Below are positions 1 through 64,000 of a stretch of 64,000 bases of DNA, in pieces. This stretch comes from Minwuiaceae bacterium. GTDB taxonomy: Bacteria; Pseudomonadota; Alphaproteobacteria; Minwuiales; Minwuiaceae. Both the position numbers and the translations under genes were made by a program. The DNA lies in NCBI GenBank assembly GCA_028278525.1, contig JANQEE010000069.1, positions 62,001-126,000 of the forward strand, written 5' to 3'. Numbering within the stretch: position 1 is the stretch's first letter; each line of letters starts with the position of its first letter. Below the pieces are notes generated by a model. It searched no databases, was not told where the DNA came from, and saw only the letters and a program-made list of their open reading frames with translations.

Positions 1-495
1 CCGCAATTTATCGAAAACAAGCTGAAGTTCTCGCCCTATATCGCGGAAGCGGTCGTGCTGGGCGATGCCAAGCCATACCTGACGGCGATGATCTGCATCC
101 GCTTCGCGGTCGTCTCCAAATGGGCCGAGCAGCGGCGGATCGCCTTCACAACCTACACCGACCTGTCCGCCCGCGCGGAGGTGCTGGACCTGATCCGCGG
201 CGAGATCGAGCAGGTGAACGCCTCGCTGCCGGAGGCGCAGAAGATCCGCAAATTCATCCTGCTGTACAAGGAACTGGACGCCGACGACGGCGAACTGACG
301 CGAACCCGTAAGGTGCGCCGCAGCGTGGTCGCGGACAAGTACGACAACATCATCGGCGGGCTCTACGGGGACGCCGGCGAAATCGACATCGACACCGTGA
401 TCACCTATCAGGACGGCAGCACGCAGCGGATCCGAACCGTGCTGGCGGTGACCCACATGCAGCCGGCGGCGGCCCTGTCGCAGGCCGCCGAATAG
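1..495 (+). CDS. Long-chain acyl-CoA synthetase (AMP-binding), C-terminal part
   Basis: The frame is open from the first base and stops with TAG at 493-495; 164 residues of the C-terminal end are visible and the start lies outside the window. The stretch resembles the C-terminal lid domain of FAA1-type acyl-CoA synthetases (KFSPYIAEAVVLGD, then a TRTRKVRR segment where the family carries its catalytic lysine region). These ligases form an acyl-adenylate and then an acyl-CoA. It ends 26 bp before a liv-type permease. In alphaproteobacteria such ligases commonly sit inside liv-like ABC operons, suggesting import of a carboxylic acid followed by CoA activation. The substrate cannot be read from the sequence. 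Confidence 0.8.
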   Translation, partial: PQFIENKLKFSPYIAEAVVLGDAKPYLTAMICIRFAVVSKWAEQRRIAFTTYTDLSARAEVLDLIRGEIEQVNASLPEAQKIRKFILLYKELDADDGELTRTRKVRRSVVADKYDNIIGGLYGDAGEIDIDTVITYQDGSTQRIRTVLAVTHMQPAAALSQAAE

Positions 496-521
496 CCGGC
501 CGCGCGGGAGTTCAGTAGCCC

Positions 522-1415
522 ATGAATACGTCGCTTTTGCTGCAACTGCTGGTCAACGGGCTGATCGTCGGCGCGCTCTACGGCGTGGTCGCGATGTGTT
601 TCGTGCTGATCTACAAATCCACCCAGGTGGTGAATTTCGCCCAGGGCGAGTTCCTGCTGGTCGGCGCCTGGTTCTGCTGGTGGGTGGTCACCGACCTGGG
701 CCTGCCGTTCTGGATCGGCTTTCCGGCCACATTGGTGTTCATGACGATCTTCGGCGTACTGATCCAGGTGGTGGTGTTGCGGCCGCTGATCGGCGAGCCG
801 ATCATCTCTATCATCATGGTCACCATCGGCCTCGGCATCTTTTTCCAGGCGATGATGAACTGGATCTTCGGCGTCTTCGCCCAGCCGTTCCCGCCGATCT
901 TCGAGACCGAAACCATCGCGATCTTCGGCCTGAACGTCGAGACGGCCTACATGATGAGCCTGGTCATCTCCGTCGTGATCATGATCGCTTTCGCCTACTT
1001 CTTTAAGTACTCCAACATGGGGCTGGCGATGCGGGCGACGGCGTTCGACCAGCAGGTCGCCCAGAGCCTGGGCGTTTCGATCAAGCAGGTGTTCGCCATC
1101 TCCTGGGCGATTTCGGCGGTGGTCTCGGCCGTTGCCGGCGTGGTGATCGGCATCGTCAACGGCGTGTCGTCGTCGCTCGCCTTCATCGGCATCAAGGTGT
1201 TTCCGGCGGTCATCGTCGGCGGCCTGGAATCGATCGTCGGCGCGATCATCGGCGGCCTGATCATCGGCGTGCTGGAGAACATGGCGCAATTCGTCGACAG
1301 CGAGATCCTGCACTGGGGCAACATGTACGCCATCGCGCCGTTTTACGTGCTGATCATCATCCTGATGATCAAGCCGTACGGCCTGTTCGGCGTGCGCGAC
1401 ATCGAGAGGGTTTGA
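522..1415 (+). CDS. Branched-chain amino acid-type ABC transporter permease (LivH family)
   Basis: This 297-aa protein is almost entirely hydrophobic, with about eight membrane segments, which is the normal size for LivH. It has the family's N-terminal NGLIVGALYGVVAMCFVLIY segment and the FAQGEF motif around residue 40. It forms one half of the inner-membrane channel of an HAAT-family importer, paired with the next gene. ATG at 522 follows a GGGAG-like ribosome site. The gene is in line with the ligase upstream and livM 3 bp downstream, so one transcript is likely. The substrate may be an aromatic or other organic acid instead of an amino acid; this is inference from the neighbouring ligase. 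Confidence 0.92.
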   Translation: MNTSLLLQLLVNGLIVGALYGVVAMCFVLIYKSTQVVNFAQGEFLLVGAWFCWWVVTDLGLPFWIGFPATLVFMTIFGVLIQVVVLRPLIGEPIISIIMVTIGLGIFFQAMMNWIFGVFAQPFPPIFETETIAIFGLNVETAYMMSLVISVVIMIAFAYFFKYSNMGLAMRATAFDQQVAQSLGVSIKQVFAISWAISAVVSAVAGVVIGIVNGVSSSLAFIGIKVFPAVIVGGLESIVGAIIGGLIIGVLENMAQFVDSEILHWGNMYAIAPFYVLIIILMIKPYGLFGVRDIERV

Positions 1416-1418
1416 GCG

Positions 1419-2510
1419 ATGGCCGGTGGCACGCCCCTGCCCTCGGGCGAATTCCATACGACCTACAAGGCGGACATGACGCTGTTTCCGTCGAAGATGT
1501 CGCGCCTGTTCTGCGCCTTCGGCGTGCTGGTGCTGTTGCTGCTGCCGCTGAACTACGGCGGGTTCCAGTTCGTCGACGCCTATCTGCTGAACCTGATGAT
1601 CCAGATCGGCATCTACGGCATCGGGGCGCTGGGCCTGAACATCCTGGTCGGCTTCACCGGGCAGATCTCGCTCGGCCATAGCGCGTTCTTCGGCTTCGGC
1701 GCGTTCGCCTCCGCCTGGATCAACAACACCACCGGCATTCCGGTATTCTTCAGCATCCCGCTGGGCGCACTGCTGACCACGGCGGTCGGCCTGATCGTCG
1801 GCATTCCCGCCGCGCGGATCCGCGGGCTGTACCTGGCGATTGCGACCCTGGCGTCGCAGTTCATCCTCGAGGACTTCTTCAACCGCGCCGACTGGTTCTC
1901 CGGCGGCGCCTCGGGCGCCCTGGCCGAGCCGTTCACGTTGTTCGGCTACGCGCTCGACACCGACGTCAAGTATTACTACGTCGTCCTGGCCTACATGGTG
2001 ATCATGTATATCGCCGGGGCGAACCTGTTGAGAACGCGGGACGGCCGCGCCTTCATCGCCGTGCGCGACCATTACCTCTCCGCCGAAATGATGGGCATCA
2101 ACCTGACCAAATACCGCATCCTGGCCTTCGGCATCTCGTCGTTCTACGCCGGCCTGGCGGGGGCGCTGTTCGGCCACTATCTCGGCTTCGTGTCGGCGGA
2201 AGGCTTCACCATCCTGCTCTCCATCCAGTTCCTGGGCATGATCATCATCGGCGGGCTCGGCTCGGTGATGGGCACGCTGATGGGCACCGCGTTCATGGTG
2301 CTACTGCCGGAAGTGATGGAGAGCGCCGCGACAGGCATCGGCCATATGGCGGGCGGCTCGATCTCCGAACTCACCTCGACCCTGCCGTATCTGAAGGAAG
2401 CGGCGATCGGGCTGGCGATCATCCTGTTCCTGATCTTCGAGCCGGATGGCCTGGCCAACCGGTGGCGGCTGATCAAGTCGTACTGGAAGCTCTACCCGTT
2501 CTCTTACTGA
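1419..2510 (+). CDS. Branched-chain amino acid-type ABC transporter permease (LivM family)
   Basis: The 363-aa membrane protein carries LivM signatures: GLNILVGFTGQISLGHSAFF about residues 70-90, and the cytoplasmic coupling loop RDHYLSAEMMGINLTKYR that contacts the ATPase. It completes the channel with the LivH-like protein. The ATG at 1419 is only 3 bp after the upstream stop; a second ATG at 1476 would remove 19 residues and is possible. Downstream, only 18 bp separate its stop from the convergent stop of a marR gene. That gene is where the usual order permease-permease-binding protein-ATPase is broken. Confidence 0.92.
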   Translation: MAGGTPLPSGEFHTTYKADMTLFPSKMSRLFCAFGVLVLLLLPLNYGGFQFVDAYLLNLMIQIGIYGIGALGLNILVGFTGQISLGHSAFFGFGAFASAWINNTTGIPVFFSIPLGALLTTAVGLIVGIPAARIRGLYLAIATLASQFILEDFFNRADWFSGGASGALAEPFTLFGYALDTDVKYYYVVLAYMVIMYIAGANLLRTRDGRAFIAVRDHYLSAEMMGINLTKYRILAFGISSFYAGLAGALFGHYLGFVSAEGFTILLSIQFLGMIIIGGLGSVMGTLMGTAFMVLLPEVMESAATGIGHMAGGSISELTSTLPYLKEAAIGLAIILFLIFEPDGLANRWRLIKSYWKLYPFSY

Positions 2511-2528
2511 CGCGCCGCCGGCCCGGCA

Positions 2529-2996
2529 TCAGCCCGCCGTCCGGCCAGCGCGCACCGCCTTGTCCAACTGTTTTCGGAACCCGGACCACTGGCCGAAGCC
2601 GAATTGTTCGAGAAACGCCTGCTGCGCCCGCTCCCATAACGGCATCGCATCGGCCAACGCCCGCTGGCCGGCGGATGTGAGCGTTACGAACCGAACGCGT
2701 CCAGTCGGCCCGGGCGCCCGCTCGACCAGGCCACGCGCCTCCAACGGCTTCAGATTACGGGACAGTGTCGAGGCATCCATGATCAGCTCGCGGGCAATCC
2801 GGGCGATAGAGGACGGACCGCAGGCGGCGACGGCGACCAGGATCACGAGCTGCGTCGACCGCAGGCCACACGGCTCCAGGACATCGTCGTACAATTGCGT
2901 CACCGACCGCGACGCCTTGCGGAAATTCAGGCAGGCGCACTCGGCGGCAACGGCGGCATAGCGCTCATCGCCGGACCGCTCCCGATTGCTGGCCAT
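2529..2996 (-). CDS. MarR-family transcriptional regulator
   Basis: The 155-aa protein has the MarR winged-helix layout: an N-terminal dimer helix with the ECACLNFRKASR motif, an HTH around GPSSIARIARELIMDASTLS, and a wing ending in VRFVTLTSAGQ. I place the start at the ATG at 2996 because GGGAGAGG lies just upstream on the minus strand; the frame stays open to 3020. Cysteines in the N-terminal CAC motif could be redox-sensitive, which is inference. It is divergent from the PEP-CTERM gene, with a 20-bp palindrome between them (3079-3098) that is a likely operator. It converges on livM and has no obvious link to the transporter. Confidence 0.88.
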   Translation of the reverse strand: MASNRERSGDERYAAVAAECACLNFRKASRSVTQLYDDVLEPCGLRSTQLVILVAVAACGPSSIARIARELIMDASTLSRNLKPLEARGLVERAPGPTGRVRFVTLTSAGQRALADAMPLWERAQQAFLEQFGFGQWSGFRKQLDKAVRAGRTAG

Positions 2997-3078
2997 CGCG
3001 CCCTCTCCCATACGCTGCACTGTAATCCAATTGTCATACCATCACGCCTTTGTGTTGTCATCGGTACTAAGCCGATAT

Positions 3079-3098
3079 TGCCATGTATATACACGGCA
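3079..3098. promoter_or_regulatory. 20-bp palindromic candidate operator
   Basis: TGCCATGTATATACACGGCA is an inverted repeat with a single mismatched pair. It lies in the divergent spacer between the MarR gene and the PEP-CTERM gene, about 60 bp upstream of the latter's ATG. MarR proteins usually bind palindromes of this size in their own divergent promoter, so autoregulation and control of the neighbour are likely. No binding evidence exists here. Confidence 0.5.
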
Positions 3099-3157
3099 GA
3101 TACGGTTTGGCGGCGTGTGGAGGGACACGGAACGACATCAATCAACGGGAGACCACG

Positions 3158-3766
3158 ATGTCAGGCTTAATCGTCAGACTTACATTGCCAATTGTCGGTG
3201 CGCTTGCCGCGCTCGCCTTCATGGCACCGTCGCAATCCCAGGCGGCGCCTGTAACCATTCAGTTCAGCGAGGCGGAGGGATTGACGATACGGCGCATTCC
3301 CGACGGAGATCCTGAGGGCACGGGTTCCACCGTCTTTTCACTCAACGGCGCAAACTTTTCCGGCGGCGAAGTATCGTTCTTAATGAGTCCGCCGTTTTAT
3401 GCATCGCCTCCGGCATCCTACCTGATCGGCGGCAGCGGTCTGGTCACGTTCGACACCCTGGCCCGCAGCGTCTCGTTTTTCTTCGTCGATGACGGCCAGG
3501 CCGATTTCGTCGCGACGGCGTTCGACAAAGGGGGCAATGCGATCGCCACGGCGACCAGCAACGATATAACGAGCCTTAACGATCCCAACAACTTCGTAAC
3601 ATTGGCCGCCGCGAACCGCGCCATCTCGCGGGTCGAGATTACCGGCGGGGCCGTGGACAATTTTACCTTCGAGGAAGTCCCGGAACCGGCAAGCCTGGCT
3701 TTGCTGGCCATGGGATTGGGCGCGTTCGGATTCATGAACAGGCGCAGACTGAAACGGCAAGCGTAG
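3158..3766 (+). CDS. PEP-CTERM sorting domain protein (secreted)
   Basis: The 202-aa protein has a signal peptide (MSGLIVRLTLPIVGALAALA, cleaved near SQSQA), a beta-rich middle of unknown function, and a textbook PEP-CTERM tail. The tail is VPEPASLALLAMGLGAFGFM followed by basic residues NRRRLKRQA. This tail is known to be recognised by exosortase (EpsH/XrtA type) for surface or exopolysaccharide delivery; no exosortase gene is in this window. The start at 3158 is chosen because it gives a proper signal peptide and has CGGGAG before it; the frame is open from 3083. The gene lies within the liv-type operon together with the divergent marR, and a hairpin terminator follows. Confidence 0.88.
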   Translation: MSGLIVRLTLPIVGALAALAFMAPSQSQAAPVTIQFSEAEGLTIRRIPDGDPEGTGSTVFSLNGANFSGGEVSFLMSPPFYASPPASYLIGGSGLVTFDTLARSVSFFFVDDGQADFVATAFDKGGNAIATATSNDITSLNDPNNFVTLAAANRAISRVEITGGAVDNFTFEEVPEPASLALLAMGLGAFGFMNRRRLKRQA

Positions 3767-3804
3767 GTCAGAATACCGCAAACAGCGGCAGTTTTTCGCA
3801 ATCG

Positions 3805-3840
3805 GGCGGCGGCCTTGCAAAAAGGCTGTCGCCTTTTCTT
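3805..3840 (+). terminator. Rho-independent terminator after the PEP-CTERM gene
   Basis: GGCG..GGCCTT and AAGGC..CGCC can pair across a short A-rich loop and are followed by TTTTCTT. It sits 38 bp after the PEP-CTERM stop and would insulate that gene from the binding-protein gene downstream. Confidence 0.6.
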
Positions 3841-3977
3841 CATCTCGGTATGGTTAATTCAATTGCGGGACTTTACCCGCAGTGTCGGCGACGTATCGGA
3901 AATTGAAGACGGTCCGCCGCCCAAAGGCTATAGTGTCTGCAATGCATTGCACCGAAAACAAAGGGAGGAACATCAGT

Positions 3978-5255
3978 ATGCGGAACTCCATTTGCGCCTT
4001 TCTCGCGACCACCGGGCTGGTCGCGCTGGCCGGCACCGCGATGGCGGACGAGATCTTCATCGGCAATCTGTACGACATGACCGGGCCGACCTCCGGCGTC
4101 GGCAAGTTCGCCGGCCAGGGCAAGATCGACGCGCTGGAATACATCAACAAAAACGGCGGTATCAACGGGAAGACGATGCGGCTGGAGCACATCGACTATT
4201 CCTACAAGGTGCCGCAGGCAATCGCCGCTTATAAGAAGTGGAAGCAACAGGGCATCACCGTGATCCAGGGCTGGGGCACCGGCGACACCGAAGCGCTGAT
4301 CGGATTCGTGTCGAAAGACAAGATCCCATACATCTCGATGTCGTTCTCCGGCCACCTGACCGACCCGACCGGCAAGGGCCCGAAGACCAAAAAGCCGGCG
4401 CCGTACAACTTCTTCGCCGCGCCGTCCTATTCCGACGGCGCCCGCGCGCTGGTGCAGTGGGCGGCGGCCGATTGGAAGGCGCGGGGCGAGAGCCGCAAGC
4501 CGCGCTACATCCATATGGGCGACAACCACCCCTATCCGAACGCGCCGAAGGATGCGGCCTACGACTACGCCAAGGAACTCGGCTTCGACACGCTGCCGGC
4601 GATCCAGTATTCGCTCCGCCCCGGCGACTTCAAGGCGCAGTGCCTGTCGCTGAAGGAGTCCGGCGCCGACTATGCGTTCCTGGCCAATACCGGCGGCTCC
4701 AACATCTCGCTGCTGAAGTCCTGCGCCACCGTCGGCGTCGACACCCAGTTCATCTCCAACATCTGGGGCATGGACGAGAACACCATGAAGACCGCCGGCG
4801 AAGCGGCCGACGGCGTGGTCTGGGTGATGAGCACGGCAAGCTGGACCGACGACGCGCCCGGCATGAAACTGGTCCGCGAAGTCTCCAAGATGTCGGATCC
4901 GAGCGGCGAGACCTTCCGCCCGGTGCACTATATCCGCGGCCTCTGCCATCCGTTCTATATGAAGGAAGCCCTGGAATGGGCCGACAAGAACGGCGGCATC
5001 ACCGGCGAGAACATCAAAAAGGGCTTCTACCAGAAGAAGGACTGGGTGCCGGCGGGCCTGGAAGGCGTTTGCGGCCCGGTGACCTGGACCGAGGACGACC
5101 ATCGCAGCCAGACCACCATCCCGCTGTATCAGGCCAGCGTGAAAGGCGAGACGGCGGAAGGCGGGATCAGCGACCTGCTCGCCAAGGGCACAATGAGCAT
5201 GAAGAAGGTGTTCACCGCCGAAATCCCGCGCAAGCCGGAATGGATCGGCTGGTAA
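3978..5255 (+). CDS. Branched-chain amino acid-type ABC transporter substrate-binding protein
   Basis: This 425-aa LivK-like periplasmic protein has a signal peptide (MRNSICAFLATTGLVALAG, cleavage near TAMA-DE). The mature start is IFIGNLYDMTGPTSGVG, the type I periplasmic-binding fold. The start at 3978 is preceded by AAGGGAGG; longer in-frame extensions lack a signal peptide at their N terminus. It captures the substrate for the LivH/LivM/LivF transporter. It is separated from livM by the 1.4-kb marR/PEP-CTERM insertion, so it probably has its own promoter in 3841-3960. A GC hairpin with a T-run follows at 5282-5313, before the ATPase gene. Ligand unknown. Confidence 0.9.
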   Translation: MRNSICAFLATTGLVALAGTAMADEIFIGNLYDMTGPTSGVGKFAGQGKIDALEYINKNGGINGKTMRLEHIDYSYKVPQAIAAYKKWKQQGITVIQGWGTGDTEALIGFVSKDKIPYISMSFSGHLTDPTGKGPKTKKPAPYNFFAAPSYSDGARALVQWAAADWKARGESRKPRYIHMGDNHPYPNAPKDAAYDYAKELGFDTLPAIQYSLRPGDFKAQCLSLKESGADYAFLANTGGSNISLLKSCATVGVDTQFISNIWGMDENTMKTAGEAADGVVWVMSTASWTDDAPGMKLVREVSKMSDPSGETFRPVHYIRGLCHPFYMKEALEWADKNGGITGENIKKGFYQKKDWVPAGLEGVCGPVTWTEDDHRSQTTIPLYQASVKGETAEGGISDLLAKGTMSMKKVFTAEIPRKPEWIGW

Positions 5256-5281
5256 GCGCCGCAGGTTGAGACGTGACGACA

Positions 5282-5313
5282 GGGGCGGCTCGGCGACGGG
5301 CCGCCCCAATTTT
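5282..5313 (+). terminator. Intercistronic hairpin with T-run between binding protein and ATPase
   Basis: GGGGCGGC at 5282-5289 pairs with GCCGCCCC at 5300-5307 and is followed by AATTTT. It is a candidate partial terminator that would let the binding protein be made in excess over the ATPase, as is common in ABC operons. Confidence 0.55.
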
Positions 5314-5350
5314 CTCAGTCAACGAACAGCGAGCGGAGTCGGACAGGACC

Positions 5351-6169
5351 ATGTCGGAGGCAGCGAGTTCAGCGCCGGACCCGGCCAGCATGCTGACGGT
5401 CAACAATATCGAGGTCGTCTATAACGACGTCATCCTGGTCCTGCGCGGCGTCAGCCTGGAGGTGCCGGAAGGCCAGATCGTCACCCTGCTGGGCCCGAAC
5501 GGCGCCGGCAAGTCGACCACGCTGAAGGCGATTTCCGGCCTGCTGAAGACCGAGGACGGCGAGGTCACCGGCGGCGACATCCGGTTCCTGGGCGAAGAAA
5601 TCCGCAACGCCGATCCAGAGCGGATCGTGCGCAAGGGCATCTTCCAGGTGATGGAGGGCCGGCGCATCGTCGCCGACATGACGGTGTTGGAGAACCTCCG
5701 GCTCGGCGCGTTTACCCGCAACAAGCGCGATGTCAGCGACGACATCGATCAGGTGTTCCGGTACTTCCCGCGGCTGAGGGAACGCACCGGGCTCGCCGGT
5801 TACCTCTCCGGCGGCGAGCAGCAGATGCTGGCGATCGGCCGCGCCCTGATGGCGCGGCCCAAGATGATCCTGCTGGACGAGCCGAGCATGGGCCTGTCGC
5901 CGCTGCTGGTACAGGAGGTGTTCGGCATCATCCGCTCGCTGAACGAAGACCTCGGCATCACCATGCTGCTGGTCGAGCAGAACGCCAACATGGCGCTGAA
6001 ATGCGCGTCCTACGGTTACATCATGGAGTCCGGCAAGATCGTGCTGGACGGGACGCGCGATCAGTTGTTGAACAACGAGGACGTCAAGGAGTTCTATCTC
6101 GGCAGCGCCGGCGAGCGGAAGAGCTTCAAGAATTTGAAGTCCTATCGGCGGCGAAAGCGGTGGCTGTAG
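5351..6169 (+). CDS. Branched-chain amino acid-type ABC transporter ATP-binding protein (LivF family)
   Basis: The 272-aa ATPase has Walker A GPNGAGKST, signature LSGGEQQML, Walker B ILLDEPSMGL and the switch histidine region that in this subfamily reads VEQNA. It is longer than typical LivF (about 235 aa) because of an N-terminal extension and a basic C-terminal tail (KSYRRRKRWL). That tail is usual for liv systems that carry an embedded acyl-CoA ligase. ATG at 5351 is chosen over an upstream in-frame codon because it starts just before the conserved MLTVNNIEVVY. No LivG partner is in the window; it is probably upstream of base 1. Confidence 0.92.
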   Translation: MSEAASSAPDPASMLTVNNIEVVYNDVILVLRGVSLEVPEGQIVTLLGPNGAGKSTTLKAISGLLKTEDGEVTGGDIRFLGEEIRNADPERIVRKGIFQVMEGRRIVADMTVLENLRLGAFTRNKRDVSDDIDQVFRYFPRLRERTGLAGYLSGGEQQMLAIGRALMARPKMILLDEPSMGLSPLLVQEVFGIIRSLNEDLGITMLLVEQNANMALKCASYGYIMESGKIVLDGTRDQLLNNEDVKEFYLGSAGERKSFKNLKSYRRRKRWL

Positions 6170-6495
6170 AAGAAGAGCTCTTGCCGGCGGTCATCCTTTG
6201 CGTGGCCTCGCCATCGACATAATTTGAAGGCCGGTGCGGCACCTGTGGAGACTGTATGCACTGCGCCATGGATGCTCGGATCAAGTCCGAGCATGACGAT
6301 TGTGCGTTCGTCGGAGCCGCCCCCCATCTGTCGCCCTCGGACTTGATCCGAGCGCCCATGCCGCCGCGAGCACCTTCCAGTCCGAAGCAAGCGGTCATCG
6401 CGAGGCGCGTAGCGCCGCGGCGATCTCGGTCGGACGGAACGCGGCTTTTCCAGATTGCTTCGCTGCGCTCGCAATGACAGCCTGGGCTGCCGGTG
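6170..6495. repeat. Gene-free spacer with palindromic dispersed repeats
   Basis: No gene is seen in 6170-6495. It holds a hairpin at 6273-6293 (TGCTCGGA/TCCGAGCA), an inverted copy of the same motif at 6336-6352 (CTCGGA/TCCGAG), and a longer element at 6394-6479. The element begins GTCATCGCGAGGCGC and ends CGCTCGCAATGAC. It recurs at 20389-20490 and 39804-39890, so it is a dispersed intergenic repeat. It separates the convergent livF and SDR genes. Confidence 0.7.
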
Positions 6496-7266
6496 TCACC
6501 AGGCCGTGTAGCCGCCGTCGACCACCAGTTCCGTGCCGGTGACGAATTTGGCGTCGTCCGACGCCAGGTAGACGATCGCCTGGGCGATATCGGCCGGCTC
6601 GCCGAGATGATTGACCGGGTGGCGGCTTTCGATCAGCGCCCTGGACGCCGCCGGATCGGGCTGCTGTCCCAGCGCGCCTTGTACCATCGGCGTATCGATA
6701 TAGCCGGGGTGGACGGAATTCACCCGGATGTTCAAGCCGGCCTGGGCGCATTCGACGGCGGCCGACTTGGTCAGCATCCGGACCCCGCCCTTGCTGGCGG
6801 AATAGGCGGACGCCCCTGCGGTGCCAACGATCCCGAGGATCGAGGAAACGTTGATTATCGAACCGCCGCCGCGCGGCGCCATCGTGGTGATGGCCGCCTT
6901 GGTGCCGAGGAACACGCCGTCGAGATTAACCGCCATGACCCGGCGCCATTCTTCCATCGTCATCTCGACGATCGGCCTGACAAAGCCGAGGCCGGCATTG
7001 TTGACCATGACGTCGATTTGGCCGAAACGGCCGAGCGCCGACTCGACGGCCGCCGCCCAATCGGACTCGATTGTGGCGTCGTGGCGCAGGAACAGGGATT
7101 CGCCGCCCGCCGCTTCGATCTCCGCCGCGACGGCGGCACCGTCCTGCTCGTTCAGATCGGTTACGACCAGACGCGCACCCTCGGCTGCCAGCGCCAACGC
7201 CGCCGCCCGGCCGATACCCGACGCGCCGCCGGTGACGAAAGCGACCTTGTCCTGTACCCGCGCCAT
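6496..7266 (-). CDS. SDR-family NAD(P)-dependent oxidoreductase
   Basis: The 256-aa classical short-chain dehydrogenase has the cofactor motif TGGASGIGRAA at residues 12-22, NNAG in the middle, catalytic Ser in NVSS, and YSASKGG (Tyr-x3-Lys). The acidic residue after beta-2 (VVTDLNE) favours NAD. It is the last gene of a minus-strand operon (acyl-CoA ligase, racemase, enoyl-CoA hydratase, SDR), starting 5 bp after the hydratase stop. In that setting it probably oxidises a 3-hydroxyacyl-CoA, which is inference from context. The frame stays open far upstream, but the true N terminus is MARVQDKVAFVTGG. Confidence 0.9.
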   Translation of the reverse strand: MARVQDKVAFVTGGASGIGRAAALALAAEGARLVVTDLNEQDGAAVAAEIEAAGGESLFLRHDATIESDWAAAVESALGRFGQIDVMVNNAGLGFVRPIVEMTMEEWRRVMAVNLDGVFLGTKAAITTMAPRGGGSIINVSSILGIVGTAGASAYSASKGGVRMLTKSAAVECAQAGLNIRVNSVHPGYIDTPMVQGALGQQPDPAASRALIESRHPVNHLGEPADIAQAIVYLASDDAKFVTGTELVVDGGYTAW

Positions 7267-7271
7267 ATCTC

Positions 7272-8066
7272 TCACTTCCCCGTAAAAGTCGGTTTGCGCT
7301 TCTCGAGAAACGCCGCGACCGCCTCGCGATGATCGGCCGTATGGAAGGTGTTCATCTCGTAGGCGAGCGAGGTTTCGAACACCGCGTTGGCGACCTGTTT
7401 CAGGCCCAGATTGACCGCGACCTTGGTATAGCGAATTGCGCGCTGCGCGCCGCCGGCCAGTTTCTTTGCGAAGGCATCGACGCGGGCGTCGAGTTCGGCG
7501 GCCGGCACGGCGTGATTGACCAGACCGATCCGCGCCGCCTCCGCGCCGGTGAGAATGTCGCCGGTCATCAGGTATTCCTTGGCCCGAGCGAAGCCGATCA
7601 GTTGCGGCCAGATCACCGCGCCGCCGTCGCCGGCGACGATGCCGACGCGGACATGGGGGTCGGCGATCTTGGCGTCTTCCGCCGCGAACACCACGTCGCA
7701 GAACAGCGCCAGCGTTGCGCCGAGACCGATGGCGGAGCCGCGCACCCTGGCGATCACCGGCTTCTCGATGTCGAGCAGGCCGAAGATGATGCGCTTGGCT
7801 TCGGCCGCCGCCGGGCCGGCGCTCGGATCGTCGGCGCTTTCCTGCATCCATTTGATATCGCCGCCGGCGCAGAAGTGTTCGCCCTCGCCGGTCAGCACGA
7901 CGATGTCGGTGTCGGCGTCGTTGTCGAGCTCATAGAAGACTCGCGCGAGCTCTTCATGGGTGAGCGCGTCGACGGCGTTGAGCGCGTCGGGCCGGTTGAT
8001 CGCAACCGTGGTGATCCGCCCGTCGCGGGTAATCTTCAGCCGCTCGTAGCTTTCCGGCTTTATCAC
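7272..8066 (-). CDS. Enoyl-CoA hydratase/isomerase family protein
   Basis: The 264-aa crotonase-fold protein has the oxyanion-hole segments [15 protein letters not shown] and [16 protein letters not shown], and the active-site stretch [16 protein letters not shown]. It likely hydrates a 2-enoyl-CoA. It starts with GTG at 8066 overlapping the racemase stop (GTGA), so translation is coupled; the SDR follows 5 bp later. The C-terminal [12 protein letters not shown] is the usual crotonase ending. Exact substrate not determinable; the racemase neighbour suggests 2-methyl-branched acyl-CoAs. Confidence 0.9.
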
Positions 8067-9205
8067 GACACCGCCCCCGCTTCGCGCAGCTTGGCGATCT
8101 CGTCAGCGCCGAAGCCCCAATCGGCCAGTGCAGCTTCCGTATGCTGGCCCGGGTCCGCGGCCGGGCCCTGGATCTCCGATTTGGTCCGGCTGAAGCGCGG
8201 TGCCGCGGCCGGCTGAACCACGCCTTCGATTTCGACGAAGGTCTGCCGCGCCTTGTTGTGCGGATGATCAGGCGCTTCCTCCAGGCTGAGGACCGGCGCG
8301 AAACAGACGTCCGATCCTTCCATGATCTCGCACCATTCGTCGCGGGTCTTGGTCTTGATGACCGCAGCGAGCCGCTCCGTCATCTCCGGCCACTTCGACT
8401 TGTCCATCTGTTTCGGCAGGTCTTCCTTGTCCAGCCCGGTCTTCTCCAGCAGTTCGGCGTAGAACTTGGCCTCGATGGACGCGATGGAGACGTACTTACC
8501 GTCGCTGGTTTCGTAGACGTCGTAGAAGTGCGCGCCGCTATCCAGGATGTTGGTGCCGCGTTCGTCGGTCTGGATGCCCATCGCCTTCATGCCGTAGGCG
8601 GCGGTCATCAGCGAGGCGGCGCCGTCGGTCATGGCGGCGTCGACCACCTGACCCTTGCCTGACTTCTGCGCCTCAAGGATCCCGCAAACGATGCCGAAGG
8701 CGAGATAGAGCGCGCCGCCGCCGAAATCGCCGACCAGGTTGAGCGGCGGCACCGGCGGTCCGCCGCGGCGGCCGATCGCGTGCAACGCGCCGATCAGCGC
8801 GATGTAGTTCATGTCGTGCCCGGCGGCGTGGGACAGCGGGCCTTCCTGGCCCCAGCCGGTCATGCGGCCGTAGATCAGCTTCGGATTGCGCTTCAGGCAG
8901 TCGTCCGGCCCGAGGCCGAGCCGTTCGGTGACGCCGGGGCGGAAGCCTTCGATCAGCGCGTCGGCCTTCTCGACGAGCCGCAGCACGGTCTCGACGCCCT
9001 CAGGCTGTTTCAGGTCGACGGCAGCGGAGCGCCGGCCGCGGTTCAGCAGGCTGAACTTAGACGGCTGGCTGATGCCGAGGCCGCTCGCCTCCGTGCGGTC
9101 GATGCGCAAGACCTCCGCCCCCATGTCCGACAACAACATGGCGCACATCGGCCCCGGACCGATCCCCGCCAGTTCGATGACCTTGTAACCTGCCAACGGG
9201 CCCAT
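8063..9205 (-). CDS. mcr: Alpha-methylacyl-CoA racemase-like CaiB/BaiF protein
   Basis: The 380-aa family III CoA-transferase-fold protein keeps the two catalytic residues known from the mycobacterial racemase MCR. They are His130 in AAGHDMNY and Asp160 in LVGDFGGG, thirty residues apart as in MCR (His126/Asp156). That favours racemase over CoA-transferase. Epimerising 2-methylacyl-CoA is needed before beta-oxidation of methyl-branched or steroid side-chain acids. It starts 38 bp after the acyl-CoA ligase stop and overlaps the hydratase start by 4 bp, in a coherent four-gene operon. The symbol rests on catalytic-residue recognition only. Confidence 0.82.
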
Positions 9206-9243
9206 CGCTGCACTCCAATCCCTGTTTCAATCTGTGCCGAGCA

Positions 9244-10794
9244 CTAGTGTACCTGTCGGTCCTGCCCTTCCCAATAGGGGGCGCGCAATTCCCGTTTGAG
9301 GATCTTGCCGGACGGGTTGCGCGGCAGGGCATCGGCGAAATCGACGGATTTTGGCACCTTGTAGCCGGCGATGCTGGCGCGCGCGAAATCCTGGATTTCG
9401 GCTTCGGTCACGGCGCTGCCTTCCTTTCGGACGACAACGGCCTTCACGGCCTCGCCCCAGCGGTCGTCCGGCACGCCGATCACCGCGACGTCGGCGATGT
9501 CGTCATGCTTGAACAAGGCGCTTTCCACCTCGGCCGGATAGACGTTCTCGCCGCCGGAGACGATCATGTCCTTGATCCGGTCGTGGATATAGACAAAGCC
9601 CTCCGCATCCATATAGCCGGCATCGCCGCTGTAGAACCAGCCGTCGCGGATCGACCGGGCCGTAGCCTCCGGCTGGTTCCAGTAGCCCTTCATGTTCTGG
9701 CGGGTGCGGCAGGCGATTTCGCCGACCACGCCCGGCTCGCATTCGACGCCGTCGGCATCGACGATCTTCATTTCCACGCCGTCCATCGGATAGCCGCAGG
9801 ATTTCATACGCGGGCTGCCTTTCGGGTCGTGGTCGGACGGCGGCAGGTAGGTGATCGCGCCCATGGTCTCGGTCAGCCCGTAGACCTGGGCGAAGTCGCA
9901 TTTCAGCGTGCCGACCGCCTGGGCCAGCAGATCCAGCGGGATCGGCGACGCGCCGTAGACCACCAGTTCCAGGCTGGCGAAATCGGTGTCGCCACAGTTC
10001 GGGTGCTGCAGCATGAACAGAATGACGGCCGGCACGAACAGAACCTTGGTCACCCGCTCGGTCGCAATCAGATGCAGGATCTGGCCGGCATCGACTTCCG
10101 GCAGGATGATATCGCGCGCGCCGTTATAGAGGCCGATGGTGCCCCATTCGCTGCCGGCGATGTGAAACAGCGGCATACAGACGAGGTTGACGTCCTTGTT
10201 CGACCATTGGCCCATGGTGCGGGAGGCAATATCGATCGCGTAGATGAAGCTGCCGTGGGTGATCTGCGCACCCTTCGGCAGGCCGGTGGTGCCACTGGTA
10301 TACATCTGGATCGCCACGTCTTCCGCCAGCACGTCGATATCCGGATCCGTGTCGGACGCGGCCTCGCGCCACGGCCCGTAAGCCGCCCAGCCGTCGCGCG
10401 CGCCGTCCAGATGCACGACCCGCTTCACGGTTTTCAGTTCGGCCTCGATCTCGGCGATCAGGCCGGCATGGGCGTCGTCGACGAACAGGACCTCGGCGGT
10501 CGCGTCGTTGACCACGAAGGCCACCTCCGGCGGCGCCAGTCGGAAGTTGACCGGCACCAGCACGGCGCGCGCCTTGACCGCGCCGAACAGGATCTTGAAG
10601 AAGTCGTCGCTGTTCTTGGCCAGGATCGCCACGCGGGCGCCGGGCTTCAGCCCTTCGGCCAGCAGCGCATTGGCGATACGGTTGGATTGCCGGTCGAGTT
10701 CGGCGTAGGTGGTCTCCCGATCTTCGAATACCAACGCTACGCTTTGCGGCCGCTCACTGGCGTGATGGCGCGGAATATCGGCGAGTGTCTGCAT
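9244..10794 (-). CDS. Acyl-CoA synthetase (fatty-acid CoA ligase)
   Basis: The 516-aa ANL-superfamily ligase has the P-loop YTSGTTGLPKGA, the adenylate motif YGLTE, the hinge GWFYSGDAGYMDAEG, the A8 region DRIKDMIVSGGENVYPAEVE and the catalytic lysine in NPSGKILKR near the C terminus. It activates a carboxylic acid with ATP to acyl-CoA. It is the first gene of the minus-strand operon with racemase, hydratase and SDR; ATG at 10794 is preceded by GAGGAG. The set lacks an acyl-CoA dehydrogenase and thiolase, so the full cycle needs genes elsewhere. Confidence 0.9.
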   Translation of the reverse strand: MQTLADIPRHHASERPQSVALVFEDRETTYAELDRQSNRIANALLAEGLKPGARVAILAKNSDDFFKILFGAVKARAVLVPVNFRLAPPEVAFVVNDATAEVLFVDDAHAGLIAEIEAELKTVKRVVHLDGARDGWAAYGPWREAASDTDPDIDVLAEDVAIQMYTSGTTGLPKGAQITHGSFIYAIDIASRTMGQWSNKDVNLVCMPLFHIAGSEWGTIGLYNGARDIILPEVDAGQILHLIATERVTKVLFVPAVILFMLQHPNCGDTDFASLELVVYGASPIPLDLLAQAVGTLKCDFAQVYGLTETMGAITYLPPSDHDPKGSPRMKSCGYPMDGVEMKIVDADGVECEPGVVGEIACRTRQNMKGYWNQPEATARSIRDGWFYSGDAGYMDAEGFVYIHDRIKDMIVSGGENVYPAEVESALFKHDDIADVAVIGVPDDRWGEAVKAVVVRKEGSAVTEAEIQDFARASIAGYKVPKSVDFADALPRNPSGKILKRELRAPYWEGQDRQVH

Positions 10795-10896
10795 CTCCTC
10801 CCTCGTCTCCGGTTTTCACGGTCCGGTTGGCGGGGATTATATCGCAACCGACCGCCGTGTCTTGCGCCCGCCGCCGGGGCGGCATAGCGTGCGGGC

Positions 10897-11526
10897 ATGC
10901 AGGTTCCCCCCGCCGACCGCCGCCGGCACGCGCCGGCCACCCAGCGCAACCGCGAGCCGATTCTGGCGGTTTTCCGGGACATTCTGCCGGCGGACGGCAC
11001 GGTGCTGGAGATCGGCAGCGGCACCGGGGAGCATGTCGCCTTCTTCGCGCCGCTGTTCCCGAGCCTGGTCTGGCAGCCGAGCGACCCCGACCCAGGCCTG
11101 CGCGACAGCATCGCCGCCTGGGCCGATGCGTCCGGCGCCGGCAATATCCGACCGCCGCTGGAGATCGACACCCGGACGGACGACTGGGGCATCGACCGGG
11201 CGGACGCCATCCTCTGCGCCAACGTCATTCACATCACCCCATGGGCGGTTTGCGAAGGACTGCTGCGGGGCGCCGGGCGCATTCTGACGCCGGGCGGGCT
11301 GCTCAGCCTTTACGGCCCGTTCAAACGGGACGGGCGGCACACCGCGCCGAGCAACGAGCAGTTCGATATGAGCCTGCGCAGCCAGGATCCGAGCTGGGGC
11401 GTTCGCGATCTGACGGACGTTACCGGCGAAGCGGCCGCCAACGGCCTCGTCCGGGACAGCGTGATCGAGATGCCTTCCAACAACCTTATTGTCGTTTTCA
11501 AACGGCCGAGCGGAGACGCCGGATGA
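10897..11526 (+). CDS. DUF938 family SAM-dependent methyltransferase
   Basis: The 209-aa protein has a class I methyltransferase fold: motif I VLEIGSGTGEHVAFFA, the DP of motif II in PSDPDP, and NVIHITPW typical of DUF938. The N-terminal PATQRNREPIL is a family hallmark. The family (related to METTL26) has no established reaction. The ATG at 10897 gives the expected length. Its stop overlaps the ATG of the next gene (ATGA at 11523), so it is translationally coupled to a PPOX flavoprotein. Function unknown beyond the fold. Confidence 0.85.
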   Translation: MQVPPADRRRHAPATQRNREPILAVFRDILPADGTVLEIGSGTGEHVAFFAPLFPSLVWQPSDPDPGLRDSIAAWADASGAGNIRPPLEIDTRTDDWGIDRADAILCANVIHITPWAVCEGLLRGAGRILTPGGLLSLYGPFKRDGRHTAPSNEQFDMSLRSQDPSWGVRDLTDVTGEAAANGLVRDSVIEMPSNNLIVVFKRPSGDAG

Positions 11527-12137
11527 CGGATACGAGGATTACCGACACCGAGACGCTAGAAGCCCACTACGGCGAGCCGAGCGAACTGGCCCGGATCAAG
11601 GCAATCAAGAAGCTGGACAAGCACTGCCGGAATTTCATTGCCCAATCGCCGTTTCTGGTGATCGGGTCGTCGTCCGCCGACGGCGCCGACGTCTCGCCGA
11701 AGGGCGACGCGCCGGGCTTCGTTACCGTGCTGGACGACAGCACGCTGCTGATTCCGGACCGCCTGGGCAACAACCGCGTCGACACCATGCGCAACATCAT
11801 CGACAACCCGGATGTGGCGATGATCTTTTTCGTGCCCGGCATGAACGAAACGCTCAGGGTGAACGGCAAGGCGGAGATCGTCACCGACCCGGCGTTGCTG
11901 GAGCCGCTGTCGGTGCGGGGCAAGGCGCCGAAAAGCGGCATCCTGATCCATGTGGACGAGGCCTTCCTGCACTGCGCCAAGGCGCTGGTCCGGTCCAAGC
12001 TGTGGGACCCGTCGATCCAGATCGACCGCAAGACGTTTCCGCCGCTCGGCAAGATGATCGTCGAGCAGGCCGGGCAAGGCGACGCGGAGGACGCGGAAAA
12101 CAAGGTCCAGGAATCTCTGAAGACGCGGCTTTACTGA
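11523..12137 (+). CDS. Pyridoxamine 5'-phosphate oxidase-fold flavoprotein (MSMEG_1061-like)
   Basis: The 204-aa split-barrel protein contains the FMN-binding type segment SADGADVSPKGDAPGF and IPDRLGNNRVDTMRNI, characteristic of the MSMEG_1061 FMN-dependent PPOX subfamily. It probably binds FMN (or F420) and reduces or senses small molecules; substrate unknown. It overlaps the DUF938 stop by 4 bp. It converges on the MFS gene, with only 10 bp between stops. The C-terminal tail is rich in acidic residues (GDAEDAENK). Confidence 0.8.
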   Translation: MTDTRITDTETLEAHYGEPSELARIKAIKKLDKHCRNFIAQSPFLVIGSSSADGADVSPKGDAPGFVTVLDDSTLLIPDRLGNNRVDTMRNIIDNPDVAMIFFVPGMNETLRVNGKAEIVTDPALLEPLSVRGKAPKSGILIHVDEAFLHCAKALVRSKLWDPSIQIDRKTFPPLGKMIVEQAGQGDAEDAENKVQESLKTRLY

Positions 12138-12147
12138 TCGCGGCGGC

Positions 12148-13335
12148 TTAGAGACGCAGGGCTTCGCCGTCCCACCGACGGGCCAGCAGCACGGCGCCGG
12201 CAGTGCCGGCGAGGCAGAGCGCGGCCATGAAGAAGAATGCGCCGCCGCCGAACCACTCGTAGAGATAGCCGGATACGATCAGACCGACGCCCATGGCGGC
12301 GCCGGAGCCGATGGCCGTGTAGAGGCTCTGGGTGGTGGCCGACAGGCCGGGCGGGGCGGAGCGGGTGAGGAAATGCATGGCCGCCAGATGGGCGACGGCG
12401 AAGGTCACGCCATGCAGCACCTGCGAAGCGACCAGCACCCAGAAATCGGTCGACAAGCCCATCACCGTCCAGCGCAGAACGCCGGCGAGGCAGGCGAGTT
12501 GCAGAAGCCGCGCCGGGCCGAAGCGAGCGATCAGGGTGCCTGAGATGGCGAACAGGCCGATTTCGACGATCACGCCTTCCGCCCAGAGCCAGCCGATCTG
12601 GCCGCCGCTCAGGCCCGCGGCCTGCCAGTGCAAGGTACCAAAGGCGTAGAGCACGGTGTGGCCGGCCATGTTGGCGCCGGCGCTGAACAGGAACAGCAGG
12701 TAGACCCGGTTGCGCAGCAGGCGCCACATGGAGATGCCGGGACCGCCGGTGGCCGCCGGACGCATGTTCGGCAATGTGAGCGTCGAGAGCGCGGTGAGGC
12801 CGAGGCAGCCGAGAATCATGATCCAGACCAGGATCGGGTCCCTGCCTTCCAGCAGCAGGCCGCCGCCGAACGACGCGACGATGAAGGTGACCGAGCCCCA
12901 AAGGCGGATGCGGCCATAGTCCAGCTTGCGCGCATAGGCCGCCATCATGGTGAGGTTGTCGCCGAGCGGCATCAGCGGTGGGAACAGGATTGCCGTGAGC
13001 ATGGCGGGCACGAGCATGGCAGCGAAACCGTGGCCCAGTCCGTAGAGCGCGAACGCGCCCATGGAGGCGACCGCCAGCAGGATCAGCGGGCGCTTACGCT
13101 CCCGCCGCCGGTCGGCGACGCGGGCGATCCAGGGGCTGGTGACCATCTGCGCCCAGCGCGCCGCGCCGAGCAGAAACCCGATCTGCACCGCGTCCAACCC
13201 GCGCGACTGAAGGAACAGCGGGAAATACGGCATGTGGATGCCGACGCCGAGGAACAGAGTGCCGTAGAACCCGGCGAGCCGCGCCGAGACAGAGAAGGAC
13301 GATCCGCCGACCCCGGCCTGGTCCGGCGCGGTCAC
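12148..13335 (-). CDS. MFS transporter (HcaT-like)
   Basis: The 395-aa protein has 12 predicted membrane segments and the MFS_1_like/3-phenylpropionate-permease pattern. This includes an N-terminal FYGTLFLGVGIHMPYFPLFL and a DRRRERKRPL loop between TM2 and TM3. It is the last gene of the minus-strand otn operon and its ATG overlaps the VOC stop by 4 bp. Context suggests uptake of a sugar acid or hydroxy acid used by the upstream enzymes; the closest named family moves phenylpropionate or nucleosides. Substrate uncertain. Confidence 0.85.
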   Translation of the reverse strand: MTAPDQAGVGGSSFSVSARLAGFYGTLFLGVGIHMPYFPLFLQSRGLDAVQIGFLLGAARWAQMVTSPWIARVADRRRERKRPLILLAVASMGAFALYGLGHGFAAMLVPAMLTAILFPPLMPLGDNLTMMAAYARKLDYGRIRLWGSVTFIVASFGGGLLLEGRDPILVWIMILGCLGLTALSTLTLPNMRPAATGGPGISMWRLLRNRVYLLFLFSAGANMAGHTVLYAFGTLHWQAAGLSGGQIGWLWAEGVIVEIGLFAISGTLIARFGPARLLQLACLAGVLRWTVMGLSTDFWVLVASQVLHGVTFAVAHLAAMHFLTRSAPPGLSATTQSLYTAIGSGAAMGVGLIVSGYLYEWFGGGAFFFMAALCLAGTAGAVLLARRWDGEALRL

Positions 13336-13793
13336 CCGCGGGCGCCGGGCTTCTCGATATACTCCACGCAGATGCCGTCCGGGTCGCGCAGGTAGACGAC
13401 CCTGCCGCCCTTGTTGGGGCCGGCATCGATTACGATGGGCGGCGCGACCGGCACCACGCCGTGCGGTTCGGAGGCGGCGATCGCGGCGTCGACGTCGTCG
13501 ACATCAAAGGCGACATGGGCGAAGCCGACATCGCACGGCCGGGGCTTGACGTGGCCGCGGTCGGCCGGGCCGACATATTGAATGAGCTCCAGCGCGTGGC
13601 CCGGCCCCTGCAGATAGGCGATGACCATGTCGGCGCCTTCGACGCCGGTCACCTGCGAGACGACCTTCGGGTCGCGCGGCGCGTGGGAGGTGACGCGGAA
13701 GCCCAACGCGTCGCGGAAGAAGGCGATCGTCCGGTCGAGATCGGACACCGTGAAGCTGGTGTGGTTGGTCGCGAGTACATTGAAGTCGGCCAT
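13332..13793 (-). CDS. VOC family protein (glyoxalase/bleomycin-resistance fold)
   Basis: This 153-aa protein has two beta-alpha-beta-beta-beta modules: NHTSFTVSDLDRTIAFFRDA at the N terminus with the first metal His, then FAHVAFDVDDVDAA, and YLRDPDGICVEYIEKP with the last metal Glu. I start it at ATG 13793, preceded by GGAGGGAACG, instead of the TTG at 13814. VOC enzymes are metal-dependent lyases, epimerases or dioxygenases. In an operon for sugar-acid catabolism it might act as an epimerase or isomerase, which is a guess. Confidence 0.85.
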   Translation of the reverse strand: MADFNVLATNHTSFTVSDLDRTIAFFRDALGFRVTSHAPRDPKVVSQVTGVEGADMVIAYLQGPGHALELIQYVGPADRGHVKPRPCDVGFAHVAFDVDDVDAAIAASEPHGVVPVAPPIVIDAGPNKGGRVVYLRDPDGICVEYIEKPGARG

Positions 13794-13810
13794 CGTTCCC
13801 TCCTGCACAA

Positions 13811-14803
13811 TCAATCGCCGAAGTCGATCGCGTTCAGCACCGGTTCTCCCCGGGCGAAGCGGTCTAGGTTCGCCGCCACAAAGTCCCAGCGGCGTTCGAC
13901 CATCTGCGTCGTCCAGGCCGAGATGTGCGGCGCCATCACGACGTTGTCGAGCTCGTGGAACGGATGATCCGCCGGGCTGGGCGAGCGGTCTTCGGCTGTC
14001 GGGTAATTATACCAGACATCCAGCACCGCACCGCCAATCGACTTGTCCTGCAAGGCGCGGAACAGATCGGCCTGATCGGCGACGGCACCGCGCGCCACGT
14101 TGATGAGCACCGCATCCGGCTTCATGCGGGCGAGACGCGCGGCGTTTATCAGGCCACGGGTCTCTTCCGACAGCACGCAGGCGACAACGACATAGTCGCT
14201 CTCGCCAAGGAGCCGGTCCAGATCCCGGTCGGCCGTACCGAGCCAGTCGAGCGGTTCGGGCGCGGGCCTGGCCGTGCGCGCGACGGCGACGGTGCGCATG
14301 CCGAAGGCGGCGGCGCGGCGGGCGACTTCCTCGCCGATATGGCCGTAGCCGATCAACCCGACGGTCTTGCCGTAGACCTCGCCATGGAACGGCCCGCCGG
14401 AGAGGCCGTGATAGCGCCAAGAACCGGCCTTGAAATCCAGCGCCGCCTTGGAGAGGCCGATCTCCCATTCCAGCATGGACAGCAGGACGAACTCGGCGAT
14501 CGGGATCTCGTGCTCGAACGTGTTACAGACGGTGCAATGCTTGGGCAGTAGCGTCCGGTCGAGCCAGTCGTAGCCGGCGAACGGGATCTGGAACAGCCTG
14601 AGTTTCGGCGCGGCCGGCGGCGGTTCGGGAAAGGCGCCGGATATCACGGCGTCGGCCTGGGCCATGGCTTCGACCCACTTTTCGCGGCCGTCGTCGGGAA
14701 CCCACGTCAGTTGCCGCCACGGCGTGGTCAGACGGTCGCCAAGACGCGCGCCCTGCCCGGTGGCCAGCGTACCGGAGACCAGCACGGTCAATTCCTCGGT
14801 CAT
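13811..14803 (-). CDS. D-2-hydroxyacid dehydrogenase family protein
   Basis: The 330-aa protein has the NAD-binding GLIGYGHIGEEVARRA, the catalytic arginine in INVARGAV and the catalytic histidine in MAPHISAW. The position of the usual catalytic glutamate (the E of LDVFExEP, 29 residues after the Arg) reads Tyr in LDVWYNYP. It sits 20 bp after recX in the otn operon. Since 2-oxo-tetronate formation precedes OtnI/OtnK/OtnC in known threonate/erythronate routes, this enzyme may replace LtnD. That is inference, and the Glu change makes the reaction less certain. Confidence 0.82.
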   Translation of the reverse strand: MTEELTVLVSGTLATGQGARLGDRLTTPWRQLTWVPDDGREKWVEAMAQADAVISGAFPEPPPAAPKLRLFQIPFAGYDWLDRTLLPKHCTVCNTFEHEIPIAEFVLLSMLEWEIGLSKAALDFKAGSWRYHGLSGGPFHGEVYGKTVGLIGYGHIGEEVARRAAAFGMRTVAVARTARPAPEPLDWLGTADRDLDRLLGESDYVVVACVLSEETRGLINAARLARMKPDAVLINVARGAVADQADLFRALQDKSIGGAVLDVWYNYPTAEDRSPSPADHPFHELDNVVMAPHISAWTTQMVERRWDFVAANLDRFARGEPVLNAIDFGD

Positions 14804-14822
14804 CGATTTACGCTCACTTTGT

Positions 14823-15416
14823 TCAGTCGCGCCGGTCCGCGTCGTTCACCAGATCCGCCAGCGCGTCCGGATCAGCGGCATCGACCGCCGCGCGCGCGAC
14901 ACCGAAAGAAAAGCCGCTGCGGCCGAGCGCGGCAAGGTCGCGCTGCCGGTTTTCGGCCCGCGCCTTGTCGTGGCGGAAGGGGCCGATGCGACGGCGTTTG
15001 ACATAGGTCGCGGCCGCGGCGATATCGGAATAATCCATCTCATTGGACAGTGTCTGCAAGGCAAGGTCGATATCGTCGGCGCCGAGCCCCTTCGCCCGCA
15101 GTGCCCGGACGATGAACGGGCGCGGGCGTCCGGCGCGGAACAGGGAGCGGGCTCGCGCGGACGCGTAAGCCGCGTCGTTCAGCAGGCCGGCCTTCCGGAA
15201 ACGGGCGATCACGGCGTCGACCATTTCCGCGCCCTCTTCCACCGGGGTGCCGTGTTCGCGGGCCGAGCGGGCGACTTTGCGCAGCATCACGGTGCGGAAA
15301 TGCGCCGACGACGCGGCGTAGCGCTCCAGATAGGCGAGGCCCGCCCGTTCCAGATAGGCCGGCGTGATGCGTCGGGGTTTGCGCCGCTTGCGTTTTTCAG
15401 GAGGGGAACTTGTCAC
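14823..15416 (-). CDS. recX: RecX regulatory protein
   Basis: The 197-aa, Arg/Ala-rich helical protein matches RecX: the ALEYLERYAASSAHFR-like first repeat, KAGLLNDAAYASARARSLFRAG, and RPFIVRALRAKGLGADDIDLAL. RecX binds RecA filaments and modulates recombination. It starts with GTG at 15416, overlapping the otnC coding end by 20 bp, and leads into the 2-hydroxyacid dehydrogenase. RecX usually lies near recA; here it is embedded in a sugar-acid operon, which is unusual. The central Tyr/Leu repeats are intact, so it appears functional. Confidence 0.85.
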   Translation of the reverse strand: MTSSPPEKRKRRKPRRITPAYLERAGLAYLERYAASSAHFRTVMLRKVARSAREHGTPVEEGAEMVDAVIARFRKAGLLNDAAYASARARSLFRAGRPRPFIVRALRAKGLGADDIDLALQTLSNEMDYSDIAAAATYVKRRRIGPFRHDKARAENRQRDLAALGRSGFSFGVARAAVDAADPDALADLVNDADRRD

Positions 15417-16029
15417 GCAACGCCGCTACTTGTTCGGAGGTCAATGGCCGGGTCTTCTCGCCGCGCAACAACAGATGCAGCTTGGCCGTCTCTTCCAGTT
15501 CCTCAGTCGCGTAGACGGCGGCTTCCAGCGATTTGCCGGCGACCACCGGGCCGTGGTTGGCGAGCAGCACCGCATGGTGTTTGCCGGCCAGCGCCCGCAC
15601 CGCGTCGGCCAGTGCCATGTCACCGGGCGCGTAGTACGGCACCAGCGGCAGGCGGCCGATCCGCATCACGTAATAGGCGGTGAGCGGCGGCAGCACGTCG
15701 TCCGTATCGATATCGGCGAGGCAGGAGACGGCGACGGAATGGGTGGCGTGCAGGTGGACAACCGCGCCGGTGCCGGGCCGTTCCTCGTACATCGCGCGGT
15801 GCAGGAAGGTCTCCTTGGTCGGCGGGTCGCCGGACACCAGGTTGCCGGCATCGTCCAGCTTCGACAGGCGGGCCGGATCGAGCCGGCCGAGCGAGGCGTT
15901 GGTCGGCGTCATCAGCCAGCCGTCTTCCAGGCGCGCGCTGATGTTGCCGGTGCTGCCGAAGGTAAGACCACGGTCGTACAGCGACTTGCCGAACGCGGCG
16001 ATCCGGTCCCGTAACGCGGTTTCGGTCAT
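15397..16029 (-). CDS. otnC: 3-oxo-tetronate 4-phosphate decarboxylase-like class II aldolase
   Basis: The 210-aa class II aldolase/adducin protein has the phosphate-binding start TFGSTGNISARL, the metal ligands HLHATHS and a third His in VLLANHGPV. Length and the N-terminal RDRIAAFGKSLYDRGL fit OtnC. That enzyme splits 3-oxo-tetronate 4-phosphate to dihydroxyacetone phosphate and CO2. Its ATG at 16029 overlaps the otnK stop by 4 bp, so the kinase and decarboxylase are coupled. An L-fuculose-phosphate aldolase activity is an alternative for this fold, but the otnK partner argues for OtnC. Confidence 0.85.
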   Translation of the reverse strand: MTETALRDRIAAFGKSLYDRGLTFGSTGNISARLEDGWLMTPTNASLGRLDPARLSKLDDAGNLVSGDPPTKETFLHRAMYEERPGTGAVVHLHATHSVAVSCLADIDTDDVLPPLTAYYVMRIGRLPLVPYYAPGDMALADAVRALAGKHHAVLLANHGPVVAGKSLEAAVYATEELEETAKLHLLLRGEKTRPLTSEQVAALRDKFPS

Positions 16030-17285
16030 GGCAGCATGCGCAGGGCTTTGACAAAGAAGTCGGGCGCGCCGAAGTTGCCGGATTTCAGGGCGAGCGCAAT
16101 CGGCGGATCGCCGAGCGATTGCGTCCAAGGCACACCGGGGTCGATCTCCGGCCCGATGCGAAGCGCCGTGACGCCGAGCGCCTGAACCACCGCGCCCGAC
16201 GTCTCGCCGCCCGCGACGACCAGCTTGCGCACGCCGGCATCGGCGAGGCCGCGGGCGATCTTCGCCATCGCGTCCTCGACAAGAGCGCCCGCCTCCTCGC
16301 GACCGAGCTTACCCTGGACGGCGACGACCGCATCCGGCTGGTCGGTCGAATAGATCAGCACCGGCCCCTTGGCGAGCTTCGCCGTTGCCCAGTCCAACGC
16401 CGCGCCGGCGACATCCTCGCCGGCCGCCAGGGCGGCCGGATCGACACGGAACATCGGGTGCACGCCGCCCATCTCCGCCACCTGGCCGATGGTCGCCGCC
16501 GAACAGGAGCCGGCGATCACGGCCTCCAACCCGTCGACAGGATCGAGCGCGTCCGCCGCCCCCGCCCGGGTGAGCAGGCCGGCACGGCGGAAGTTGTCGG
16601 GCAGGCCCATGGCGACGCCGGACCCGCCGGTGACCAGCTTCAGATCGGCGGCGGCGTGGCCGATAGCCATCAGGTCGCCATCGTCGATGGCGTCGACGAT
16701 GGCGGCCACGCAGCCGTCGCCGTGCAGCCGGTCGAACTCCTGGGCGATGGCCGCGGCGCCGTGCGAGACGGTGCGATGGGCCACCAGGCCGATCCGCCCC
16801 TGGGTCTGGCGCCCCAGAACATGCGCAAGATTGGAATCGGTCATCGGCGTCAGCGGATGGTTGCGCATCGACGAGTCCGACAGCAGCAGGTCGCCGACGA
16901 ACAAATGGCCGAGATAGATGGTGCGGCCGGTGGTCGGGAAGGCCGGGCAGGCGATGGTGAAGTCTTTGCCGAGGACATCGAGCAGGGCTTCGGTAACCGG
17001 GCCGATATTGCCGTCGTCGGTGGAATCGAAGGTCGAGCAGTATTTGAAGAAGAACTGGTGAGCGCCGTTGTCGCGCAGCCATCGGAGCGCGGCAAGCGAC
17101 TGGTCGACCGCCTCGCCGGCCGGGATGGTCCGGCTTTTCAGGGCGACGACAACCGCGTCCGCGTCGACCGCCTGCCCTTCCGCCGGGACCCCGAGCAACA
17201 GCACGGTGCGCATGCCCTGGCGCACCAGGGTGTTGGCGAGGTCGGTGGCGCCGGTGAAGTCGTCCGCGATACAGCCGAGCAGCAT
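16026..17285 (-). CDS. otnK: 3-oxo-tetronate kinase (four-carbon acid sugar kinase)
   Basis: The 419-aa DUF1537 kinase has the N-terminal LLGCIADDFTGATDLAN signature, the CPAFPTTGRTIYLGHLFV block, and a C-terminal nucleotide domain with VAGGETSGAVVQALG. OtnK phosphorylates 3-oxo-tetronate for decarboxylation by OtnC, its translationally coupled neighbour. I start at ATG 17285, directly at MLLGCIADDFTG; the frame runs to 17321 but that would enter cobT. It begins only 4 bp after the cobT stop. OtnI isomerase and LtnD are absent nearby. Confidence 0.88.
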   Translation of the reverse strand: MLLGCIADDFTGATDLANTLVRQGMRTVLLLGVPAEGQAVDADAVVVALKSRTIPAGEAVDQSLAALRWLRDNGAHQFFFKYCSTFDSTDDGNIGPVTEALLDVLGKDFTIACPAFPTTGRTIYLGHLFVGDLLLSDSSMRNHPLTPMTDSNLAHVLGRQTQGRIGLVAHRTVSHGAAAIAQEFDRLHGDGCVAAIVDAIDDGDLMAIGHAAADLKLVTGGSGVAMGLPDNFRRAGLLTRAGAADALDPVDGLEAVIAGSCSAATIGQVAEMGGVHPMFRVDPAALAAGEDVAGAALDWATAKLAKGPVLIYSTDQPDAVVAVQGKLGREEAGALVEDAMAKIARGLADAGVRKLVVAGGETSGAVVQALGVTALRIGPEIDPGVPWTQSLGDPPIALALKSGNFGAPDFFVKALRMLP

Positions 17286-17289
17286 GGTT

Positions 17290-18327
17290 CTATTTATCCG
17301 TTCCGGTGCTGACGCCGGCATCGCCGAAGGTCGCCATGCCGGTATGGGTCAGCGCCGCGGCCCGGACGATGCTCGCCGCGACGGCGGCGCCCGATGCTTC
17401 GCCGAGCCGCATATCGAGATCGAGCAGCGGCTGCTTGCCGAGGCGGTCCATCAGCCGGCGATGCGCCGGTTCGGCGGAACAGTGGGAGGCCAGGCAATGG
17501 TCGAGCGTGCCGGGCGCAATGGCGTGCAGCGGGGCCACCGCGGCGGTCGCCACGAAGCCGTCGACCAGGACCGGCACGCGGGCGTAGCGCGCGGCAACGG
17601 CGGCGCCGAGCATCGCCGCGATCTCCCGGCCGCCGAGACGGCGAAGCACTTCGAGCGGATCACCGAGCGCGTTGCGATGAAGGTCGACGGCGGCGGCGAC
17701 GGCGTCGCGCTTGCGGGCGAGGCCGGCATCATCGATGCCGGTGCCCGGCCCGACCCAGTCGGCCGCCGAGCCGCCGAACAAGCCGTTGGCCAAAGCCGCG
17801 GCGACGGTGGTGTTGGCGATGCCCATCTCGCCGATGCAGACGAGGTCCGCCTCCGCGTCGACCGACGCCATGCCCTGGGCGACGGCGGCGACACAGTCGG
17901 CCTCGTTCATCGCCGGTTCTTCTGTGAAGTCGGCGGTCGGCCGGTCGAGGTCCAGCGCCACCACGTCGAGCGTTGCGCCGGCCGCAGCCGCCAACTGGTT
18001 GATCGCCGCGCCGCCCGATTGGAAGTTGGCGACCATCTGCACGGTCACTTCCGACGGGAAGGCGGAGACGCCACGGGCCGCGACGCCGTGATTGCCGGCG
18101 AAGACCAGCACCTGGATGCGCTCCGCACGGGGACCGCCCTGCCCTTGCCAGCCGGCCAGCCAGAACGCGATCTCCTCCAACCGGCCGAGCGAGCCGGCAG
18201 GCTTGGTAAGTTCCGCGTCGCGGGCACGCGCGGCATCGGCCGACCCGGCGTCGGGACCTGGAAAGTCATCAACCAGGGCGCGCAGGTCGGCAAGGCTTGA
18301 AGGCGGCTGAATGGTGTTCGCTGTCAT
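17290..18327 (-). CDS. cobT: Nicotinate-nucleotide--dimethylbenzimidazole phosphoribosyltransferase
   Basis: The 345-aa protein matches CobT throughout. It has the N-terminal KPAGSLGRLEEIAFWLAG, VLVFAGNHGVAARGVSAFP, the GEMGIANTT motif, and the catalytic glutamate in RLGEASGAAVA near the C terminus. It makes alpha-ribazole phosphate for the lower ligand of cobalamin. It is divergent from cobS across 49 bp. That spacer is too short for a cobalamin riboswitch. It also heads the co-directional otnK-otnC-recX run, an unusual combination. Confidence 0.95.
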   Translation of the reverse strand: MTANTIQPPSSLADLRALVDDFPGPDAGSADAARARDAELTKPAGSLGRLEEIAFWLAGWQGQGGPRAERIQVLVFAGNHGVAARGVSAFPSEVTVQMVANFQSGGAAINQLAAAAGATLDVVALDLDRPTADFTEEPAMNEADCVAAVAQGMASVDAEADLVCIGEMGIANTTVAAALANGLFGGSAADWVGPGTGIDDAGLARKRDAVAAAVDLHRNALGDPLEVLRRLGGREIAAMLGAAVAARYARVPVLVDGFVATAAVAPLHAIAPGTLDHCLASHCSAEPAHRRLMDRLGKQPLLDLDMRLGEASGAAVAASIVRAAALTHTGMATFGDAGVSTGTDK

Positions 18328-18376
18328 CTCGGTTCGGCGTATAACTCAAGTGATTCCAGGGGAGCCAAGGTAAGCG

Positions 18377-19153
18377 ATGACGAGCGATTGGGACAGACCG
18401 AAGATGGCGAAATGGCTGGCCGATTTGCGGCTGGCCGCGGTGTTTCTGACCCGCCTGCCGATCCGTCCGGCACGCGAGCGGGCCGGGCCACTGGGCGAGG
18501 CCGCCTGGGCGTTCGCGGCGATCGGGATCGGCGTCGGGCTAGCTGGCGGGATCGTCTTCGCCATTGCCATCTGGCTCGGCCTGCCGGCGCTGCCCGCCGC
18601 GGTGCTGGCGGTCGGCTGCCAGGTGGTGCTGACCGGGGCGCTGCACGAGGACGGGCTGGCCGACACGGCGGACGGGTTCGGCGGCGGCGCGGACCGGGAG
18701 GCCAAGCTTCGCATCATGCGCGACTCGCGGTCCGGCGCGTTCGGCGTGGTCGCCATGGTCTTGAGCCTCGCGGGACGGGTCGCGGCGATCGCCAGCCTGG
18801 AGCCCGGGCTGGTCGCCGCCGCGCTGGTCGCCACCGGCGCGCTGTCCCGGGCCGGCACGGTCTGGCTGATGGCGCTGATGCCGCCGGCGCGGGCCGACGG
18901 CCTCGGCGCGTCCGCCGGGCGACCGGGCCTGGAGCATGCCTGGACGGCGACGGGAATCGGCGCGCTCGCGGGCCTGCTGCTGCTCGGTTTCGGACCGGCC
19001 GTGGCGATGCTGGCGGTCGGCGGGATCGCGCTGGCGCTGTTCGGACAGTTGGCCAAACGTCAGGTCGGCGGGCAGACCGGCGACGTGCTGGGCGCGAGCC
19101 AGCAGGTCGGCGAACTGGCCTGTCTGTTCGCCCTGGCCGCGGTGCTTGCGTGA
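18377..19153 (+). CDS. cobS: Adenosylcobinamide-GDP ribazoletransferase
   Basis: The 258-aa integral membrane protein (about six segments) carries CobS motifs: LTRLPI near the N terminus, the Mg-binding EDGLADTADGFGGG, and RIMRDSRSGAFGVVA. It joins alpha-ribazole to adenosylcobinamide-GDP, the step after CobT, which is divergent here. The C terminus QVGGQTGDVLGASQQVGE is the family's conserved last loop. The stop overlaps the GTG start of a serine hydrolase gene. Confidence 0.95.
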   Translation: MTSDWDRPKMAKWLADLRLAAVFLTRLPIRPARERAGPLGEAAWAFAAIGIGVGLAGGIVFAIAIWLGLPALPAAVLAVGCQVVLTGALHEDGLADTADGFGGGADREAKLRIMRDSRSGAFGVVAMVLSLAGRVAAIASLEPGLVAAALVATGALSRAGTVWLMALMPPARADGLGASAGRPGLEHAWTATGIGALAGLLLLGFGPAVAMLAVGGIALALFGQLAKRQVGGQTGDVLGASQQVGELACLFALAAVLA

Positions 19154-20376
19154 GCAGCAATCGTCCGCCCCGCGCCGCCCTGGCGCTCTTTCTATTTGTA
19201 TCCACTGGACAGGCATTCGGCGCTGCCGAGGGGCGACCCTGGCTAGAAACGCCGGAGCCGGCGGTCGACGCGGCGGATCTTGCCCAGGTGCGGACCGCGC
19301 CGGAATCGGTGCATGACGGCTGGCCGGTCTCCGGCCTGGAAGCCGAGGGAATCGATCCGCGGCCGATCGCCGTCCTGCTCAAGCGCGTGAAGACCGGCAG
19401 CTATGTCGGGATCGACGGTCTGCTGTTGGCGCGCAACGGGAAACTGGTCAGCGAGCTGTATTTCAACGGGTTCGGCCGCGAGCGATGGCACCAGACACGG
19501 TCGGCGTTCAAGAGCGTGGCCGGCCTGCTGGTCGGGATCGCGGTCGCGGAAGGCCGGCTGGATCTGGACGACCTGGTGGCGCCGCTGATCGCCCGGTATC
19601 ACACACCGAGCGACGACGACCCGCGCAAGCGCGACATAACGATCCGCGATTTGCTGCGGATGGCGTCCGGCCTGGACTGTTCGGAAATGCCGGGCACCGG
19701 CCCCCATCGGGAATCGGCCATAAACGACAAGGGCAACAGCGTAGCGGCCAATTTCGATCTGCCGATGGCCGGCGCGTCCGGGATCACCTGGCGTTATTGT
19801 TCGTCGAATACCTTTCTGCTGGGCGTGGCGCTGAAATCCGCCCTGGCGAGAGACGGCCTCGGCAGCCTGAAGGACTATGTCGATTCACGGCTGATAAATC
19901 CGCTGAGCATCTCTTACCTTCCCGCCTTTTCCGGCGAGGGGCATTTCTCGATGAAAGGCGGACAGAAGCTGCGGCCGCGCGATCTTGCGAAGTTCGGCCA
20001 GCTTCTGGTCTCGGGCGGCCGTTGGCACGGCCGGCAACTGGTCCCCGCCGAATGGATTGCCGAGATCCTGTCGGACGGCATGCCGACCGACTGGTCGTGG
20101 ACCAGCGCCGTTGCGCCGGGCCCGGCCATGCAGCGGCAGTCGAGTTATCGCTATCAATGGTTCCACACCGAGATGTGGGTTGCCGGCGGCGACTACCGGC
20201 TGATTCACGCCTGGGGCAACGGCGGCCAGTTCGTTGTCGCGGTGCCCCAACTCGATCTCGTCGTCGTCACCACGGGCAGCAACTACGGCTCCCGGAACAT
20301 CGAAAAGCAAAAACAGATCTTCCACATGCTCTACCGCTACATTCTGCCGGCGGCGGCCGGAACGGCGGCACGGTAG
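19150..20376 (+). CDS. Beta-lactamase-family serine hydrolase (class C fold), exported
   Basis: The 408-aa protein begins at GTG 19150, overlapping the cobS stop (GTGA), and has a signal-like N terminus (ALALFLFVSTGQAFGA). The nucleophile motif is SAFK (Ser-x-x-Lys) in QTRSAFKSVAGL; a Tyr motif is in WRYCSSNTFLLG, and HAWGNGGQ stands where the KTG-type motif occurs. This fits esterase or D-Ala peptidase relatives of AmpC. The physiological substrate is unknown. Coupling to cobS is probably positional, without a functional link. Confidence 0.85.
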   Translation: MSSNRPPRAALALFLFVSTGQAFGAAEGRPWLETPEPAVDAADLAQVRTAPESVHDGWPVSGLEAEGIDPRPIAVLLKRVKTGSYVGIDGLLLARNGKLVSELYFNGFGRERWHQTRSAFKSVAGLLVGIAVAEGRLDLDDLVAPLIARYHTPSDDDPRKRDITIRDLLRMASGLDCSEMPGTGPHRESAINDKGNSVAANFDLPMAGASGITWRYCSSNTFLLGVALKSALARDGLGSLKDYVDSRLINPLSISYLPAFSGEGHFSMKGGQKLRPRDLAKFGQLLVSGGRWHGRQLVPAEWIAEILSDGMPTDWSWTSAVAPGPAMQRQSSYRYQWFHTEMWVAGGDYRLIHAWGNGGQFVVAVPQLDLVVVTTGSNYGSRNIEKQKQIFHMLYRYILPAAAGTAAR

Positions 20377-20388
20377 GGGTGATTTAGC

Positions 20389-20490
20389 GTCATCGCGAGG
20401 CGCACCTTTGACGAGACATTGTGGGCCGCGGCGATCCGGATAGGACGGAGCGCCGCTTTTCCAGATTGCTTCGCTTCGCTCGCAATGACG
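20389..20490. repeat. Dispersed intergenic repeat, copy 2
   Basis: The element starts GTCATCGCGAGGCGC and ends CGCTCGCAATGACG, with TTTTCCAGATTGCTTCGCT inside. It is shared with 6394-6479 and 39804-39890. The ends are inverted repeats, so the RNA would fold into a long hairpin. It lies between convergent serine hydrolase and carbonic anhydrase genes and could act as a bidirectional terminator. Confidence 0.7.
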
Positions 20491-20491
20491 T

Positions 20492-21094
20492 TCAGAGCAG
20501 CGTGTCGTCGCGGTGGCGGCCGAGCGCTTTGGCGTAGCGGGCCATGGCTTCGGGCATGACGGTGGCGCCCGGCTCGGTGCGGCCGATGCCGAAGACGCGG
20601 CGCTTGAAGTCGAGTTTGGCAAGCGCGCCGTTAATCTCGGCGTCGCGTTCCGGCGGCAGGATCTCGGCCGGGTCGCCGAGGGCGATCCAGTTGATCGGCA
20701 CGTCGGTGTCCGGCGGCAGGCGGGTGCCGATATGGACTACCGCGCCGATCCGGACCAGGGCGCGGGCGCCGAGATGGGCGCCGTTGAAAACCGACGCGCC
20801 GGTCGCGACGAAGACGTTGTCGGAAACCGTGCAGCCGCTCAAATGCGCGGTCGGGCCAACCAGGACGTTGTCGCCCATCGCCAGCGGATAGTGGCCGGTG
20901 CCGCGCAACACGGCGTTCTCCATGATCACGCAATTGGCGCCGACCGAGACCGGGCCGGTCTCCGCCGTGAGCACCGCGCCGAAGCCGACCGAGGTGCCGG
21001 GACCGACCGTGACGTCGCCGCAGAGCACTGCGTTCGGCGCGACCCGCGCCGTGGGGTCGACAGTCGGGCGCTTGCCGTCATGTTCGATCAGCAT
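20492..21094 (-). CDS. Gamma-class carbonic anhydrase / hexapeptide-repeat protein
   Basis: The 200-aa left-handed beta-helix protein shows repeated hexads (APNAVLCGDVTVGPGTSVGFGA; NCVIMENAVLRG). His residues occur at GTGHYPL, GPTAHLSGC and NGAHLG, the spacing of the three zinc/iron ligands of gamma-carbonic anhydrases. It may hydrate CO2 or be a non-catalytic relative (PaaY/YrdA-like acyltransferase). ATG at 21094 follows GAAAGGAG. It overlaps the end of the upstream marR gene by 17 bp, so both are on one transcript. Confidence 0.85.
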   Translation of the reverse strand: MLIEHDGKRPTVDPTARVAPNAVLCGDVTVGPGTSVGFGAVLTAETGPVSVGANCVIMENAVLRGTGHYPLAMGDNVLVGPTAHLSGCTVSDNVFVATGASVFNGAHLGARALVRIGAVVHIGTRLPPDTDVPINWIALGDPAEILPPERDAEINGALAKLDFKRRVFGIGRTEPGATVMPEAMARYAKALGRHRDDTLL

Positions 21095-21614
21095 GGCTTT
21101 CTCCTTTCCTGTCGAGGGGGTCGACGGCCGCCGCGACCGGGCAGCCGGCCGGCAGGCAGACGCTACGCTCGCAAAACCGGCAGATCCGCCAGGCGTCCGT
21201 CACCTGTTGCGGTTCGGCGCCGAGCAGCTTGCCGGCGATCCGGCCGAGCGTGGCGACGTCGCCGGCGTCGAGCCTGCTGAGCATACGGTCGAGCGCTCGC
21301 CGCCTCGCCCTCAGCACCCGCCGGACAACGGCCCGGCCCGCCGGCGTCAACCGAAGCGCCACGGCCCGCCGGTCCCGTCCCGGCGCCCGCGAGACATGGC
21401 CGGCGGCCGCCAGCCGGTCGATCACCCGGACCGCGCCGGAATGGGTCAGCCCGGCCGCCTCGGCCACCTGCCCGACCATCGCGCCGGGCTTGTGCCGGAC
21501 AAACAACAATGCCGCCAAATCCGCCTCCTCCAGCCCATCGGCCCGCATGGCGGCGAGTTGCCGGTCAAGGCAGGCGACGGCCAGGGCGCCGAGCAGGTTG
21601 GTGGTAGCAGGCAT
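21078..21614 (-). CDS. MarR-family regulator with C-terminal Cys cluster
   Basis: The 178-aa protein has a MarR winged helix (VGQVAEAAGLTHSGAVRVIDRL recognition region; wing around RDRRAVALRLT). It adds a C-terminal extension with Cys145-x2-Cys148-x4-Cys153-x4-Cys158. Four clustered cysteines suggest zinc or an iron-sulphur centre that senses metal or redox state; this is inference. The coding end overlaps the gamma-carbonic anhydrase start. A 17-bp palindrome lies 12 bp upstream of its ATG (21626-21642), a likely autoregulatory operator. Confidence 0.88.
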   Translation of the reverse strand: MPATTNLLGALAVACLDRQLAAMRADGLEEADLAALLFVRHKPGAMVGQVAEAAGLTHSGAVRVIDRLAAAGHVSRAPGRDRRAVALRLTPAGRAVVRRVLRARRRALDRMLSRLDAGDVATLGRIAGKLLGAEPQQVTDAWRICRFCERSVCLPAGCPVAAAVDPLDRKGESHADRT

Positions 21615-21625
21615 AAAACAAAACT

Positions 21626-21642
21626 ATATGATCAAGTCATAT
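21626..21642. promoter_or_regulatory. Palindromic candidate operator of the Cys-cluster MarR gene
   Basis: ATATGA-N5-TCATAT is a perfect inverted repeat in an AT-rich stretch, 12 bp upstream of the marR ATG. Its size, symmetry and position fit a MarR autoregulatory site. Confidence 0.5.
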
Positions 21643-21695
21643 GAATCAATCATGTATTTAAACGATCAGCACGCATTGATGCGGACGACCAATCG

Positions 21696-21854
21696 TCATT
21701 TGACTTTTCGGTAGTAAAAGAAAGCGCCTATCACCTCACCAAGGAGGCCGAACGCGCCAAGGGTCATTAGGAGCGGGTCGCCCGATAGCAGGAATGCAAC
21801 GGCCACAGCTCCGAACAAGAGAAGGAAGAACGTGTGAATAGCCAATTGAACCAT
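21696..21854 (-). CDS. Small two-helix membrane protein (52 aa)
   Basis: This short frame encodes MVQLAIHTFFLLLFGAVAVA at its start and ends GAFFYYRKVK. It is two hydrophobic helices joined by a SGDP turn, with a basic C-terminal end, so a small inner-membrane protein is likely. The ATG at 21854 is preceded by AAGGAC. It runs in the same direction as the marR/carbonic anhydrase pair, with 81 bp between containing the candidate operator. No family recognised; function unknown. Confidence 0.6.
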   Translation of the reverse strand: MVQLAIHTFFLLLFGAVAVAFLLSGDPLLMTLGAFGLLGEVIGAFFYYRKVK

Positions 21855-22135
21855 GGTCCGTCCTTCGTATAAACGAGCTACTCTGCTTTCAAAATCTCAG
21901 TGAGCAGCATTAGGGTCAGCGGTTAGAATTTCGTTCTGACTCAGCAGCGTCGCGGGCCTTTTCGAATGATGCGCAAATACGCCTCTCCCGGCATTTCACC
22001 CGTCATACGGCCCACCAAGCTCCGTCACGGATACAATCCCATCTGCCTTCTAAACTCAGCGGTTGTACTTCACAAACCATTAACGACTTTTCTGGCTAAC
22101 TACCACGGCATGCCAAGTGGCCAGGGGGTCTTGCC
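21855..22135. other. Gene-free spacer
   Basis: This 281-bp stretch is lower in GC than its surroundings. It separates the minus-strand small protein from the plus-strand lipoprotein. I see no gene; it presumably holds the two divergent promoters. Confidence 0.4.
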
Positions 22136-22819
22136 ATGGTGAGAAGGGGCTTTTCCGTCGTTGGGTGCCTGCTGATGCTGGCGCTCGGCGGCTGCGCTGG
22201 GTTGGTGGTTCATTCCGACGTGACCACCTTTCATACGCTGAGCGCGGCGGACGTGGGCAAGCGGTTCATCGTGCTGCCGACGAAGGAGCAGGAAGGCCGT
22301 GTCGAGTTCCGCCAGTATGCCAGGATGGTGGCGATCCAGATGCAGGGCGTCGGATTCATCGAGGCGATCGATCCACAGTACGCGGACTACGTCGTGTTCA
22401 TCGATTACGGCACGCTCGGCTCCCGCACCATCACGGGGACGTTGCCTGTCTACGGCCAGACCGGCGGCGGGACCGTCCACCATAGCGGCACCGTCACGAC
22501 CCCGACCTACAGCGGCAACCAATATACCAGCACCTATTCCGGCACCTCCTACCAACAGCCGACCTACGGCATCGTCGGGACGCAGCAGTACTCGCGCATC
22601 GAATATACGCGCGGCTTCGCCGTCGGCATCACCGACCTGCGGAAGACGACGGAAGAACGGCTGCACTATGTCTACGAAGGCAAGGCGATGAGCGTCGGCC
22701 AGGCCGGCGAGTTTTCGGTCGTCGCCGGCTGCCTGATCAAGGCGATATTTACCGACTTCCCCGGCGTCAGCGGCAAATCCAGAAGCGACTTCAAGGCCGG
22801 GGCGGCCTGTAACGACTGA
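22136..22819 (+). CDS. Putative outer-membrane/periplasmic lipoprotein (DUF4136-like)
   Basis: The 227-aa protein has a lipoprotein signal peptide with LGGC and acylation at Cys20. The mature part carries a DUF4136-type pattern (FIVLPTKEQEGRVEFRQYA, then ADYVVFIDYG). A low-complexity Ser/Thr/Tyr/Gly stretch follows (GTVTTPTYSGNQYTSTYSGT) around residues 115-150. It stands alone, with its ATG at 22136 in a lower-GC upstream region. Function unknown; an envelope role is inferred from the signal. Confidence 0.75.
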   Translation: MVRRGFSVVGCLLMLALGGCAGLVVHSDVTTFHTLSAADVGKRFIVLPTKEQEGRVEFRQYARMVAIQMQGVGFIEAIDPQYADYVVFIDYGTLGSRTITGTLPVYGQTGGGTVHHSGTVTTPTYSGNQYTSTYSGTSYQQPTYGIVGTQQYSRIEYTRGFAVGITDLRKTTEERLHYVYEGKAMSVGQAGEFSVVAGCLIKAIFTDFPGVSGKSRSDFKAGAACND

Positions 22820-22890
22820 TCGCCCGGTTGCCGCAACCTTAGGCGGTACCGCAGCGACGCCGGCGACGCGGTTGCTGTAAACTGGCCGGC

Positions 22891-23922
22891 ATGTCGCCTG
22901 CCCACCTTGACCCCCCTGCCCTACTTGACCGCCTGTCGCGAGAGCCGCGCGCGGCACTCTGCCACCTGCCGACGCCGCTGGAGGCGATGCCGCGCCTCAC
23001 GGCGGCGTTGGGCGGGCCGGCGCTGTACGTGAAGCGGGACGATCTGACCGGACTGGCATTCGGGGGGAACAAGCTGCGGAAGCTGGAGTATCTGCTGGGC
23101 GCGGCGGTGGCGGATGGTGCGGATTGCGTGGTGACCTGTGGGGTGCCGCAGTCTAACCATGTGCGGCAGACCGCCGGGGCGTCAGCGAAGCTGGGGCTGG
23201 AATGCCATGTGGTCACGTTGAAGGGGCGGGTGGCGAAGGACGACGCGGCGTACCTGACGTCCGGGAATGCGTTGGTGACGCGGTTGCTGGGCGCGGTTGC
23301 CCACGAGGTTGCGTGGTCCGGGGATCGGAACGGGGCGATCGAGCAGATTGCCGCGGACCTGCGCGCGGCGGGACGTCGGCCTTATATCGTGCCCTATGGC
23401 GGGTCGAACGGGCGCGGGGCGCTGGGTGCGGTGCATGCGGCGTGCGAGTTGGTCGGACAAATCGGGGAGATGGGGCTGGAGGTCACGGCGCTGGCGCATT
23501 GTTCGGGCAGCGCCGGGACCCAGGCGGGGCTGGGTGTTGGGCTGGCGGCGGTGGCGCCGGAGATCCGGCTGATCGGGATCGACATCGACGCGGAGCCGGA
23601 GCGGGTGCTGGGCGACGTCAGGCGCATCGCCGCCGAGACGGCAGAGTTGCTGGGGTTGGCGGATACGCTGGGCGACATCGAGTTCGATGTGCGGGCCGGA
23701 TTCGCGGGGCCGGCCTACGGCGTGGTCGCGCCGGAGACGGTAGAAGCGATCGAGCTTGCCGCGCGGTGCGAGGGGCTGGTTACCGACCCGGTCTATTCCG
23801 GCAGGGGCATGGCGGGGCTGATCGGGTTGGTCCGGGGCGGCGAGTTCGAGGCGGGCGAGGCCGTGGTGTTCCTGCATACCGGTGGCACGCCCGGCTTGTT
23901 CGCCTATCCGGACGTTTTTTGA
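22891..23922 (+). CDS. D-cysteine desulfhydrase / ACC deaminase-family PLP enzyme
   Basis: The 343-aa fold-type II PLP enzyme has the lysine motif LAFGGNKLRKLEYL at about residue 50, the substrate loop CGVPQSNHVRQTA, and the phosphate-binding GSAGTQAGL. The closest known activities are D-cysteine desulfhydrase (DcyD), L-cysteate sulfo-lyase (CuyA) and ACC deaminase; sequence alone does not separate them. Its stop overlaps the leader of a VOC gene 22 bp downstream. Codon use leans to GGG and GCG more than its neighbours. Confidence 0.85.
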   Translation: MSPAHLDPPALLDRLSREPRAALCHLPTPLEAMPRLTAALGGPALYVKRDDLTGLAFGGNKLRKLEYLLGAAVADGADCVVTCGVPQSNHVRQTAGASAKLGLECHVVTLKGRVAKDDAAYLTSGNALVTRLLGAVAHEVAWSGDRNGAIEQIAADLRAAGRRPYIVPYGGSNGRGALGAVHAACELVGQIGEMGLEVTALAHCSGSAGTQAGLGVGLAAVAPEIRLIGIDIDAEPERVLGDVRRIAAETAELLGLADTLGDIEFDVRAGFAGPAYGVVAPETVEAIELAARCEGLVTDPVYSGRGMAGLIGLVRGGEFEAGEAVVFLHTGGTPGLFAYPDVF

Positions 23923-23944
23923 GAGCGATTGGAGCGCGCGGGCG

Positions 23945-24325
23945 ATGAGCGAGACAAGGCCGAGGATAACGTCGACCAGCTTCGTGCTGGCCGTGCCGGA
24001 CATAAAGCGCACCGGCGACTGGTGGGTCGAGGTGATGGGCTTCGCGCTGGAGATGGAGCCGGACGGCTGGCGCTTCGTCGGGCGCGACGGCTGCCGGGTG
24101 ATGCTGGGCGAATGTCCAGACGCGATCCCGCCGGTGGAGCTCGGCGATCATCAGTACTTCGCCTATATCGAGATGAACGACGTGGATGCGTACCACCGGG
24201 AGATAACGGAGCACGGCGCCGACATCCTGTTCCCGCCGACCGACCGGCCGTGGGGCATGCGCGAGATGGGTGTCCGGACACCCGACGGGCATCGGGTCTG
24301 CTTCGGGATGGAGTTGTCTGGATAA
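23945..24325 (+). CDS. VOC family protein
   Basis: The 126-aa glyoxalase-fold protein has TSTSFVLAVPDIKRTGDWWV at the N terminus, YFAYIEMNDVDAYH with a central His, and RTPDGHRVCFGMEL at the end. ATG at 23945 is preceded by TTGGAGCG. It lacks the full set of metal ligands of glyoxalase I as far as I can judge, so an antibiotic-binding or dioxygenase-like role is possible. It follows the PLP enzyme, likely in one operon. Confidence 0.8.
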   Translation: MSETRPRITSTSFVLAVPDIKRTGDWWVEVMGFALEMEPDGWRFVGRDGCRVMLGECPDAIPPVELGDHQYFAYIEMNDVDAYHREITEHGADILFPPTDRPWGMREMGVRTPDGHRVCFGMELSG

Positions 24326-24355
24326 CGCGGAGCTAGGCACGCGATTGCGCGGGGG

Positions 24356-24523
24356 CCATCCTTCGACAGGCTCAGGATGAGGCTTCGACAGACTCAGAGT
24401 GAGCGACCACCGCAACAGTCATTCCGGCGAAGGCCGGAATCCATGATCACAGCCGGGTCTGGATTCCGGCCTTCGCCGGAATGACGCCGGTGGTGGTTGC
24501 TAGGCCCTGAGCTTGTCGAAGGG
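24356..24523. repeat. Nested inverted intergenic repeat
   Basis: An outer pair of CTTCGACAGGCTCAG-like and CTGAGCTTGTCGAAGG arms encloses a perfect 26-bp inverted repeat. Its arms are 24418-24443 and 24460-24485, starting GTCATTCCGGCGAAGG. Both motifs are widely dispersed intergenic elements in alphaproteobacteria. No gene occurs between 24326 and 24567. Confidence 0.75.
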
Positions 24524-24567
24524 CGGCGGCTCCGTACTATGGGCGGCACAGCGGAGAGGGTCGATCA

Positions 24568-25323
24568 ATGTCGGAGACCATTGAAGTAGAGAAACGTGGG
24601 GCGGTGGCCGTCGTCACGATGCGCAAACCGCCGGCTAACGCGTTGGACATCGAAACGACGAACGAGATCGCGGATGCCTTTGGCGCGTTGGCGGAGGACG
24701 GGTCGATCCGGTCCGCGGTCCTTACGGGAACCGGCAACGTGTTTTGCGCCGGCGTGGACCTGAAGAAGGCGCCGGGTTACGGCACGGACGACCAGGACAG
24801 GATGGTCGATGCGCTGAACCGGATTTTCTACAACGTCTATCGCCTGCCGGTGCCGGTGGTCGGCGCGATCAACGGCCATGCGATCGCCGGCGGGCTGGTT
24901 TTGGCGCTCTGCACCGACAAGCGGCTTGCGGCGACCGGTGATTACCAAGTGGGCGTCACCGAAGTCAGGGTCGGCATTCCCTACCCCGTCTCTGCCATCG
25001 AGGTCTGCCGCGCCGAACTGTCGCCGACCGATTTTCGAAGGATGGTTCTGTTCGGACAGAACGTCGCGCCGGACGAAGCGCACGAGATCGGAATCTTCGA
25101 CGAGATGGTCGCGCCGGACCGGCTGATGGACCGGGCGATGGAATGCGCCGAGGAGCTGGCGGGGCTGCCACGCGACGGTTTCATGAAGATCAAGAACCAG
25201 GTGCGGCGGCCAGCGTTCGAGCGGATGCGGGCGGCTGTCGACGACAAGCAGGACCCGCTGTTCGGCGACTGGCTGTCGGACGAAACGCTGGCGGCGGCGA
25301 CAGCGGTGTTGAAAGGACGATGA
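24568..25323 (+). CDS. Enoyl-CoA hydratase/isomerase family protein
   Basis: The 251-aa crotonase-fold protein has KPPANALDIETTNEI near the start, the oxyanion segment NVFCAGVDLKKAP, INGHAIAGGLVLALCTDKR and VGIPYPVSA. It probably acts on an enoyl-CoA; the catalytic Glu pair is not obvious, so an isomerase or hydrolase role is possible. ATG at 24568 is preceded by GGAGAGG. Its stop overlaps the ATG of a nitroreductase-family gene (ATGATGA), indicating coupling. Confidence 0.88.
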   Translation: MSETIEVEKRGAVAVVTMRKPPANALDIETTNEIADAFGALAEDGSIRSAVLTGTGNVFCAGVDLKKAPGYGTDDQDRMVDALNRIFYNVYRLPVPVVGAINGHAIAGGLVLALCTDKRLAATGDYQVGVTEVRVGIPYPVSAIEVCRAELSPTDFRRMVLFGQNVAPDEAHEIGIFDEMVAPDRLMDRAMECAEELAGLPRDGFMKIKNQVRRPAFERMRAAVDDKQDPLFGDWLSDETLAAATAVLKGR

Positions 25324-26162
25324 TGACCAGCAAACCCGGATCGCTGCAGGAGAGTTTGGACTACCGGTTCGCCGACGCGCCGATGGCGCCCGATAGCCTG
25401 ACCGGAAATGAGGCGGTTGCCGACATGGCGGCGCGCGGGTCGTGCCGGCGGTTCGACGACCGGGCGGTGGATGCGACACTGCTGCGAACCCTGGCGGCCG
25501 TGGCGCTGGCGTCGCCGACCAAGAGCGACTTACAGCAGCGGGATATCGTGCTGGTTGCCGACCCAGAGTTGCGGCAGAAGCTGGCCGGGCTGGTCGCGGA
25601 CCAGGACTGGATCGCCGGTGCGCCGGCGATGCTTGTGTTCTGCGGCAACAACCGGCGGCAGCGGCTGATCCACAAGTGGCGCGGGCGGCCGTTCGCCAAC
25701 GACCATCTGGACGCGTTCTTCAATGCGGCGGTCGATGCCGGCATCGCGCTCGGCGCGTTCGTCACGGCGGCGGAGGCGGCCGGGCTCGGCTGCTGTCCGA
25801 TCAGCGCTTTGCGGAACGAGGCCGAGGCGGTGCGCGCCCTGCTCACCCTGCCCGACCATGTGTTCCCGGTCGCGGGCCTGGCGGTCGGCTGGCCCACGCG
25901 CAAGACGTGGATCAGCAAGCGCCTGCCGCTCGCCGCGACGGTGCATACCGACCGCTACAGGGAAGGCGACTTGCGGGGCGCGGTCGATGCTTACGACCGA
26001 GAGCGGAACGCGGTCTATCCGTATCGCACACAACGTTATGCACACGAGTACGGCGAAGCGGAAGACTACGGCTGGTCGGAGGACAAAGCGCGACAATATT
26101 CGAAGCCAGAGCGGGCCGGCTTCGGCGCGTTCGTCCGGGCGATCGGCTTCAAGTTGGATTGA
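25320..26162 (+). CDS. Nitroreductase-family flavoprotein
   Basis: The 280-aa protein has the FMN-binding RGSCRRFDDRAVD motif, ASPTKSDLQQRD for flavin and dimer contact, and GLGCCPISALR plus PVAGLAVGWP in the C-terminal half. Nitroreductases reduce nitro groups, quinones or enones with NAD(P)H. There are two adjacent ATG codons (25320, 25323); the first overlaps the hydratase stop. A longer upstream frame is not a better start. The operon continues with a methyltransferase 5 bp later. Confidence 0.88.
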   Translation: MMTSKPGSLQESLDYRFADAPMAPDSLTGNEAVADMAARGSCRRFDDRAVDATLLRTLAAVALASPTKSDLQQRDIVLVADPELRQKLAGLVADQDWIAGAPAMLVFCGNNRRQRLIHKWRGRPFANDHLDAFFNAAVDAGIALGAFVTAAEAAGLGCCPISALRNEAEAVRALLTLPDHVFPVAGLAVGWPTRKTWISKRLPLAATVHTDRYREGDLRGAVDAYDRERNAVYPYRTQRYAHEYGEAEDYGWSEDKARQYSKPERAGFGAFVRAIGFKLD

Positions 26163-26167
26163 CCGGC

Positions 26168-26917
26168 GTGGCAGTGGACGAGATCTTCGACGACGCGTTC
26201 TTCGCCTCGATTTACGACCTGTTCAACGAGTGGGACGCGTGGGACGATTTCTACCTCGACATGGCGCTGGAGATTGGCGGCGACGTGCTCGATCTCGGCT
26301 GCGGCACCGGTAGACTGGCCTGCCGCATGGCGGCCGAAGGCCTGAACGTAACCGGCGCCGATCCGGCTGCTGGCATGCTGCGCGTCGCGCGGTCCCGGAC
26401 TGGGAACGAAAGGGTCACCTGGGTGCAGTCCGACGGGCAGAGCCTCAGGCTCGCTGAGCGCTTCGACTTTGTCTACATGACCGGCCATGCGTTCCAGACA
26501 ATGCTGACCGACGCCGAAGCCGTGGCGTTGCTGACGGCAGTGGCGGCGCACCTGAAGCCGCACGGCCGGTTCGTCTTCGACACCCGCAACCCGGCGGCAA
26601 AGGCCTGGCTCGATTGGACTCCCGATGGGCCGAGAGCCGTTGTCGACGGCGGCGATCGCGGGCGGATCGAGGAGATCAACGACACCGCCGCCGACCCGGC
26701 GACCGGTATCGTCGAGATCATTCACCGCTACCGATTCCTCGACACGGGCGCGGAGCGGGTTGGGCATAGCCGCATACGGTTTATCGACCGGGACCATCTG
26801 GCGGGGCTGGTCGATCAGGCCGGGCTGACGCCGGTGGTTTGGTATGGAGACTCGGACCGGTCGCCTTACACGCCGGACAGTCCGGAGATCGTTGCGGTGT
26901 TGCGGCGGCGCGACTAG
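26168..26917 (+). CDS. Class I SAM-dependent methyltransferase
   Basis: The 249-aa protein has motif I DVLDLGCGTGRLACRMA, the acidic loop GADPAAGML, and motif post-I around FDFVYMTGHAFQTML. The substrate domain contains ADPATGIVEIIHRYRFLD. It starts with GTG at 26168; an alternative GTG lies at 26174. It is the third gene of the hydratase-nitroreductase-methyltransferase run and converges with the tetR stop (4 bp overlap of the ends). Substrate unknown. Confidence 0.85.
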   Translation: MAVDEIFDDAFFASIYDLFNEWDAWDDFYLDMALEIGGDVLDLGCGTGRLACRMAAEGLNVTGADPAAGMLRVARSRTGNERVTWVQSDGQSLRLAERFDFVYMTGHAFQTMLTDAEAVALLTAVAAHLKPHGRFVFDTRNPAAKAWLDWTPDGPRAVVDGGDRGRIEEINDTAADPATGIVEIIHRYRFLDTGAERVGHSRIRFIDRDHLAGLVDQAGLTPVVWYGDSDRSPYTPDSPEIVAVLRRRD

Positions 26918-27501
26918 CGCGAATCGGCCGGCGGATTTTCCAGCAGAGCGCAGAGGGCGTCGGCGGCGGTTTCGATGGGGCGGGCGCTTTGTTCCACGCG
27001 AGCCATGACCAGGGCGCCTTCCAATCCCGACAAGATGAAAGCGGCGGCGGCCTCGGCGCGGTCGGGCGGCCAGCCGTGGCGGGCCAGCAGCCGCTCGATC
27101 ACCGCGCGCCAGTCGGCGAAGGCGGTGCGGCCAGCGGCGGCGATCAGATCGGAGTCCGGCGTAGTCTCCAGCAGGGTGGTGGTGATCGGGCAGCCGTCGC
27201 GGAACGACGACGCCTCCAGCCAGCCGGCGATCATGGTCATATAGCGGCGGACGAAGTCGGACGGGCTCTCGGCCTTTTCGGCCAGGTCGGCCAGGGTGTC
27301 GGTGACCATGCGGCCCGCCACCTCGACCGCGGCGGCGCCGATCTCTTCCTTACCGCCGGGGAAGTAGTGATAAAGCGAACCGCGCGGCGCGCCGCTCTCC
27401 GTCAGGATCTCGGTTAGACCGGTCCCGGCATAGCCGTGCCGCCGGAACAGCCGGGCGGCCGTCCAGATCAGCGCCTTACGATGTTTGCCCCGTTCCGCCA
27501 T
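26914..27501 (-). CDS. TetR/AcrR-family regulator
   Basis: The 195-aa repressor has the N-terminal HTH (ALIWTAARLFRRHGYAGTGLTEI, recognition GAPRGSLYHYFPGGKEE) and a C-terminal ligand domain with YMTMIAGWLE. This resembles the LmrA/YxaF-type TetR subfamily. ATG at 27501 is chosen; an in-frame ATG at 27513 is possible. It is divergent from two hotdog thioesterase genes. The 91-bp spacer contains TAGACTGATCA (27550-27560), which resembles half of the TAGAC-type boxes of that subfamily. Confidence 0.87.
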   Translation of the reverse strand: MAERGKHRKALIWTAARLFRRHGYAGTGLTEILTESGAPRGSLYHYFPGGKEEIGAAAVEVAGRMVTDTLADLAEKAESPSDFVRRYMTMIAGWLEASSFRDGCPITTTLLETTPDSDLIAAAGRTAFADWRAVIERLLARHGWPPDRAEAAAAFILSGLEGALVMARVEQSARPIETAADALCALLENPPADSR

Positions 27502-27592
27502 CGGTGGCCGCATCGTAACAGATTTAGCGGAAACGGCCATTGATATATGTAGACTGATCATCATAGAATGGTTGAAAATTTGGAGAACATGC

Positions 27593-28051
27593 ATGGCAGC
27601 GGGCGGAACGGAAGACGCGGCGCGGGTGAACGGCGGAGAGGTCGTGCGCGCCTTTTTGGAGGGAATGCCGGCTTTTGAACTGTACGGCGCGAAGGTGGTC
27701 GGGCTCGAGGCCGGGCGGTCGGAACTGGAAATCCCGTTCCGAAGGGACCTGACCTTTGACGGCGTGACCATCCAGGCCGGCATCTCGGCGGCCTTGCTGG
27801 ATTTCGCGGGCGCGTCCGCCGCCGCGACGCTGCTGCCGGAAGGCTGGACCATCGCGACGACCGGCTTCGAGGTGCACAACACCGCACCGGCGCGGGGCGA
27901 CCGGCTGGTCGCGCTGGGCACGGTGCTGGACCCCAACAAGAATCTCGGCGTCGCGCGGGCGGACGTGTTCGCCGAACGGGACGGCGCGCGCACGCTCTGC
28001 GCCACCGGGCTGGTCACGACGCGCGGCTTCGCGCCGCGCAACCGGCGATGA
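27593..28051 (+). CDS. PaaI-family hotdog thioesterase 1
   Basis: The 152-aa hotdog protein has MPAFELYGAKVVGLEAG, a helix region GVTIQAGISAALLDFAGASA and TTGFEVHNTAPARGDRL. In place of the usual HGG motif it reads VTIQAG, so the catalytic details may differ. ATG at 27593 has GGAG upstream. The stop overlaps the ATG of the second thioesterase gene by 4 bp. Both lie divergent from the TetR regulator, which probably controls them. Confidence 0.85.
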   Translation: MAAGGTEDAARVNGGEVVRAFLEGMPAFELYGAKVVGLEAGRSELEIPFRRDLTFDGVTIQAGISAALLDFAGASAAATLLPEGWTIATTGFEVHNTAPARGDRLVALGTVLDPNKNLGVARADVFAERDGARTLCATGLVTTRGFAPRNRR

Positions 28052-28464
28052 ACGAGATCGACGCCAACCCGCCGACCGGGTTCGAACCCTACGGTGACAG
28101 GAGCCCGTTCCTGGACCGGATCGGGCCGCTGTTTCAGAAGGACGGCGTGGGCGGGCCGGTGTTCGGCCTGCGTATCCTGGAACACCACGCCAACCGGCGC
28201 GGCATGCCGCATGGCGGGCTGCTGGTGACGGTGGCCGACATTGCGCTCGGCAAGACGGCGGCGTGGAGCACGGCGCCGGCGACACCGCTGCTGACGGCCA
28301 GCATCACGGTGGATTTTGTGGGCGCCGCCCGGCTTGGCGACTGGGTGGAGGCAACCACGGATTTCCACCGGGTCGGCCGGGAGATGGCCTTTACAAACTG
28401 CTACCTGACGGTTGGCGAGAAACGGATCGCGCGCGCCAGCGCGGTCTTCAAGGTTGTCAATTGA
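28048..28464 (+). CDS. PaaI-family hotdog thioesterase 2
   Basis: The 138-aa hotdog protein keeps the HGG motif (RRGMPHGGLLVTVADIALG), followed by LLTASITVDFVGAARLGDW and a YLTVGEKRIARASAVFK strand. It hydrolyses acyl-CoA thioesters in related enzymes. It is translationally coupled to thioesterase 1 (ATGA overlap), suggesting a heteromeric or paired function. The gene ends 8 bp inside the end of the convergent araC gene. Confidence 0.88.
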   Translation: MNEIDANPPTGFEPYGDRSPFLDRIGPLFQKDGVGGPVFGLRILEHHANRRGMPHGGLLVTVADIALGKTAAWSTAPATPLLTASITVDFVGAARLGDWVEATTDFHRVGREMAFTNCYLTVGEKRIARASAVFKVVN

Positions 28465-29257
28465 TGGAGAGACGACCGGGCGTGACTCCGAATGCGCGTT
28501 TGAACGCGTCCGTGAAATGAGCCTGGGAGGAGAAGCCGGTGGCCTGCGCGATCTCGGCCAACGGATCGTCGGTCCGAGCGAGCAGATCACGGGCGCGAAG
28601 CAGGCGGCGGGTCATTACGTAGCTGTAAGGGCTATGACCGGTTGACTGCTTGAAGGCCTTGGCAAAGTGGAAACGGCTGAGACCGGCGACGGCGGCCATG
28701 TCGTCCAGGCCGATAGGACTGTCGAGCGCGGCATCGACATAGTCGACGATGCGACGAAGCGCCCGCGGCGCCAGCGCGACCCGATCCGGCGTCGGGCCGC
28801 CGCCGAGTCTCCGTGCGGAACAAACGGCGAGTTCGTAATAGAGAGGCTCGGTAAGCAGGCCCTCCCCGACCCGGCCGGAGAGGATGACCCGGCGGATCGT
28901 TTCCGCAGCGGCGGAGGCCGGGCCGCCGTTTTCGCTGACCGGCGCGCCGGGACGAAAGCCGGTCAGGTCGGCGACCTCGTCGAGCGCCGCCTGAGGCAGA
29001 CGGACATAAATCCAATCGGCAGCGTGGTCGGTGGCGTGGCGATGGACGGTTCCCGGCGGTGAGTAGCCGACGGCATAAGCCCGCCATTCGGTAGGGCGCA
29101 GCCTGTCGCTGTCCCAGGCCTCCCGCGCCCGCCCATACGACAGGCGCACGGCGAATTCGTGCGCGCACGACATGGCGGTCACGGTCTCGTCGTGGGTGGC
29201 GCCCGGATGCCAGCCGCCGGAGATTGCCGCTTTCGCCGTGTTCATGGCCGCCATCAT
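28457..29257 (-). CDS. AraC-family transcriptional regulator
   Basis: The 266-aa protein has a C-terminal AraC double HTH (IGLDDMAAVAGLSRFHFAKA; then TRRLLRARDLLARTDDPLA and FSSQAHFTDAFKRAFG). The N-terminal domain is divergent, with WRAYAVGYSPPGTVHRHATD, a cupin-like arm that may bind an effector. ATG codons at 29257, 29254 and 29245 are all possible starts. It is divergent from the PLP enzyme gene, which may be its target. Confidence 0.87.
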   Translation of the reverse strand: MMAAMNTAKAAISGGWHPGATHDETVTAMSCAHEFAVRLSYGRAREAWDSDRLRPTEWRAYAVGYSPPGTVHRHATDHAADWIYVRLPQAALDEVADLTGFRPGAPVSENGGPASAAAETIRRVILSGRVGEGLLTEPLYYELAVCSARRLGGGPTPDRVALAPRALRRIVDYVDAALDSPIGLDDMAAVAGLSRFHFAKAFKQSTGHSPYSYVMTRRLLRARDLLARTDDPLAEIAQATGFSSQAHFTDAFKRAFGVTPGRLSIN

Positions 29258-29338
29258 AGCTGCATTTCACCCCAAGGATTCGAAAGACGCGGACAGTCGC
29301 CGCCCTTACCTCTTGGCCGTCGAAACAGGGAGACGGCG

Positions 29339-30553
29339 ATGACGGCGAATATCTGCGAACGGCTTGGGGTCAGGCGATGGATCAACGCGGGCGGGTATCT
29401 GACCCGGCTGGGCGGCGCGCCGTTGGCACCCGAAGTGTTGGACGCGATGCGGGCGATAAGCCGGCAATCGGTCGACTTAAGCGAATTGCAGGCGGCGGCC
29501 AGCGCCGCGATCACGCCGCATACGGGAACGGACGCGGCGATCGTCACGTCGGGCGCGGCCGCCGCGCTGACGCTGGCGAGCGCGGCCGCCATCGCGGGGC
29601 TGGACACGGCGCGGATGGACCGGCTGCCGGACACCGCCGGCATAGCGAACGAGATCGTCATGCATCGCGGGCACCGGTCGTCCTACGACCACGCGATCCG
29701 CGCGGCCGGCACGCGGATCGTCGAATTCGGGGTCAACGACATCGGCCTGGACGCCGGCTTCCGCGGCATCGAGGCCTGGGATGCAGAGGCGACAATCACC
29801 GAGGCAACCGTCGCGTTCGCCTTCGCCGCGTCGCCGCACAATCTGCACGAACTGGAAACTGTTGCCACAGTGGCCGACCGGCACGGCCTGCCGGTGATCG
29901 TCGACGCGGCCCCATGGCTGCCGCCCGCCGAGAACCTGCGACGGTTTGCGGACGCCGGCGCGACGCTGGTCGCGTTCAGCGGCGGCAAGGCGCTGGGCGC
30001 GCCGGGCGGCACCGGCATCCTGGCAGGCCCGCACGACCTGATCGCCAGCGCGCTTTTACAGCAGACCGACATGACGACGCTGCCGGAGACCTGGCACCCG
30101 CCGGCGAGCCTGGTGCCACGCGAGAAGCTGACCGGGATGCCGCGGCATGGCATCGGGCGCGGCCTGAAGGTATCGAAGGAGGATATCGTCGGGCTGGTGG
30201 TGGCGCTGGAGCGGTTCGTCACCGCCGATCAATCCGTCGCGACGGCTGCACAGGAGGCGATGCTGGCGGATATCAGCCGCGCCCTGACGACGGTCGACGG
30301 CGTCGAGGCGACAGTGATCACTGCTAAGGAAACCGGGCGGCGGGCGCTGCTGAACCTGCGGCTCGATCAGGCGACGCTGGATCGGAGCTGCTTCGATATC
30401 AGCAACGCCCTGAAGTCCGGAACACCGCCGATCCAACTGGATGAAAGCGGAATTCGGGAAGGCGTGCTGACGGTCGATCCGGCCTGTCTCAATCTCGCCG
30501 ACGAGCCCGTGCTAATCGAACGGCTAATCGCGGTTATGACGCAGAGCCGTTAA
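29339..30553 (+). CDS. SelA/DgaE-like PLP-dependent enzyme
   Basis: The 404-aa fold-type I PLP protein resembles the selenocysteine synthase/D-glucosaminate-6-phosphate ammonia-lyase group. It has the N-terminal RRWINAGGYLTRLGGAPL, TSGAAAALTLASAAAIAG, the Asp of PVIVDAAPWLPP, and the PLP lysine in AFSGGKALGAPGG. It is not a true SelA, since no selB or tRNA-Sec is seen nearby. It probably eliminates ammonia from an amino acid or amino sugar acid. Divergent from araC; its stop overlaps the azlD stop by 4 bp. Confidence 0.82.
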   Translation: MTANICERLGVRRWINAGGYLTRLGGAPLAPEVLDAMRAISRQSVDLSELQAAASAAITPHTGTDAAIVTSGAAAALTLASAAAIAGLDTARMDRLPDTAGIANEIVMHRGHRSSYDHAIRAAGTRIVEFGVNDIGLDAGFRGIEAWDAEATITEATVAFAFAASPHNLHELETVATVADRHGLPVIVDAAPWLPPAENLRRFADAGATLVAFSGGKALGAPGGTGILAGPHDLIASALLQQTDMTTLPETWHPPASLVPREKLTGMPRHGIGRGLKVSKEDIVGLVVALERFVTADQSVATAAQEAMLADISRALTTVDGVEATVITAKETGRRALLNLRLDQATLDRSCFDISNALKSGTPPIQLDESGIREGVLTVDPACLNLADEPVLIERLIAVMTQSR

Positions 30554-30846
30554 ATGAGCGCCCGCCCAATGGCCACGACGGCAACCGCACAGCCGGCCGC
30601 GAGGAAATCGTGGCCGGTTTGGCGCATGACGACGAGCGCGACGGCGAACCCGGCGAGTTCCGGTAAACCGCCGTTGGCAAGCGCCGGGGCGAGCACGGCG
30701 CCAAGCGTGGCGATGGGTATCGATTCGAGCCAAGCTTCGATACGCGGCGTCAGCGGCACGTAGCCCATGGCGAAATAGCCGGCGGCGCGGCAGAGATAGG
30801 TAACGACCGCCATGGCGCCGAGAGCGAAGAGGAGATCCGGGCTCAT
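30550..30846 (-). CDS. azlD: AzlD-family branched-chain amino acid exporter subunit
   Basis: The 98-aa membrane protein has three hydrophobic segments and the family stretch TYLCRAAGYFAMGYVPLTPRI. AzlD is the small partner of AzlC in branched-chain amino acid efflux. Its ATG at 30846 overlaps the azlC stop (ATGA), the classical azlCD arrangement. Confidence 0.9.
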   Translation of the reverse strand: MSPDLLFALGAMAVVTYLCRAAGYFAMGYVPLTPRIEAWLESIPIATLGAVLAPALANGGLPELAGFAVALVVMRQTGHDFLAAGCAVAVVAIGRALI

Positions 30847-31529
30847 CGAGGTCTGAACGCGCCGACCAGGCTGCCAAGCAACCCGCCAGCCAGCACGCCC
30901 CACGATCCGCCGGCCAGCCAGTCGACCGCCAGCGCCGCGGCGACCGCAGTGACCAGCGGCGCGACGTCACGCCGGCCGCGCCAGAGACCGACCAGAAGCG
31001 TCACGAAGAAAGCAATCAACAGGAAGTCGAGGCCGAAGGTTTCGGGCGCGGCAATGATCCGGCCAAAGCCGCCGCCAAGCACCGTACCGATTACCCAGGA
31101 CAAATATATAATGAGGCCGCTGCCGAACAGGAAGGCGCCGTCCCACCGGCCTGACCCACCCTGTTTCACCAGCAGCGCCCAATTTGCATCGTTCATGAAA
31201 AACAAAGAGCCGTAGGCGCGAGCCGGAGACAGCCCGGCGAGGTGCGGACGCAGCATGGCACCGTACAGGACATAGCGCGCATTCATCGCGAAGGCCGCGA
31301 ACAACAGGGCGGCGAGCGGTATGGGATCGCTCCAGACCTGCAGGGCGACGAACTGGGCGGAGCCGGAAAAGACCGTCACGCTCATCGCCGTCGCAGCCTG
31401 CAAATCCAACCCTGCCTGCCCGGCCAGCACGCCAAAAGCAATGCCGTATGGCAGCACACCGGCGGTAAACGGAGCCCCGGCGACAACGCCGGTCCGCAAT
31501 CCCGACCAAATGAAAGAGATTTGGTGCAT
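30843..31529 (-). CDS. azlC: AzlC-family branched-chain amino acid exporter
   Basis: The 228-aa membrane protein has AzlC marks: GVLPYGIAFGVLAGQAGLD, AMSVTVFSGSAQFVALQ and FAAFAMNARYVLYGAML. With AzlD it exports branched-chain amino acids or analogues. It is divergent from a CGNR regulator gene, with only 33 bp between the two start codons. Two matching palindromes (31541-31556 and 31595-31610) cover both promoters, which suggests control by the CGNR protein. Confidence 0.92.
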   Translation of the reverse strand: MHQISFIWSGLRTGVVAGAPFTAGVLPYGIAFGVLAGQAGLDLQAATAMSVTVFSGSAQFVALQVWSDPIPLAALLFAAFAMNARYVLYGAMLRPHLAGLSPARAYGSLFFMNDANWALLVKQGGSGRWDGAFLFGSGLIIYLSWVIGTVLGGGFGRIIAAPETFGLDFLLIAFFVTLLVGLWRGRRDVAPLVTAVAAALAVDWLAGGSWGVLAGGLLGSLVGAFRPR

Positions 31530-31540
31530 TATCGGAAAAT

Positions 31541-31556
31541 AACCTATATGATGGTT
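31541..31556. promoter_or_regulatory. Operator-like site 1 (AACC-N8-GGTT) over the -10 of the CGNR gene
   Basis: AACCTATATGATGGTT has 4-bp inverted ends around a TATGAT -10-like element, with TTGGTG about 18 bp upstream as a possible -35. A second palindrome TTAGCTAA follows at 31555-31562. The same AACC-N8-GGTT layout recurs at 31595-31610. Confidence 0.5.
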
Positions 31557-31562
31557 AGCTAA

Positions 31563-32246
31563 TTGGAAGATAGAGCCATATTTCCTGGGGCGTCAACCAT
31601 TATAAAGGTTAGAACTATCGACGACCGAAAGCGGTCCTATGCGGACCTGCCGCCAAAGCTGCTGGGCGGTTCGCTCTGTCTCGACTACGTCAATACCGTG
31701 GAATGGCGCGGCGATCCGGAAGACCCGATGGACCGCCTGACGTCCTATCCCGAGCTGCCGAGATGGGCGGCGGCGGTGGGCACGATGAGCGGCGCCGAGG
31801 CGCGCCGGCTGGAGCGCGACGCGCGCAACCGACCGGGCGCCGCGGCGGCGATGCTGCGCGATGCGGTCGCCCTGCGCGAGGCGCTGGCGCGACTGCTGAC
31901 CCGGACCGAGTTTCGGCAAATCGAGGACCTGGCCGTGGTCAACGGCATGCTGGCGCGGGCGCCGGCACGGGCACAGATCGTCGAGGAAGAGCCGGGCTTC
32001 GCCTGGCGGTACGGGCGCGGCGGCGACGCGATGGAACAGCCGCTCTGGCCGGTGTTGTGGGATGCCGCCGACCTGCTGACCTCCGACCGGCTGGACCGGG
32101 TCAGGCGCTGCGGCGACAAACGCTGCGGTTGGCTGTTCCTGGACCTGTCGCGCAACCGCAGCCGGCGCTGGTGCGCCATGGAGACCTGCGGCAACCGCGC
32201 GAAGGCGCGGCGGCACTATGCACGGCACAAGGCCGACGACGACTAA
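31563..32246 (+). CDS. CGNR zinc-finger / ABATE-domain transcriptional regulator
   Basis: The 227-aa protein has an N-terminal ABATE domain (LLGGSLCLDYVNTVEWRG) and a C-terminal CGNR treble-clef finger. The finger is CGDKRCGWLFLDLSRNRSRR followed by WCAMETCGNRAKARRH. Such proteins are predicted DNA-binding stress regulators. The only canonical start upstream of LGG is TTG at 31563. Divergent from azlCD, with two AACC-N8-GGTT sites; regulation of amino acid efflux is likely. The near-leaderless TTG start predicts low expression. Confidence 0.85.
   Translation: MEDRAIFPGASTIIKVRTIDDRKRSYADLPPKLLGGSLCLDYVNTVEWRGDPEDPMDRLTSYPELPRWAAAVGTMSGAEARRLERDARNRPGAAAAMLRDAVALREALARLLTRTEFRQIEDLAVVNGMLARAPARAQIVEEEPGFAWRYGRGGDAMEQPLWPVLWDAADLLTSDRLDRVRRCGDKRCGWLFLDLSRNRSRRWCAMETCGNRAKARRHYARHKADDD
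31595..31610. promoter_or_regulatory. Operator-like site 2 (AACC-N8-GGTT) over a minus-strand TATAAT
   Basis: AACCATTATAAAGGTT repeats site 1 with the same 8-bp spacing, centred 54 bp away. Read on the minus strand it contains a perfect TATAAT, a good -10 for azlCD. It lies inside the first codons of the CGNR gene. Confidence 0.5.
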
Positions 32247-32258
32247 GGAGAAGTGGTT

Positions 32259-32747
32259 ATGGCCGAAGACAGACGCGCCGTCATGACCGGCGGCTGCCAA
32301 TGCGGCGCGGTACGGTATGCCGTCTTCGCGAAACCCGTCGACCCGCATATCTGCCATTGCCGGATGTGCCAGAAGGCGTTCGGCAGCTTCTTCGCGCCGC
32401 TGGCGACGGTGAAGACGGAGGATTTAGCCTGGACGCGCGGCGCGCCCGGCCTGTTCCCGAGTTCCGAGGGGGTCGAGCGCGGCTTCTGCGCCGCCTGCGG
32501 CACGCCGCTCACCTTCTGCTATGTGGGCACCGACCGGATCAGCGTCTCCATCGGCAGCCTGGACAGCCCTGCCGACATGGAACCGGCTCGCCAGTACGGG
32601 ATCGAGGCCCGCGCGCCATGGTTCGATAGGCTGGCCGCATTGCCGGCGCTTCGCACGGAAGAGGACGACGCGCCAGTGCCAGTGGAAAAGCTGAAGAGCC
32701 GGCAGCATCCGGACCACGACACCGACGCCCGGCCGGCGCGCGGCTGA
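32259..32747 (+). CDS. GFA-family (CENP-V type) zinc protein
   Basis: The 162-aa protein has the GFA zinc-binding pattern: GGCQCGAVRYAV, CHCRMCQKAFGSFF and FCAACGTPLTFCY. The family includes glutathione-dependent formaldehyde-activating enzyme, but most members are of unknown activity. ATG at 32259 is preceded by AAGGAG; the gene follows the CGNR gene by 12 bp and may be co-transcribed. Confidence 0.88.
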   Translation: MAEDRRAVMTGGCQCGAVRYAVFAKPVDPHICHCRMCQKAFGSFFAPLATVKTEDLAWTRGAPGLFPSSEGVERGFCAACGTPLTFCYVGTDRISVSIGSLDSPADMEPARQYGIEARAPWFDRLAALPALRTEEDDAPVPVEKLKSRQHPDHDTDARPARG

Positions 32748-32827
32748 CCGCCGCTTTTGTTGCCCGTTGCCCGGCGGCGGACTAGGTTTGGCCCGGGGAC
32801 AGGAAATCAACACGAGGGCAACGAGCC

Positions 32828-33736
32828 ATGGCCGGTCCGCAGTCCGGCGTTCTACCGGACGCCAACGGTTTCGCGACGTTCATCACCTACCTGGTCGAGG
32901 ATGCGGCGGCGGTACGCGCGGTCCTGCGGGACCTGCCCAGAATGACCGACGAGATCGCCGGCAGAGCGCCGGAGGCCAATTTGACCAGCGTGGCCGCCAT
33001 CGGCGCCGACGCGTGGGAACGCCTGTTCGATAATGGCCGGCCCGCGCAGTTGCGACCGTTCAAGGCGATCGAGGGCACAGGCGGGCAGGCCCCGGCGACG
33101 CCGGCCGACCTGTTCGTGCATATCCGCAGCGAACGGCGCGACCTGAACTTCGACCTGGCGCGGCGGATGGCGAGCCGGCTGGGCAACAGCGTGTCCTTGG
33201 TCGAGGAGATCGACTGCTTTCGCTATTTCGACAGCCGCGACCTGACGGGGTTCGTCGACGGCACGGAAAACCCGACGGGCGACGACCGGGCCGCGGTGGC
33301 CCTGGTCGGCGACGCGGATCCGACGTTCGCCGGCGGCAGCTATATCGCGATGCAACGCTACGTGCACGACCTGGCGGCATGGGAACGTTTAAGCGTCGCC
33401 GAGCAGGAGCAGATCATCGCCCGGACCAAGGCCGATAACGTCGAATTCAAGAGCGACGACAAGCCGCTGACATCGCACATCAAGCGGGTGTCGCTGAAAG
33501 AGGACGGCAAGTCGCTGGAGATCCTGCGCCACAGCATGCCGTACGGCACGGCGAGCGAGCACGGCCTCTATTTCGTCGCCTATTGCGACAACCCGGACAA
33601 TTTCGACAAAATGCTGGAATCGATGCTGGTCGGCGACGGCGAAGGCCATACCGACCATCTGATGAAGTATTCCCACGCGGTGACCGGCGCGAGCTTTTTC
33701 GCGCCGCCGCGCGACTGGCTGGAGAAGCTTCAATAA
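32828..33736 (+). CDS. Dyp-type haem peroxidase
   Basis: The 302-aa protein has the DyP hallmark GxxDG in LTGFVDGTENPTGDD with the distal Asp. A conserved Arg/His haem region includes YIAMQRYVHDLAAWERL, and TSHIKRVSL and RHSMPYGTASEHGLYFVAYC follow. It has no signal peptide, so it acts in the cytoplasm or as encapsulin-type cargo; no encapsulin gene is adjacent. DyP enzymes oxidise dyes or phenolics with H2O2. ATG at 32828 gives the normal class P length. A hydrolase gene follows 21 bp downstream. Confidence 0.92.
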   Translation: MAGPQSGVLPDANGFATFITYLVEDAAAVRAVLRDLPRMTDEIAGRAPEANLTSVAAIGADAWERLFDNGRPAQLRPFKAIEGTGGQAPATPADLFVHIRSERRDLNFDLARRMASRLGNSVSLVEEIDCFRYFDSRDLTGFVDGTENPTGDDRAAVALVGDADPTFAGGSYIAMQRYVHDLAAWERLSVAEQEQIIARTKADNVEFKSDDKPLTSHIKRVSLKEDGKSLEILRHSMPYGTASEHGLYFVAYCDNPDNFDKMLESMLVGDGEGHTDHLMKYSHAVTGASFFAPPRDWLEKLQ

Positions 33737-33757
33737 GGAATTAGGGAGGAAACGATC

Positions 33758-34788
<1,031 letters not shown>

Positions 34789-34792
<4 letters not shown>

Positions 34793-37700
34793 GCGGAGCC
34801 GGGCTTCGACGCCCTGCCGGCACGGGCGAACCAGTCGGCCAGCCGCTGCATGAGGACATAGAAGGCCGGCGTGAAGATCAGCGACATGACGGTCGCCGCG
34901 ACCATGCCGCCGACCACGGCCGTACCGATTGCCTGCCTGCTGGCCGCGCCGGCGCCGGCGGCGACCACCAGCGGCATGAACCCGGCAATCGACGAGATCG
35001 CCGTCATCAAAATCGGCCGGAAGCGTAACCGCGCGGCGGCAATCGCCGCGTCGACGGCGCTTTTCCCCTGACGCCGTTGCTCGGACGCGAACTCGACAAT
35101 CAGGATCGCGTTCTTACTGGCCAGCCCGATCAGCAGGACGATACCGACCTGCGTATAAACGTTGCTGTCGAAGCCGCGCAGCAACAGCGCGATCACGGTG
35201 CCGGACAGGGCGAGCGGCACGACCATGATCACCGCCGCCGGATTGGTCCAACTCTCGTATTGCGCCGCGAGCACGAGGAACACGAGCACGATGGCAAGCG
35301 CGAACACCGCGATAGCCTCGGATCCGACCTGCTTCTCCTGATAGGAGATACCGGTCCATTCGTAACCCATCGACGCCGGCAGTTTCGCATCCGCCATCCG
35401 TTCCATGAGGGCGATCGCCTGGCCGGAACTGAAGCCGGGCGCGGCCTGTCCGGTGATCGAGGCCGCCGGGAACAGGTTGTAACGCAGAATGGTTTGCGGG
35501 CCGAGCGTCGTCGTCACTTCGACGAAGGTGCCGACCGGGACCATGCGCCCGTCCGCGTCGCGCACGTCGAGTTGGCGGATATCGTCCGCTTCGACCCGGA
35601 ACTGATGATCGGCCTGAACCTTGACCTGCCAGGTACGGCCGAATTTGTTGAAGTCATTAACGTAGGCCGATCCTAAGTAGGCTTGCAGCGTGCCGAATAC
35701 CTCGGTCAAAGGAACGCCCAGCGTCTTGGCCTTGGTCCGGTCCACATCCGCCAGAAGCTGCGGCACGTTGGCGCGGAACGTCGTGTTCAGACCGGCCAGA
35801 CCGGACTGCGCGCCGCCGTCGGCGATGATCTCGCGCGCCATCTGCTGAAGCACTTCCAAACCGACGCCGGTGCGGTCCTGAAGCTGAAACTGGAAGCCGC
35901 CGACAACGCCGAGCCCGCTGATGGCCGGCGGCGGAAAGGCGAACACGATCGCCTCCTGAATGGCCTGAAACTGCCGCTGCAACGACCCCAGTATCGCCAA
36001 CTGGCTAAGCGCCGGATCCGTCCGTTCCTCCCAGGGATCGGTCACGATAAACAGAGTTGCCGCATTTGAGGCGTTGGTGCCGTCGATCAGGGAAAAACCG
36101 CCCAGGGAAACCCAATCGCGAACGCCGGGGGTTTCGGCGAGCATCGCATCGATCTTCGCGAGAACCTCCCGTGTGCGTTCCAGGGACGCCGCGTCCGGCA
36201 ACTGTACGCTGGCGAACAAGACTCCCTGATCCTCCGTCGGCAGGAAACCGGTCGGCAGCCGGCCGAACTGCCACCCGGTCAGACCGCCGACAATTGCGAA
36301 CAAGACCATCACCATCGCCGTACGGCGCACCAACGGCTTGGCGACGCCCAGATAGCCGTTCTCCACCCGTTTGAAAGCGGCGTCGAAGCCCCGGAACAGA
36401 ATGTTTTTCCGCTCTTTCTGCGGCCGGAGCAGTAGGGCGGACAAGGCGGGACTCATGGTCAGGGCGTTGACCGAACTGAACACCGTCGCGACCGCAATCG
36501 TGAGCGCGAACTGGCGATACATCTGACCCGTAATGCCGGGCAGAAACGCGGTGGGCACGAAAACGGCGAGCAGAACCAGCGTGGTCGCCACCACCGGCCC
36601 GGAGACTTCCGACATTGCCTTGATCGCCGCGTCGCGCGCGTTGAGGCCGCGTTCGATATGTGTCGCCGTGGCCTCCACGACCACGATCGAATCGTCCACG
36701 ACCACGCCGATCGCCAGCACCAGGCCGAACAAGGTGAGCATGTTCAGCGAAAATCCCAGTGCGCCCATGACGGCGAACGTCCCGATCAGGGAGACCGGGA
36801 TCGCGACGGCGGGGATGAGCGTCGCGCGCCAGTCCTGCAGGAACAACAACAGCACGAGAAACACCAAAGCCGCCGCCTGAAACAGGGTGACGTAAACTTC
36901 CTGAATAGACCGGTCGACGAAAACGGTGGTGTCGTAGGGCACGCGATAGTCCAGCCCTTCGGGGAAACCGGTGCTGAGATCTCGGATCGCGGCACGCACC
37001 GTCTCGGCAACGTCCAGGGCGTTGGCGCCCGGCAGTTGATAGACCGCGATGCTGGCCGAAGGCGCGCCGCTCAAGCCCGAGGCGATGTTGTAACTCTTGC
37101 CGCCGAGTTCGACCCGCGCGATGTCGCCGAGGCGGGTGATCCGGCCGCCGTCGGCGACCTTGACGATGATCGCCTCGAACTGCTCGATCTCGCTGAGACG
37201 GCCCGGAACGTTGACCGCAAATTGAAAGTTCTGACCGCTGGGCGCGGGCGGTTGCCCGATCTGGCCGGCGGCGACCTGAACGTTTTGTTCCCGAATGGCG
37301 TCGATCACCTGCTGCGTGGCGAGCCCGCGCGATTTGAGCTGATGCGGGTCGAGCCAGACGCGCATGCTGTAGTCGCTTTGCGGGAACACCTGCACCTCGC
37401 CGACACCGGGCACGCGGCTCAGCACATCGCGAACCCGGAGCGTCGCATAGTTGCTGAGAAACAGTTCGTCGTAGCGGCGGTCCGGCGAGAACAACGAAAC
37501 GAACAGGATGATGTTGGAGGACTGCTTCTTGGTGTTGACGCCCTGCCGTTTGACCTCCTCGGGAAGATTGGGCTCGGCCAGCTTGACGCGGTTCTGCACA
37601 AGCACCTGCGCGGTATCCAGGTCTGTGCCGACCTCGAACGTTACCGTAAGCGAATAAGAACCGTCGTTCGCGCTGGTCGAAGACATGTAGATCATGCCTT

Positions 37701-37920
37701 CGACGCCGTTGACCTGCTGCTCGATCGGGGCGGCGACGGTTTCGGCGACCACCCGCGAGTTGGCGCCCGGATAGACCGCGGATACCTGCACCGTGGGCGG
37801 CGTGATCTCCGGATATTGCGTTACCGGCAGCGACGCCAGCGTGACGGCCCCGGCGATCACGATGACGATCGAGATGACGCTCGCGAAAATCGGCCGTTCT
37901 ATGAAGAACCGGGAGAACAT
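34789..37920 (-). CDS. RND efflux inner-membrane pump (HAE1 / AcrB family)
   Basis: The 1043-aa protein starts MFSRFFIERPIFASVISIVI and has two large periplasmic loops between 12 membrane segments. The proton-relay aspartates lie in GVVVDDSIVVVEA and a conserved Lys in IGLASKNAILIVEFA. It is the drug/proton antiporter of a tripartite pump with the adaptor gene 35 bp upstream; no TolC is present here. Size is normal for AcrB. The N terminus lacks frameshifts, so it looks intact. Confidence 0.95.
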
Positions 37921-37955
37921 GGGCGACCTTCGCTCTGTTTGCGCCGCGCCCGGTG

Positions 37956-39221
37956 TCAGTCCGAGACGGAACGGGCCGAGGCGGAACGGGCCGAGGCGGA
38001 ACGGGGTTGTTTCGCTTCCGCAATCGCACGCCGCGCCGGAGCGGCAGCCGACGTCATCGGGGCCTTATCCGCCTGTACCTCGCGCCCGGGCCGGGCCCGT
38101 TGCAGACCGTTCACGACAACCCACTCGCCGGCGCCCAGGCCATCCTCGACAACGCGCATGCCGTCGATGCGCTGGCCGAGCTTCACCACCCGCGTTTCCA
38201 CGACATTGTCGGCATTCACGACCAGGACGAAGCTGCCCTCCTGGCCGGTGCCGATCGCCCGCTCGCTGACCAGCGGTAGATCGGCGCGTTCTCCGATAGG
38301 CATGCGCACGCGGGCGAACAGGCCGGGCACCAACACGGGCGGCACCTCCGTGTTGCTGAAAACGCCCCGCAGTTGCAGCGTGCCGGTATCGGAATCCACG
38401 CCCGACTCGGCGAAATCCAAGACGCCCTCGTGCGGATACCCCGTTTCGTCCGCGAGGCCCAATTGCAGCACCAGGCCAACATCCTCGGTGGCGTCTTCCT
38501 TGGGGTCGTGGCCACTCGCCTTCACGCGTTCCCGGTACAGCTTCATAACTCTCAAGAGATCGAGTTCATTGAGATTGAAGTAGACGTACATCGGATCGTT
38601 AGCCGTGATCTCGGTCAGCACGGTCGCCTCCGAAATGCCGACGAGATTACCCACATCCACCTTGCTTCGGCCGACCCGGCCGCGGATCGGCGCCGTGATT
38701 TCGGTGTAACCGAGATCGATTTCAGCCTGACGCAGCGCCGCCCGACGGACCAGAACTTCGGCCGCTGCGGCCTGCGCATCGGCCTCCGCTTCGTCCAATT
38801 TCGCTTCGGAAACATTGCCGCGGCCGCTCAGCTCCCGCGCCCGCAGCAAGGTTTTGTCGGCTTGACTCTTGCGCGCCTCCGCACGGGCCAATTCGGCCTC
38901 CGCAGCCTGCATGTTCGCCTGGTATTCCTGCGGATCGACTTTGAATAAAAGCTGGCCTTTGTCGACAACCGTTCCCGGTACGAACTCCCGGGCCAGCAAC
39001 GTGCCGGGCACGCGGGCGCGAACCTCGACCCGTGCAGCAGCCGCCGTGTTTCCCGTGAATTCCAGATAATCGGTGACTTTCTGAACGGCCGGCTGGGCGA
39101 CCGTTACTTTCGGCGGCGGCGGTTCGACGTAAGTGTTGGGATCGTCGCAGGCCGCGATGAAAAAAACCAAAGCAATGGCGGCGAAACGAATGCCGAGCCC
39201 AGCTTGTATCCGAGAGCGCAT
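37956..39221 (-). CDS. RND efflux periplasmic adaptor (membrane fusion lipoprotein)
   Basis: The 421-aa adaptor has a lipoprotein signal (IAAC, lipidated Cys25), a biotinyl-lipoyl hairpin, an alpha-helical coil of roughly 60 residues rich in Ala/Glu/Gln, and the beta-barrel/MP domains. ATG at 39221 is chosen; a TTG 12 bp upstream is possible. The very C terminus ends in an imperfect repeat (SARSASARSVSD), encoded by three 15-bp copies of CGGAACGGGCCGAGG. It runs 35 bp before the pump gene, the usual order. Confidence 0.9.
   Translation of the reverse strand: MRSRIQAGLGIRFAAIALVFFIAACDDPNTYVEPPPPKVTVAQPAVQKVTDYLEFTGNTAAAARVEVRARVPGTLLAREFVPGTVVDKGQLLFKVDPQEYQANMQAAEAELARAEARKSQADKTLLRARELSGRGNVSEAKLDEAEADAQAAAAEVLVRRAALRQAEIDLGYTEITAPIRGRVGRSKVDVGNLVGISEATVLTEITANDPMYVYFNLNELDLLRVMKLYRERVKASGHDPKEDATEDVGLVLQLGLADETGYPHEGVLDFAESGVDSDTGTLQLRGVFSNTEVPPVLVPGLFARVRMPIGERADLPLVSERAIGTGQEGSFVLVVNADNVVETRVVKLGQRIDGMRVVEDGLGAGEWVVVNGLQRARPGREVQADKAPMTSAAAPARRAIAEAKQPRSASARSASARSVSD
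37967..38009. repeat. 15-bp tandem repeat inside the adaptor gene
   Basis: CGGAACGGGCCGAGG occurs twice and then partially a third time at the 3' end of the adaptor gene. The unit length is a multiple of three, so copy changes keep the frame. Confidence 0.7.
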
Positions 39222-39301
39222 GACTTTATCCAATCATGTACTCGGACAAATAGCACGCCCGAACTCGGCGACAAGCGCCGGAGGATTACGGCCGTAACGG
39301 T

Positions 39302-39736
39302 TTACTTCCCATAGTCGACGGTCAGCCAGCGCTCGGGACGCATGCGGACCTTGATGCTGTTGCCGCGGGCGTGGGCATCGCGCATGCCTTCGGCGTACTG
39401 CGCACCGGCTGCCTCGCCGAGGTAGCGCTGGGCCATCGGTTTCAGGTCCGCCTCCAGGTCGTAGGGTTCGGTAGCGACGACCGGGCCTTCGACGCTGACA
39501 TATTTATAGGGCGCCGTCGGCTCCTGGACGCAGAGGCTGAAGCGGCCGGCGGCGGCCAGCAATCTGCCTTTGCGCGAGTCGCTCTGGGTCAGGAACCAGA
39601 GGTCGCCGCCCGGTTCGTAGTCGTACCAGACCGGCACGCTGAGCGGGCCGCGGCCGGCTTCAGCGATGCTGACGATGGCGACGCGCGGTTCGGCGAGGAA
39701 GCGGTTGCGCTCCTCAGGTGTCATTTTAGAAGACAT
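39302..39736 (-). CDS. Pyridoxamine 5'-phosphate oxidase-fold protein (PPOX class)
   Basis: The 144-aa split-barrel protein has RNRFLAEPRVAIVSIAEAGR, GPLSVPVWYDYEPGGDLWF and KYVSVEGPVVA. These resemble F420- or FMN-dependent PPOX reductases (Rv1155-like). ATG at 39736. It stands alone on the minus strand, followed by 68 bp to the adaptor start. Substrate unknown. Confidence 0.83.
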   Translation of the reverse strand: MSSKMTPEERNRFLAEPRVAIVSIAEAGRGPLSVPVWYDYEPGGDLWFLTQSDSRKGRLLAAAGRFSLCVQEPTAPYKYVSVEGPVVATEPYDLEADLKPMAQRYLGEAAGAQYAEGMRDAHARGNSIKVRMRPERWLTVDYGK

Positions 39737-39803
39737 CGCTAACCCTTTGTATTCTCTTGATGCAGATGTGCCTGCTTTAAAGCATAGCGTTGGGCGACCT
39801 CGC

Positions 39804-39890
39804 TGTCATTGCGAGGCGCGAAGCGCCGCGGCAATCTCGGGAGGACAGAGCACTGCCCTTCGAGATTGCCGCGCTGCGTTCGCAATGACA
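39804..39890. repeat. Dispersed intergenic repeat, copy 3
   Basis: The element begins TGTCATTGCGAGGCGC and ends GCGTTCGCAATGACA. It has the same inverted ends and core layout as 6394-6479 and 20389-20490. It lies between the ABC exporter stop and the PPOX gene. Confidence 0.7.
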
Positions 39891-39903
39891 GCGCCGCCGC
39901 TGG

Positions 39904-41673
39904 TTACGACGCCAATCCTTCGACCTGCATCCGGTGCAGTTGCCGGTACAGGCCGTCCTCGCGGGCGAGCATGTCGTCGGGCGTGCCCTGCTCGACGATC
40001 CGGCCGTCGCTGAACACCAGCACCCGGTCGACGGAGCGGACCGTGGACAGGCGGTGGGCGATGACGATGGTCGTCCGCCCGGCCATCAGCCGCTCGATCG
40101 ATTCCTGGATCTTCGCCTCGGTGATCGAATCGAGGCTGCTGGTCGCCTCGTCCAGGATGAGGATCGGGGCGTCCGCCAGGAAGGCGCGGGCAAGGGCGAT
40201 ACGCTGCCGCTCGCCGCCGGACAGTTTCACGCCACGCTCGCCGACCAGCGTGTCGTAGCCCTGCGGCAGGTCGAGGATGAACTCTTCCGCGTGGGCGAGA
40301 CGCGCCGCGACGTGGATTTCCTCCTCGCTGGCATCCGGCCGGGCATAGGCGATGTTCTCCGCCAGACTGCGGTGAAACAGGATCGGATCCTGCGGCACCG
40401 CCGCGATGGCCCGGCGCAGGCTGGCCTGGGTCACGGTCGCGATGTTCTGACCGTCGATCAGGATCTGCCCGCCGTCCACGTCGTAGAGCCGCTGCACCAG
40501 CTTGACGAAGGTGCTCTTGCCGCTGCCGGACGGGCCGACCAGCGCGACCCGCTCCCCGGAGGCAATGGCCAGGCGGAAGTCGCGGTAGAGCGGCTCCACC
40601 CGGTTGTCGTAGCCGAAGGTCACGTGATCGAACTGAATCGTACCGTAAGGCGCATCCAGATCGGTCGCATCCGGCCGGTCGGCGACCTCCAACGGCGTCC
40701 GCTCGAAGACGATCAGATCTTCGATCTCATTGACGCCGCGCTGTAAGTTGCGGACATGCATGCCGACCTCGCGCAGACGGCCGTTGACCAGGAAGTAACT
40801 GGTCAGCACGAACGTCACGTCGCCCGGCGTCGCCAGACCGCGATGCCAGAACCAGAGCGCCAGGCCGAGCAGGCCGAGTTGCAGGACGACAGAGAGCGCA
40901 GCCTGCACGCCTTCGACATTGATGTCCCGAGTCCAGGTCAGCAGCGCCTTGTTACGCCAATCCTCCGCGACCTGCAGGAAGCGGCCTTCCTCGCGCGTTT
41001 CGGCGCCGAACGCCTTGATCGTGGCATTGCAGCCGACGGCATCCGCCAGCGCGCCGCCGAGCGCGGAGTCGGCCGCGTTCATGACCCGCCGCGTCGGAGC
41101 GACATAACGGGTGACCAGCAGCACGCTGACGACCACATAGGCCGCCGAGGCGACGAAGACATAGGCGCCCATCAGCGGCCAGCGCAGCATCAACAGCACA
41201 GTCACGCCGAGCACGACGACCGCCGTCGGCATCAGGCCGACATAGACCGTGTCCGCGATCTCGTCATAGGCCCACATGCCACGGGTGATCTTGCGCACGG
41301 TGGAGCCGGCGAAGGCGTTGGCGTGCCAGTCGGTGCTGAAGCGCTGCACCCGGGAGAAGCTGTCGGAGACGATCCGCCGCATCACCTGGGTCGCCAGCCG
41401 GAGCCACATGTAGAACGACGTCACCCGCAACAAATGAACGACCACCGCCAGGCCGACGAACGCCGCAACAGCGACCAAGGCGGCGCGCAGCCGAGCGCTA
41501 TCGCTTGCGTCGGACGCAAGCGCATCGATCAGCCGGCCCGCCAGGACCGGCATGAACACATCGACGATGGTCGCCGCCAGCATGGTCATACCGATGGTGA
41601 CGAACAGAGCCGGAAATTGACGCCAATAGCGCCACACGAAGCGGGCGATATCGGCATAGCCTACGGTATTCAA
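39904..41673 (-). CDS. ABC transporter, fused permease and ATPase (MsbA/exporter type)
   Basis: The 589-aa half-exporter has six membrane segments in its first 320 residues. A C-terminal ATPase follows with Walker A GPSGSGKSTFVK, Q-loop AVPQDPILFH, signature KLSGGERQRIALAR, Walker B ILILDEATSSLD and the H-loop IVIAHRLSTV. It exports lipids or drugs as a dimer. The apparent start is TTG at 41673; a GTG lies 12 codons further in. About 220 bp upstream are a short leader ORF and alternative hairpins that may regulate it. Confidence 0.9.
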   Translation of the reverse strand: MNTVGYADIARFVWRYWRQFPALFVTIGMTMLAATIVDVFMPVLAGRLIDALASDASDSARLRAALVAVAAFVGLAVVVHLLRVTSFYMWLRLATQVMRRIVSDSFSRVQRFSTDWHANAFAGSTVRKITRGMWAYDEIADTVYVGLMPTAVVVLGVTVLLMLRWPLMGAYVFVASAAYVVVSVLLVTRYVAPTRRVMNAADSALGGALADAVGCNATIKAFGAETREEGRFLQVAEDWRNKALLTWTRDINVEGVQAALSVVLQLGLLGLALWFWHRGLATPGDVTFVLTSYFLVNGRLREVGMHVRNLQRGVNEIEDLIVFERTPLEVADRPDATDLDAPYGTIQFDHVTFGYDNRVEPLYRDFRLAIASGERVALVGPSGSGKSTFVKLVQRLYDVDGGQILIDGQNIATVTQASLRRAIAAVPQDPILFHRSLAENIAYARPDASEEEIHVAARLAHAEEFILDLPQGYDTLVGERGVKLSGGERQRIALARAFLADAPILILDEATSSLDSITEAKIQESIERLMAGRTTIVIAHRLSTVRSVDRVLVFSDGRIVEQGTPDDMLAREDGLYRQLHRMQVEGLAS

Positions 41674-41847
41674 TGTCTGGAACCGTCGGGTTGTTGGCCC
41701 TGAACGGCCCTCGAATAGACGCTTGGAAGAGATGCGGCGGGCACATGCCGCATCGGTTCAAACGACCGGTGCTTCGGGTCGGGAAGACTCCGCGCGCGGA
41801 AAACTAGATCAGACGCTAAAAGGTCGTTCTTGCGCTTGGGAGTTCCT

Positions 41848-41921
41848 GGGGTCAGCCCCGGCCGGATTCCCCTGGCCGGGACGACGGTCGCTCAGCGGTG
41901 GCGACCCCGGCCTGAGGGGAA
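41848..41921 (-). promoter_or_regulatory. Mutually exclusive hairpins upstream of the ABC exporter
   Basis: Read on the minus strand, one hairpin pairs TTCCCCT..GGCCGGG (41906-41921) with CCCGGCCAGGGGAA (41867-41880), with an inner GGTCGC/GCGACC stem. The downstream CCCGGCC arm can instead pair with GGCCGGG (41857-41863), and GGGG/CCCC form a third stem (41848-41859). The leader ORF stop lies in the first loop. This is an attenuator-like layout, unproven. Confidence 0.4.
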
Positions 41922-41951
41922 CACAGCGAGCTGCGGCATGATGGATTTCAT
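41892..41951 (-). CDS. Candidate leader peptide of the ABC exporter (19 aa)
   Basis: A short ORF reads MKSIMPQLAVFPSGRGRHR, with GGGGAG 5-10 bp before its ATG at 41951. Its TGA stop falls inside the loop of a GC-rich hairpin, 219 bp before the ABC exporter start and in the same direction. Such ORFs often control drug-exporter genes by ribosome position. No family match known to me; it may also be chance coding. Confidence 0.3.
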   Translation of the reverse strand: MKSIMPQLAVFPSGRGRHR

Positions 41952-42079
41952 GGAACGCTCCCCTTTCTCTGGGACAAAGCCGGTTAAACAGAATCGCCGC
42001 GAGGTGCGGCAGCGTTCTTATGCCACAGGCCGATTCCGAATGGAAGACCCCAGGCACGAGAAAACCCGAAGAAGTAGAA

Positions 42080-42664
42080 TTAAGTCGCCTCGCCGAAGGT
42101 CTTGCGCATGATCGGCCGCGTATCGGAGCGGCGCAGGACCTCCGTGAATTCCGCCTTGCGGAAGGCTCGGGCGAAGCCGGTCCAGGCATAAGGCGCGGGG
42201 TAAGGCCCTTTCTTGGGGTCGATCGGGTAGCCTTCGAGAATGGTGCCGCCCTGTTCCGCGACAAAATCTGCCACGGCATTCAGCAGGCCGACCGAGACCC
42301 CCTGTTTGCGATACGATTTGGCGATGAAGAAACAGGAAATCGACCAGACCTCCCGGTCGTCGACCGGCTTGAGCACGCGCGACCGTTCCAGCCGGGTGTA
42401 TGCGGAACGCGGCGCGACCGCGCACCAGCCGACCGCCACGCCGCCATCGTAGGCGAGCAACCCCGGCGGCGGACCGGCCTCGACGATGTCCTTCATGGCG
42501 CGGCGATTGCCCTCGCCTTTCCTTGCCTTCTGCTCGGCCGGCGTGTTGCGCCATTCCATACACCAACAGCCACCGTAGGCGCCTTTCGGCCCCAACAGGG
42601 TTTCGAAATCGCGCCAGCGGTCCGGCGTTAGAGGATGGTATGTGAGATCAGGACGATCCGGCAT
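42080..42664 (-). CDS. GNAT-family N-acetyltransferase
   Basis: The 194-aa protein has the acetyl-CoA site VWSISCFFIAKSYRKQGVSV (the R/Q-x-x-G-x-G/A-type motif reads RKQGVS), and YGGCWCMEW, a cysteine-rich segment conserved in one GNAT subgroup. ATG at 42664 is preferred to the GTG at 42673. It probably acetylates a small amine; the substrate is unknown. It is followed by the leader-peptide region of the ABC exporter. Confidence 0.85.
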   Translation of the reverse strand: MPDRPDLTYHPLTPDRWRDFETLLGPKGAYGGCWCMEWRNTPAEQKARKGEGNRRAMKDIVEAGPPPGLLAYDGGVAVGWCAVAPRSAYTRLERSRVLKPVDDREVWSISCFFIAKSYRKQGVSVGLLNAVADFVAEQGGTILEGYPIDPKKGPYPAPYAWTGFARAFRKAEFTEVLRRSDTRPIMRKTFGEAT

Positions 42665-42831
42665 GGCGGCCACATAACCAATGATTAAGTCAATAGCGGT
42701 TAGTGAATGAAATCATCAGAAGAGACGACGGTCAACGGACATGGCCGCCCGGCCGGCACGCCCATTGCCATGACTAAGATCCGTAACCATGGTGGGGTAG
42801 AATTGGGCAGAGATTCGAAGACGGAGTTGTC

Positions 42832-43566
42832 ATGGACCGGCGTATCGAGATGGAAGGGGTGTCGAACTTTCGGGATCTGGGCGGTTACGAGACGGCGGAC
42901 GGCCGCACGGTAAAATGGCGGACGGTGTTTCGCTCCGACACCATGGCGACGCTAACCGACAGGGATATCGACGCCGTCCATGGGCTTGGCGTTACCACAG
43001 TCTGCGACCTGCGCTATGCGGAAGAACGGGAGAGCGAACCGTCTCGGCTGCTCGGCCATGACCATGTCGAGGTATTGGCTCTGGGATTGGAGGAACGGCC
43101 GGGCGCGTCGTTTCTGGATTCCTTCCAGCTATCCGACGACCCGGCCGATTTGGCGGAACGGTATCTGACGGAGAATTATCAGCAGTATCCGTTCCTCTAC
43201 GGGAACGCCTACCGCACGATCTTCCAGCGCGTCACCGCCAGCGAGCGGCTGATCGTGCACTGCACCGCCGGCAAGGACCGCGCCGGCACCGCCGCCGCCG
43301 TGCTGCTGACCGCGCTGGGCGTGCCGCGCGAAACGGTGTTCGAGGATTATCTGCTGACCAACGCCTACTGGGACCGCGGCGGACGGGAGAAGCCGGGCAT
43401 GGACGACGAAACCGTCGCCGCCATCTTCTCGGCGCGAGAAAAATATCTGAATGCGGCGTTCGGGGCGATCGAAGCTCGACACGGCACTGTCGAAACCTAC
43501 CTGACCGACTACCTCGGATTGACGGAGACCGAGCGCGAGGCGCTTCGGGACGCCTGCCTGGAGTGA
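42832..43566 (+). CDS. Tyrosine-protein phosphatase (Y_phosphatase3 family)
   Basis: The 244-aa protein has the active-site P-loop HCTAGKDRAGTAAA (Cys-x5-Arg), the N-terminal GVSNFRDLGGYETADGRTVKW and CDLRYAEERESEPS. These are hallmarks of bacterial DSP-like phosphatases (MptpB/LipA type). It dephosphorylates phosphotyrosine or phosphoinositides in relatives. ATG at 42832. It is divergent from the GNAT gene and is followed by a lower-GC islet beginning near 43570. Confidence 0.9.
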   Translation: MDRRIEMEGVSNFRDLGGYETADGRTVKWRTVFRSDTMATLTDRDIDAVHGLGVTTVCDLRYAEERESEPSRLLGHDHVEVLALGLEERPGASFLDSFQLSDDPADLAERYLTENYQQYPFLYGNAYRTIFQRVTASERLIVHCTAGKDRAGTAAAVLLTALGVPRETVFEDYLLTNAYWDRGGREKPGMDDETVAAIFSAREKYLNAAFGAIEARHGTVETYLTDYLGLTETEREALRDACLE

Positions 43567-43955
43567 GTCTTTGTCGGGTCTGGCCAAGCCTGGCTTGACA
43601 GTAACAAGGGCATTGAGCGTGGTGACACCAAATATCGGAGCGCTCAATGCCCTTGCGGATTTTACAAAGCAGTCGTTCGTGCAAAGCACGGCGAAATCTG
43701 ACTGAGAGCCCTTTTTTGCGCAATGCAGCGCGGTCCATGAAAGGCCGCTTTGCCTATCCCAATGGCAAGGTCGTGACGCCAGGCGGCATGACGTTAATCT
43801 GCGCCCCATCCTATAGCGGTCGGCTGTAAAGCGTTTTATGCGGGCCGTATTCTTGCAGGGCGTCGCGCCACTCAGCCAGAATAGATCAGACATATCACCG
43901 CTCGTTTTCCAAACGGTGAATCACGATGCCGGACGGAAATCAATGGGTTCTGAGC
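43567..43955. other. Gene-free spacer at the left edge of a low-GC islet
   Basis: I find no convincing gene in this 389-bp stretch. It holds a perfect 15-bp inverted repeat (43605-43619 and 43641-43655, CAAGGGCATTGAGCG and its complement). The 21-base loop contains GGTGACACC. It may be the terminator of the phosphatase gene or a remnant of a mobile element. Confidence 0.4.
43605..43655. repeat. Perfect 15-bp inverted repeat
   Basis: CAAGGGCATTGAGCG at 43605-43619 is mirrored exactly at 43641-43655. The loop contains a second small palindrome. A short TTTT follows at 43661. Confidence 0.7.
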
Positions 43956-44747
43956 CTACAAATCGAGAAACGACACAAGTAAATCGGCGAACTCTTTGGG
44001 TTTGTCAACGCAAGGCAGATGACCTGCTCCCCGGATCAGTCGGAACTGGCCATTTGGGAGATAAGCTGCGAGTTCTTCAACGATGTCGCGGGGGGTCACG
44101 ATGTCATTGTCGGTGCCAATAACAAGCGCGGGCTGGGCGGGACGGGAAGCTACATTTGAATTTGATAAATCTGCATGGCCAATCGCTTGGCAGCAGCCAA
44201 CATAGCCCTCAACGGACAAAAGCAGCCGTCGGGCGACTAATTCTTCGTAGCGCGGAGACGACTGACAAAAAGTGGGGGAAAACAGGTGCTGAAAGGAGTC
44301 TTCGATTTTCTTTCGGCAGAACCCTTCGGTGCGCGCCACGGCAGCCCCTTCCATCCAGTCTTCGAGAACACCGATCTTCGTTGCCGTGTTGGATAGCACG
44401 AGGCGCTCTACGAGGTCGGGGCGCAGCTCTGCAACCCGCTGGGCGACTAGTCCACCAAATGAAATGCCAACAAGGTGACATCCCTGAACTTCAAGATAAT
44501 CAAGAAGCCGGATGGCGTCGTCAGCATAGTCGTCCAGCGAATATGGCAGAGCGGGAATGTCCGACTCGCCGTGACCTCTCTGATCGTAGCTCACGATCCT
44601 GAGTCCGTCCGGCAACCGGGAAATGACGTCCTGCCAAATGTCCTGGTGAAAGGACATTGCGTGTACGAAAACCAGCGTCTGCGCGTCCGCCGGACCGGTA
44701 TCCCGGTACGCCAGACTGAACCCCTTATCCTCAAACCTGCTTGTCAT
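43956..44747 (-). CDS. Alpha/beta-fold hydrolase (PcaD-like)
   Basis: The 263-aa hydrolase has the oxyanion HAMSFHQDIWQ, the nucleophile elbow GISFGGLVAQ, the acid in IGTDNDIVTP and the catalytic His in GAGHLPCVDKP. It resembles 3-oxoadipate enol-lactonases and related esterases. ATG at 44747 is preferred because GGAG lies 9 bases upstream; ATG 44762 is also in frame. Its GC content is clearly lower than the neighbours. It sits next to a transposase remnant, pointing to horizontal transfer. Confidence 0.85.
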   Translation of the reverse strand: MTSRFEDKGFSLAYRDTGPADAQTLVFVHAMSFHQDIWQDVISRLPDGLRIVSYDQRGHGESDIPALPYSLDDYADDAIRLLDYLEVQGCHLVGISFGGLVAQRVAELRPDLVERLVLSNTATKIGVLEDWMEGAAVARTEGFCRKKIEDSFQHLFSPTFCQSSPRYEELVARRLLLSVEGYVGCCQAIGHADLSNSNVASRPAQPALVIGTDNDIVTPRDIVEELAAYLPNGQFRLIRGAGHLPCVDKPKEFADLLVSFLDL

Positions 44748-44889
44748 TCTTTTGTTCTCCATCCGATTCAGTCCGTTCGTGGAACGCGGAAAATGAGCAA
44801 GGATTGCCGAAGGTCCATTCCCGTCCCGATCAGATGCTCGCTGTCATGTGGTGGTATCTGAAACAGTTTGCCATCGGGGGAGTTATATT

Positions 44890-45235
44890 AAGTGATTTGG
44901 GCAGCCACCATCTGAAACCATGCAAGCCCCGACGGAAACATTCTGCGTGCAATGCCAACATTCGTTCGCGCGCAGCTCAACTGTTTCTTTACTGGGTGGT
45001 TGCCAGAGACGGAGGCCGTCCGACTTTGCCGCAAACAGCCCCAGCATCCGTGCGTCCACTGCGTCCGTCTTGGCGGAAAGGCCAAGATACTTCGCAAAGT
45101 TCCGCGTGCGGGTGCCATGCGCGCGATGAACAGGCAGACCCAGTTCGGCACGGCATTCCAGAACCGCACGCTCGTATCCGCCCGACGCTTCGCAGAGGAG
45201 AAAATGGGGGCAATACTCTACGCATAATCCTCGGG
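44890..45235 (-). pseudogene. IS110-family transposase remnant
   Basis: Translating the minus strand in one frame gives EASGGYERAVLECRAELGLP, then a HRAHGTRTRNFAKYLGLSAK block and TDAVDARMLGLFAAKSDG. This is the middle of the IS110 DEDD transposase (the EA-x-GGYE and KTDAxDA motifs). The match stops near ELRANE (about 44955) and continues only in a shifted frame; no start or C-terminal domain remains. It is a decayed fragment flanking the low-GC hydrolase gene. Confidence 0.75.
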
Positions 45236-45280
45236 GTGGTTGGGACGGGGGATCGGGCCGGCTTGGCCACCGCTCATCTG

Positions 45281-46210
45281 CTAGCTATGAGCGCCGACAA
45301 TGCCATGGCCCGAACCGTTGAAGGTCAGGCTTAGATACTCATAGAAAGTCTGCGTGGCCGGCGAGAGCGTGTCAGTTTTCGGCCAGGCCAAGCCGACATC
45401 CATGGTCGGCACTTCGTCGACCATGCTGCGCGCTTCGATCCGCTGGCCTTCCAGCGACCAGGGGCGCGAGACCATGTCGGACAGGATCGTGACGCCCATG
45501 CCGGTCGCGACCATACTGCGCACCGCCTCCACCGATGACGTCTCGAAAATGATGCGCGGGCGGTAGGGCGTCGGCTCCCAATAGCGGAGCGCGGTGTGGT
45601 TGGCCTCGTCCACCGTCAACATCACATACGGTTCGTCGGCGATGTCGGCGAGCGATACCGCATCGCGCGCGACCAGGCGATGGTCGGCAGAAAGCCAGAG
45701 ACGGCGGCGCGAGCGGATCAGGGTTTCGGAATCGATCCGCTTCGTATCCTGCAGATTGGAGACCAGCATAACCGCGATGTCGAGGTTGCCGTCGACCAGG
45801 CTGCGTTCGATCTCCTCGCGCGGGATCTCGTGGAGATGAACGGTGATGTCGGGAAAGATCCGGCTGAAGCGGGCGAGGATCGGCGGCAGAAAGTAGCCCG
45901 CCACCGTGTAGGTGACGCCGACGCGGATCGACCCCGCCACGTTGCGCCCGGACCGCCGAGGGCCGCGCGTCGCCTCGGCCACCGCGGCGACGATGTTTTC
46001 CGCGTGCTGGAGGAACTGATGCCCTTCGTAGGTAAGCGAAACGCCGTTGGAATGGCGGTCGAAGAGCTTGGATTCCATCTCCGCTTCCAACGCCTTGATG
46101 GCCGCCGTTATCGCGGACTGGGAGACGTTGAGGTTGGCGGCCGCGAGCGACAGCTTGCCGGCCTCCGCGGTTGCAATAAAATAACGAACTTGCCGGAATG
46201 ATAGTGGCAT
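45281..46210 (-). CDS. LysR-family transcriptional regulator
   Basis: The 309-aa regulator begins MPLSFRQVRYFIATAEAGKL with the N-terminal HTH (LSLAAANLNVSQSAITAAIK) and the usual LysR substrate domain (SIRVGVTYTVAGYFLPPILA onward). ATG at 46210 is preferred. It is divergent from the TorT-like ABC operon; a TTGGCCG-N5-CGGCCAA palindrome at 46274-46292 is a likely target. It probably senses the imported compound and controls the transporter and the urea-carboxylase-like genes; this is inference. Confidence 0.9.
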   Translation of the reverse strand: MPLSFRQVRYFIATAEAGKLSLAAANLNVSQSAITAAIKALEAEMESKLFDRHSNGVSLTYEGHQFLQHAENIVAAVAEATRGPRRSGRNVAGSIRVGVTYTVAGYFLPPILARFSRIFPDITVHLHEIPREEIERSLVDGNLDIAVMLVSNLQDTKRIDSETLIRSRRRLWLSADHRLVARDAVSLADIADEPYVMLTVDEANHTALRYWEPTPYRPRIIFETSSVEAVRSMVATGMGVTILSDMVSRPWSLEGQRIEARSMVDEVPTMDVGLAWPKTDTLSPATQTFYEYLSLTFNGSGHGIVGAHS

Positions 46211-46273
46211 CAATTTTTCCAATAGCAGGGCACCGATTTTCTTATTTTACAATAGATCGTCCGGGGTCAACAA

Positions 46274-46292
46274 TTGGCCGAAAGGCGGCCAA
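46274..46292. promoter_or_regulatory. Palindrome in the LysR/torT divergent promoter
   Basis: TTGGCCG, five bases, CGGCCAA: a perfect 7-bp inverted repeat 92 bp upstream of the binding-protein ATG and 64 bp upstream of the LysR ATG. It is a plausible LysR recognition site. Confidence 0.45.
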
Positions 46293-46383
46293 ATCGGACG
46301 GGCATCAACGCACCGCCGGAGATTGCTGGCATGGCCGCGGCGACAACAAGCGCAGGATTTTTCGTCAGCAGGGAGAATGGGCA

Positions 46384-47466
46384 ATGACATTTACCTTGAA
46401 AGCGACGCTCGCCGGATTGGCCGGTGGGGCATTATTGGCAACGGCCGCAGGCGCCGGGGCCGCCGAGAAGTGGTGGCCATACAACATCGAAGTATGGAAC
46501 CCGCCGTTCGACATGAAGAGCCCGCGCACGGCGATGGACTATGCGCCGTTGGAAAAGGCATCCAAGCAGTGGGACATCTGCGTTTCGTTCCCGCACATGA
46601 AGGATGCTTACTGGCTGGCGGTCAATTACGGCGTGGTCGACGAGGCCAAGCGGACGGGCGTCAAGATGCAGTTGGTCGAGGCGGGCGGCTACACCAACCT
46701 GAACAAGCAGGTCTCGCAGATCGAGGACTGCGTGGCGGCCGGCGCCGACGCGGTGGTGATCGGCGCGATTTCGTTCGACGGGCTGAACAACCTGGTCAAG
46801 GAAGTGCGCGGCAAGGGCGTGCCGGTAATCGACGTGATCAACGGCATGTCGTCGCCGGAACTGTCGGCCAAATCGCTGGTGTCGTTCGGCGAGATGGGCT
46901 TCAAGGCCGGCGAGTACCTGGCCAAGCTGCATCCGAAAGGCAGCGACCCTGTCAAGGTCGCCTGGTTCCCGGGCCCTCCCGGCGCGGGCTGGGTCGAAGC
47001 CGGCAATAGCGGCTTCCAGGAAGCAGTCAAAGCCGGCGCGATCGACGTGGTCGAGACCAAGTACGGCGACACCGGCAAGGAAGTGCAGCTGAAGCTGGTC
47101 GAGGATACGCTGGAAGCCAACCCGGACATCGACTACATCGCCGGCACGGCGGTGACCGCCGAAGCGGCCACCGGCCTGTTGCGCGACCGCGGTCTGGACG
47201 ACAAGGTCAAGGTGATCTCCTACTACTTCACCCCCGGCGTCTTCCGCGGCATCAAACGCGGGCAGATGCTGGCCGCGCCGACCGACTCGGCCGTGGTTCA
47301 GGGCCGGGTCGCCATCGACCAGGCGGTGCGTATCCTGGAAGGCAAGGACTACGTGAAGCACGCCGGACCGGCGCTGTATGTGATCGATTCCGAGAACATC
47401 AACTCGTTCGATCGCGGCACGTCGCTGGCCCCGGACGGCTTCAAGCCGACCTTCACCGTAGACTAG
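46384..47466 (+). CDS. TorT-like periplasmic substrate-binding protein of a sugar-type ABC importer
   Basis: The 360-aa protein has a signal peptide (LAGLAGGALLATAAGAGAAE) and a type I periplasmic-binding fold. TorT-type motifs are KWWPYNIEVWNPPFD and WDICVSFPHMKDAYWLAVNYG. TorT proper senses TMAO with TorS, but no torS/torR is present; here it precedes an RbsA/RbsC pair, so it acts as the transport receptor. Divergent from LysR. The imported compound may be a substrate of the downstream biotin-dependent enzyme. Confidence 0.85.
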   Translation: MTFTLKATLAGLAGGALLATAAGAGAAEKWWPYNIEVWNPPFDMKSPRTAMDYAPLEKASKQWDICVSFPHMKDAYWLAVNYGVVDEAKRTGVKMQLVEAGGYTNLNKQVSQIEDCVAAGADAVVIGAISFDGLNNLVKEVRGKGVPVIDVINGMSSPELSAKSLVSFGEMGFKAGEYLAKLHPKGSDPVKVAWFPGPPGAGWVEAGNSGFQEAVKAGAIDVVETKYGDTGKEVQLKLVEDTLEANPDIDYIAGTAVTAEAATGLLRDRGLDDKVKVISYYFTPGVFRGIKRGQMLAAPTDSAVVQGRVAIDQAVRILEGKDYVKHAGPALYVIDSENINSFDRGTSLAPDGFKPTFTVD

Positions 47467-47488
47467 ACCGTCCCGAAAGCCGCTGATC

Positions 47489-49030
47489 ATGGCGGAGGGA
47501 ACAACGGAGCGGGGAGGCAGCGCCGCAAGCGCGCCTCCCCTGCTCCGCCTCGACGGCATTACCAAACGGTTCCCCGGCGTGCTGGCGCTGGACGCAGTGG
47601 ATTTCGACCTGCGGGCAGGCGAAGTGCATGTGCTGTTCGGCGAGAATGGCGCCGGGAAGTCAACGATGATCACCACCATTGCCGGCGCGCACCGGCCCGA
47701 CGGCGGGCATATCTACTTCCGCGGCGAGCCGACCGAACTGCATTCGGTGCACCATGCCCGGTCGCTCGGCATCAGCGCGGTGTTCCAGGAATTCTCGCTG
47801 GTGCCGTCGTTGACGGTGGAGCAGAACCTGTTCCTGGGCGAGGAGATCACCCGCGGCGGCTTCCTGGACAAGCGGGCGCTGCATCGCCGCGCCGAGGAGA
47901 TATTGGCGGAGCTCGGCTTTCCGCTGAAGGCGACGCAGCGGGTGGCGCACCTATCGCGCGCCGAACAGCAGATGGTCGAGATCGCCAAGGCGTTCCGGTC
48001 CGACCTGTCGGTGCTGATTTTGGACGAGCCGACCTCGTCGTTGACCGAACGTGAGACCGACCGGCTGTTCGCCCTGATCGAGCAAGCCAAGCAAAACGGC
48101 GTCGGCATCATCTACATCACCCATCGGATGAGCGAGATCCGGCGGATCGCGGATCGCATCACAGTGCTGCGCGACGGGCGCTATGTGGCCACGGTCGATG
48201 CGGAAAGCGTGACCGAAAACCGGCTGCTGGAACTGATGACCGGGCGGCAGATCGACCAGGTCTTCCCGGCGATCAAGTTCGCGCCGGGCGAGACCATGCT
48301 GGACGTGCAGAACCTGACGACCGGCGACGGCACAGTGTCGGACGTTTCGATCACGGTACGCGCCGGCGAGATCGTCGGGCTGGCGGGTCTGGTCGGTTCC
48401 GGCAAATCCGAGGTCGCGCGCGCCTGCTTCGGCGTGACACCGGTCGAAAGCGGCCGGGTGGTCTACGACGGCGACGACTGCACCGGGCTGAGCGCGCGAC
48501 GGATGCTGGACCGCGGCTTCTTCTACGTGCCGCCGGACCGGCGCGACGAAGGCCTGGTGATGATCCGTAGCGTGCGCGAGAACATGACGCTGCCGTCGCT
48601 GCATCTGCCGCACCTGTCAGGGCGGCTGTTCCTGCGCCGGCGGGCCGAGGCCGACCTGGCCAAGCAGCTTGCCAAGCGCCTCAACCTGCAGCCGCCGTCG
48701 ACGGAACGCGCGGTCGACCATTTCTCCGGCGGCAACCAGCAGAAGGTACTGCTGGCCAAGAGCCTGGCGCGGGAGGTCTCGTTCTTCGTGTTCGACGAGC
48801 CGACCGTCGGCGTCGACGTCGGCACCAGGGTCGCGATCTACGAATTCATCCGCGACCTGTGCGAGGCCGGCGCGGGCGTGCTGCTGATCTCTTCCGACCT
48901 GCCGGAAATCCTGCATCTGACCAACCGGGTCTATGTGATGTATCGCGGCGAGATGCGGGCCGAACTGACCGGGCCGGAGATTACCGAAGCCAACGTGTTG
49001 GGGCATTTTTTCGAGCGGGAGGCGGCGTAA
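47489..49030 (+). CDS. Sugar-type ABC transporter ATP-binding protein (RbsA family)
   Basis: The 513-aa protein has two fused ATPase domains. The first has Walker A GENGAGKST, LSRAEQQMVEIA and LILDEPTSSL. The second has GLVGSGKSEVARA, FSGGNQQKVLLAK and FVFDEPTVGVD. It drives import with the TorT-like receptor and the RbsC-like permease. It starts 22 bp after the receptor stop, and its stop abuts the permease GTG (TAAGTG). Confidence 0.92.
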   Translation: MAEGTTERGGSAASAPPLLRLDGITKRFPGVLALDAVDFDLRAGEVHVLFGENGAGKSTMITTIAGAHRPDGGHIYFRGEPTELHSVHHARSLGISAVFQEFSLVPSLTVEQNLFLGEEITRGGFLDKRALHRRAEEILAELGFPLKATQRVAHLSRAEQQMVEIAKAFRSDLSVLILDEPTSSLTERETDRLFALIEQAKQNGVGIIYITHRMSEIRRIADRITVLRDGRYVATVDAESVTENRLLELMTGRQIDQVFPAIKFAPGETMLDVQNLTTGDGTVSDVSITVRAGEIVGLAGLVGSGKSEVARACFGVTPVESGRVVYDGDDCTGLSARRMLDRGFFYVPPDRRDEGLVMIRSVRENMTLPSLHLPHLSGRLFLRRRAEADLAKQLAKRLNLQPPSTERAVDHFSGGNQQKVLLAKSLAREVSFFVFDEPTVGVDVGTRVAIYEFIRDLCEAGAGVLLISSDLPEILHLTNRVYVMYRGEMRAELTGPEITEANVLGHFFEREAA

Positions 49031-50056
49031 GTGGCCGTGGAAACGGAACAGGGAAAGAAGCCGGCGCCACGCCGCAACTGGCTGCAGATCGCGTTCGTCC
49101 GGTTGGGCGTGCTGCCGTTCCTGCTGCTGATCGCCGTCGTGGTGTTTACCGCGATGTCCGACAACTTCCTGACCGGCCGCAACATCATGAACGTGCTGCG
49201 CCAGTCGACCTACCTCACCATGGTGGCGATGGGCCAGATGCTGGCGCTGCTGACCGGCGGCTTCGATTTATCGGTCGGGACCATCATCGCGCTGACATCC
49301 GTGGTGGGCGCGACGGCGATGGCGTCGATGTATGCCGCGTATCCCGACGCAGCGGCGCTTTGCATCGTCGTCGGCATTCTGGCGGGGCTCGCCGCCGGCA
49401 GCGCGGTCGGCGCTGTCAACGGCATCGGCGTCGCCCTGTTCAACGTTTCGCCCTTCATGATGACCTTGGGCATGGCGTCGGTCGGCTTCGGCATCGCGCT
49501 TTACATGACCGGCGGCGTGCCCGTCTACGGCATGCCGGACGCGTTCGGCGACATTTTCGGGTTTGGCCAGTTCTTCGGCATTCCGACGCCAATTTACGCA
49601 ACGCTGATCCTGATTCTGGGCATGTTCGTACTGCTCAACTGGACCCGGCTCGGGCGCTACTTCTACGCCGTCGGCGGCAACATCAAGGCGTCGGCGCTGT
49701 CGGGCATCAACACGCGGCTCAGCCTGTTCATGGCCTACCTGCTGTGCGGCGCCATGGCGGCGGTGAGCGGCCTTTTACTGACCGCGCGGCTGGAGACCGG
49801 CGAAGCGAATATCGGCGCATCCATGCCGCTGGAGGCGATCGCCGCCTGCGTGATCGGCGGGGTCAGCCTGCGCGGCGGCATCGGCCGGGTGGGAAACGTC
49901 GTGCTGGGCGCGATCTTTATCGGATTGATCCAGAACGGCATGAACCTGGCGCGGATCGAGTCGTATTTGCAGACGGTGGTGATCGGCGTGCTGCTGATCC
50001 TGGCGGTGATCGCCGATCAGTTGCGCCAGCGTTATATCGCCAGGCTGCAGGATTGA
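49031..50056 (+). CDS. Sugar-type ABC transporter permease (RbsC family)
   Basis: The 341-aa membrane protein starts with GTG at 49031 directly after the ATPase stop. It has about eight to ten hydrophobic segments, NIMNVLRQSTYLTMVAMGQM, GGFDLSVGTIIAL and IGGVSLRGGIGRVG (coupling region). It forms the channel of the importer. A dispersed repeat follows (50107-50239) before the Gfo/Idh gene, so a new transcript segment may begin there. Confidence 0.92.
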   Translation: MAVETEQGKKPAPRRNWLQIAFVRLGVLPFLLLIAVVVFTAMSDNFLTGRNIMNVLRQSTYLTMVAMGQMLALLTGGFDLSVGTIIALTSVVGATAMASMYAAYPDAAALCIVVGILAGLAAGSAVGAVNGIGVALFNVSPFMMTLGMASVGFGIALYMTGGVPVYGMPDAFGDIFGFGQFFGIPTPIYATLILILGMFVLLNWTRLGRYFYAVGGNIKASALSGINTRLSLFMAYLLCGAMAAVSGLLLTARLETGEANIGASMPLEAIAACVIGGVSLRGGIGRVGNVVLGAIFIGLIQNGMNLARIESYLQTVVIGVLLILAVIADQLRQRYIARLQD

Positions 50057-50106
50057 GGGGTGGGCGATGTTTCCGATAGTCGTTCCATGCAGATCCAGAA
50101 AAGACG

Positions 50107-50239
50107 GCCCTCTCCCCCTGTCGAGGGGGAGAGGGTTGGGTGAGGGGGTGATCAGCCTCAACGCTTTCAATGTCCCTGCGGGACTGCCGATAGACCCCCC
50201 TCACCCTACCCTCTCCCCCCACAAGTGTGGGGAGAGGGG
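50107..50239. repeat. CCCTCTCCC-type dispersed intergenic repeat
   Basis: Two hairpin modules: CCCTCTCCCCCTGTCGAGG with GGGAGAGGG at 50107-50135, and CCCTCTCCCCCCACAAGTG with GGGGAGAGGGG at 50209-50239. Inverted TTGGGTGAGGGGG / CCCCCTCACCC copies lie between. This pattern is a common intergenic repeat in alphaproteobacteria. It separates the permease from the Gfo/Idh gene. Confidence 0.75.
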
Positions 50240-50276
50240 AAAATGGGCGCAGCGATGCGTGGAAAGGCGCTAGGCG

Positions 50277-51266
50277 ATGTTGCGGGCGGCATCCATTGGG
50301 CTGGGGTGGTGGTCGGACGAACTGGCTAAGGCGATACAGGGCCGGTCCGACAAGATCCAGATCGCGAGTTGTTATTCCCGGTCCGGGGAGAAACGGTCGG
50401 CGTTCGCGGATAGATTCGGCACCGACCAGCATGAGTCCTACGAGGCCGTGCTGGCGGACCCGGATATCGATGCGGTGATCCTGACCACGCCGCATTCACT
50501 GCACGCGGAGCATGTGATCCGCGCCGCGGCGGCCGGCAAGCAGGTGTTCGTCGAGAAGCCGTTCACTCTGACGGCGGAAACCGGGCGTCAGGCGGCGGCC
50601 GCCTGTGCGACGGCCGGCGTGGTGCTGGCGGTGGGTCAGAACCGTCGGTTTTCAGCCGTTGCCGCCGCGTTGATGCGCATGCTGGACGCGGGCGCGTTCG
50701 GTACCGTGCTGCATGCCGAGGCGAACTTCTCAGGCATGGGCGCGTTGAACTACACGCCGGACCGATGGCGGGCCGACCGTACGGAAAGCCCGGGCGGCGG
50801 CATCGCCGGCATGGGCGTGCATTTGATCGACCTGATGTGCGCGCTGTTCGGCCCGGTCGCCAAAGTGAATGCGCAGGCGAAACGGCGGGCGGCGCAGGTG
50901 GATATCGACGACACGACGTCGGCGCTGTTCGATTTCGCCTCCGGGCCGACCGGCTATCTGGGCACGATGGCCGCCTGCCCGAACACCAACTCGCTGAACG
51001 TCTACGGCACGGACGCCAACGCGTTTTGCCTGGTGGACGCGGACCAGATGTCGGTGCAGGCGCCGGGCGAGCGGCCCGAACCGCGCGTGCTGCAACCCGT
51101 CGATACGTTGAAGGCGGAGTTGGAAGAGTTCGCCGACGCGGTTGACGGCAGCGTCACCTTTCGGGTGCGGCCGGACGAAGCGATCCATACCGTCGCCGTG
51201 ATGCAGGCGATGGTGGCGTCCGCGGCGGCCGGCGGTGCGCCGATAGAGTTGGCAGATCAGGAATAG
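50277..51266 (+). CDS. Gfo/Idh/MocA-family oxidoreductase
   Basis: The 329-aa protein has an N-terminal Rossmann fold (ASIGLGWWSDELAKAIQG), the EKP motif VFVEKPFTLTAETG, and the C-terminal substrate domain with GGGIAGMGVHLIDLMCALFG. NAD(P)-dependent oxidation of a sugar or polyol is the family's usual reaction. It starts between the importer and pxpA, 13 bp before the latter, which suggests it converts the imported compound for the carboxylase/lactamase step. The substrate is unknown. Confidence 0.88.
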   Translation: MLRAASIGLGWWSDELAKAIQGRSDKIQIASCYSRSGEKRSAFADRFGTDQHESYEAVLADPDIDAVILTTPHSLHAEHVIRAAAAGKQVFVEKPFTLTAETGRQAAAACATAGVVLAVGQNRRFSAVAAALMRMLDAGAFGTVLHAEANFSGMGALNYTPDRWRADRTESPGGGIAGMGVHLIDLMCALFGPVAKVNAQAKRRAAQVDIDDTTSALFDFASGPTGYLGTMAACPNTNSLNVYGTDANAFCLVDADQMSVQAPGERPEPRVLQPVDTLKAELEEFADAVDGSVTFRVRPDEAIHTVAVMQAMVASAAAGGAPIELADQE

Positions 51267-51279
51267 GATGGAGGACAGC

Positions 51280-52005
51280 ATGGCGCTCGCGATCAACTGC
51301 GACATGGGCGAGAGTTTCGGCCTGTATAAGATGGGCGACGACGAAGGGATCATGCCCTACATCACCGTCGCCAACGTGGCCTGCGGCTTTCACGCCTCCG
51401 ACCCGGTGGTGATGCACAAGACCGTGCGCCTGTCGAAAGAGAGCGGTGTCAAGGTCGGCGCGCATCCCTCGCTGCCGGATCTGCAGGGCTTCGGCCGGCG
51501 CGAGATGAAACTGGATCCGGGCGAACTGACCGACCAGCTCATCTATCAGATCGGCGCGCTGAAAGGCTTCCTGGAAGTCGAGGGCATGAAGCTCAACCAC
51601 ATCAAGCCGCACGGGTCGCTGTACGGTATGGCCGCGCGTGACGAGCAGACAGCCAATGCGGTGGCCGACGCGGCGCAGACATTCGACGTACCGTTGTTCG
51701 GCATGGCCGGTACGCTGCACGAAGACGTCTATCGCGCACGCGGCATCGAGTTTGTCTCCGAGTTCTATGCAGACCTGGATTACGGCAGGGAAGGCCAGCT
51801 GATCATTACACGCGAGCATGCGGCGGTTGAGCCCAAGGCGGCTGCCGAGCGGGTTCTGCGTGCGGTCGAGGACGGTAAGGTAAAGTCGGTCGACGGCAAC
51901 GACGTGGCGGTGCGCGCGGAAAGCATCTGCGTGCATTCCGACACGCCGAATGCGGTCGATGTGGCGGCGGCCATTCGCGACGCTGTGGCGAAATACTTGG
52001 ATTGA
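51280..52005 (+). CDS. pxpA: LamB/YcsF family protein (5-oxoprolinase subunit A)
   Basis: The 241-aa protein starts INCDMGESFGLYKMGDDEG and has ANVACGFHASDPVVM, VGAHPSLPDLQGFGRREM and HIKPHGSLYG, the family's conserved metal-binding motifs. PxpA with PxpB and PxpC cleaves 5-oxoproline with ATP. Start at ATG 51280 with GGAGGAC before it; ATG 51268 is weaker. It is followed 7 bp later by a biotin carboxylase gene, an unusual addition to the pxp set. Confidence 0.9.
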   Translation: MALAINCDMGESFGLYKMGDDEGIMPYITVANVACGFHASDPVVMHKTVRLSKESGVKVGAHPSLPDLQGFGRREMKLDPGELTDQLIYQIGALKGFLEVEGMKLNHIKPHGSLYGMAARDEQTANAVADAAQTFDVPLFGMAGTLHEDVYRARGIEFVSEFYADLDYGREGQLIITREHAAVEPKAAAERVLRAVEDGKVKSVDGNDVAVRAESICVHSDTPNAVDVAAAIRDAVAKYLD

Positions 52006-52012
52006 GGCTCCT

Positions 52013-53377
52013 ATGAAGAGAGTACTGATAGCCAATCGCGGCGAGATCGCCTGCCGGGTCATGCGCAGTTGCCGCGACCTGGGGCTTGAGGCCGTCGCGG
52101 TTTATTCCGAGGCGGACGCGGAAGCCCTGCATGTCGCGCTGGCGGACGCCGCCGAGCCGGTAGGCGGCGCGCCGGCCAAGGAAAGCTATCTGGTCGCGGA
52201 GAACATCCTGACGGCGGCGAAACGGTCCGGCGCCGATGCGATCCATCCGGGATACGGTTTCCTGGCGGAGAACCCGCGCTTCGCCGAAGCGGTTGCCGAG
52301 GCGGGGCTGACCTGGATCGGGCCGCGGCCGAAGACCATCGAGGATATGGGCGACAAGGAACGGGCGCGGCTGCTGGCGCGGTCGGCCGGCGTGCCGGTGC
52401 TGCCGGGCAGCGCCCGGTTTGGGCCCGGCGACACCGAAGGCCTGGACGCGGCGGCGGCCGATGTCGGCTACCCGCTGCTGGTCAAGGCATCGGCCGGCGG
52501 CGGTGGGATCGGGATGCGCCGGGTCGACGATCCGGCGGACCTGGAGAAGGTCGTGACCGCGACTCAGAGTATGGCCGAAAAATCGTTCGGCGACGGCACC
52601 GTCTACCTGGAACGGCTGGTCGCCAAGGCGCGGCATGTGGAGATCCAGGTGTTCGGACTGGGCAACGGCGAGGCGGTGCATCTGTTCGAGCGCGATTGCT
52701 CCATCCAAAGGCGCTTCCAGAAAATCGTCGAGGAGAGCCCGGCGCCGGGCCTGCCCGCCGGCATGAGCGACCGGATGGCGGAGGCGGCTGTCGCCCTGGC
52801 TAAGCAGGAGCGGTATCGCGGCGCCGGCACGGTGGAGTTCGTGGTCGATGACGAGAGCGAGGATTTCTATTTCCTGGAGATGAACACCCGCATTCAGGTC
52901 GAGCATCCGGTAACGGAAATGACGACCGGTCGGGACCTGGTAGGCATGCAAATCCGGCTCGCCCGCGGCGACGACATGTCCGACCTGACACAGGATACGA
53001 TCGCGGCCGAAGGCCACGCGATCGAATGCCGGGTCTACGCGGAGAACCCGGCCAAGATGTTCCTGCCCTCGCCCGGCACGCTGACGCGGTTCGACCTTCC
53101 GACGGAAAGCGAAACCGTCAGGGTCGATACGGGTTTCCGGAACGGCGACACAATCACCTTTCACTACGACCCGATGATCGCGAAGCTGGTCTGTCGAGGC
53201 GGCGATCGGAATGAAGCGATTGCGAACAGCCTGGCGGCGCTCGACGCGTTCGAGGTCGAGGGACTGACGACCAATATCGAGTTCCTGAAGAAGACGCTGG
53301 CGCACGACGCATTCCGCGCCGGCGAGGTGCATACCGGATTCGTCGACGCCCACAAGGCGGATCTGACAGAACTGTAG
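52013..53377 (+). CDS. Biotin carboxylase, urea-carboxylase type
   Basis: The 454-aa stand-alone biotin carboxylase starts RVLIANRGEIACRVMRSCR. It has the ATP-grasp loop KASAGGGGIGMRRV, the RHVEIQVFG strand, the carboxybiotin site ERDCSIQRRFQKIVEESPAP and EMNTRIQVEHPVTEM. The GGGGIGM loop (Ile where AccC has Arg or Lys) and IQRR-QK-EE-PAP are typical of urea carboxylase. The C-terminal domain is complete. It probably carboxylates the 72-aa carrier encoded downstream; PxpB/PxpC supply the carboxyltransferase. Confidence 0.9.
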   Translation: MKRVLIANRGEIACRVMRSCRDLGLEAVAVYSEADAEALHVALADAAEPVGGAPAKESYLVAENILTAAKRSGADAIHPGYGFLAENPRFAEAVAEAGLTWIGPRPKTIEDMGDKERARLLARSAGVPVLPGSARFGPGDTEGLDAAAADVGYPLLVKASAGGGGIGMRRVDDPADLEKVVTATQSMAEKSFGDGTVYLERLVAKARHVEIQVFGLGNGEAVHLFERDCSIQRRFQKIVEESPAPGLPAGMSDRMAEAAVALAKQERYRGAGTVEFVVDDESEDFYFLEMNTRIQVEHPVTEMTTGRDLVGMQIRLARGDDMSDLTQDTIAAEGHAIECRVYAENPAKMFLPSPGTLTRFDLPTESETVRVDTGFRNGDTITFHYDPMIAKLVCRGGDRNEAIANSLAALDAFEVEGLTTNIEFLKKTLAHDAFRAGEVHTGFVDAHKADLTEL

Positions 53378-53400
53378 GATATAGGGCCTGGGAGGCGACC

Positions 53401-54270
53401 ATGATCTATGAAGAACCGAGATTCCTTCCCGGTGGCGACCGTTACATGCTGATCGAGCTCGGCAACGAGATGAATCTCGAGCTGAACTTCATCGCGCAAG
53501 GGTTGGCGACGGCGATCACCGAGAACAACACCAAGGGCATCGTCGAGACGGCGCCCTGCTTCGCATCGATGCTGGTGCATTACGAGCCGGACGAGATCGG
53601 CTTCGACGACTTGAAGAAAGAGATGACGTCGCTGCTCGGCTCTCTCGGGCCGTCGACGGATATCGAACTGGACAGCCGGCTGTTCTATTTCCCGGCGGTC
53701 TATCTGGACCCCTGGACCAAGGAATGCGTTCAGGACTATTGCGAGAAGGTAACGCCGAAGACGCCCGACCCGGAATTCGTGGTCGAACAGAGCGGGCTGA
53801 AAGACGTCGAGCAGTTGGTGCGGGTACATTCGGGGACCGAGTACTGGGTCGCCGCGCTGGGCTTCTGGCCGGGCCTGCCGTTCATGATGCCGCTGGATCC
53901 GCGCTGCATGCTGACGGCGCCGAAATACAACCCGCCGCGGACCTGGACGCCGCAGGGCACCATCGGCATGGGCGGCGCGTCGACGGCGATCTATCCGGTT
54001 GCGACGCCGGGCGGCTACCAGATCTTCGCCCGCACGCCGGTGCCGATCTGGGACACCGAGAAACGGTTCCCGCAGTTCGAAGACAGCATCTGCCTGTTCC
54101 AGGCAGGCGACCGGGTGAAGTTCGTGCCCTGCACCGTCGAGGAATTCGAACATGTGGAGGCCGAAGTCGAGGCCGGCACCTACCTGATAAACGTGGTCGA
54201 GTACCAGAAATTCTCGGTGCGCAACTACACCGACTGGATTTCGAGTATCGACGCTTCGCAGCGGTTTTAG
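53401..54270 (+). CDS. pxpB: KipI/PxpB-type carboxyltransferase subunit 1
   Basis: The 289-aa protein matches the N-terminal half of the urea-carboxylase carboxyltransferase. It has GGDRYMLIELGNEMNLELN, FWPGLPFMMPLDPRC, and GMGGASTAIYPVATPGGYQI ending in PIWD. In KipI/PxpB this forms a complex with KipA/PxpC. ATG at 53401 is preceded by GGGAGGCGACC. It is 289 aa, longer than many KipI proteins (about 240), with an extra N-terminal segment. It runs 23 bp after the biotin carboxylase gene. Confidence 0.9.
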   Translation: MIYEEPRFLPGGDRYMLIELGNEMNLELNFIAQGLATAITENNTKGIVETAPCFASMLVHYEPDEIGFDDLKKEMTSLLGSLGPSTDIELDSRLFYFPAVYLDPWTKECVQDYCEKVTPKTPDPEFVVEQSGLKDVEQLVRVHSGTEYWVAALGFWPGLPFMMPLDPRCMLTAPKYNPPRTWTPQGTIGMGGASTAIYPVATPGGYQIFARTPVPIWDTEKRFPQFEDSICLFQAGDRVKFVPCTVEEFEHVEAEVEAGTYLINVVEYQKFSVRNYTDWISSIDASQRF

Positions 54271-54282
54271 GAGGCCAGAACA

Positions 54283-55251
54283 ATGATGGAAGTGATCAAA
54301 CCAGGTCTCGAAACCTGCGTGCAGGATTACCCCGGGCGTATCGGCTATTGGAACCAGGGGTTCCCGCCGTCCGGCCCGATGGATAGCTGGTCGTTCCGGC
54401 TGGCCAACCTGCTGGTCGGCAATGAAGCCGGCGCCGCCGCACTGGAATGCCAGTTCATGGGCCCGACCCTGAAGTTCCAGCGCGACGCGGTCGTTGCCGT
54501 CTGCGGCGCCGATATGCAGGCGAAGCTGGACGGCGAACCAATGGCGCAATGGGAAAGCGTCGCGGTCAAGGCGGGCCAGGTGCTGGAGACGTCGTTCTCC
54601 ACCGCCGGCGCACGGACCTATATCGCGGTTGCCGGCGGCATCGCGACCGAGCCGTGGCTCGGCTCCCGCTCCACCTTTCACCAGGCGGGCGTGGGCGGTA
54701 TGGACGGCCATGCCCTGGCCGCCGGACAGGTCGTGCCGGTGGCCGGCGCGGCCGGAACGCCGGGCAAGCGCGTCAAGGAGGATCGGCGGCCGCTGTTCTC
54801 CGCCGACAAGACCTGGCAGATCGAAGTCGTGCCGGGGCCGAACGACGACTGGATCGACGAGGCGGGGCAGCAACGGTTCCTCTCCAGCGACTGGAAACTA
54901 TCGGCACGCAGCAACCGCACCGGCTTCCGCCTGGACGGCCCGGAATGGACCTTCACCGACAAGGCCTACAACAAGGCGCCGGAGCACGGCGCGGAACCGT
55001 CGAACATCATCGATCACGGCTATCCGCTGGGCGCGATCAACTTAGGCGGACAGACGCCGATCATCCTGGTCAACGACGGGCCCAGCATGGGCGGCTTCAT
55101 CAATCCCTATACGGTGCCGTCGGCGGCGTTCTGGAAACTGGCCCAGGCCAAGCCGGGCGACATCTTCCGCTTCACGTCCGTAACGGTCGAACAGGCCCAG
55201 TCAATGGCGCGCGAGCTGACCTCGATCTGCAGCGCATCCAGTATCGAATAA
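54283..55251 (+). CDS. pxpC: KipA/PxpC-type biotin-dependent carboxyltransferase subunit 2
   Basis: The 322-aa protein matches the C-terminal half of the urea-carboxylase carboxyltransferase (biotin-dependent carboxylase domain, TIGR00724 type). It has VIKPGLETCVQDYPGRIGYW, GFPPSGPMDSWSFRLANLLV, NEAGAAALECQFMGPTLKF, FLSSDWKLSARSNRTGFRL and ILVNDGPSMGGFINPYTV. ATG at 54283 follows TAGGAGGCC. The gene order biotin carboxylase-PxpB-PxpC-carrier mirrors the domain order of urea carboxylase. Confidence 0.92.
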   Translation: MMEVIKPGLETCVQDYPGRIGYWNQGFPPSGPMDSWSFRLANLLVGNEAGAAALECQFMGPTLKFQRDAVVAVCGADMQAKLDGEPMAQWESVAVKAGQVLETSFSTAGARTYIAVAGGIATEPWLGSRSTFHQAGVGGMDGHALAAGQVVPVAGAAGTPGKRVKEDRRPLFSADKTWQIEVVPGPNDDWIDEAGQQRFLSSDWKLSARSNRTGFRLDGPEWTFTDKAYNKAPEHGAEPSNIIDHGYPLGAINLGGQTPIILVNDGPSMGGFINPYTVPSAAFWKLAQAKPGDIFRFTSVTVEQAQSMARELTSICSASSIE

Positions 55252-55268
55252 TCGAAGGAGTTTAAAAG

Positions 55269-55487
55269 ATGGCGGAACAGGTCAGCACCCAGGTGCCGGG
55301 CAACGTATGGAAAGTCCTGGTCAAGCCGGGCGATGCAGTGAAGTCGGGCGATACGCTGTTCATCCTGGAAGTGATGAAGACGGAGGTGCCGCACGAGGCA
55401 TCGTCGGACGGCATAGTGTCGGCGGTCCACATCCAGGAAGAACAGGAAGGCGTGGACGCCGGTACGCTGGCGGTGGAAATCGAGTAA
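55269..55487 (+). CDS. Biotin/lipoyl carrier protein (72 aa)
   Basis: The small protein is a single biotinyl domain: VKPGDAVKSGDTLFILEVMK, with the biotin lysine in EVMKTE instead of the EAMKME of acetyl-CoA carboxylase. The MKTE form resembles the biotin site of urea carboxylase. AAGGAG precedes ATG 55269. It is the last gene of the cluster and would carry carboxyl groups from the biotin carboxylase to PxpB/PxpC. Confidence 0.9.
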   Translation: MAEQVSTQVPGNVWKVLVKPGDAVKSGDTLFILEVMKTEVPHEASSDGIVSAVHIQEEQEGVDAGTLAVEIE

Positions 55488-55496
55488 CCGCGGCGG

Positions 55497-56918
55497 TTAT
55501 GCCTGAATAGGCTGGGTGCCTGACGTCGGCTGACCTTCGATTACGCGGTCGGCCGGGAAGAACACGGTTACGGTGGTGCCGACATCGACCTTGCTGTCGA
55601 TGACGATGTCGCCGCCGTGCAGCTCCGCGAACTTCTTGACCAAGGGCAGCCCGAGGCCGGTGCCCTCGTGCGTGCGGCTTAGCGCATGTTCCAACTGCAC
55701 GAACGGCTCAAGCACCTTGTCCACATCTTCGCTGGCTATGCCGATGCCGGTATCGCGAATCCTGATATAGCCGCCGCCGTCGTCGTGAAGACCGGCGGCG
55801 ACGGTCACCGAGCCCGATGCCCGGGTGAACTTGATGGCGTTCGACAGAAGGTTGATCACGACCTGGCTGACCAGCCGCGGGTCAGCCCGAAGCACGAGAC
55901 TATCCGGCGCGACTTCGAAGACCAGGTCGACCTCTTGCTCCGCCGCCTTGTCGCGGAACATCCGCGCAGACTGCTCGATCAGGGCGCGGACATCGATCTC
56001 CTGTTCGTCGAGCGAAAGTTTGCCCGCCGTCGCCTTCGACAGGTCGAGGATGCCGTTGATCACACCCAGCAGATGAGTGCTGCTGTCGTGGATATCCCGG
56101 GCGTAGGCCTCGTAGCGTTCGGAACCGAGCGGACCGAACAGCTTCATCCGCATCATCTCCGAAAAGCCGATGATCGCATTCAGCGGCGTCCGCAATTCGT
56201 GACTCATATTGGCCAGAAACTCGGTCTTTGCTTTGTTCGCCGCCTCCGCCCGCGCTTTGGCGAGACCGAGTTCCTTTTCCGCCCGTTTACGCTCCGTAAT
56301 GTCGCGGGCAAAGGCGCAATTGTATTCCTGGCCGTCGAATTCGATGTAGTTGGCGGTGACGTCGACGGGAAAGACGCCGCCGTCGCAGGTTATGTGACGC
56401 GCCTCGAAGGTGAGAGATCCGGCCTGCTTTAACTGCGCCCAGCTCTTTGCCCAGAATTCCGGCGTCAGTCCCGGCACGATGTCCCAGATCTTTTTAGCCA
56501 GCAGCTCTTCGCGGCCGTAGCCGAGGGTGCGGCAGGCCCAATCGTTGACGAACAGGATATGGCCTTCGCGGCCGATCCAGAATGCGGAGATGGCGGCACG
56601 CTCGATCGAGAACAACGGCAGGCGTAAAGCCCGGTCCGCCGTCTGGCGCCTGGCGGCAATATTTCTCAAGCCGAGCATGGCAGTCAGCACGGCAAGGCTG
56701 GCAGCAAGGCCGAGCCAGCCGTGATCGCTGTCCAGCCATGGATCCGTCCCCTCCGACATAAGATGCGCGGAAGCCTGGGCAACGATCAGCATGGCCGCCG
56801 AAGCGATCATGCCGGCAAGGAACCCGAAACGCCATTCAGGATAACGCCGCAGCAGAACAACGCCGCCGAAGAGAGTCAGCAGGCAGAAAATTGCCGCAGC
56901 GAAAAGTCCAAGACCCAT
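55497..56918 (-). CDS. PAS sensor histidine kinase
   Basis: The 473-aa kinase has three or so N-terminal membrane segments (to about residue 90) and one PAS domain with HILFVNDWACRTLGYGREEL and a PAC tail YNCAFARDITERKRAEKEL. HisKA follows with the phosphorylated His in [21 protein letters not shown], then HATPase with DTGIGIA and [18 protein letters not shown]. No response regulator lies next to it. ATG 56918 is chosen; TTG 56924 is in frame. It converges on the biotin carrier gene, 9 bp away. Confidence 0.9.
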   Translation of the reverse strand: MGLGLFAAAIFCLLTLFGGVVLLRRYPEWRFGFLAGMIASAAMLIVAQASAHLMSEGTDPWLDSDHGWLGLAASLAVLTAMLGLRNIAARRQTADRALRLPLFSIERAAISAFWIGREGHILFVNDWACRTLGYGREELLAKKIWDIVPGLTPEFWAKSWAQLKQAGSLTFEARHITCDGGVFPVDVTANYIEFDGQEYNCAFARDITERKRAEKELGLAKARAEAANKAKTEFLANMSHELRTPLNAIIGFSEMMRMKLFGPLGSERYEAYARDIHDSSTHLLGVINGILDLSKATAGKLSLDEQEIDVRALIEQSARMFRDKAAEQEVDLVFEVAPDSLVLRADPRLVSQVVINLLSNAIKFTRASGSVTVAAGLHDDGGGYIRIRDTGIGIASEDVDKVLEPFVQLEHALSRTHEGTGLGLPLVKKFAELHGGDIVIDSKVDVGTTVTVFFPADRVIEGQPTSGTQPIQA

Positions 56919-57293
56919 AGTCAAGCGCCCGACCGTGCTGAGGCCGCCACCCGAGCCTGGCCAGAATAATCGCCAAGCGGCACGGCGGCGCCGGTCATAG
57001 GGGTCGGGAAGCTAGGCTCGATTGCTAAACAATGTGTTACCGCGGGTCGGCGAGGGCGCAGGCAACGCGGCCAAAATATATGGGCCCGCGCAAGCGCGGG
57101 CCCATACAAAGTACGCTACGAGGTACGCTACTTTAAGAAAATCGGGCCATGGGAACAAACCACGGGGGACAGGACTTGGTTCGCCGCGACTGCCGATCCG
57201 TAAATTTCATAGATATTTATTCTATATAAATCTTAAATTTAGATTAAATCAAAAAGATTATTTTAAGGACGGCATCAGGATCAGCGCTTCCGG
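56919..57293. other. Gene-free spacer with hairpin, direct repeats and AT-rich tract
   Basis: No gene is convincing in this 375-bp region. It holds a perfect 10-bp hairpin (57081-57090 with 57095-57104, TGGGCCCGCG), a TACGCTAC direct repeat (about 57110-57130), and a 67-bp tract at 57201-57267 that is over 85 percent AT. The AT tract contains TAAATTT and AAATTTA in inverted order. The tract may be a promoter or a binding region; its meaning is unknown. Confidence 0.5.
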
Positions 57294-58334
<1,041 letters not shown>

Positions 58335-58397
58335 TGATTTTCCTCCCCATTGCAGCCGAGCCATTCGACCGCGATGCCGCCGCCGCGTCAACCGGTT

Positions 58398-58540
58398 GGA
58401 TTCCTCTGTTGCGGCCAAGCCGGCCCACTCCCCCGTCGGGATTCCTATGTTGCAGCCTGGCCGGCCCGCTCCCCCTTCCCAACCACCCGTACAGGGTACC
58501 CTCATGGGTGGTTGGGAAGGGGGAGCGGGCCGGCCAGGCT
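58398..58540. repeat. Tandem diverged units plus perfect 35-bp inverted repeat
   Basis: Two units about 42 bp apart (from 58398 and 58439) share GGATTCCT-x-TGTTGC and GCCGGCCC-x-CTCCCCC. The second unit is part of the left arm of a perfect 35-bp inverted repeat (58454-58488 and 58506-58540). The 17-bp loop contains GGGTACCC. It lies between the LLM gene and the arsR gene, both on the minus strand. Confidence 0.85.
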
Positions 58541-58559
58541 GGCGCAAGCCCAGAATCCT

Positions 58560-58868
58560 TTAATGCTCTTCCGTTTCGTGCGGTTCGACCAGGTGGTCGA
58601 TCATGTTCTTCAGCGTTTCGCGGACGTGGGAATCGGCAATGCTGTAATAGACCTGCTTGCCCTGGCGGTCGGCCTTCAACAGCCGCGCCGCCCGCAACAG
58701 CCGCAGGTGATGGCTGACCAGCGACTGGGACAGGTCCAGGCGGGACGCCATGTCGCCGACGCTGACCGGCTGGTCGAGGCAGGCCAGAACCAGGCCGAGC
58801 CTATTGGGCTCCCCCAGCAGGTGAAACATTTCGGCCAGTTCCAGTTGTTGATCCCGGTTGAGCGGCAT
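58560..58868 (-). CDS. ArsR/SmtB-family zinc-sensor-type regulator
   Basis: The 102-aa repressor has the ArsR winged helix (VSVGDMASRLDLSQSLVSHH, wing GKQVYYSIAD). The alpha-5 zinc ligands Asp79-x-His81-x10-His92-x2-Glu95 match the D-x-H-x10-H-x2-E pattern of SmtB. A His-containing tail (HETEEH) ends the protein. It therefore probably senses zinc or a similar metal. It is divergent from the znuB-like permease, with a Zur-like palindrome (58928-58944) between them. Confidence 0.88.
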   Translation of the reverse strand: MPLNRDQQLELAEMFHLLGEPNRLGLVLACLDQPVSVGDMASRLDLSQSLVSHHLRLLRAARLLKADRQGKQVYYSIADSHVRETLKNMIDHLVEPHETEEH

Positions 58869-58927
58869 CGTCGCGATATCGGTTGAGGTGCAGATACGCC
58901 GGCGGCTGAAGGACCGCCGACTGTGAT

Positions 58928-58944
58928 ATGTTATATTATAATGT
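58928..58944. promoter_or_regulatory. Zur/SmtB-like metal-regulatory palindrome
   Basis: ATGTTATATTATAATGT lies 35 bp upstream of the znuB-like ATG and 60 bp from the arsR ATG. It matches the ATGTTATA-N2-ATAACAT pattern of alphaproteobacterial Zur boxes at all but two positions of the right half. The site could instead be bound by the divergent ArsR protein. Confidence 0.5.
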
Positions 58945-58978
58945 GTGCAACCGACGAGATTTTGTGCGGTACGGAGCG

Positions 58979-59776
58979 ATGGACGAATTCATACTGCGGG
59001 CGCTGGCTGCCGGGGTTGGGCTGGCGGCCTTCATGGGCCCGCTCGGCTCTTTCGTGGTATGGCGACGGATGGCCTATTTCGGCGATACACTGGCGCATTC
59101 GGCGCTGCTGGGCGTGGCGCTGGGCTTCCTGTTGGGCATCAATGTCAGCGTCGGCATCATCGCGACCTGCGTGACGCTCGCCTTACTGTTGGTCCTGTTA
59201 CGTCAGCGCCAGAAGTTGGCCGACGACACCCTGCTGGGCATTCTGTCCCACAGCGCGCTGTCGCTCGGCCTGGTCGCGCTCGCCTTCATGGAGACCCTGC
59301 GCGTCGACCTGATCGCGTATCTGTTCGGCGACATTCTGGCGGTGAGCAGCCAGGACATCGCCTGGATCTATGCCGGCGGCATCGCCGCGGTCGCCGCCCT
59401 GGTCTGGCTCTGGCGGCCGCTGCTGTCGATCACCGTGCACGAGGAACTGGCGCGCGTCGAAGGCGTACCGGTGATCCGCGTTCAGCTCTGCTTCATGCTG
59501 CTGATCGCAGTCGTCATCGCGCTGGCCATGAAGGTCGTCGGCATATTGCTGGTGACATCGTTGCTGATCATTCCGGCGGCAACCGCCCGGCGCTTCGCCA
59601 ACACGCCCGAGCAGATGGCCGTCCTGGCCAGCGTCGTCGGAATGCTGGCGGTGGCGCTCGGCCTCGGCGGGTCGCTGCAATGGGACCTGCCGTCCGGACC
59701 GGCGGTGGTGGTGGCAGCCGCGCTGCTGTTCACCCTAAGCCAGATCACCGCGGCGGTGCGACGCGCGCCCGCCTGA
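58979..59776 (+). CDS. znuB: Metal (zinc) ABC transporter permease, ZnuB-like
   Basis: The 265-aa protein has about eight membrane segments and ZnuB motifs: GPLGSFVVWRRMAYFGDTLA, HSALLGVALGFLLGIN and VGILLVTSLLIIPAATARRF. ATG 58979 has GGAGCG before it. It is an orphan: no znuA receptor or znuC ATPase is adjacent. The divergent zinc-sensor ArsR and the Zur-like site argue that it is expressed under zinc limitation. It may work with partners encoded elsewhere. Confidence 0.9.
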   Translation: MDEFILRALAAGVGLAAFMGPLGSFVVWRRMAYFGDTLAHSALLGVALGFLLGINVSVGIIATCVTLALLLVLLRQRQKLADDTLLGILSHSALSLGLVALAFMETLRVDLIAYLFGDILAVSSQDIAWIYAGGIAAVAALVWLWRPLLSITVHEELARVEGVPVIRVQLCFMLLIAVVIALAMKVVGILLVTSLLIIPAATARRFANTPEQMAVLASVVGMLAVALGLGGSLQWDLPSGPAVVVAAALLFTLSQITAAVRRAPA

Positions 59777-59781
59777 AGCAC

Positions 59782-60969
59782 CTACTCTCCGACCGCGACC
59801 GACGGCGAACGTTTGTTATTAGCGATCAGGCGCCGGCCGGGAAACACGATGCGAACTTCGGTGCCACGGCCCGGCGCGCTGGCCAGGGTGAGCCTGCCGC
59901 CATGCAATTCGACCAGCGATTTGGCGAGCGGCAGGCCGAGACCGGTGCCGTCATATTTCCGGTCGAGGCCGTTGTCGACCTGACCGAACGGCTGCAGGGC
60001 CCGGGGAATATCGGCCGGCGCAATGCCGATGCCGGAATCCGCGATCGTAACGATCATCTCCCGCGCATCCGCCACGGCATCGATCGCGACCCATCCGCCG
60101 CGCGGCGTGAACTTGACGGCGTTCGACAACAGATTGAGCAGGATCTGACGAAACTTGCCCTCGTCGGCGCGCAAATCCGGCATGGCCGGGTCGATACGCT
60201 TTCTGATGGCAATGCCGGCCTCTTCGGCGCGAGCCCTTACGAGGCGCAGGGTTCTTTCCAGCACGGCGCCGAGCGAAAATATCGATTCCGACAGTTCCAT
60301 TTTGCCGGCTTCGATCTTCGAGACATCCAGCATGTCGTTGATGATGCCAAGCAGGTGGTGGCCGCTGGCGTTGATGTCGTGCGCATAGTCGCGGTAGCGT
60401 TCGTCCGGCAACGGGCCGTACACCTGCCGCTCGATTATTTCCGAAAAGCCGAGGATGGCGTTCAGCGGCGTTCGCAGCTCGTGGCTCATGTTGGCCAGAA
60501 ACTCCGATTTGGCGCGATTGGCATGCTCCGCCTCGCGGCGCGCCTGGTCGATCCCGACGGCATGCAGGCGCATGTCGTCCAGGGTCGCCTGAAACAGGGT
60601 CAACGCGGTCCCGACGCCGAGCAGCCGGCCTTGTTCGGTGACGATGAAGCCCTTCAGCAACGCGCTGGGCTTCTCCGTGACAATCAGCTTGCTCAGGCTC
60701 CCGAGGGTCGCCGAAACATCCACGATCAGCGGTTCCCGATCCATCAACAAGGAAACCGGCCGCTTGTCGTACAAAGCCCGGCCGAACTGATGGGCAAGCC
60801 GGAGCAGGAACTCATGTCGGTTGATCAGGCCGACCGGCGTGCCGGAATTAATCGCGACGACGGTCAACAGATCGTCATCACGCAGAAACAGTTCGTACAC
60901 CTCGCCGCCCGGCAAATGATCGGGCACTGTGCGGCAAGGCAAGACAATGTCGCCAAGATTTCTGGACAT
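59782..60969 (-). CDS. Sensor histidine kinase with N-terminal CBS-like domain
   Basis: The 395-aa kinase has a soluble N-terminal part that looks like paired CBS modules ([20 protein letters not shown], then [20 protein letters not shown] and [15 protein letters not shown]). HisKA follows with [21 protein letters not shown], then HATPase with DSGIGIA and [18 protein letters not shown]. No membrane segment is seen, so it may sense a cytoplasmic ligand such as a nucleotide. ATG 60969 or GTG 60981 is the start. No response regulator is adjacent. Confidence 0.88.
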
Positions 60970-61143
60970 CCGGTAACGCACGCTGGCAGACGAAATTCAG
61001 TCAAGCCGAAAGGCCTTGTCTGTCAGGGTGCGACCGAAAACGTGAATTTCTTTCTAACGCTAGGCACTCGTTTTATGAAACCTTTATGACAGTCGCAAAA
61101 GGTTTTTAGTCCATATAGATTATAAACCGAACGATCAGTGGGA

Positions 61144-61605
61144 ATGATGAGCACGTTGAAATCGGACTATCTCGGCACCCTGAGCATCGAGCTTGCAGCG
61201 TCGCATATGGTCGGCGAGATACCGCGCGGACGCCTGCGTGTGGACGTTTTCAAAGGCGGCAGCCTGAAAGGGCCGCGGATCAAAGCCAGAATACTGGCCG
61301 GCGGCAGCGACAGCCTGATCGGCACGGCCGACGGTGCAGTGCGGCCCGACGTGCGGCTGACGCTGGAGACCGACGACGGCGCGCTGATCTATGTCCATTA
61401 CCGCGGCGTCAGGCACGCATCGTCCGAGGTGATGCAACGTCTGGCGCGCGAGGAAGCGGTCGACCCGGGCGAGTATTACTTACGCAATGCGCCGTTCTTC
61501 GAGACGGCTTCCGAAAAATACGATTGGCTCAACCGCATCGTCGCGGTCGGCATCGGCCGGCGGGAACCCGGCCGGGCGGTCTACGACCTGTTCGAAATAC
61601 TCTGA
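61144..61605 (+). CDS. DUF3237 family protein
   Basis: The 153-aa beta-rich protein has DUF3237 marks: a DYLGTLSIELAASHMVGEIP start, then ALIYVHYRGVRHASSEVMQ, and NRIVAVGIGRREPGRAVYDL at the end. The family has no defined enzyme activity. ATG 61144 (or 61147); GTG 61138 is in frame. It is divergent from the CBS-kinase gene and 54 bp upstream of a DUF2161 gene. Confidence 0.82.
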   Translation: MMSTLKSDYLGTLSIELAASHMVGEIPRGRLRVDVFKGGSLKGPRIKARILAGGSDSLIGTADGAVRPDVRLTLETDDGALIYVHYRGVRHASSEVMQRLAREEAVDPGEYYLRNAPFFETASEKYDWLNRIVAVGIGRREPGRAVYDLFEIL

Positions 61606-61659
61606 AGATCCTGTCAAAAGCTATAATCGGACCAGCCGAATCACGACGACGGGTTGGCC

Positions 61660-62358
61660 GTGACCAGCGAGCAGGACCTTTATCCACCGATCAAATCCTT
61701 CCTGGAAGCGCAGGGCTACGAGGTCAAGGCGGAGATCAACGGCTGCGACGCGGTCGCCGTTCGCGGCAACGAAACGCCGGTGATCGTCGAACTGAAAAAG
61801 AGCTTCACGCTCGACCTGGTGTTTCAGGGCGTCGACCGGCTGCGCATCTCCGACCAGGTTTACCTGGCCGTGCCGGCGCCGCCGGCGAAATCGCGCGGGC
61901 CGTTGTCGTACCGCAGCCGGCGCCGGGCCTTGAAGCTTTGCCGCAGGCTGGGGTTGGGCCTGATCCTGGTGCATACGAACGAAAAGGCCGCCGGCTTCGT
62001 GGAGGTGCTGCTGGATCCCCTGCCCTACCGACCGCGGCCGAACCGGCAGAAGTACAACCTTCTGCTGAAGGAGTTCGCGCATCGTGTCGGCGACCCGAAC
62101 ATCGGCGGCAGCACACGGCGGCCGATCGTCACCGCCTACCGCCAGGACGCGCTGCGCTGCGTGCACTTCCTAAACCGGGAAGGTCCGCTGAAAGTCTCGC
62201 TGCTGCGCGATATGAGCGGCACCGCACGCGCCGCCGGGATTCTGCAAAAGGATGTCTATGGCTGGTTTCAACGGGTCGAGCGGGGCATTTACACCCTGTC
62301 GCCAAAAGGACGCGAGGCCGCCGTCACCTACGCGGACGTTATCGAGACGTTGCAGTAA
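61660..62358 (+). CDS. DUF2161 family protein (nuclease-like fold)
   Basis: The 232-aa protein has YPPIKSFLEAQGYEVKAEIN, CDAVAVRGNETPVIVELKKS (a PD-(D/E)xK-like ELKK core), and the family's QRRRALKL-type middle. The C-terminal part contains RQDALRCVHFLNREGPLKV, typical of DUF2161, sometimes called phosphodiesterase. GTG 61660 is preferred; TTG 61654 is possible. Function unknown; a nuclease is likely from the core motif. Confidence 0.83.
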   Translation: MTSEQDLYPPIKSFLEAQGYEVKAEINGCDAVAVRGNETPVIVELKKSFTLDLVFQGVDRLRISDQVYLAVPAPPAKSRGPLSYRSRRRALKLCRRLGLGLILVHTNEKAAGFVEVLLDPLPYRPRPNRQKYNLLLKEFAHRVGDPNIGGSTRRPIVTAYRQDALRCVHFLNREGPLKVSLLRDMSGTARAAGILQKDVYGWFQRVERGIYTLSPKGREAAVTYADVIETLQ

Positions 62359-62370
62359 CGCCGAGAGCGA

Positions 62371-63423
62371 TCATCCGTGTTTCAGGCGGGCTTCGCGGAT
62401 GAAGCGCATATCCGTCGCGGTTTCATAATCGATCCGCCAGTCGCGGTTGGCGTTGTGGAACCAGACATTGGCGCCGTTGTTGAAATCCGCTTCCTCGATC
62501 AGTCCGTCGTAATTCCAGATCGACTTGAAGAACGCGATTTCGCGGCGCACCCGTTCCGGCCCGAAGCGGCCGAGAAACTTCTCGCCGATCGTCTTGTAGA
62601 TGACGTCCACGTCCTGGTCCCGCAGCCAGCGCATCGCGGCGTACATGGCATTTATGTAGCGTTGGGTCAGGTCGGGGCTCTGCGCGATGGTTTCCTCCAG
62701 CACATAGACCACCGTGGTCGGGATGTTGCCGCCGAACGTCACCGTCCACCGGGCGTCGTCGGAGACATCGAACAACAGCTTGCCGAAGCCCTGTTCCTCC
62801 GCATGGAACGCCCAGATCGGCAGCACCATGGCGGCATCGAAGCGGCCTTCCCGAAGGCCATCCAGCACGCCGTTCGCACCGCCGCCGTCGACCCAGCGGA
62901 ACTGATCGCCGACGCCGAACCGTTCGAGAATATAGGTGCCGTAGAGCCAGGGGCCGGAACCGATCCCGGTTGCCGCAATGGCCGGCTTGGACCCGTCCGG
63001 GCGCCGGTACTCCGCCAGCATGGCGATGGAATTGACGCCGCCGTCATAGAGATCCTTGCGGATCATGATATTCGCATAGGAACACCGGCGGTCGGTTGCC
63101 ATCAGCATCTTGGCCGTCTTACCGCGGCCGATGATCTGCAGCGGATGGCCGGAATCGCCGAGCGCGTAGCCGACCTGACCGGTCGCCAGGATGCGGCGGA
63201 CGTTGGAGCCGCCCTTGCCTTCGATCACCAAAAGCGTGATCCCTTCGTCGGCCATGAAGCCCAGTTCCTGGGCGACCATGTGCGCGGCATATATCGTTCT
63301 GTCGGTGGAATGCGACGCCGTTACCGGCAGCGCCTGGGATTGCCCACTGCGAACTGCATAGAACAGAGTCGTCCCGCCCGCCGCGGCGCCGGCGATGAAA
63401 TCCCTGCGACCGATCCGCTCCAT
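62371..63423 (-). CDS. ABC transporter substrate-binding protein (NMT1/THI5-like), Tat-exported
   Basis: The 350-aa protein has a twin-arginine signal (GRRDFIAGAAAGGTTLF) and a type II periplasmic fold with DEGITLLVIEGKGGSNVRRI, then ATGQVGYALGDSGHPLQIIG and VLDGLREGRFDAAMVLPIWA. NMT1-like receptors bind pyrimidine precursors, sulphonates, aromatic acids or taurine. ATG 63423 is preceded by AAGGAG. It is divergent from a CaiB/BaiF gene; no permease or ATPase lies adjacent in the window. Confidence 0.87.
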   Translation of the reverse strand: MERIGRRDFIAGAAAGGTTLFYAVRSGQSQALPVTASHSTDRTIYAAHMVAQELGFMADEGITLLVIEGKGGSNVRRILATGQVGYALGDSGHPLQIIGRGKTAKMLMATDRRCSYANIMIRKDLYDGGVNSIAMLAEYRRPDGSKPAIAATGIGSGPWLYGTYILERFGVGDQFRWVDGGGANGVLDGLREGRFDAAMVLPIWAFHAEEQGFGKLLFDVSDDARWTVTFGGNIPTTVVYVLEETIAQSPDLTQRYINAMYAAMRWLRDQDVDVIYKTIGEKFLGRFGPERVRREIAFFKSIWNYDGLIEEADFNNGANVWFHNANRDWRIDYETATDMRFIREARLKHG

Positions 63424-63588
63424 ACCCAACTCCTTCGCGCCAACACAGTCGTCAAGCGGCGGCGATCGCCCCGACAAACCCGCGCCGCGCCCCCTCGACC
63501 TCGGCCCGGGAAGCGGCTAGACAAGACGGTGCGAGGCAACGCCAGCGCACCGGTACGCCGCGTCCAGTCAACCGAGAGGATCCAAATA

Positions 63589-64000
63589 ATGCACCAAAAC
63601 GAACAGAATGTGGGACCCTTGAGCGGCGTCACCATTGTCGACCTGACCCGCGTGCTGGCCGGCCCCTATTGCACGATGGTCCTATACGACCTGGGCGCCA
63701 CGGTGATTAAGGTGGAGGCACCCGGCACAGGCGACGACGCGCGCCACATCGGACCGTTCATCAAGGGCACGTCCGCTTATTTCAGTTCGTTGAACCGCGG
63801 CAAGCAGAGTATCGCGTTGAACCTGAAAGACGCGGACGACAAGCAAGTGTTCGAGAAGCTGCTGGAGCGGGCCGACGTGCTGGTCGAGAACTACCGGCCG
63901 GGCACCATGGAGAAACTCGGCTACGGCTTCGAGACGCTGCATGCGAAGTACCCGAAGCTGATCTACGCCGCCGCGTCGGGCTTCGGCCAGACCGGGCCGT
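63589..64000 (+). CDS. CaiB/BaiF CoA-transferase, N-terminal part
   Basis: The visible 137 residues start MHQNEQNVGPLSGVTIVDLT and have LAGPYCTMVLYDLGATVIKV, then LNRGKQSIALNLKDADDKQV and LVENYRPGTMEKLGYGFETL, a family III CoA-transferase. The gene runs past base 64000, so the catalytic Asp is not yet seen. It lies divergent from a Tat-exported receptor, which suggests uptake plus CoA transfer of the same acid. This is inference. Confidence 0.9.
   Translation, partial: MHQNEQNVGPLSGVTIVDLTRVLAGPYCTMVLYDLGATVIKVEAPGTGDDARHIGPFIKGTSAYFSSLNRGKQSIALNLKDADDKQVFEKLLERADVLVENYRPGTMEKLGYGFETLHAKYPKLIYAAASGFGQTGP

Follow-up and report, generated by a model that had tools for sequence, protein, structure and literature searches.

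GGTTA dyads as candidate operators of ABATE-CGNR regulators at a divergent azlCD locus and beside CGNR genes of distant bacteria

Described systems and the azlCD–CGNR locus

Divergent autoregulated local repressors are exemplified by the TetR–tetA system, in which the helix-turn-helix protein TetR acts through twin palindromic operators lying over both promoters and serves one neighbouring transporter; among repressors of amino-acid exporters, AzlB is of the Lrp type. In Bacillus subtilis, AzlCD is an amino-acid exporter that stays silent until the repressor AzlB is lost (PMC10882977). The locus described here resembles azlBCD in placing a local regulator beside an AzlCD exporter, but AzlB represses from inside the operon, whereas the present regulator is a divergently encoded ABATE-CGNR zinc-finger protein. 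Its only solved relative, Jann_2411 (PDB 3h0n), was described as a likely dimer with a deep interface cavity and a putatively DNA-binding zinc finger (PMC2954205). DNA binding by Jann_2411 was a proposal that came without a site, whereas here an arm sequence and its spacing are deduced for the family.

Proteins of the ABATE-CGNR type are frequent in Actinomycetota and Pseudomonadota, with 5 to 18 of them in several of the genomes examined, and their DNA target has been open since the 2009 structure, as far as the literature searched shows. The preliminary description of the locus had likewise taken the DNA sites of CGNR regulators to be undefined, and the searches agreed with it: full-text searches—with most subscription papers and preprints outside their coverage—returned no paper with a CGNR DNA site, those on TAACC/GGTTA yielded only papers judged unrelated by title, and no CGNR–DNA complex was present among the sequence matches in the PDB. 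Twin palindromes beside a divergently encoded local repressor make up a known layout, while a CGNR arm code with two spacings has not been described, as far as can be told.

The following genes and dyads were delimited in the window, i.e. the whole 64,000-nt stretch of DNA analysed:

30550–30903, minus strand: azlD (PF05437, 7.5e-15), a mechanical ORF overlapping azlC
30843–31529, minus strand: azlC (PF03591, 5.2e-36), divergent from the CGNR gene and its putative target
31540–31557, no strand: dyad 1, TAACCTATATGATGGTTA, a perfect TAACC-N8-GGTTA, the azlC-proximal candidate operator
31563–32246, plus strand: gene of the ABATE + zf-CGNR regulator, with TTG 31563 as an uncertain candidate start
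31594–31611, no strand: dyad 2, CAACCATTATAAAGGTTA, CAACC-N8-GGTTA, the CGNR-proximal candidate operator

The AzlC and AzlD domains are encoded together by overlapping ORFs, the arrangement taken to define an azlCD exporter operon; the true start of azlD probably lies further downstream than that of the mechanical ORF. The domain search of the divergent neighbour gave no Lrp-type match, the only matches being an N-terminal ABATE domain (PF07336; E 3.1e-21, 76.8 bits against a cut-off of 24.4) and a C-terminal zf-CGNR domain (PF11706; 69.3 bits against a cut-off of 24), the latter a treble-clef zinc finger with four cysteines (CGDKRC...WCAMETCGNR). The protein thus shares both domains with Jann_2411, the structure 3h0n being matched at 3.9e-07. 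Concerning the start of the gene, no common start codon other than TTG 31563 precedes the ABATE domain, no in-frame ATG, GTG or TTG being found between dyad 2 and that domain in the frame 31563–31659; if translation starts there, dyad 2 falls inside the CGNR reading frame. Most of the relatives inspected, unlike the window, have an ATG close behind dyad 2; the difference could stem from a sequencing error, from use of a rare start codon or from genuine expression starting at the TTG.

Exactly two copies of the pattern AACC-N8-GGTT are present in the window, at 31541–31556 (AACCTATATGATGGTT) and 31595–31610 (AACCATTATAAAGGTT), the two starts being 54 bp apart, as had been reported earlier for 4-base arms. 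Both sites extend to 5-base arms, dyad 1 reading TAACC-TATATGAT-GGTTA with no mismatch to the TAACC/GGTTA arms and dyad 2 reading CAACC-ATTATAAA-GGTTA with one. The form of dyad 1 is present also upstream of CGNR homologues, and the variant of dyad 2, GTCAACC-N8-GGTTA, was found again in relatives. By itself, this count carries little weight, since shuffled windows are expected to hold about 0.57 matches each and 10 of 100 contained at least two, which is what could be said for chance palindromes in an AT-rich intergenic region. The whole source genome (5.95 Mb) has 64 such sites, from which, by our arithmetic, about 0.04 pairs within 60 bp would be expected.

Arm and spacing of the dyads upstream of CGNR genes

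In a first round covering 59 loci with CGNR homologues, many were seen to carry AACC-N8-GGTT directly upstream of the CGNR gene. For the main set, 201 distinct CGNR genes were drawn from Alpha- and Gammaproteobacteria, further Pseudomonadota, Actinomycetota and a few additional taxa; upstream of these genes, every inverted 4-mer with a gap of 0–20 was counted without bias and compared with the rest of each locus. The most enriched motifs were all TAAC/AACC...GGTT/GTTA pairs: TAAC-N20-GTTA (47 sites, 0.1 expected), AACC-N8-GGTT (47 and 0.7), AACC-N18-GGTT (33 and 1.2), TAAC-N10-GTTA (29 and 0.4) and AACC-N19-GGTT (27 and 0.4), these raw figures being inflated by close kinship. All of them reduce to inverted pairs of a single arm, GGTTA, spaced at N8 or about N18–19. 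With at most one mismatch allowed in the ten bases, N8 dyads were found in 37 loci, N18 dyads in 41 and N19 dyads in 36; N0, N9 and N17 formed smaller peaks, and most other spacings had 0 to 8 loci. The two principal classes differ by 10–11 bp, that is, by one helical turn; N8/N9 is the spacing of the clade of the window protein and N17–19 that of other clades.

Kinship was limited by using 108 representatives less than 50% identical to each other, 65 of which have a dyad at N8, N9 or N17–19 with at most one mismatch, against 5 and 8 with two sets of five control spacings and a mean of 2.2 (maximum 5) after dinucleotide shuffling. Such enrichment, strong and confined to particular spacings, refutes the chance reading, the probability of which is negligible. 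A CGNR operator is accordingly defined here as inverted TAACC/GGTTA arms at N8–9 or N17–19 upstream of a CGNR gene; the dyads are often paired, about 40–54 bp apart, and the window has two at N8, upstream of its CGNR gene and 54 bp apart. The fifth base of each arm and the occurrence across the family in two spacing classes go beyond the preliminary description.

On the tree of CGNR proteins, members of one spacing class tend to group together (39 changes as compared with 92 when shuffled). In addition, Denitrobaculum possesses three CGNR genes preceded by dyads at N8 (L002), N18 (L171) and N19 (L164), and this paralogue-specific spacing in one genome is consistent with each protein recognising the site next to it. 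Tryptophan 48 and position 219 are among several positions that differ between the N8 and N17–19 proteins; no residue is claimed to set the spacing because only three independent contrasts are available in the tree. We consider it fairly probable that each CGNR finger reads one GGTTA arm and that the arms are set apart by clade-specific steps of one helical turn (N8/N9 versus N17–19), in which case operators and local targets would be predictable from sequence for very many members of the family. The ABATE-CGNR proteins would thereby turn from 'putative stress-induced regulators' into regulators with testable operators.

The N0 class (TAACCGGTTA) was not retained as a spacing of its own, being accounted for by interleaved N8 dyads in several loci (L067, L157, L160). 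The upstream regions of L067, L157, L159, L160 and L162 carry N8 dyads interleaved 8 bp apart, with a common central TAACCGGTTA-like palindrome.

No dyad with at most one mismatch was found for 43 of the 108 representatives, among them the paralogue in the window genome (L292, G000 C57:310500-316500). Ten of the loci classed as lacking a dyad still have TAAC-N20-GTTA. The CGNR loci of Rhodanobacteraceae (L006, L007, L013, L014, L016 and others) are without GGTTA dyads and have in common an upstream TGGA-N14-TCCA / GGAT-N12-ATCC, which may represent a different operator or simply reflect close relatedness. The Actinomycetota loci without a GGTTA dyad exhibited no clear alternative operator in their upstream regions.

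Association of the dyads with the regulator gene

Conservation of the two sites next to CGNR–azlCD pairs in relatives had been proposed as a check, and it was borne out: 16 of 18 divergent azlC–CGNR loci have an N8 dyad, the remaining two having none. As azlCD is the divergent neighbour in the window and in many relatives, the dyads might be operators of an azlCD-specific regulator that accompany the transporter and not CGNR. This reading is contradicted, and its probability is minimal, by a sample of 30 azlC loci in which all three with CGNR have the dyad, as against one of 27 without it, where it lies at the promoter; it is, moreover, absent from the two other azlC loci of the window genome. 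Many CGNR genes with other neighbours also have dyads, their divergent partners including alpha/beta hydrolases, EamA transporters, a flavodoxin-like protein, a short-chain dehydrogenase, a periplasmic binding protein and a BPD_transp_2 permease. The dyad therefore follows the regulator, and CGNR proteins become linked to AzlCD exporters, EamA transporters, alpha/beta hydrolases and oxidoreductases as neighbours.

The single azlC site without CGNR beside it, a perfect TAACC-N8-GGTTA at the azlC start (L283 1409-1426; G094, C60:3911-3928), may mark a distant target, since that genome has an N8-type CGNR elsewhere.

Gene-blind searches gave a concordant picture. Twin N8 dyads were found at eight places in eight of 385 Alphaproteobacteria genomes, all eight adjoining a CGNR gene—seven already in the set and the eighth (G953) new; the reversed pattern gave four chance places among the matches listed. 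Twin N18/19 dyads in 190 Pseudomonadota genomes were confined to three places, all of them CGNR promoters already in the set. A larger regulon was not upheld: in 25 genomes with an N8-type CGNR, the summed forward counts of YAACC-N8-GGTTA amounted to 62, as against 74 for the reversed control. Single N8 dyads otherwise being at background in these genomes, the control looks local. The lone perfect site elsewhere in the window genome (C57:382316), with no CGNR nearby and situated among overlapping ORFs, was dismissed as a chance match. The sequence TAACCTCATGGGTGGTTG is identical at C19:4030, C42:70577 and C55:17922 of the same genome, with one changed near-copy at C12:23614, which suggests a repeated element.

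The earlier suggestion that the CGNR/ABATE protein is the natural binder is strongly supported, on sequence grounds, by the linkage to CGNR genes and by the near absence of dyads at azlC genes without CGNR. That the ABATE-CGNR family at large would bind these sites is likewise strongly supported, because they recur beside CGNR genes in distant bacteria. An unlinked regulator controlling CGNR genes could also produce such a linkage, from which the role of CGNR as binder is deduced. This is, however, very unlikely, because the twin dyads occur only at CGNR promoters, with any divergent gene family and in several phyla, and because their spacing tracks the CGNR clade and differs even among paralogues of one genome.

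Promoter overlap and the proposed control

Three promoter elements were located between the two genes:

31567–31572, minus strand: probable azlCD -10, TATCTT, with an 18-nt spacer and 9 of 12 consensus matches
31591–31596, minus strand: probable azlCD -35, TTGACG, sharing bases with the left arm of dyad 2
31601–31606, plus strand: possible CGNR -10, TATAAA, inside the dyad 2 core

Only one sigma-70-like promoter could be found in this region, TTGACG-N18-TATCTT on the minus strand, and the window offers no good -35 for the candidate CGNR -10. The hexamers named in the preliminary description are present—TATGAT on the plus strand of site 1 and TATAAT on the minus strand of site 2—but their assignment as the -10 elements of CGNR and azlCD, respectively, is not supported, since comparison with relatives points to both the azlC -35 and the CGNR -10 in site 2. 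Among the 16 azlC–CGNR loci with an N8 dyad, 10 have TTGACx (minus strand; GTCAACC on the plus strand) in the CGNR-proximal dyad, probably as the azlC -35; the core of this dyad, likely the CGNR -10, matches plus-strand TATAAT at 4–5 of 6 bases in 10 of 16. At loci of the N19 type, a conserved TTGTCAA (-35) lies within the proximal dyad, which extends to the -10. Spanning the promoter from -35 to -10, the N19 dyads must be mostly untranscribed, and a reading of the dyads as RNA hairpins was therefore rejected.

Taken together, the dyads are, with a probability of roughly 80%, operators of the adjacent ABATE-CGNR protein, which would be a local autorepressor also controlling azlCD and released by a ligand. 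The dyad symmetry is consistent with a dimeric regulator, and we envisage a dimer held together by the ABATE domains, one CGNR zinc finger contacting each GGTTA arm. On dyad 2, such a dimer would lie over the azlCD -35 and the core of the CGNR promoter; on dyad 1, it would sit directly past the predicted azlCD start. As dyad 2 overlaps both the probable azlC -35 and the possible CGNR -10, one bound dimer would block both promoters, so that CGNR would repress itself as well as azlCD until the ligand releases it. An amino acid or an analogue is a reasonable guess for that ligand, because AzlCD exports amino acids and is silent until AzlB is lost. The layout—divergent genes, twin palindromes and a neighbouring transporter—resembles that of TetR–tetA; the putative DNA-binding module is, however, a treble-clef zinc finger as opposed to a helix-turn-helix, and the arm spacing differs by one helical turn between clades.

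It is also conceivable, albeit unlikely, that the protein binds the dyads but serves chiefly to activate azlCD in a ligand-dependent manner, the activator site being dyad 1 or dyad 2; twin dyads beside a divergent gene suit dual activator/repressor regulators too, and sequence does not tell activation from repression. The overlap of dyad 2 with the conserved TTGACx of azlC and the -10-like core of CGNR, together with the N19-type proximal dyads running from TTGTCA to the -10 region, suits repression. The dyads supply short DNA targets that can be used in ligand screens, binding assays and co-crystals.

Downstream of the regulator, in the region 32253–33736, a GFA-family gene (PF04828) lies on the same strand 6 bp after the CGNR stop codon and may be cotranscribed with CGNR; the ORF that follows it presumably encodes a Dyp-type peroxidase.
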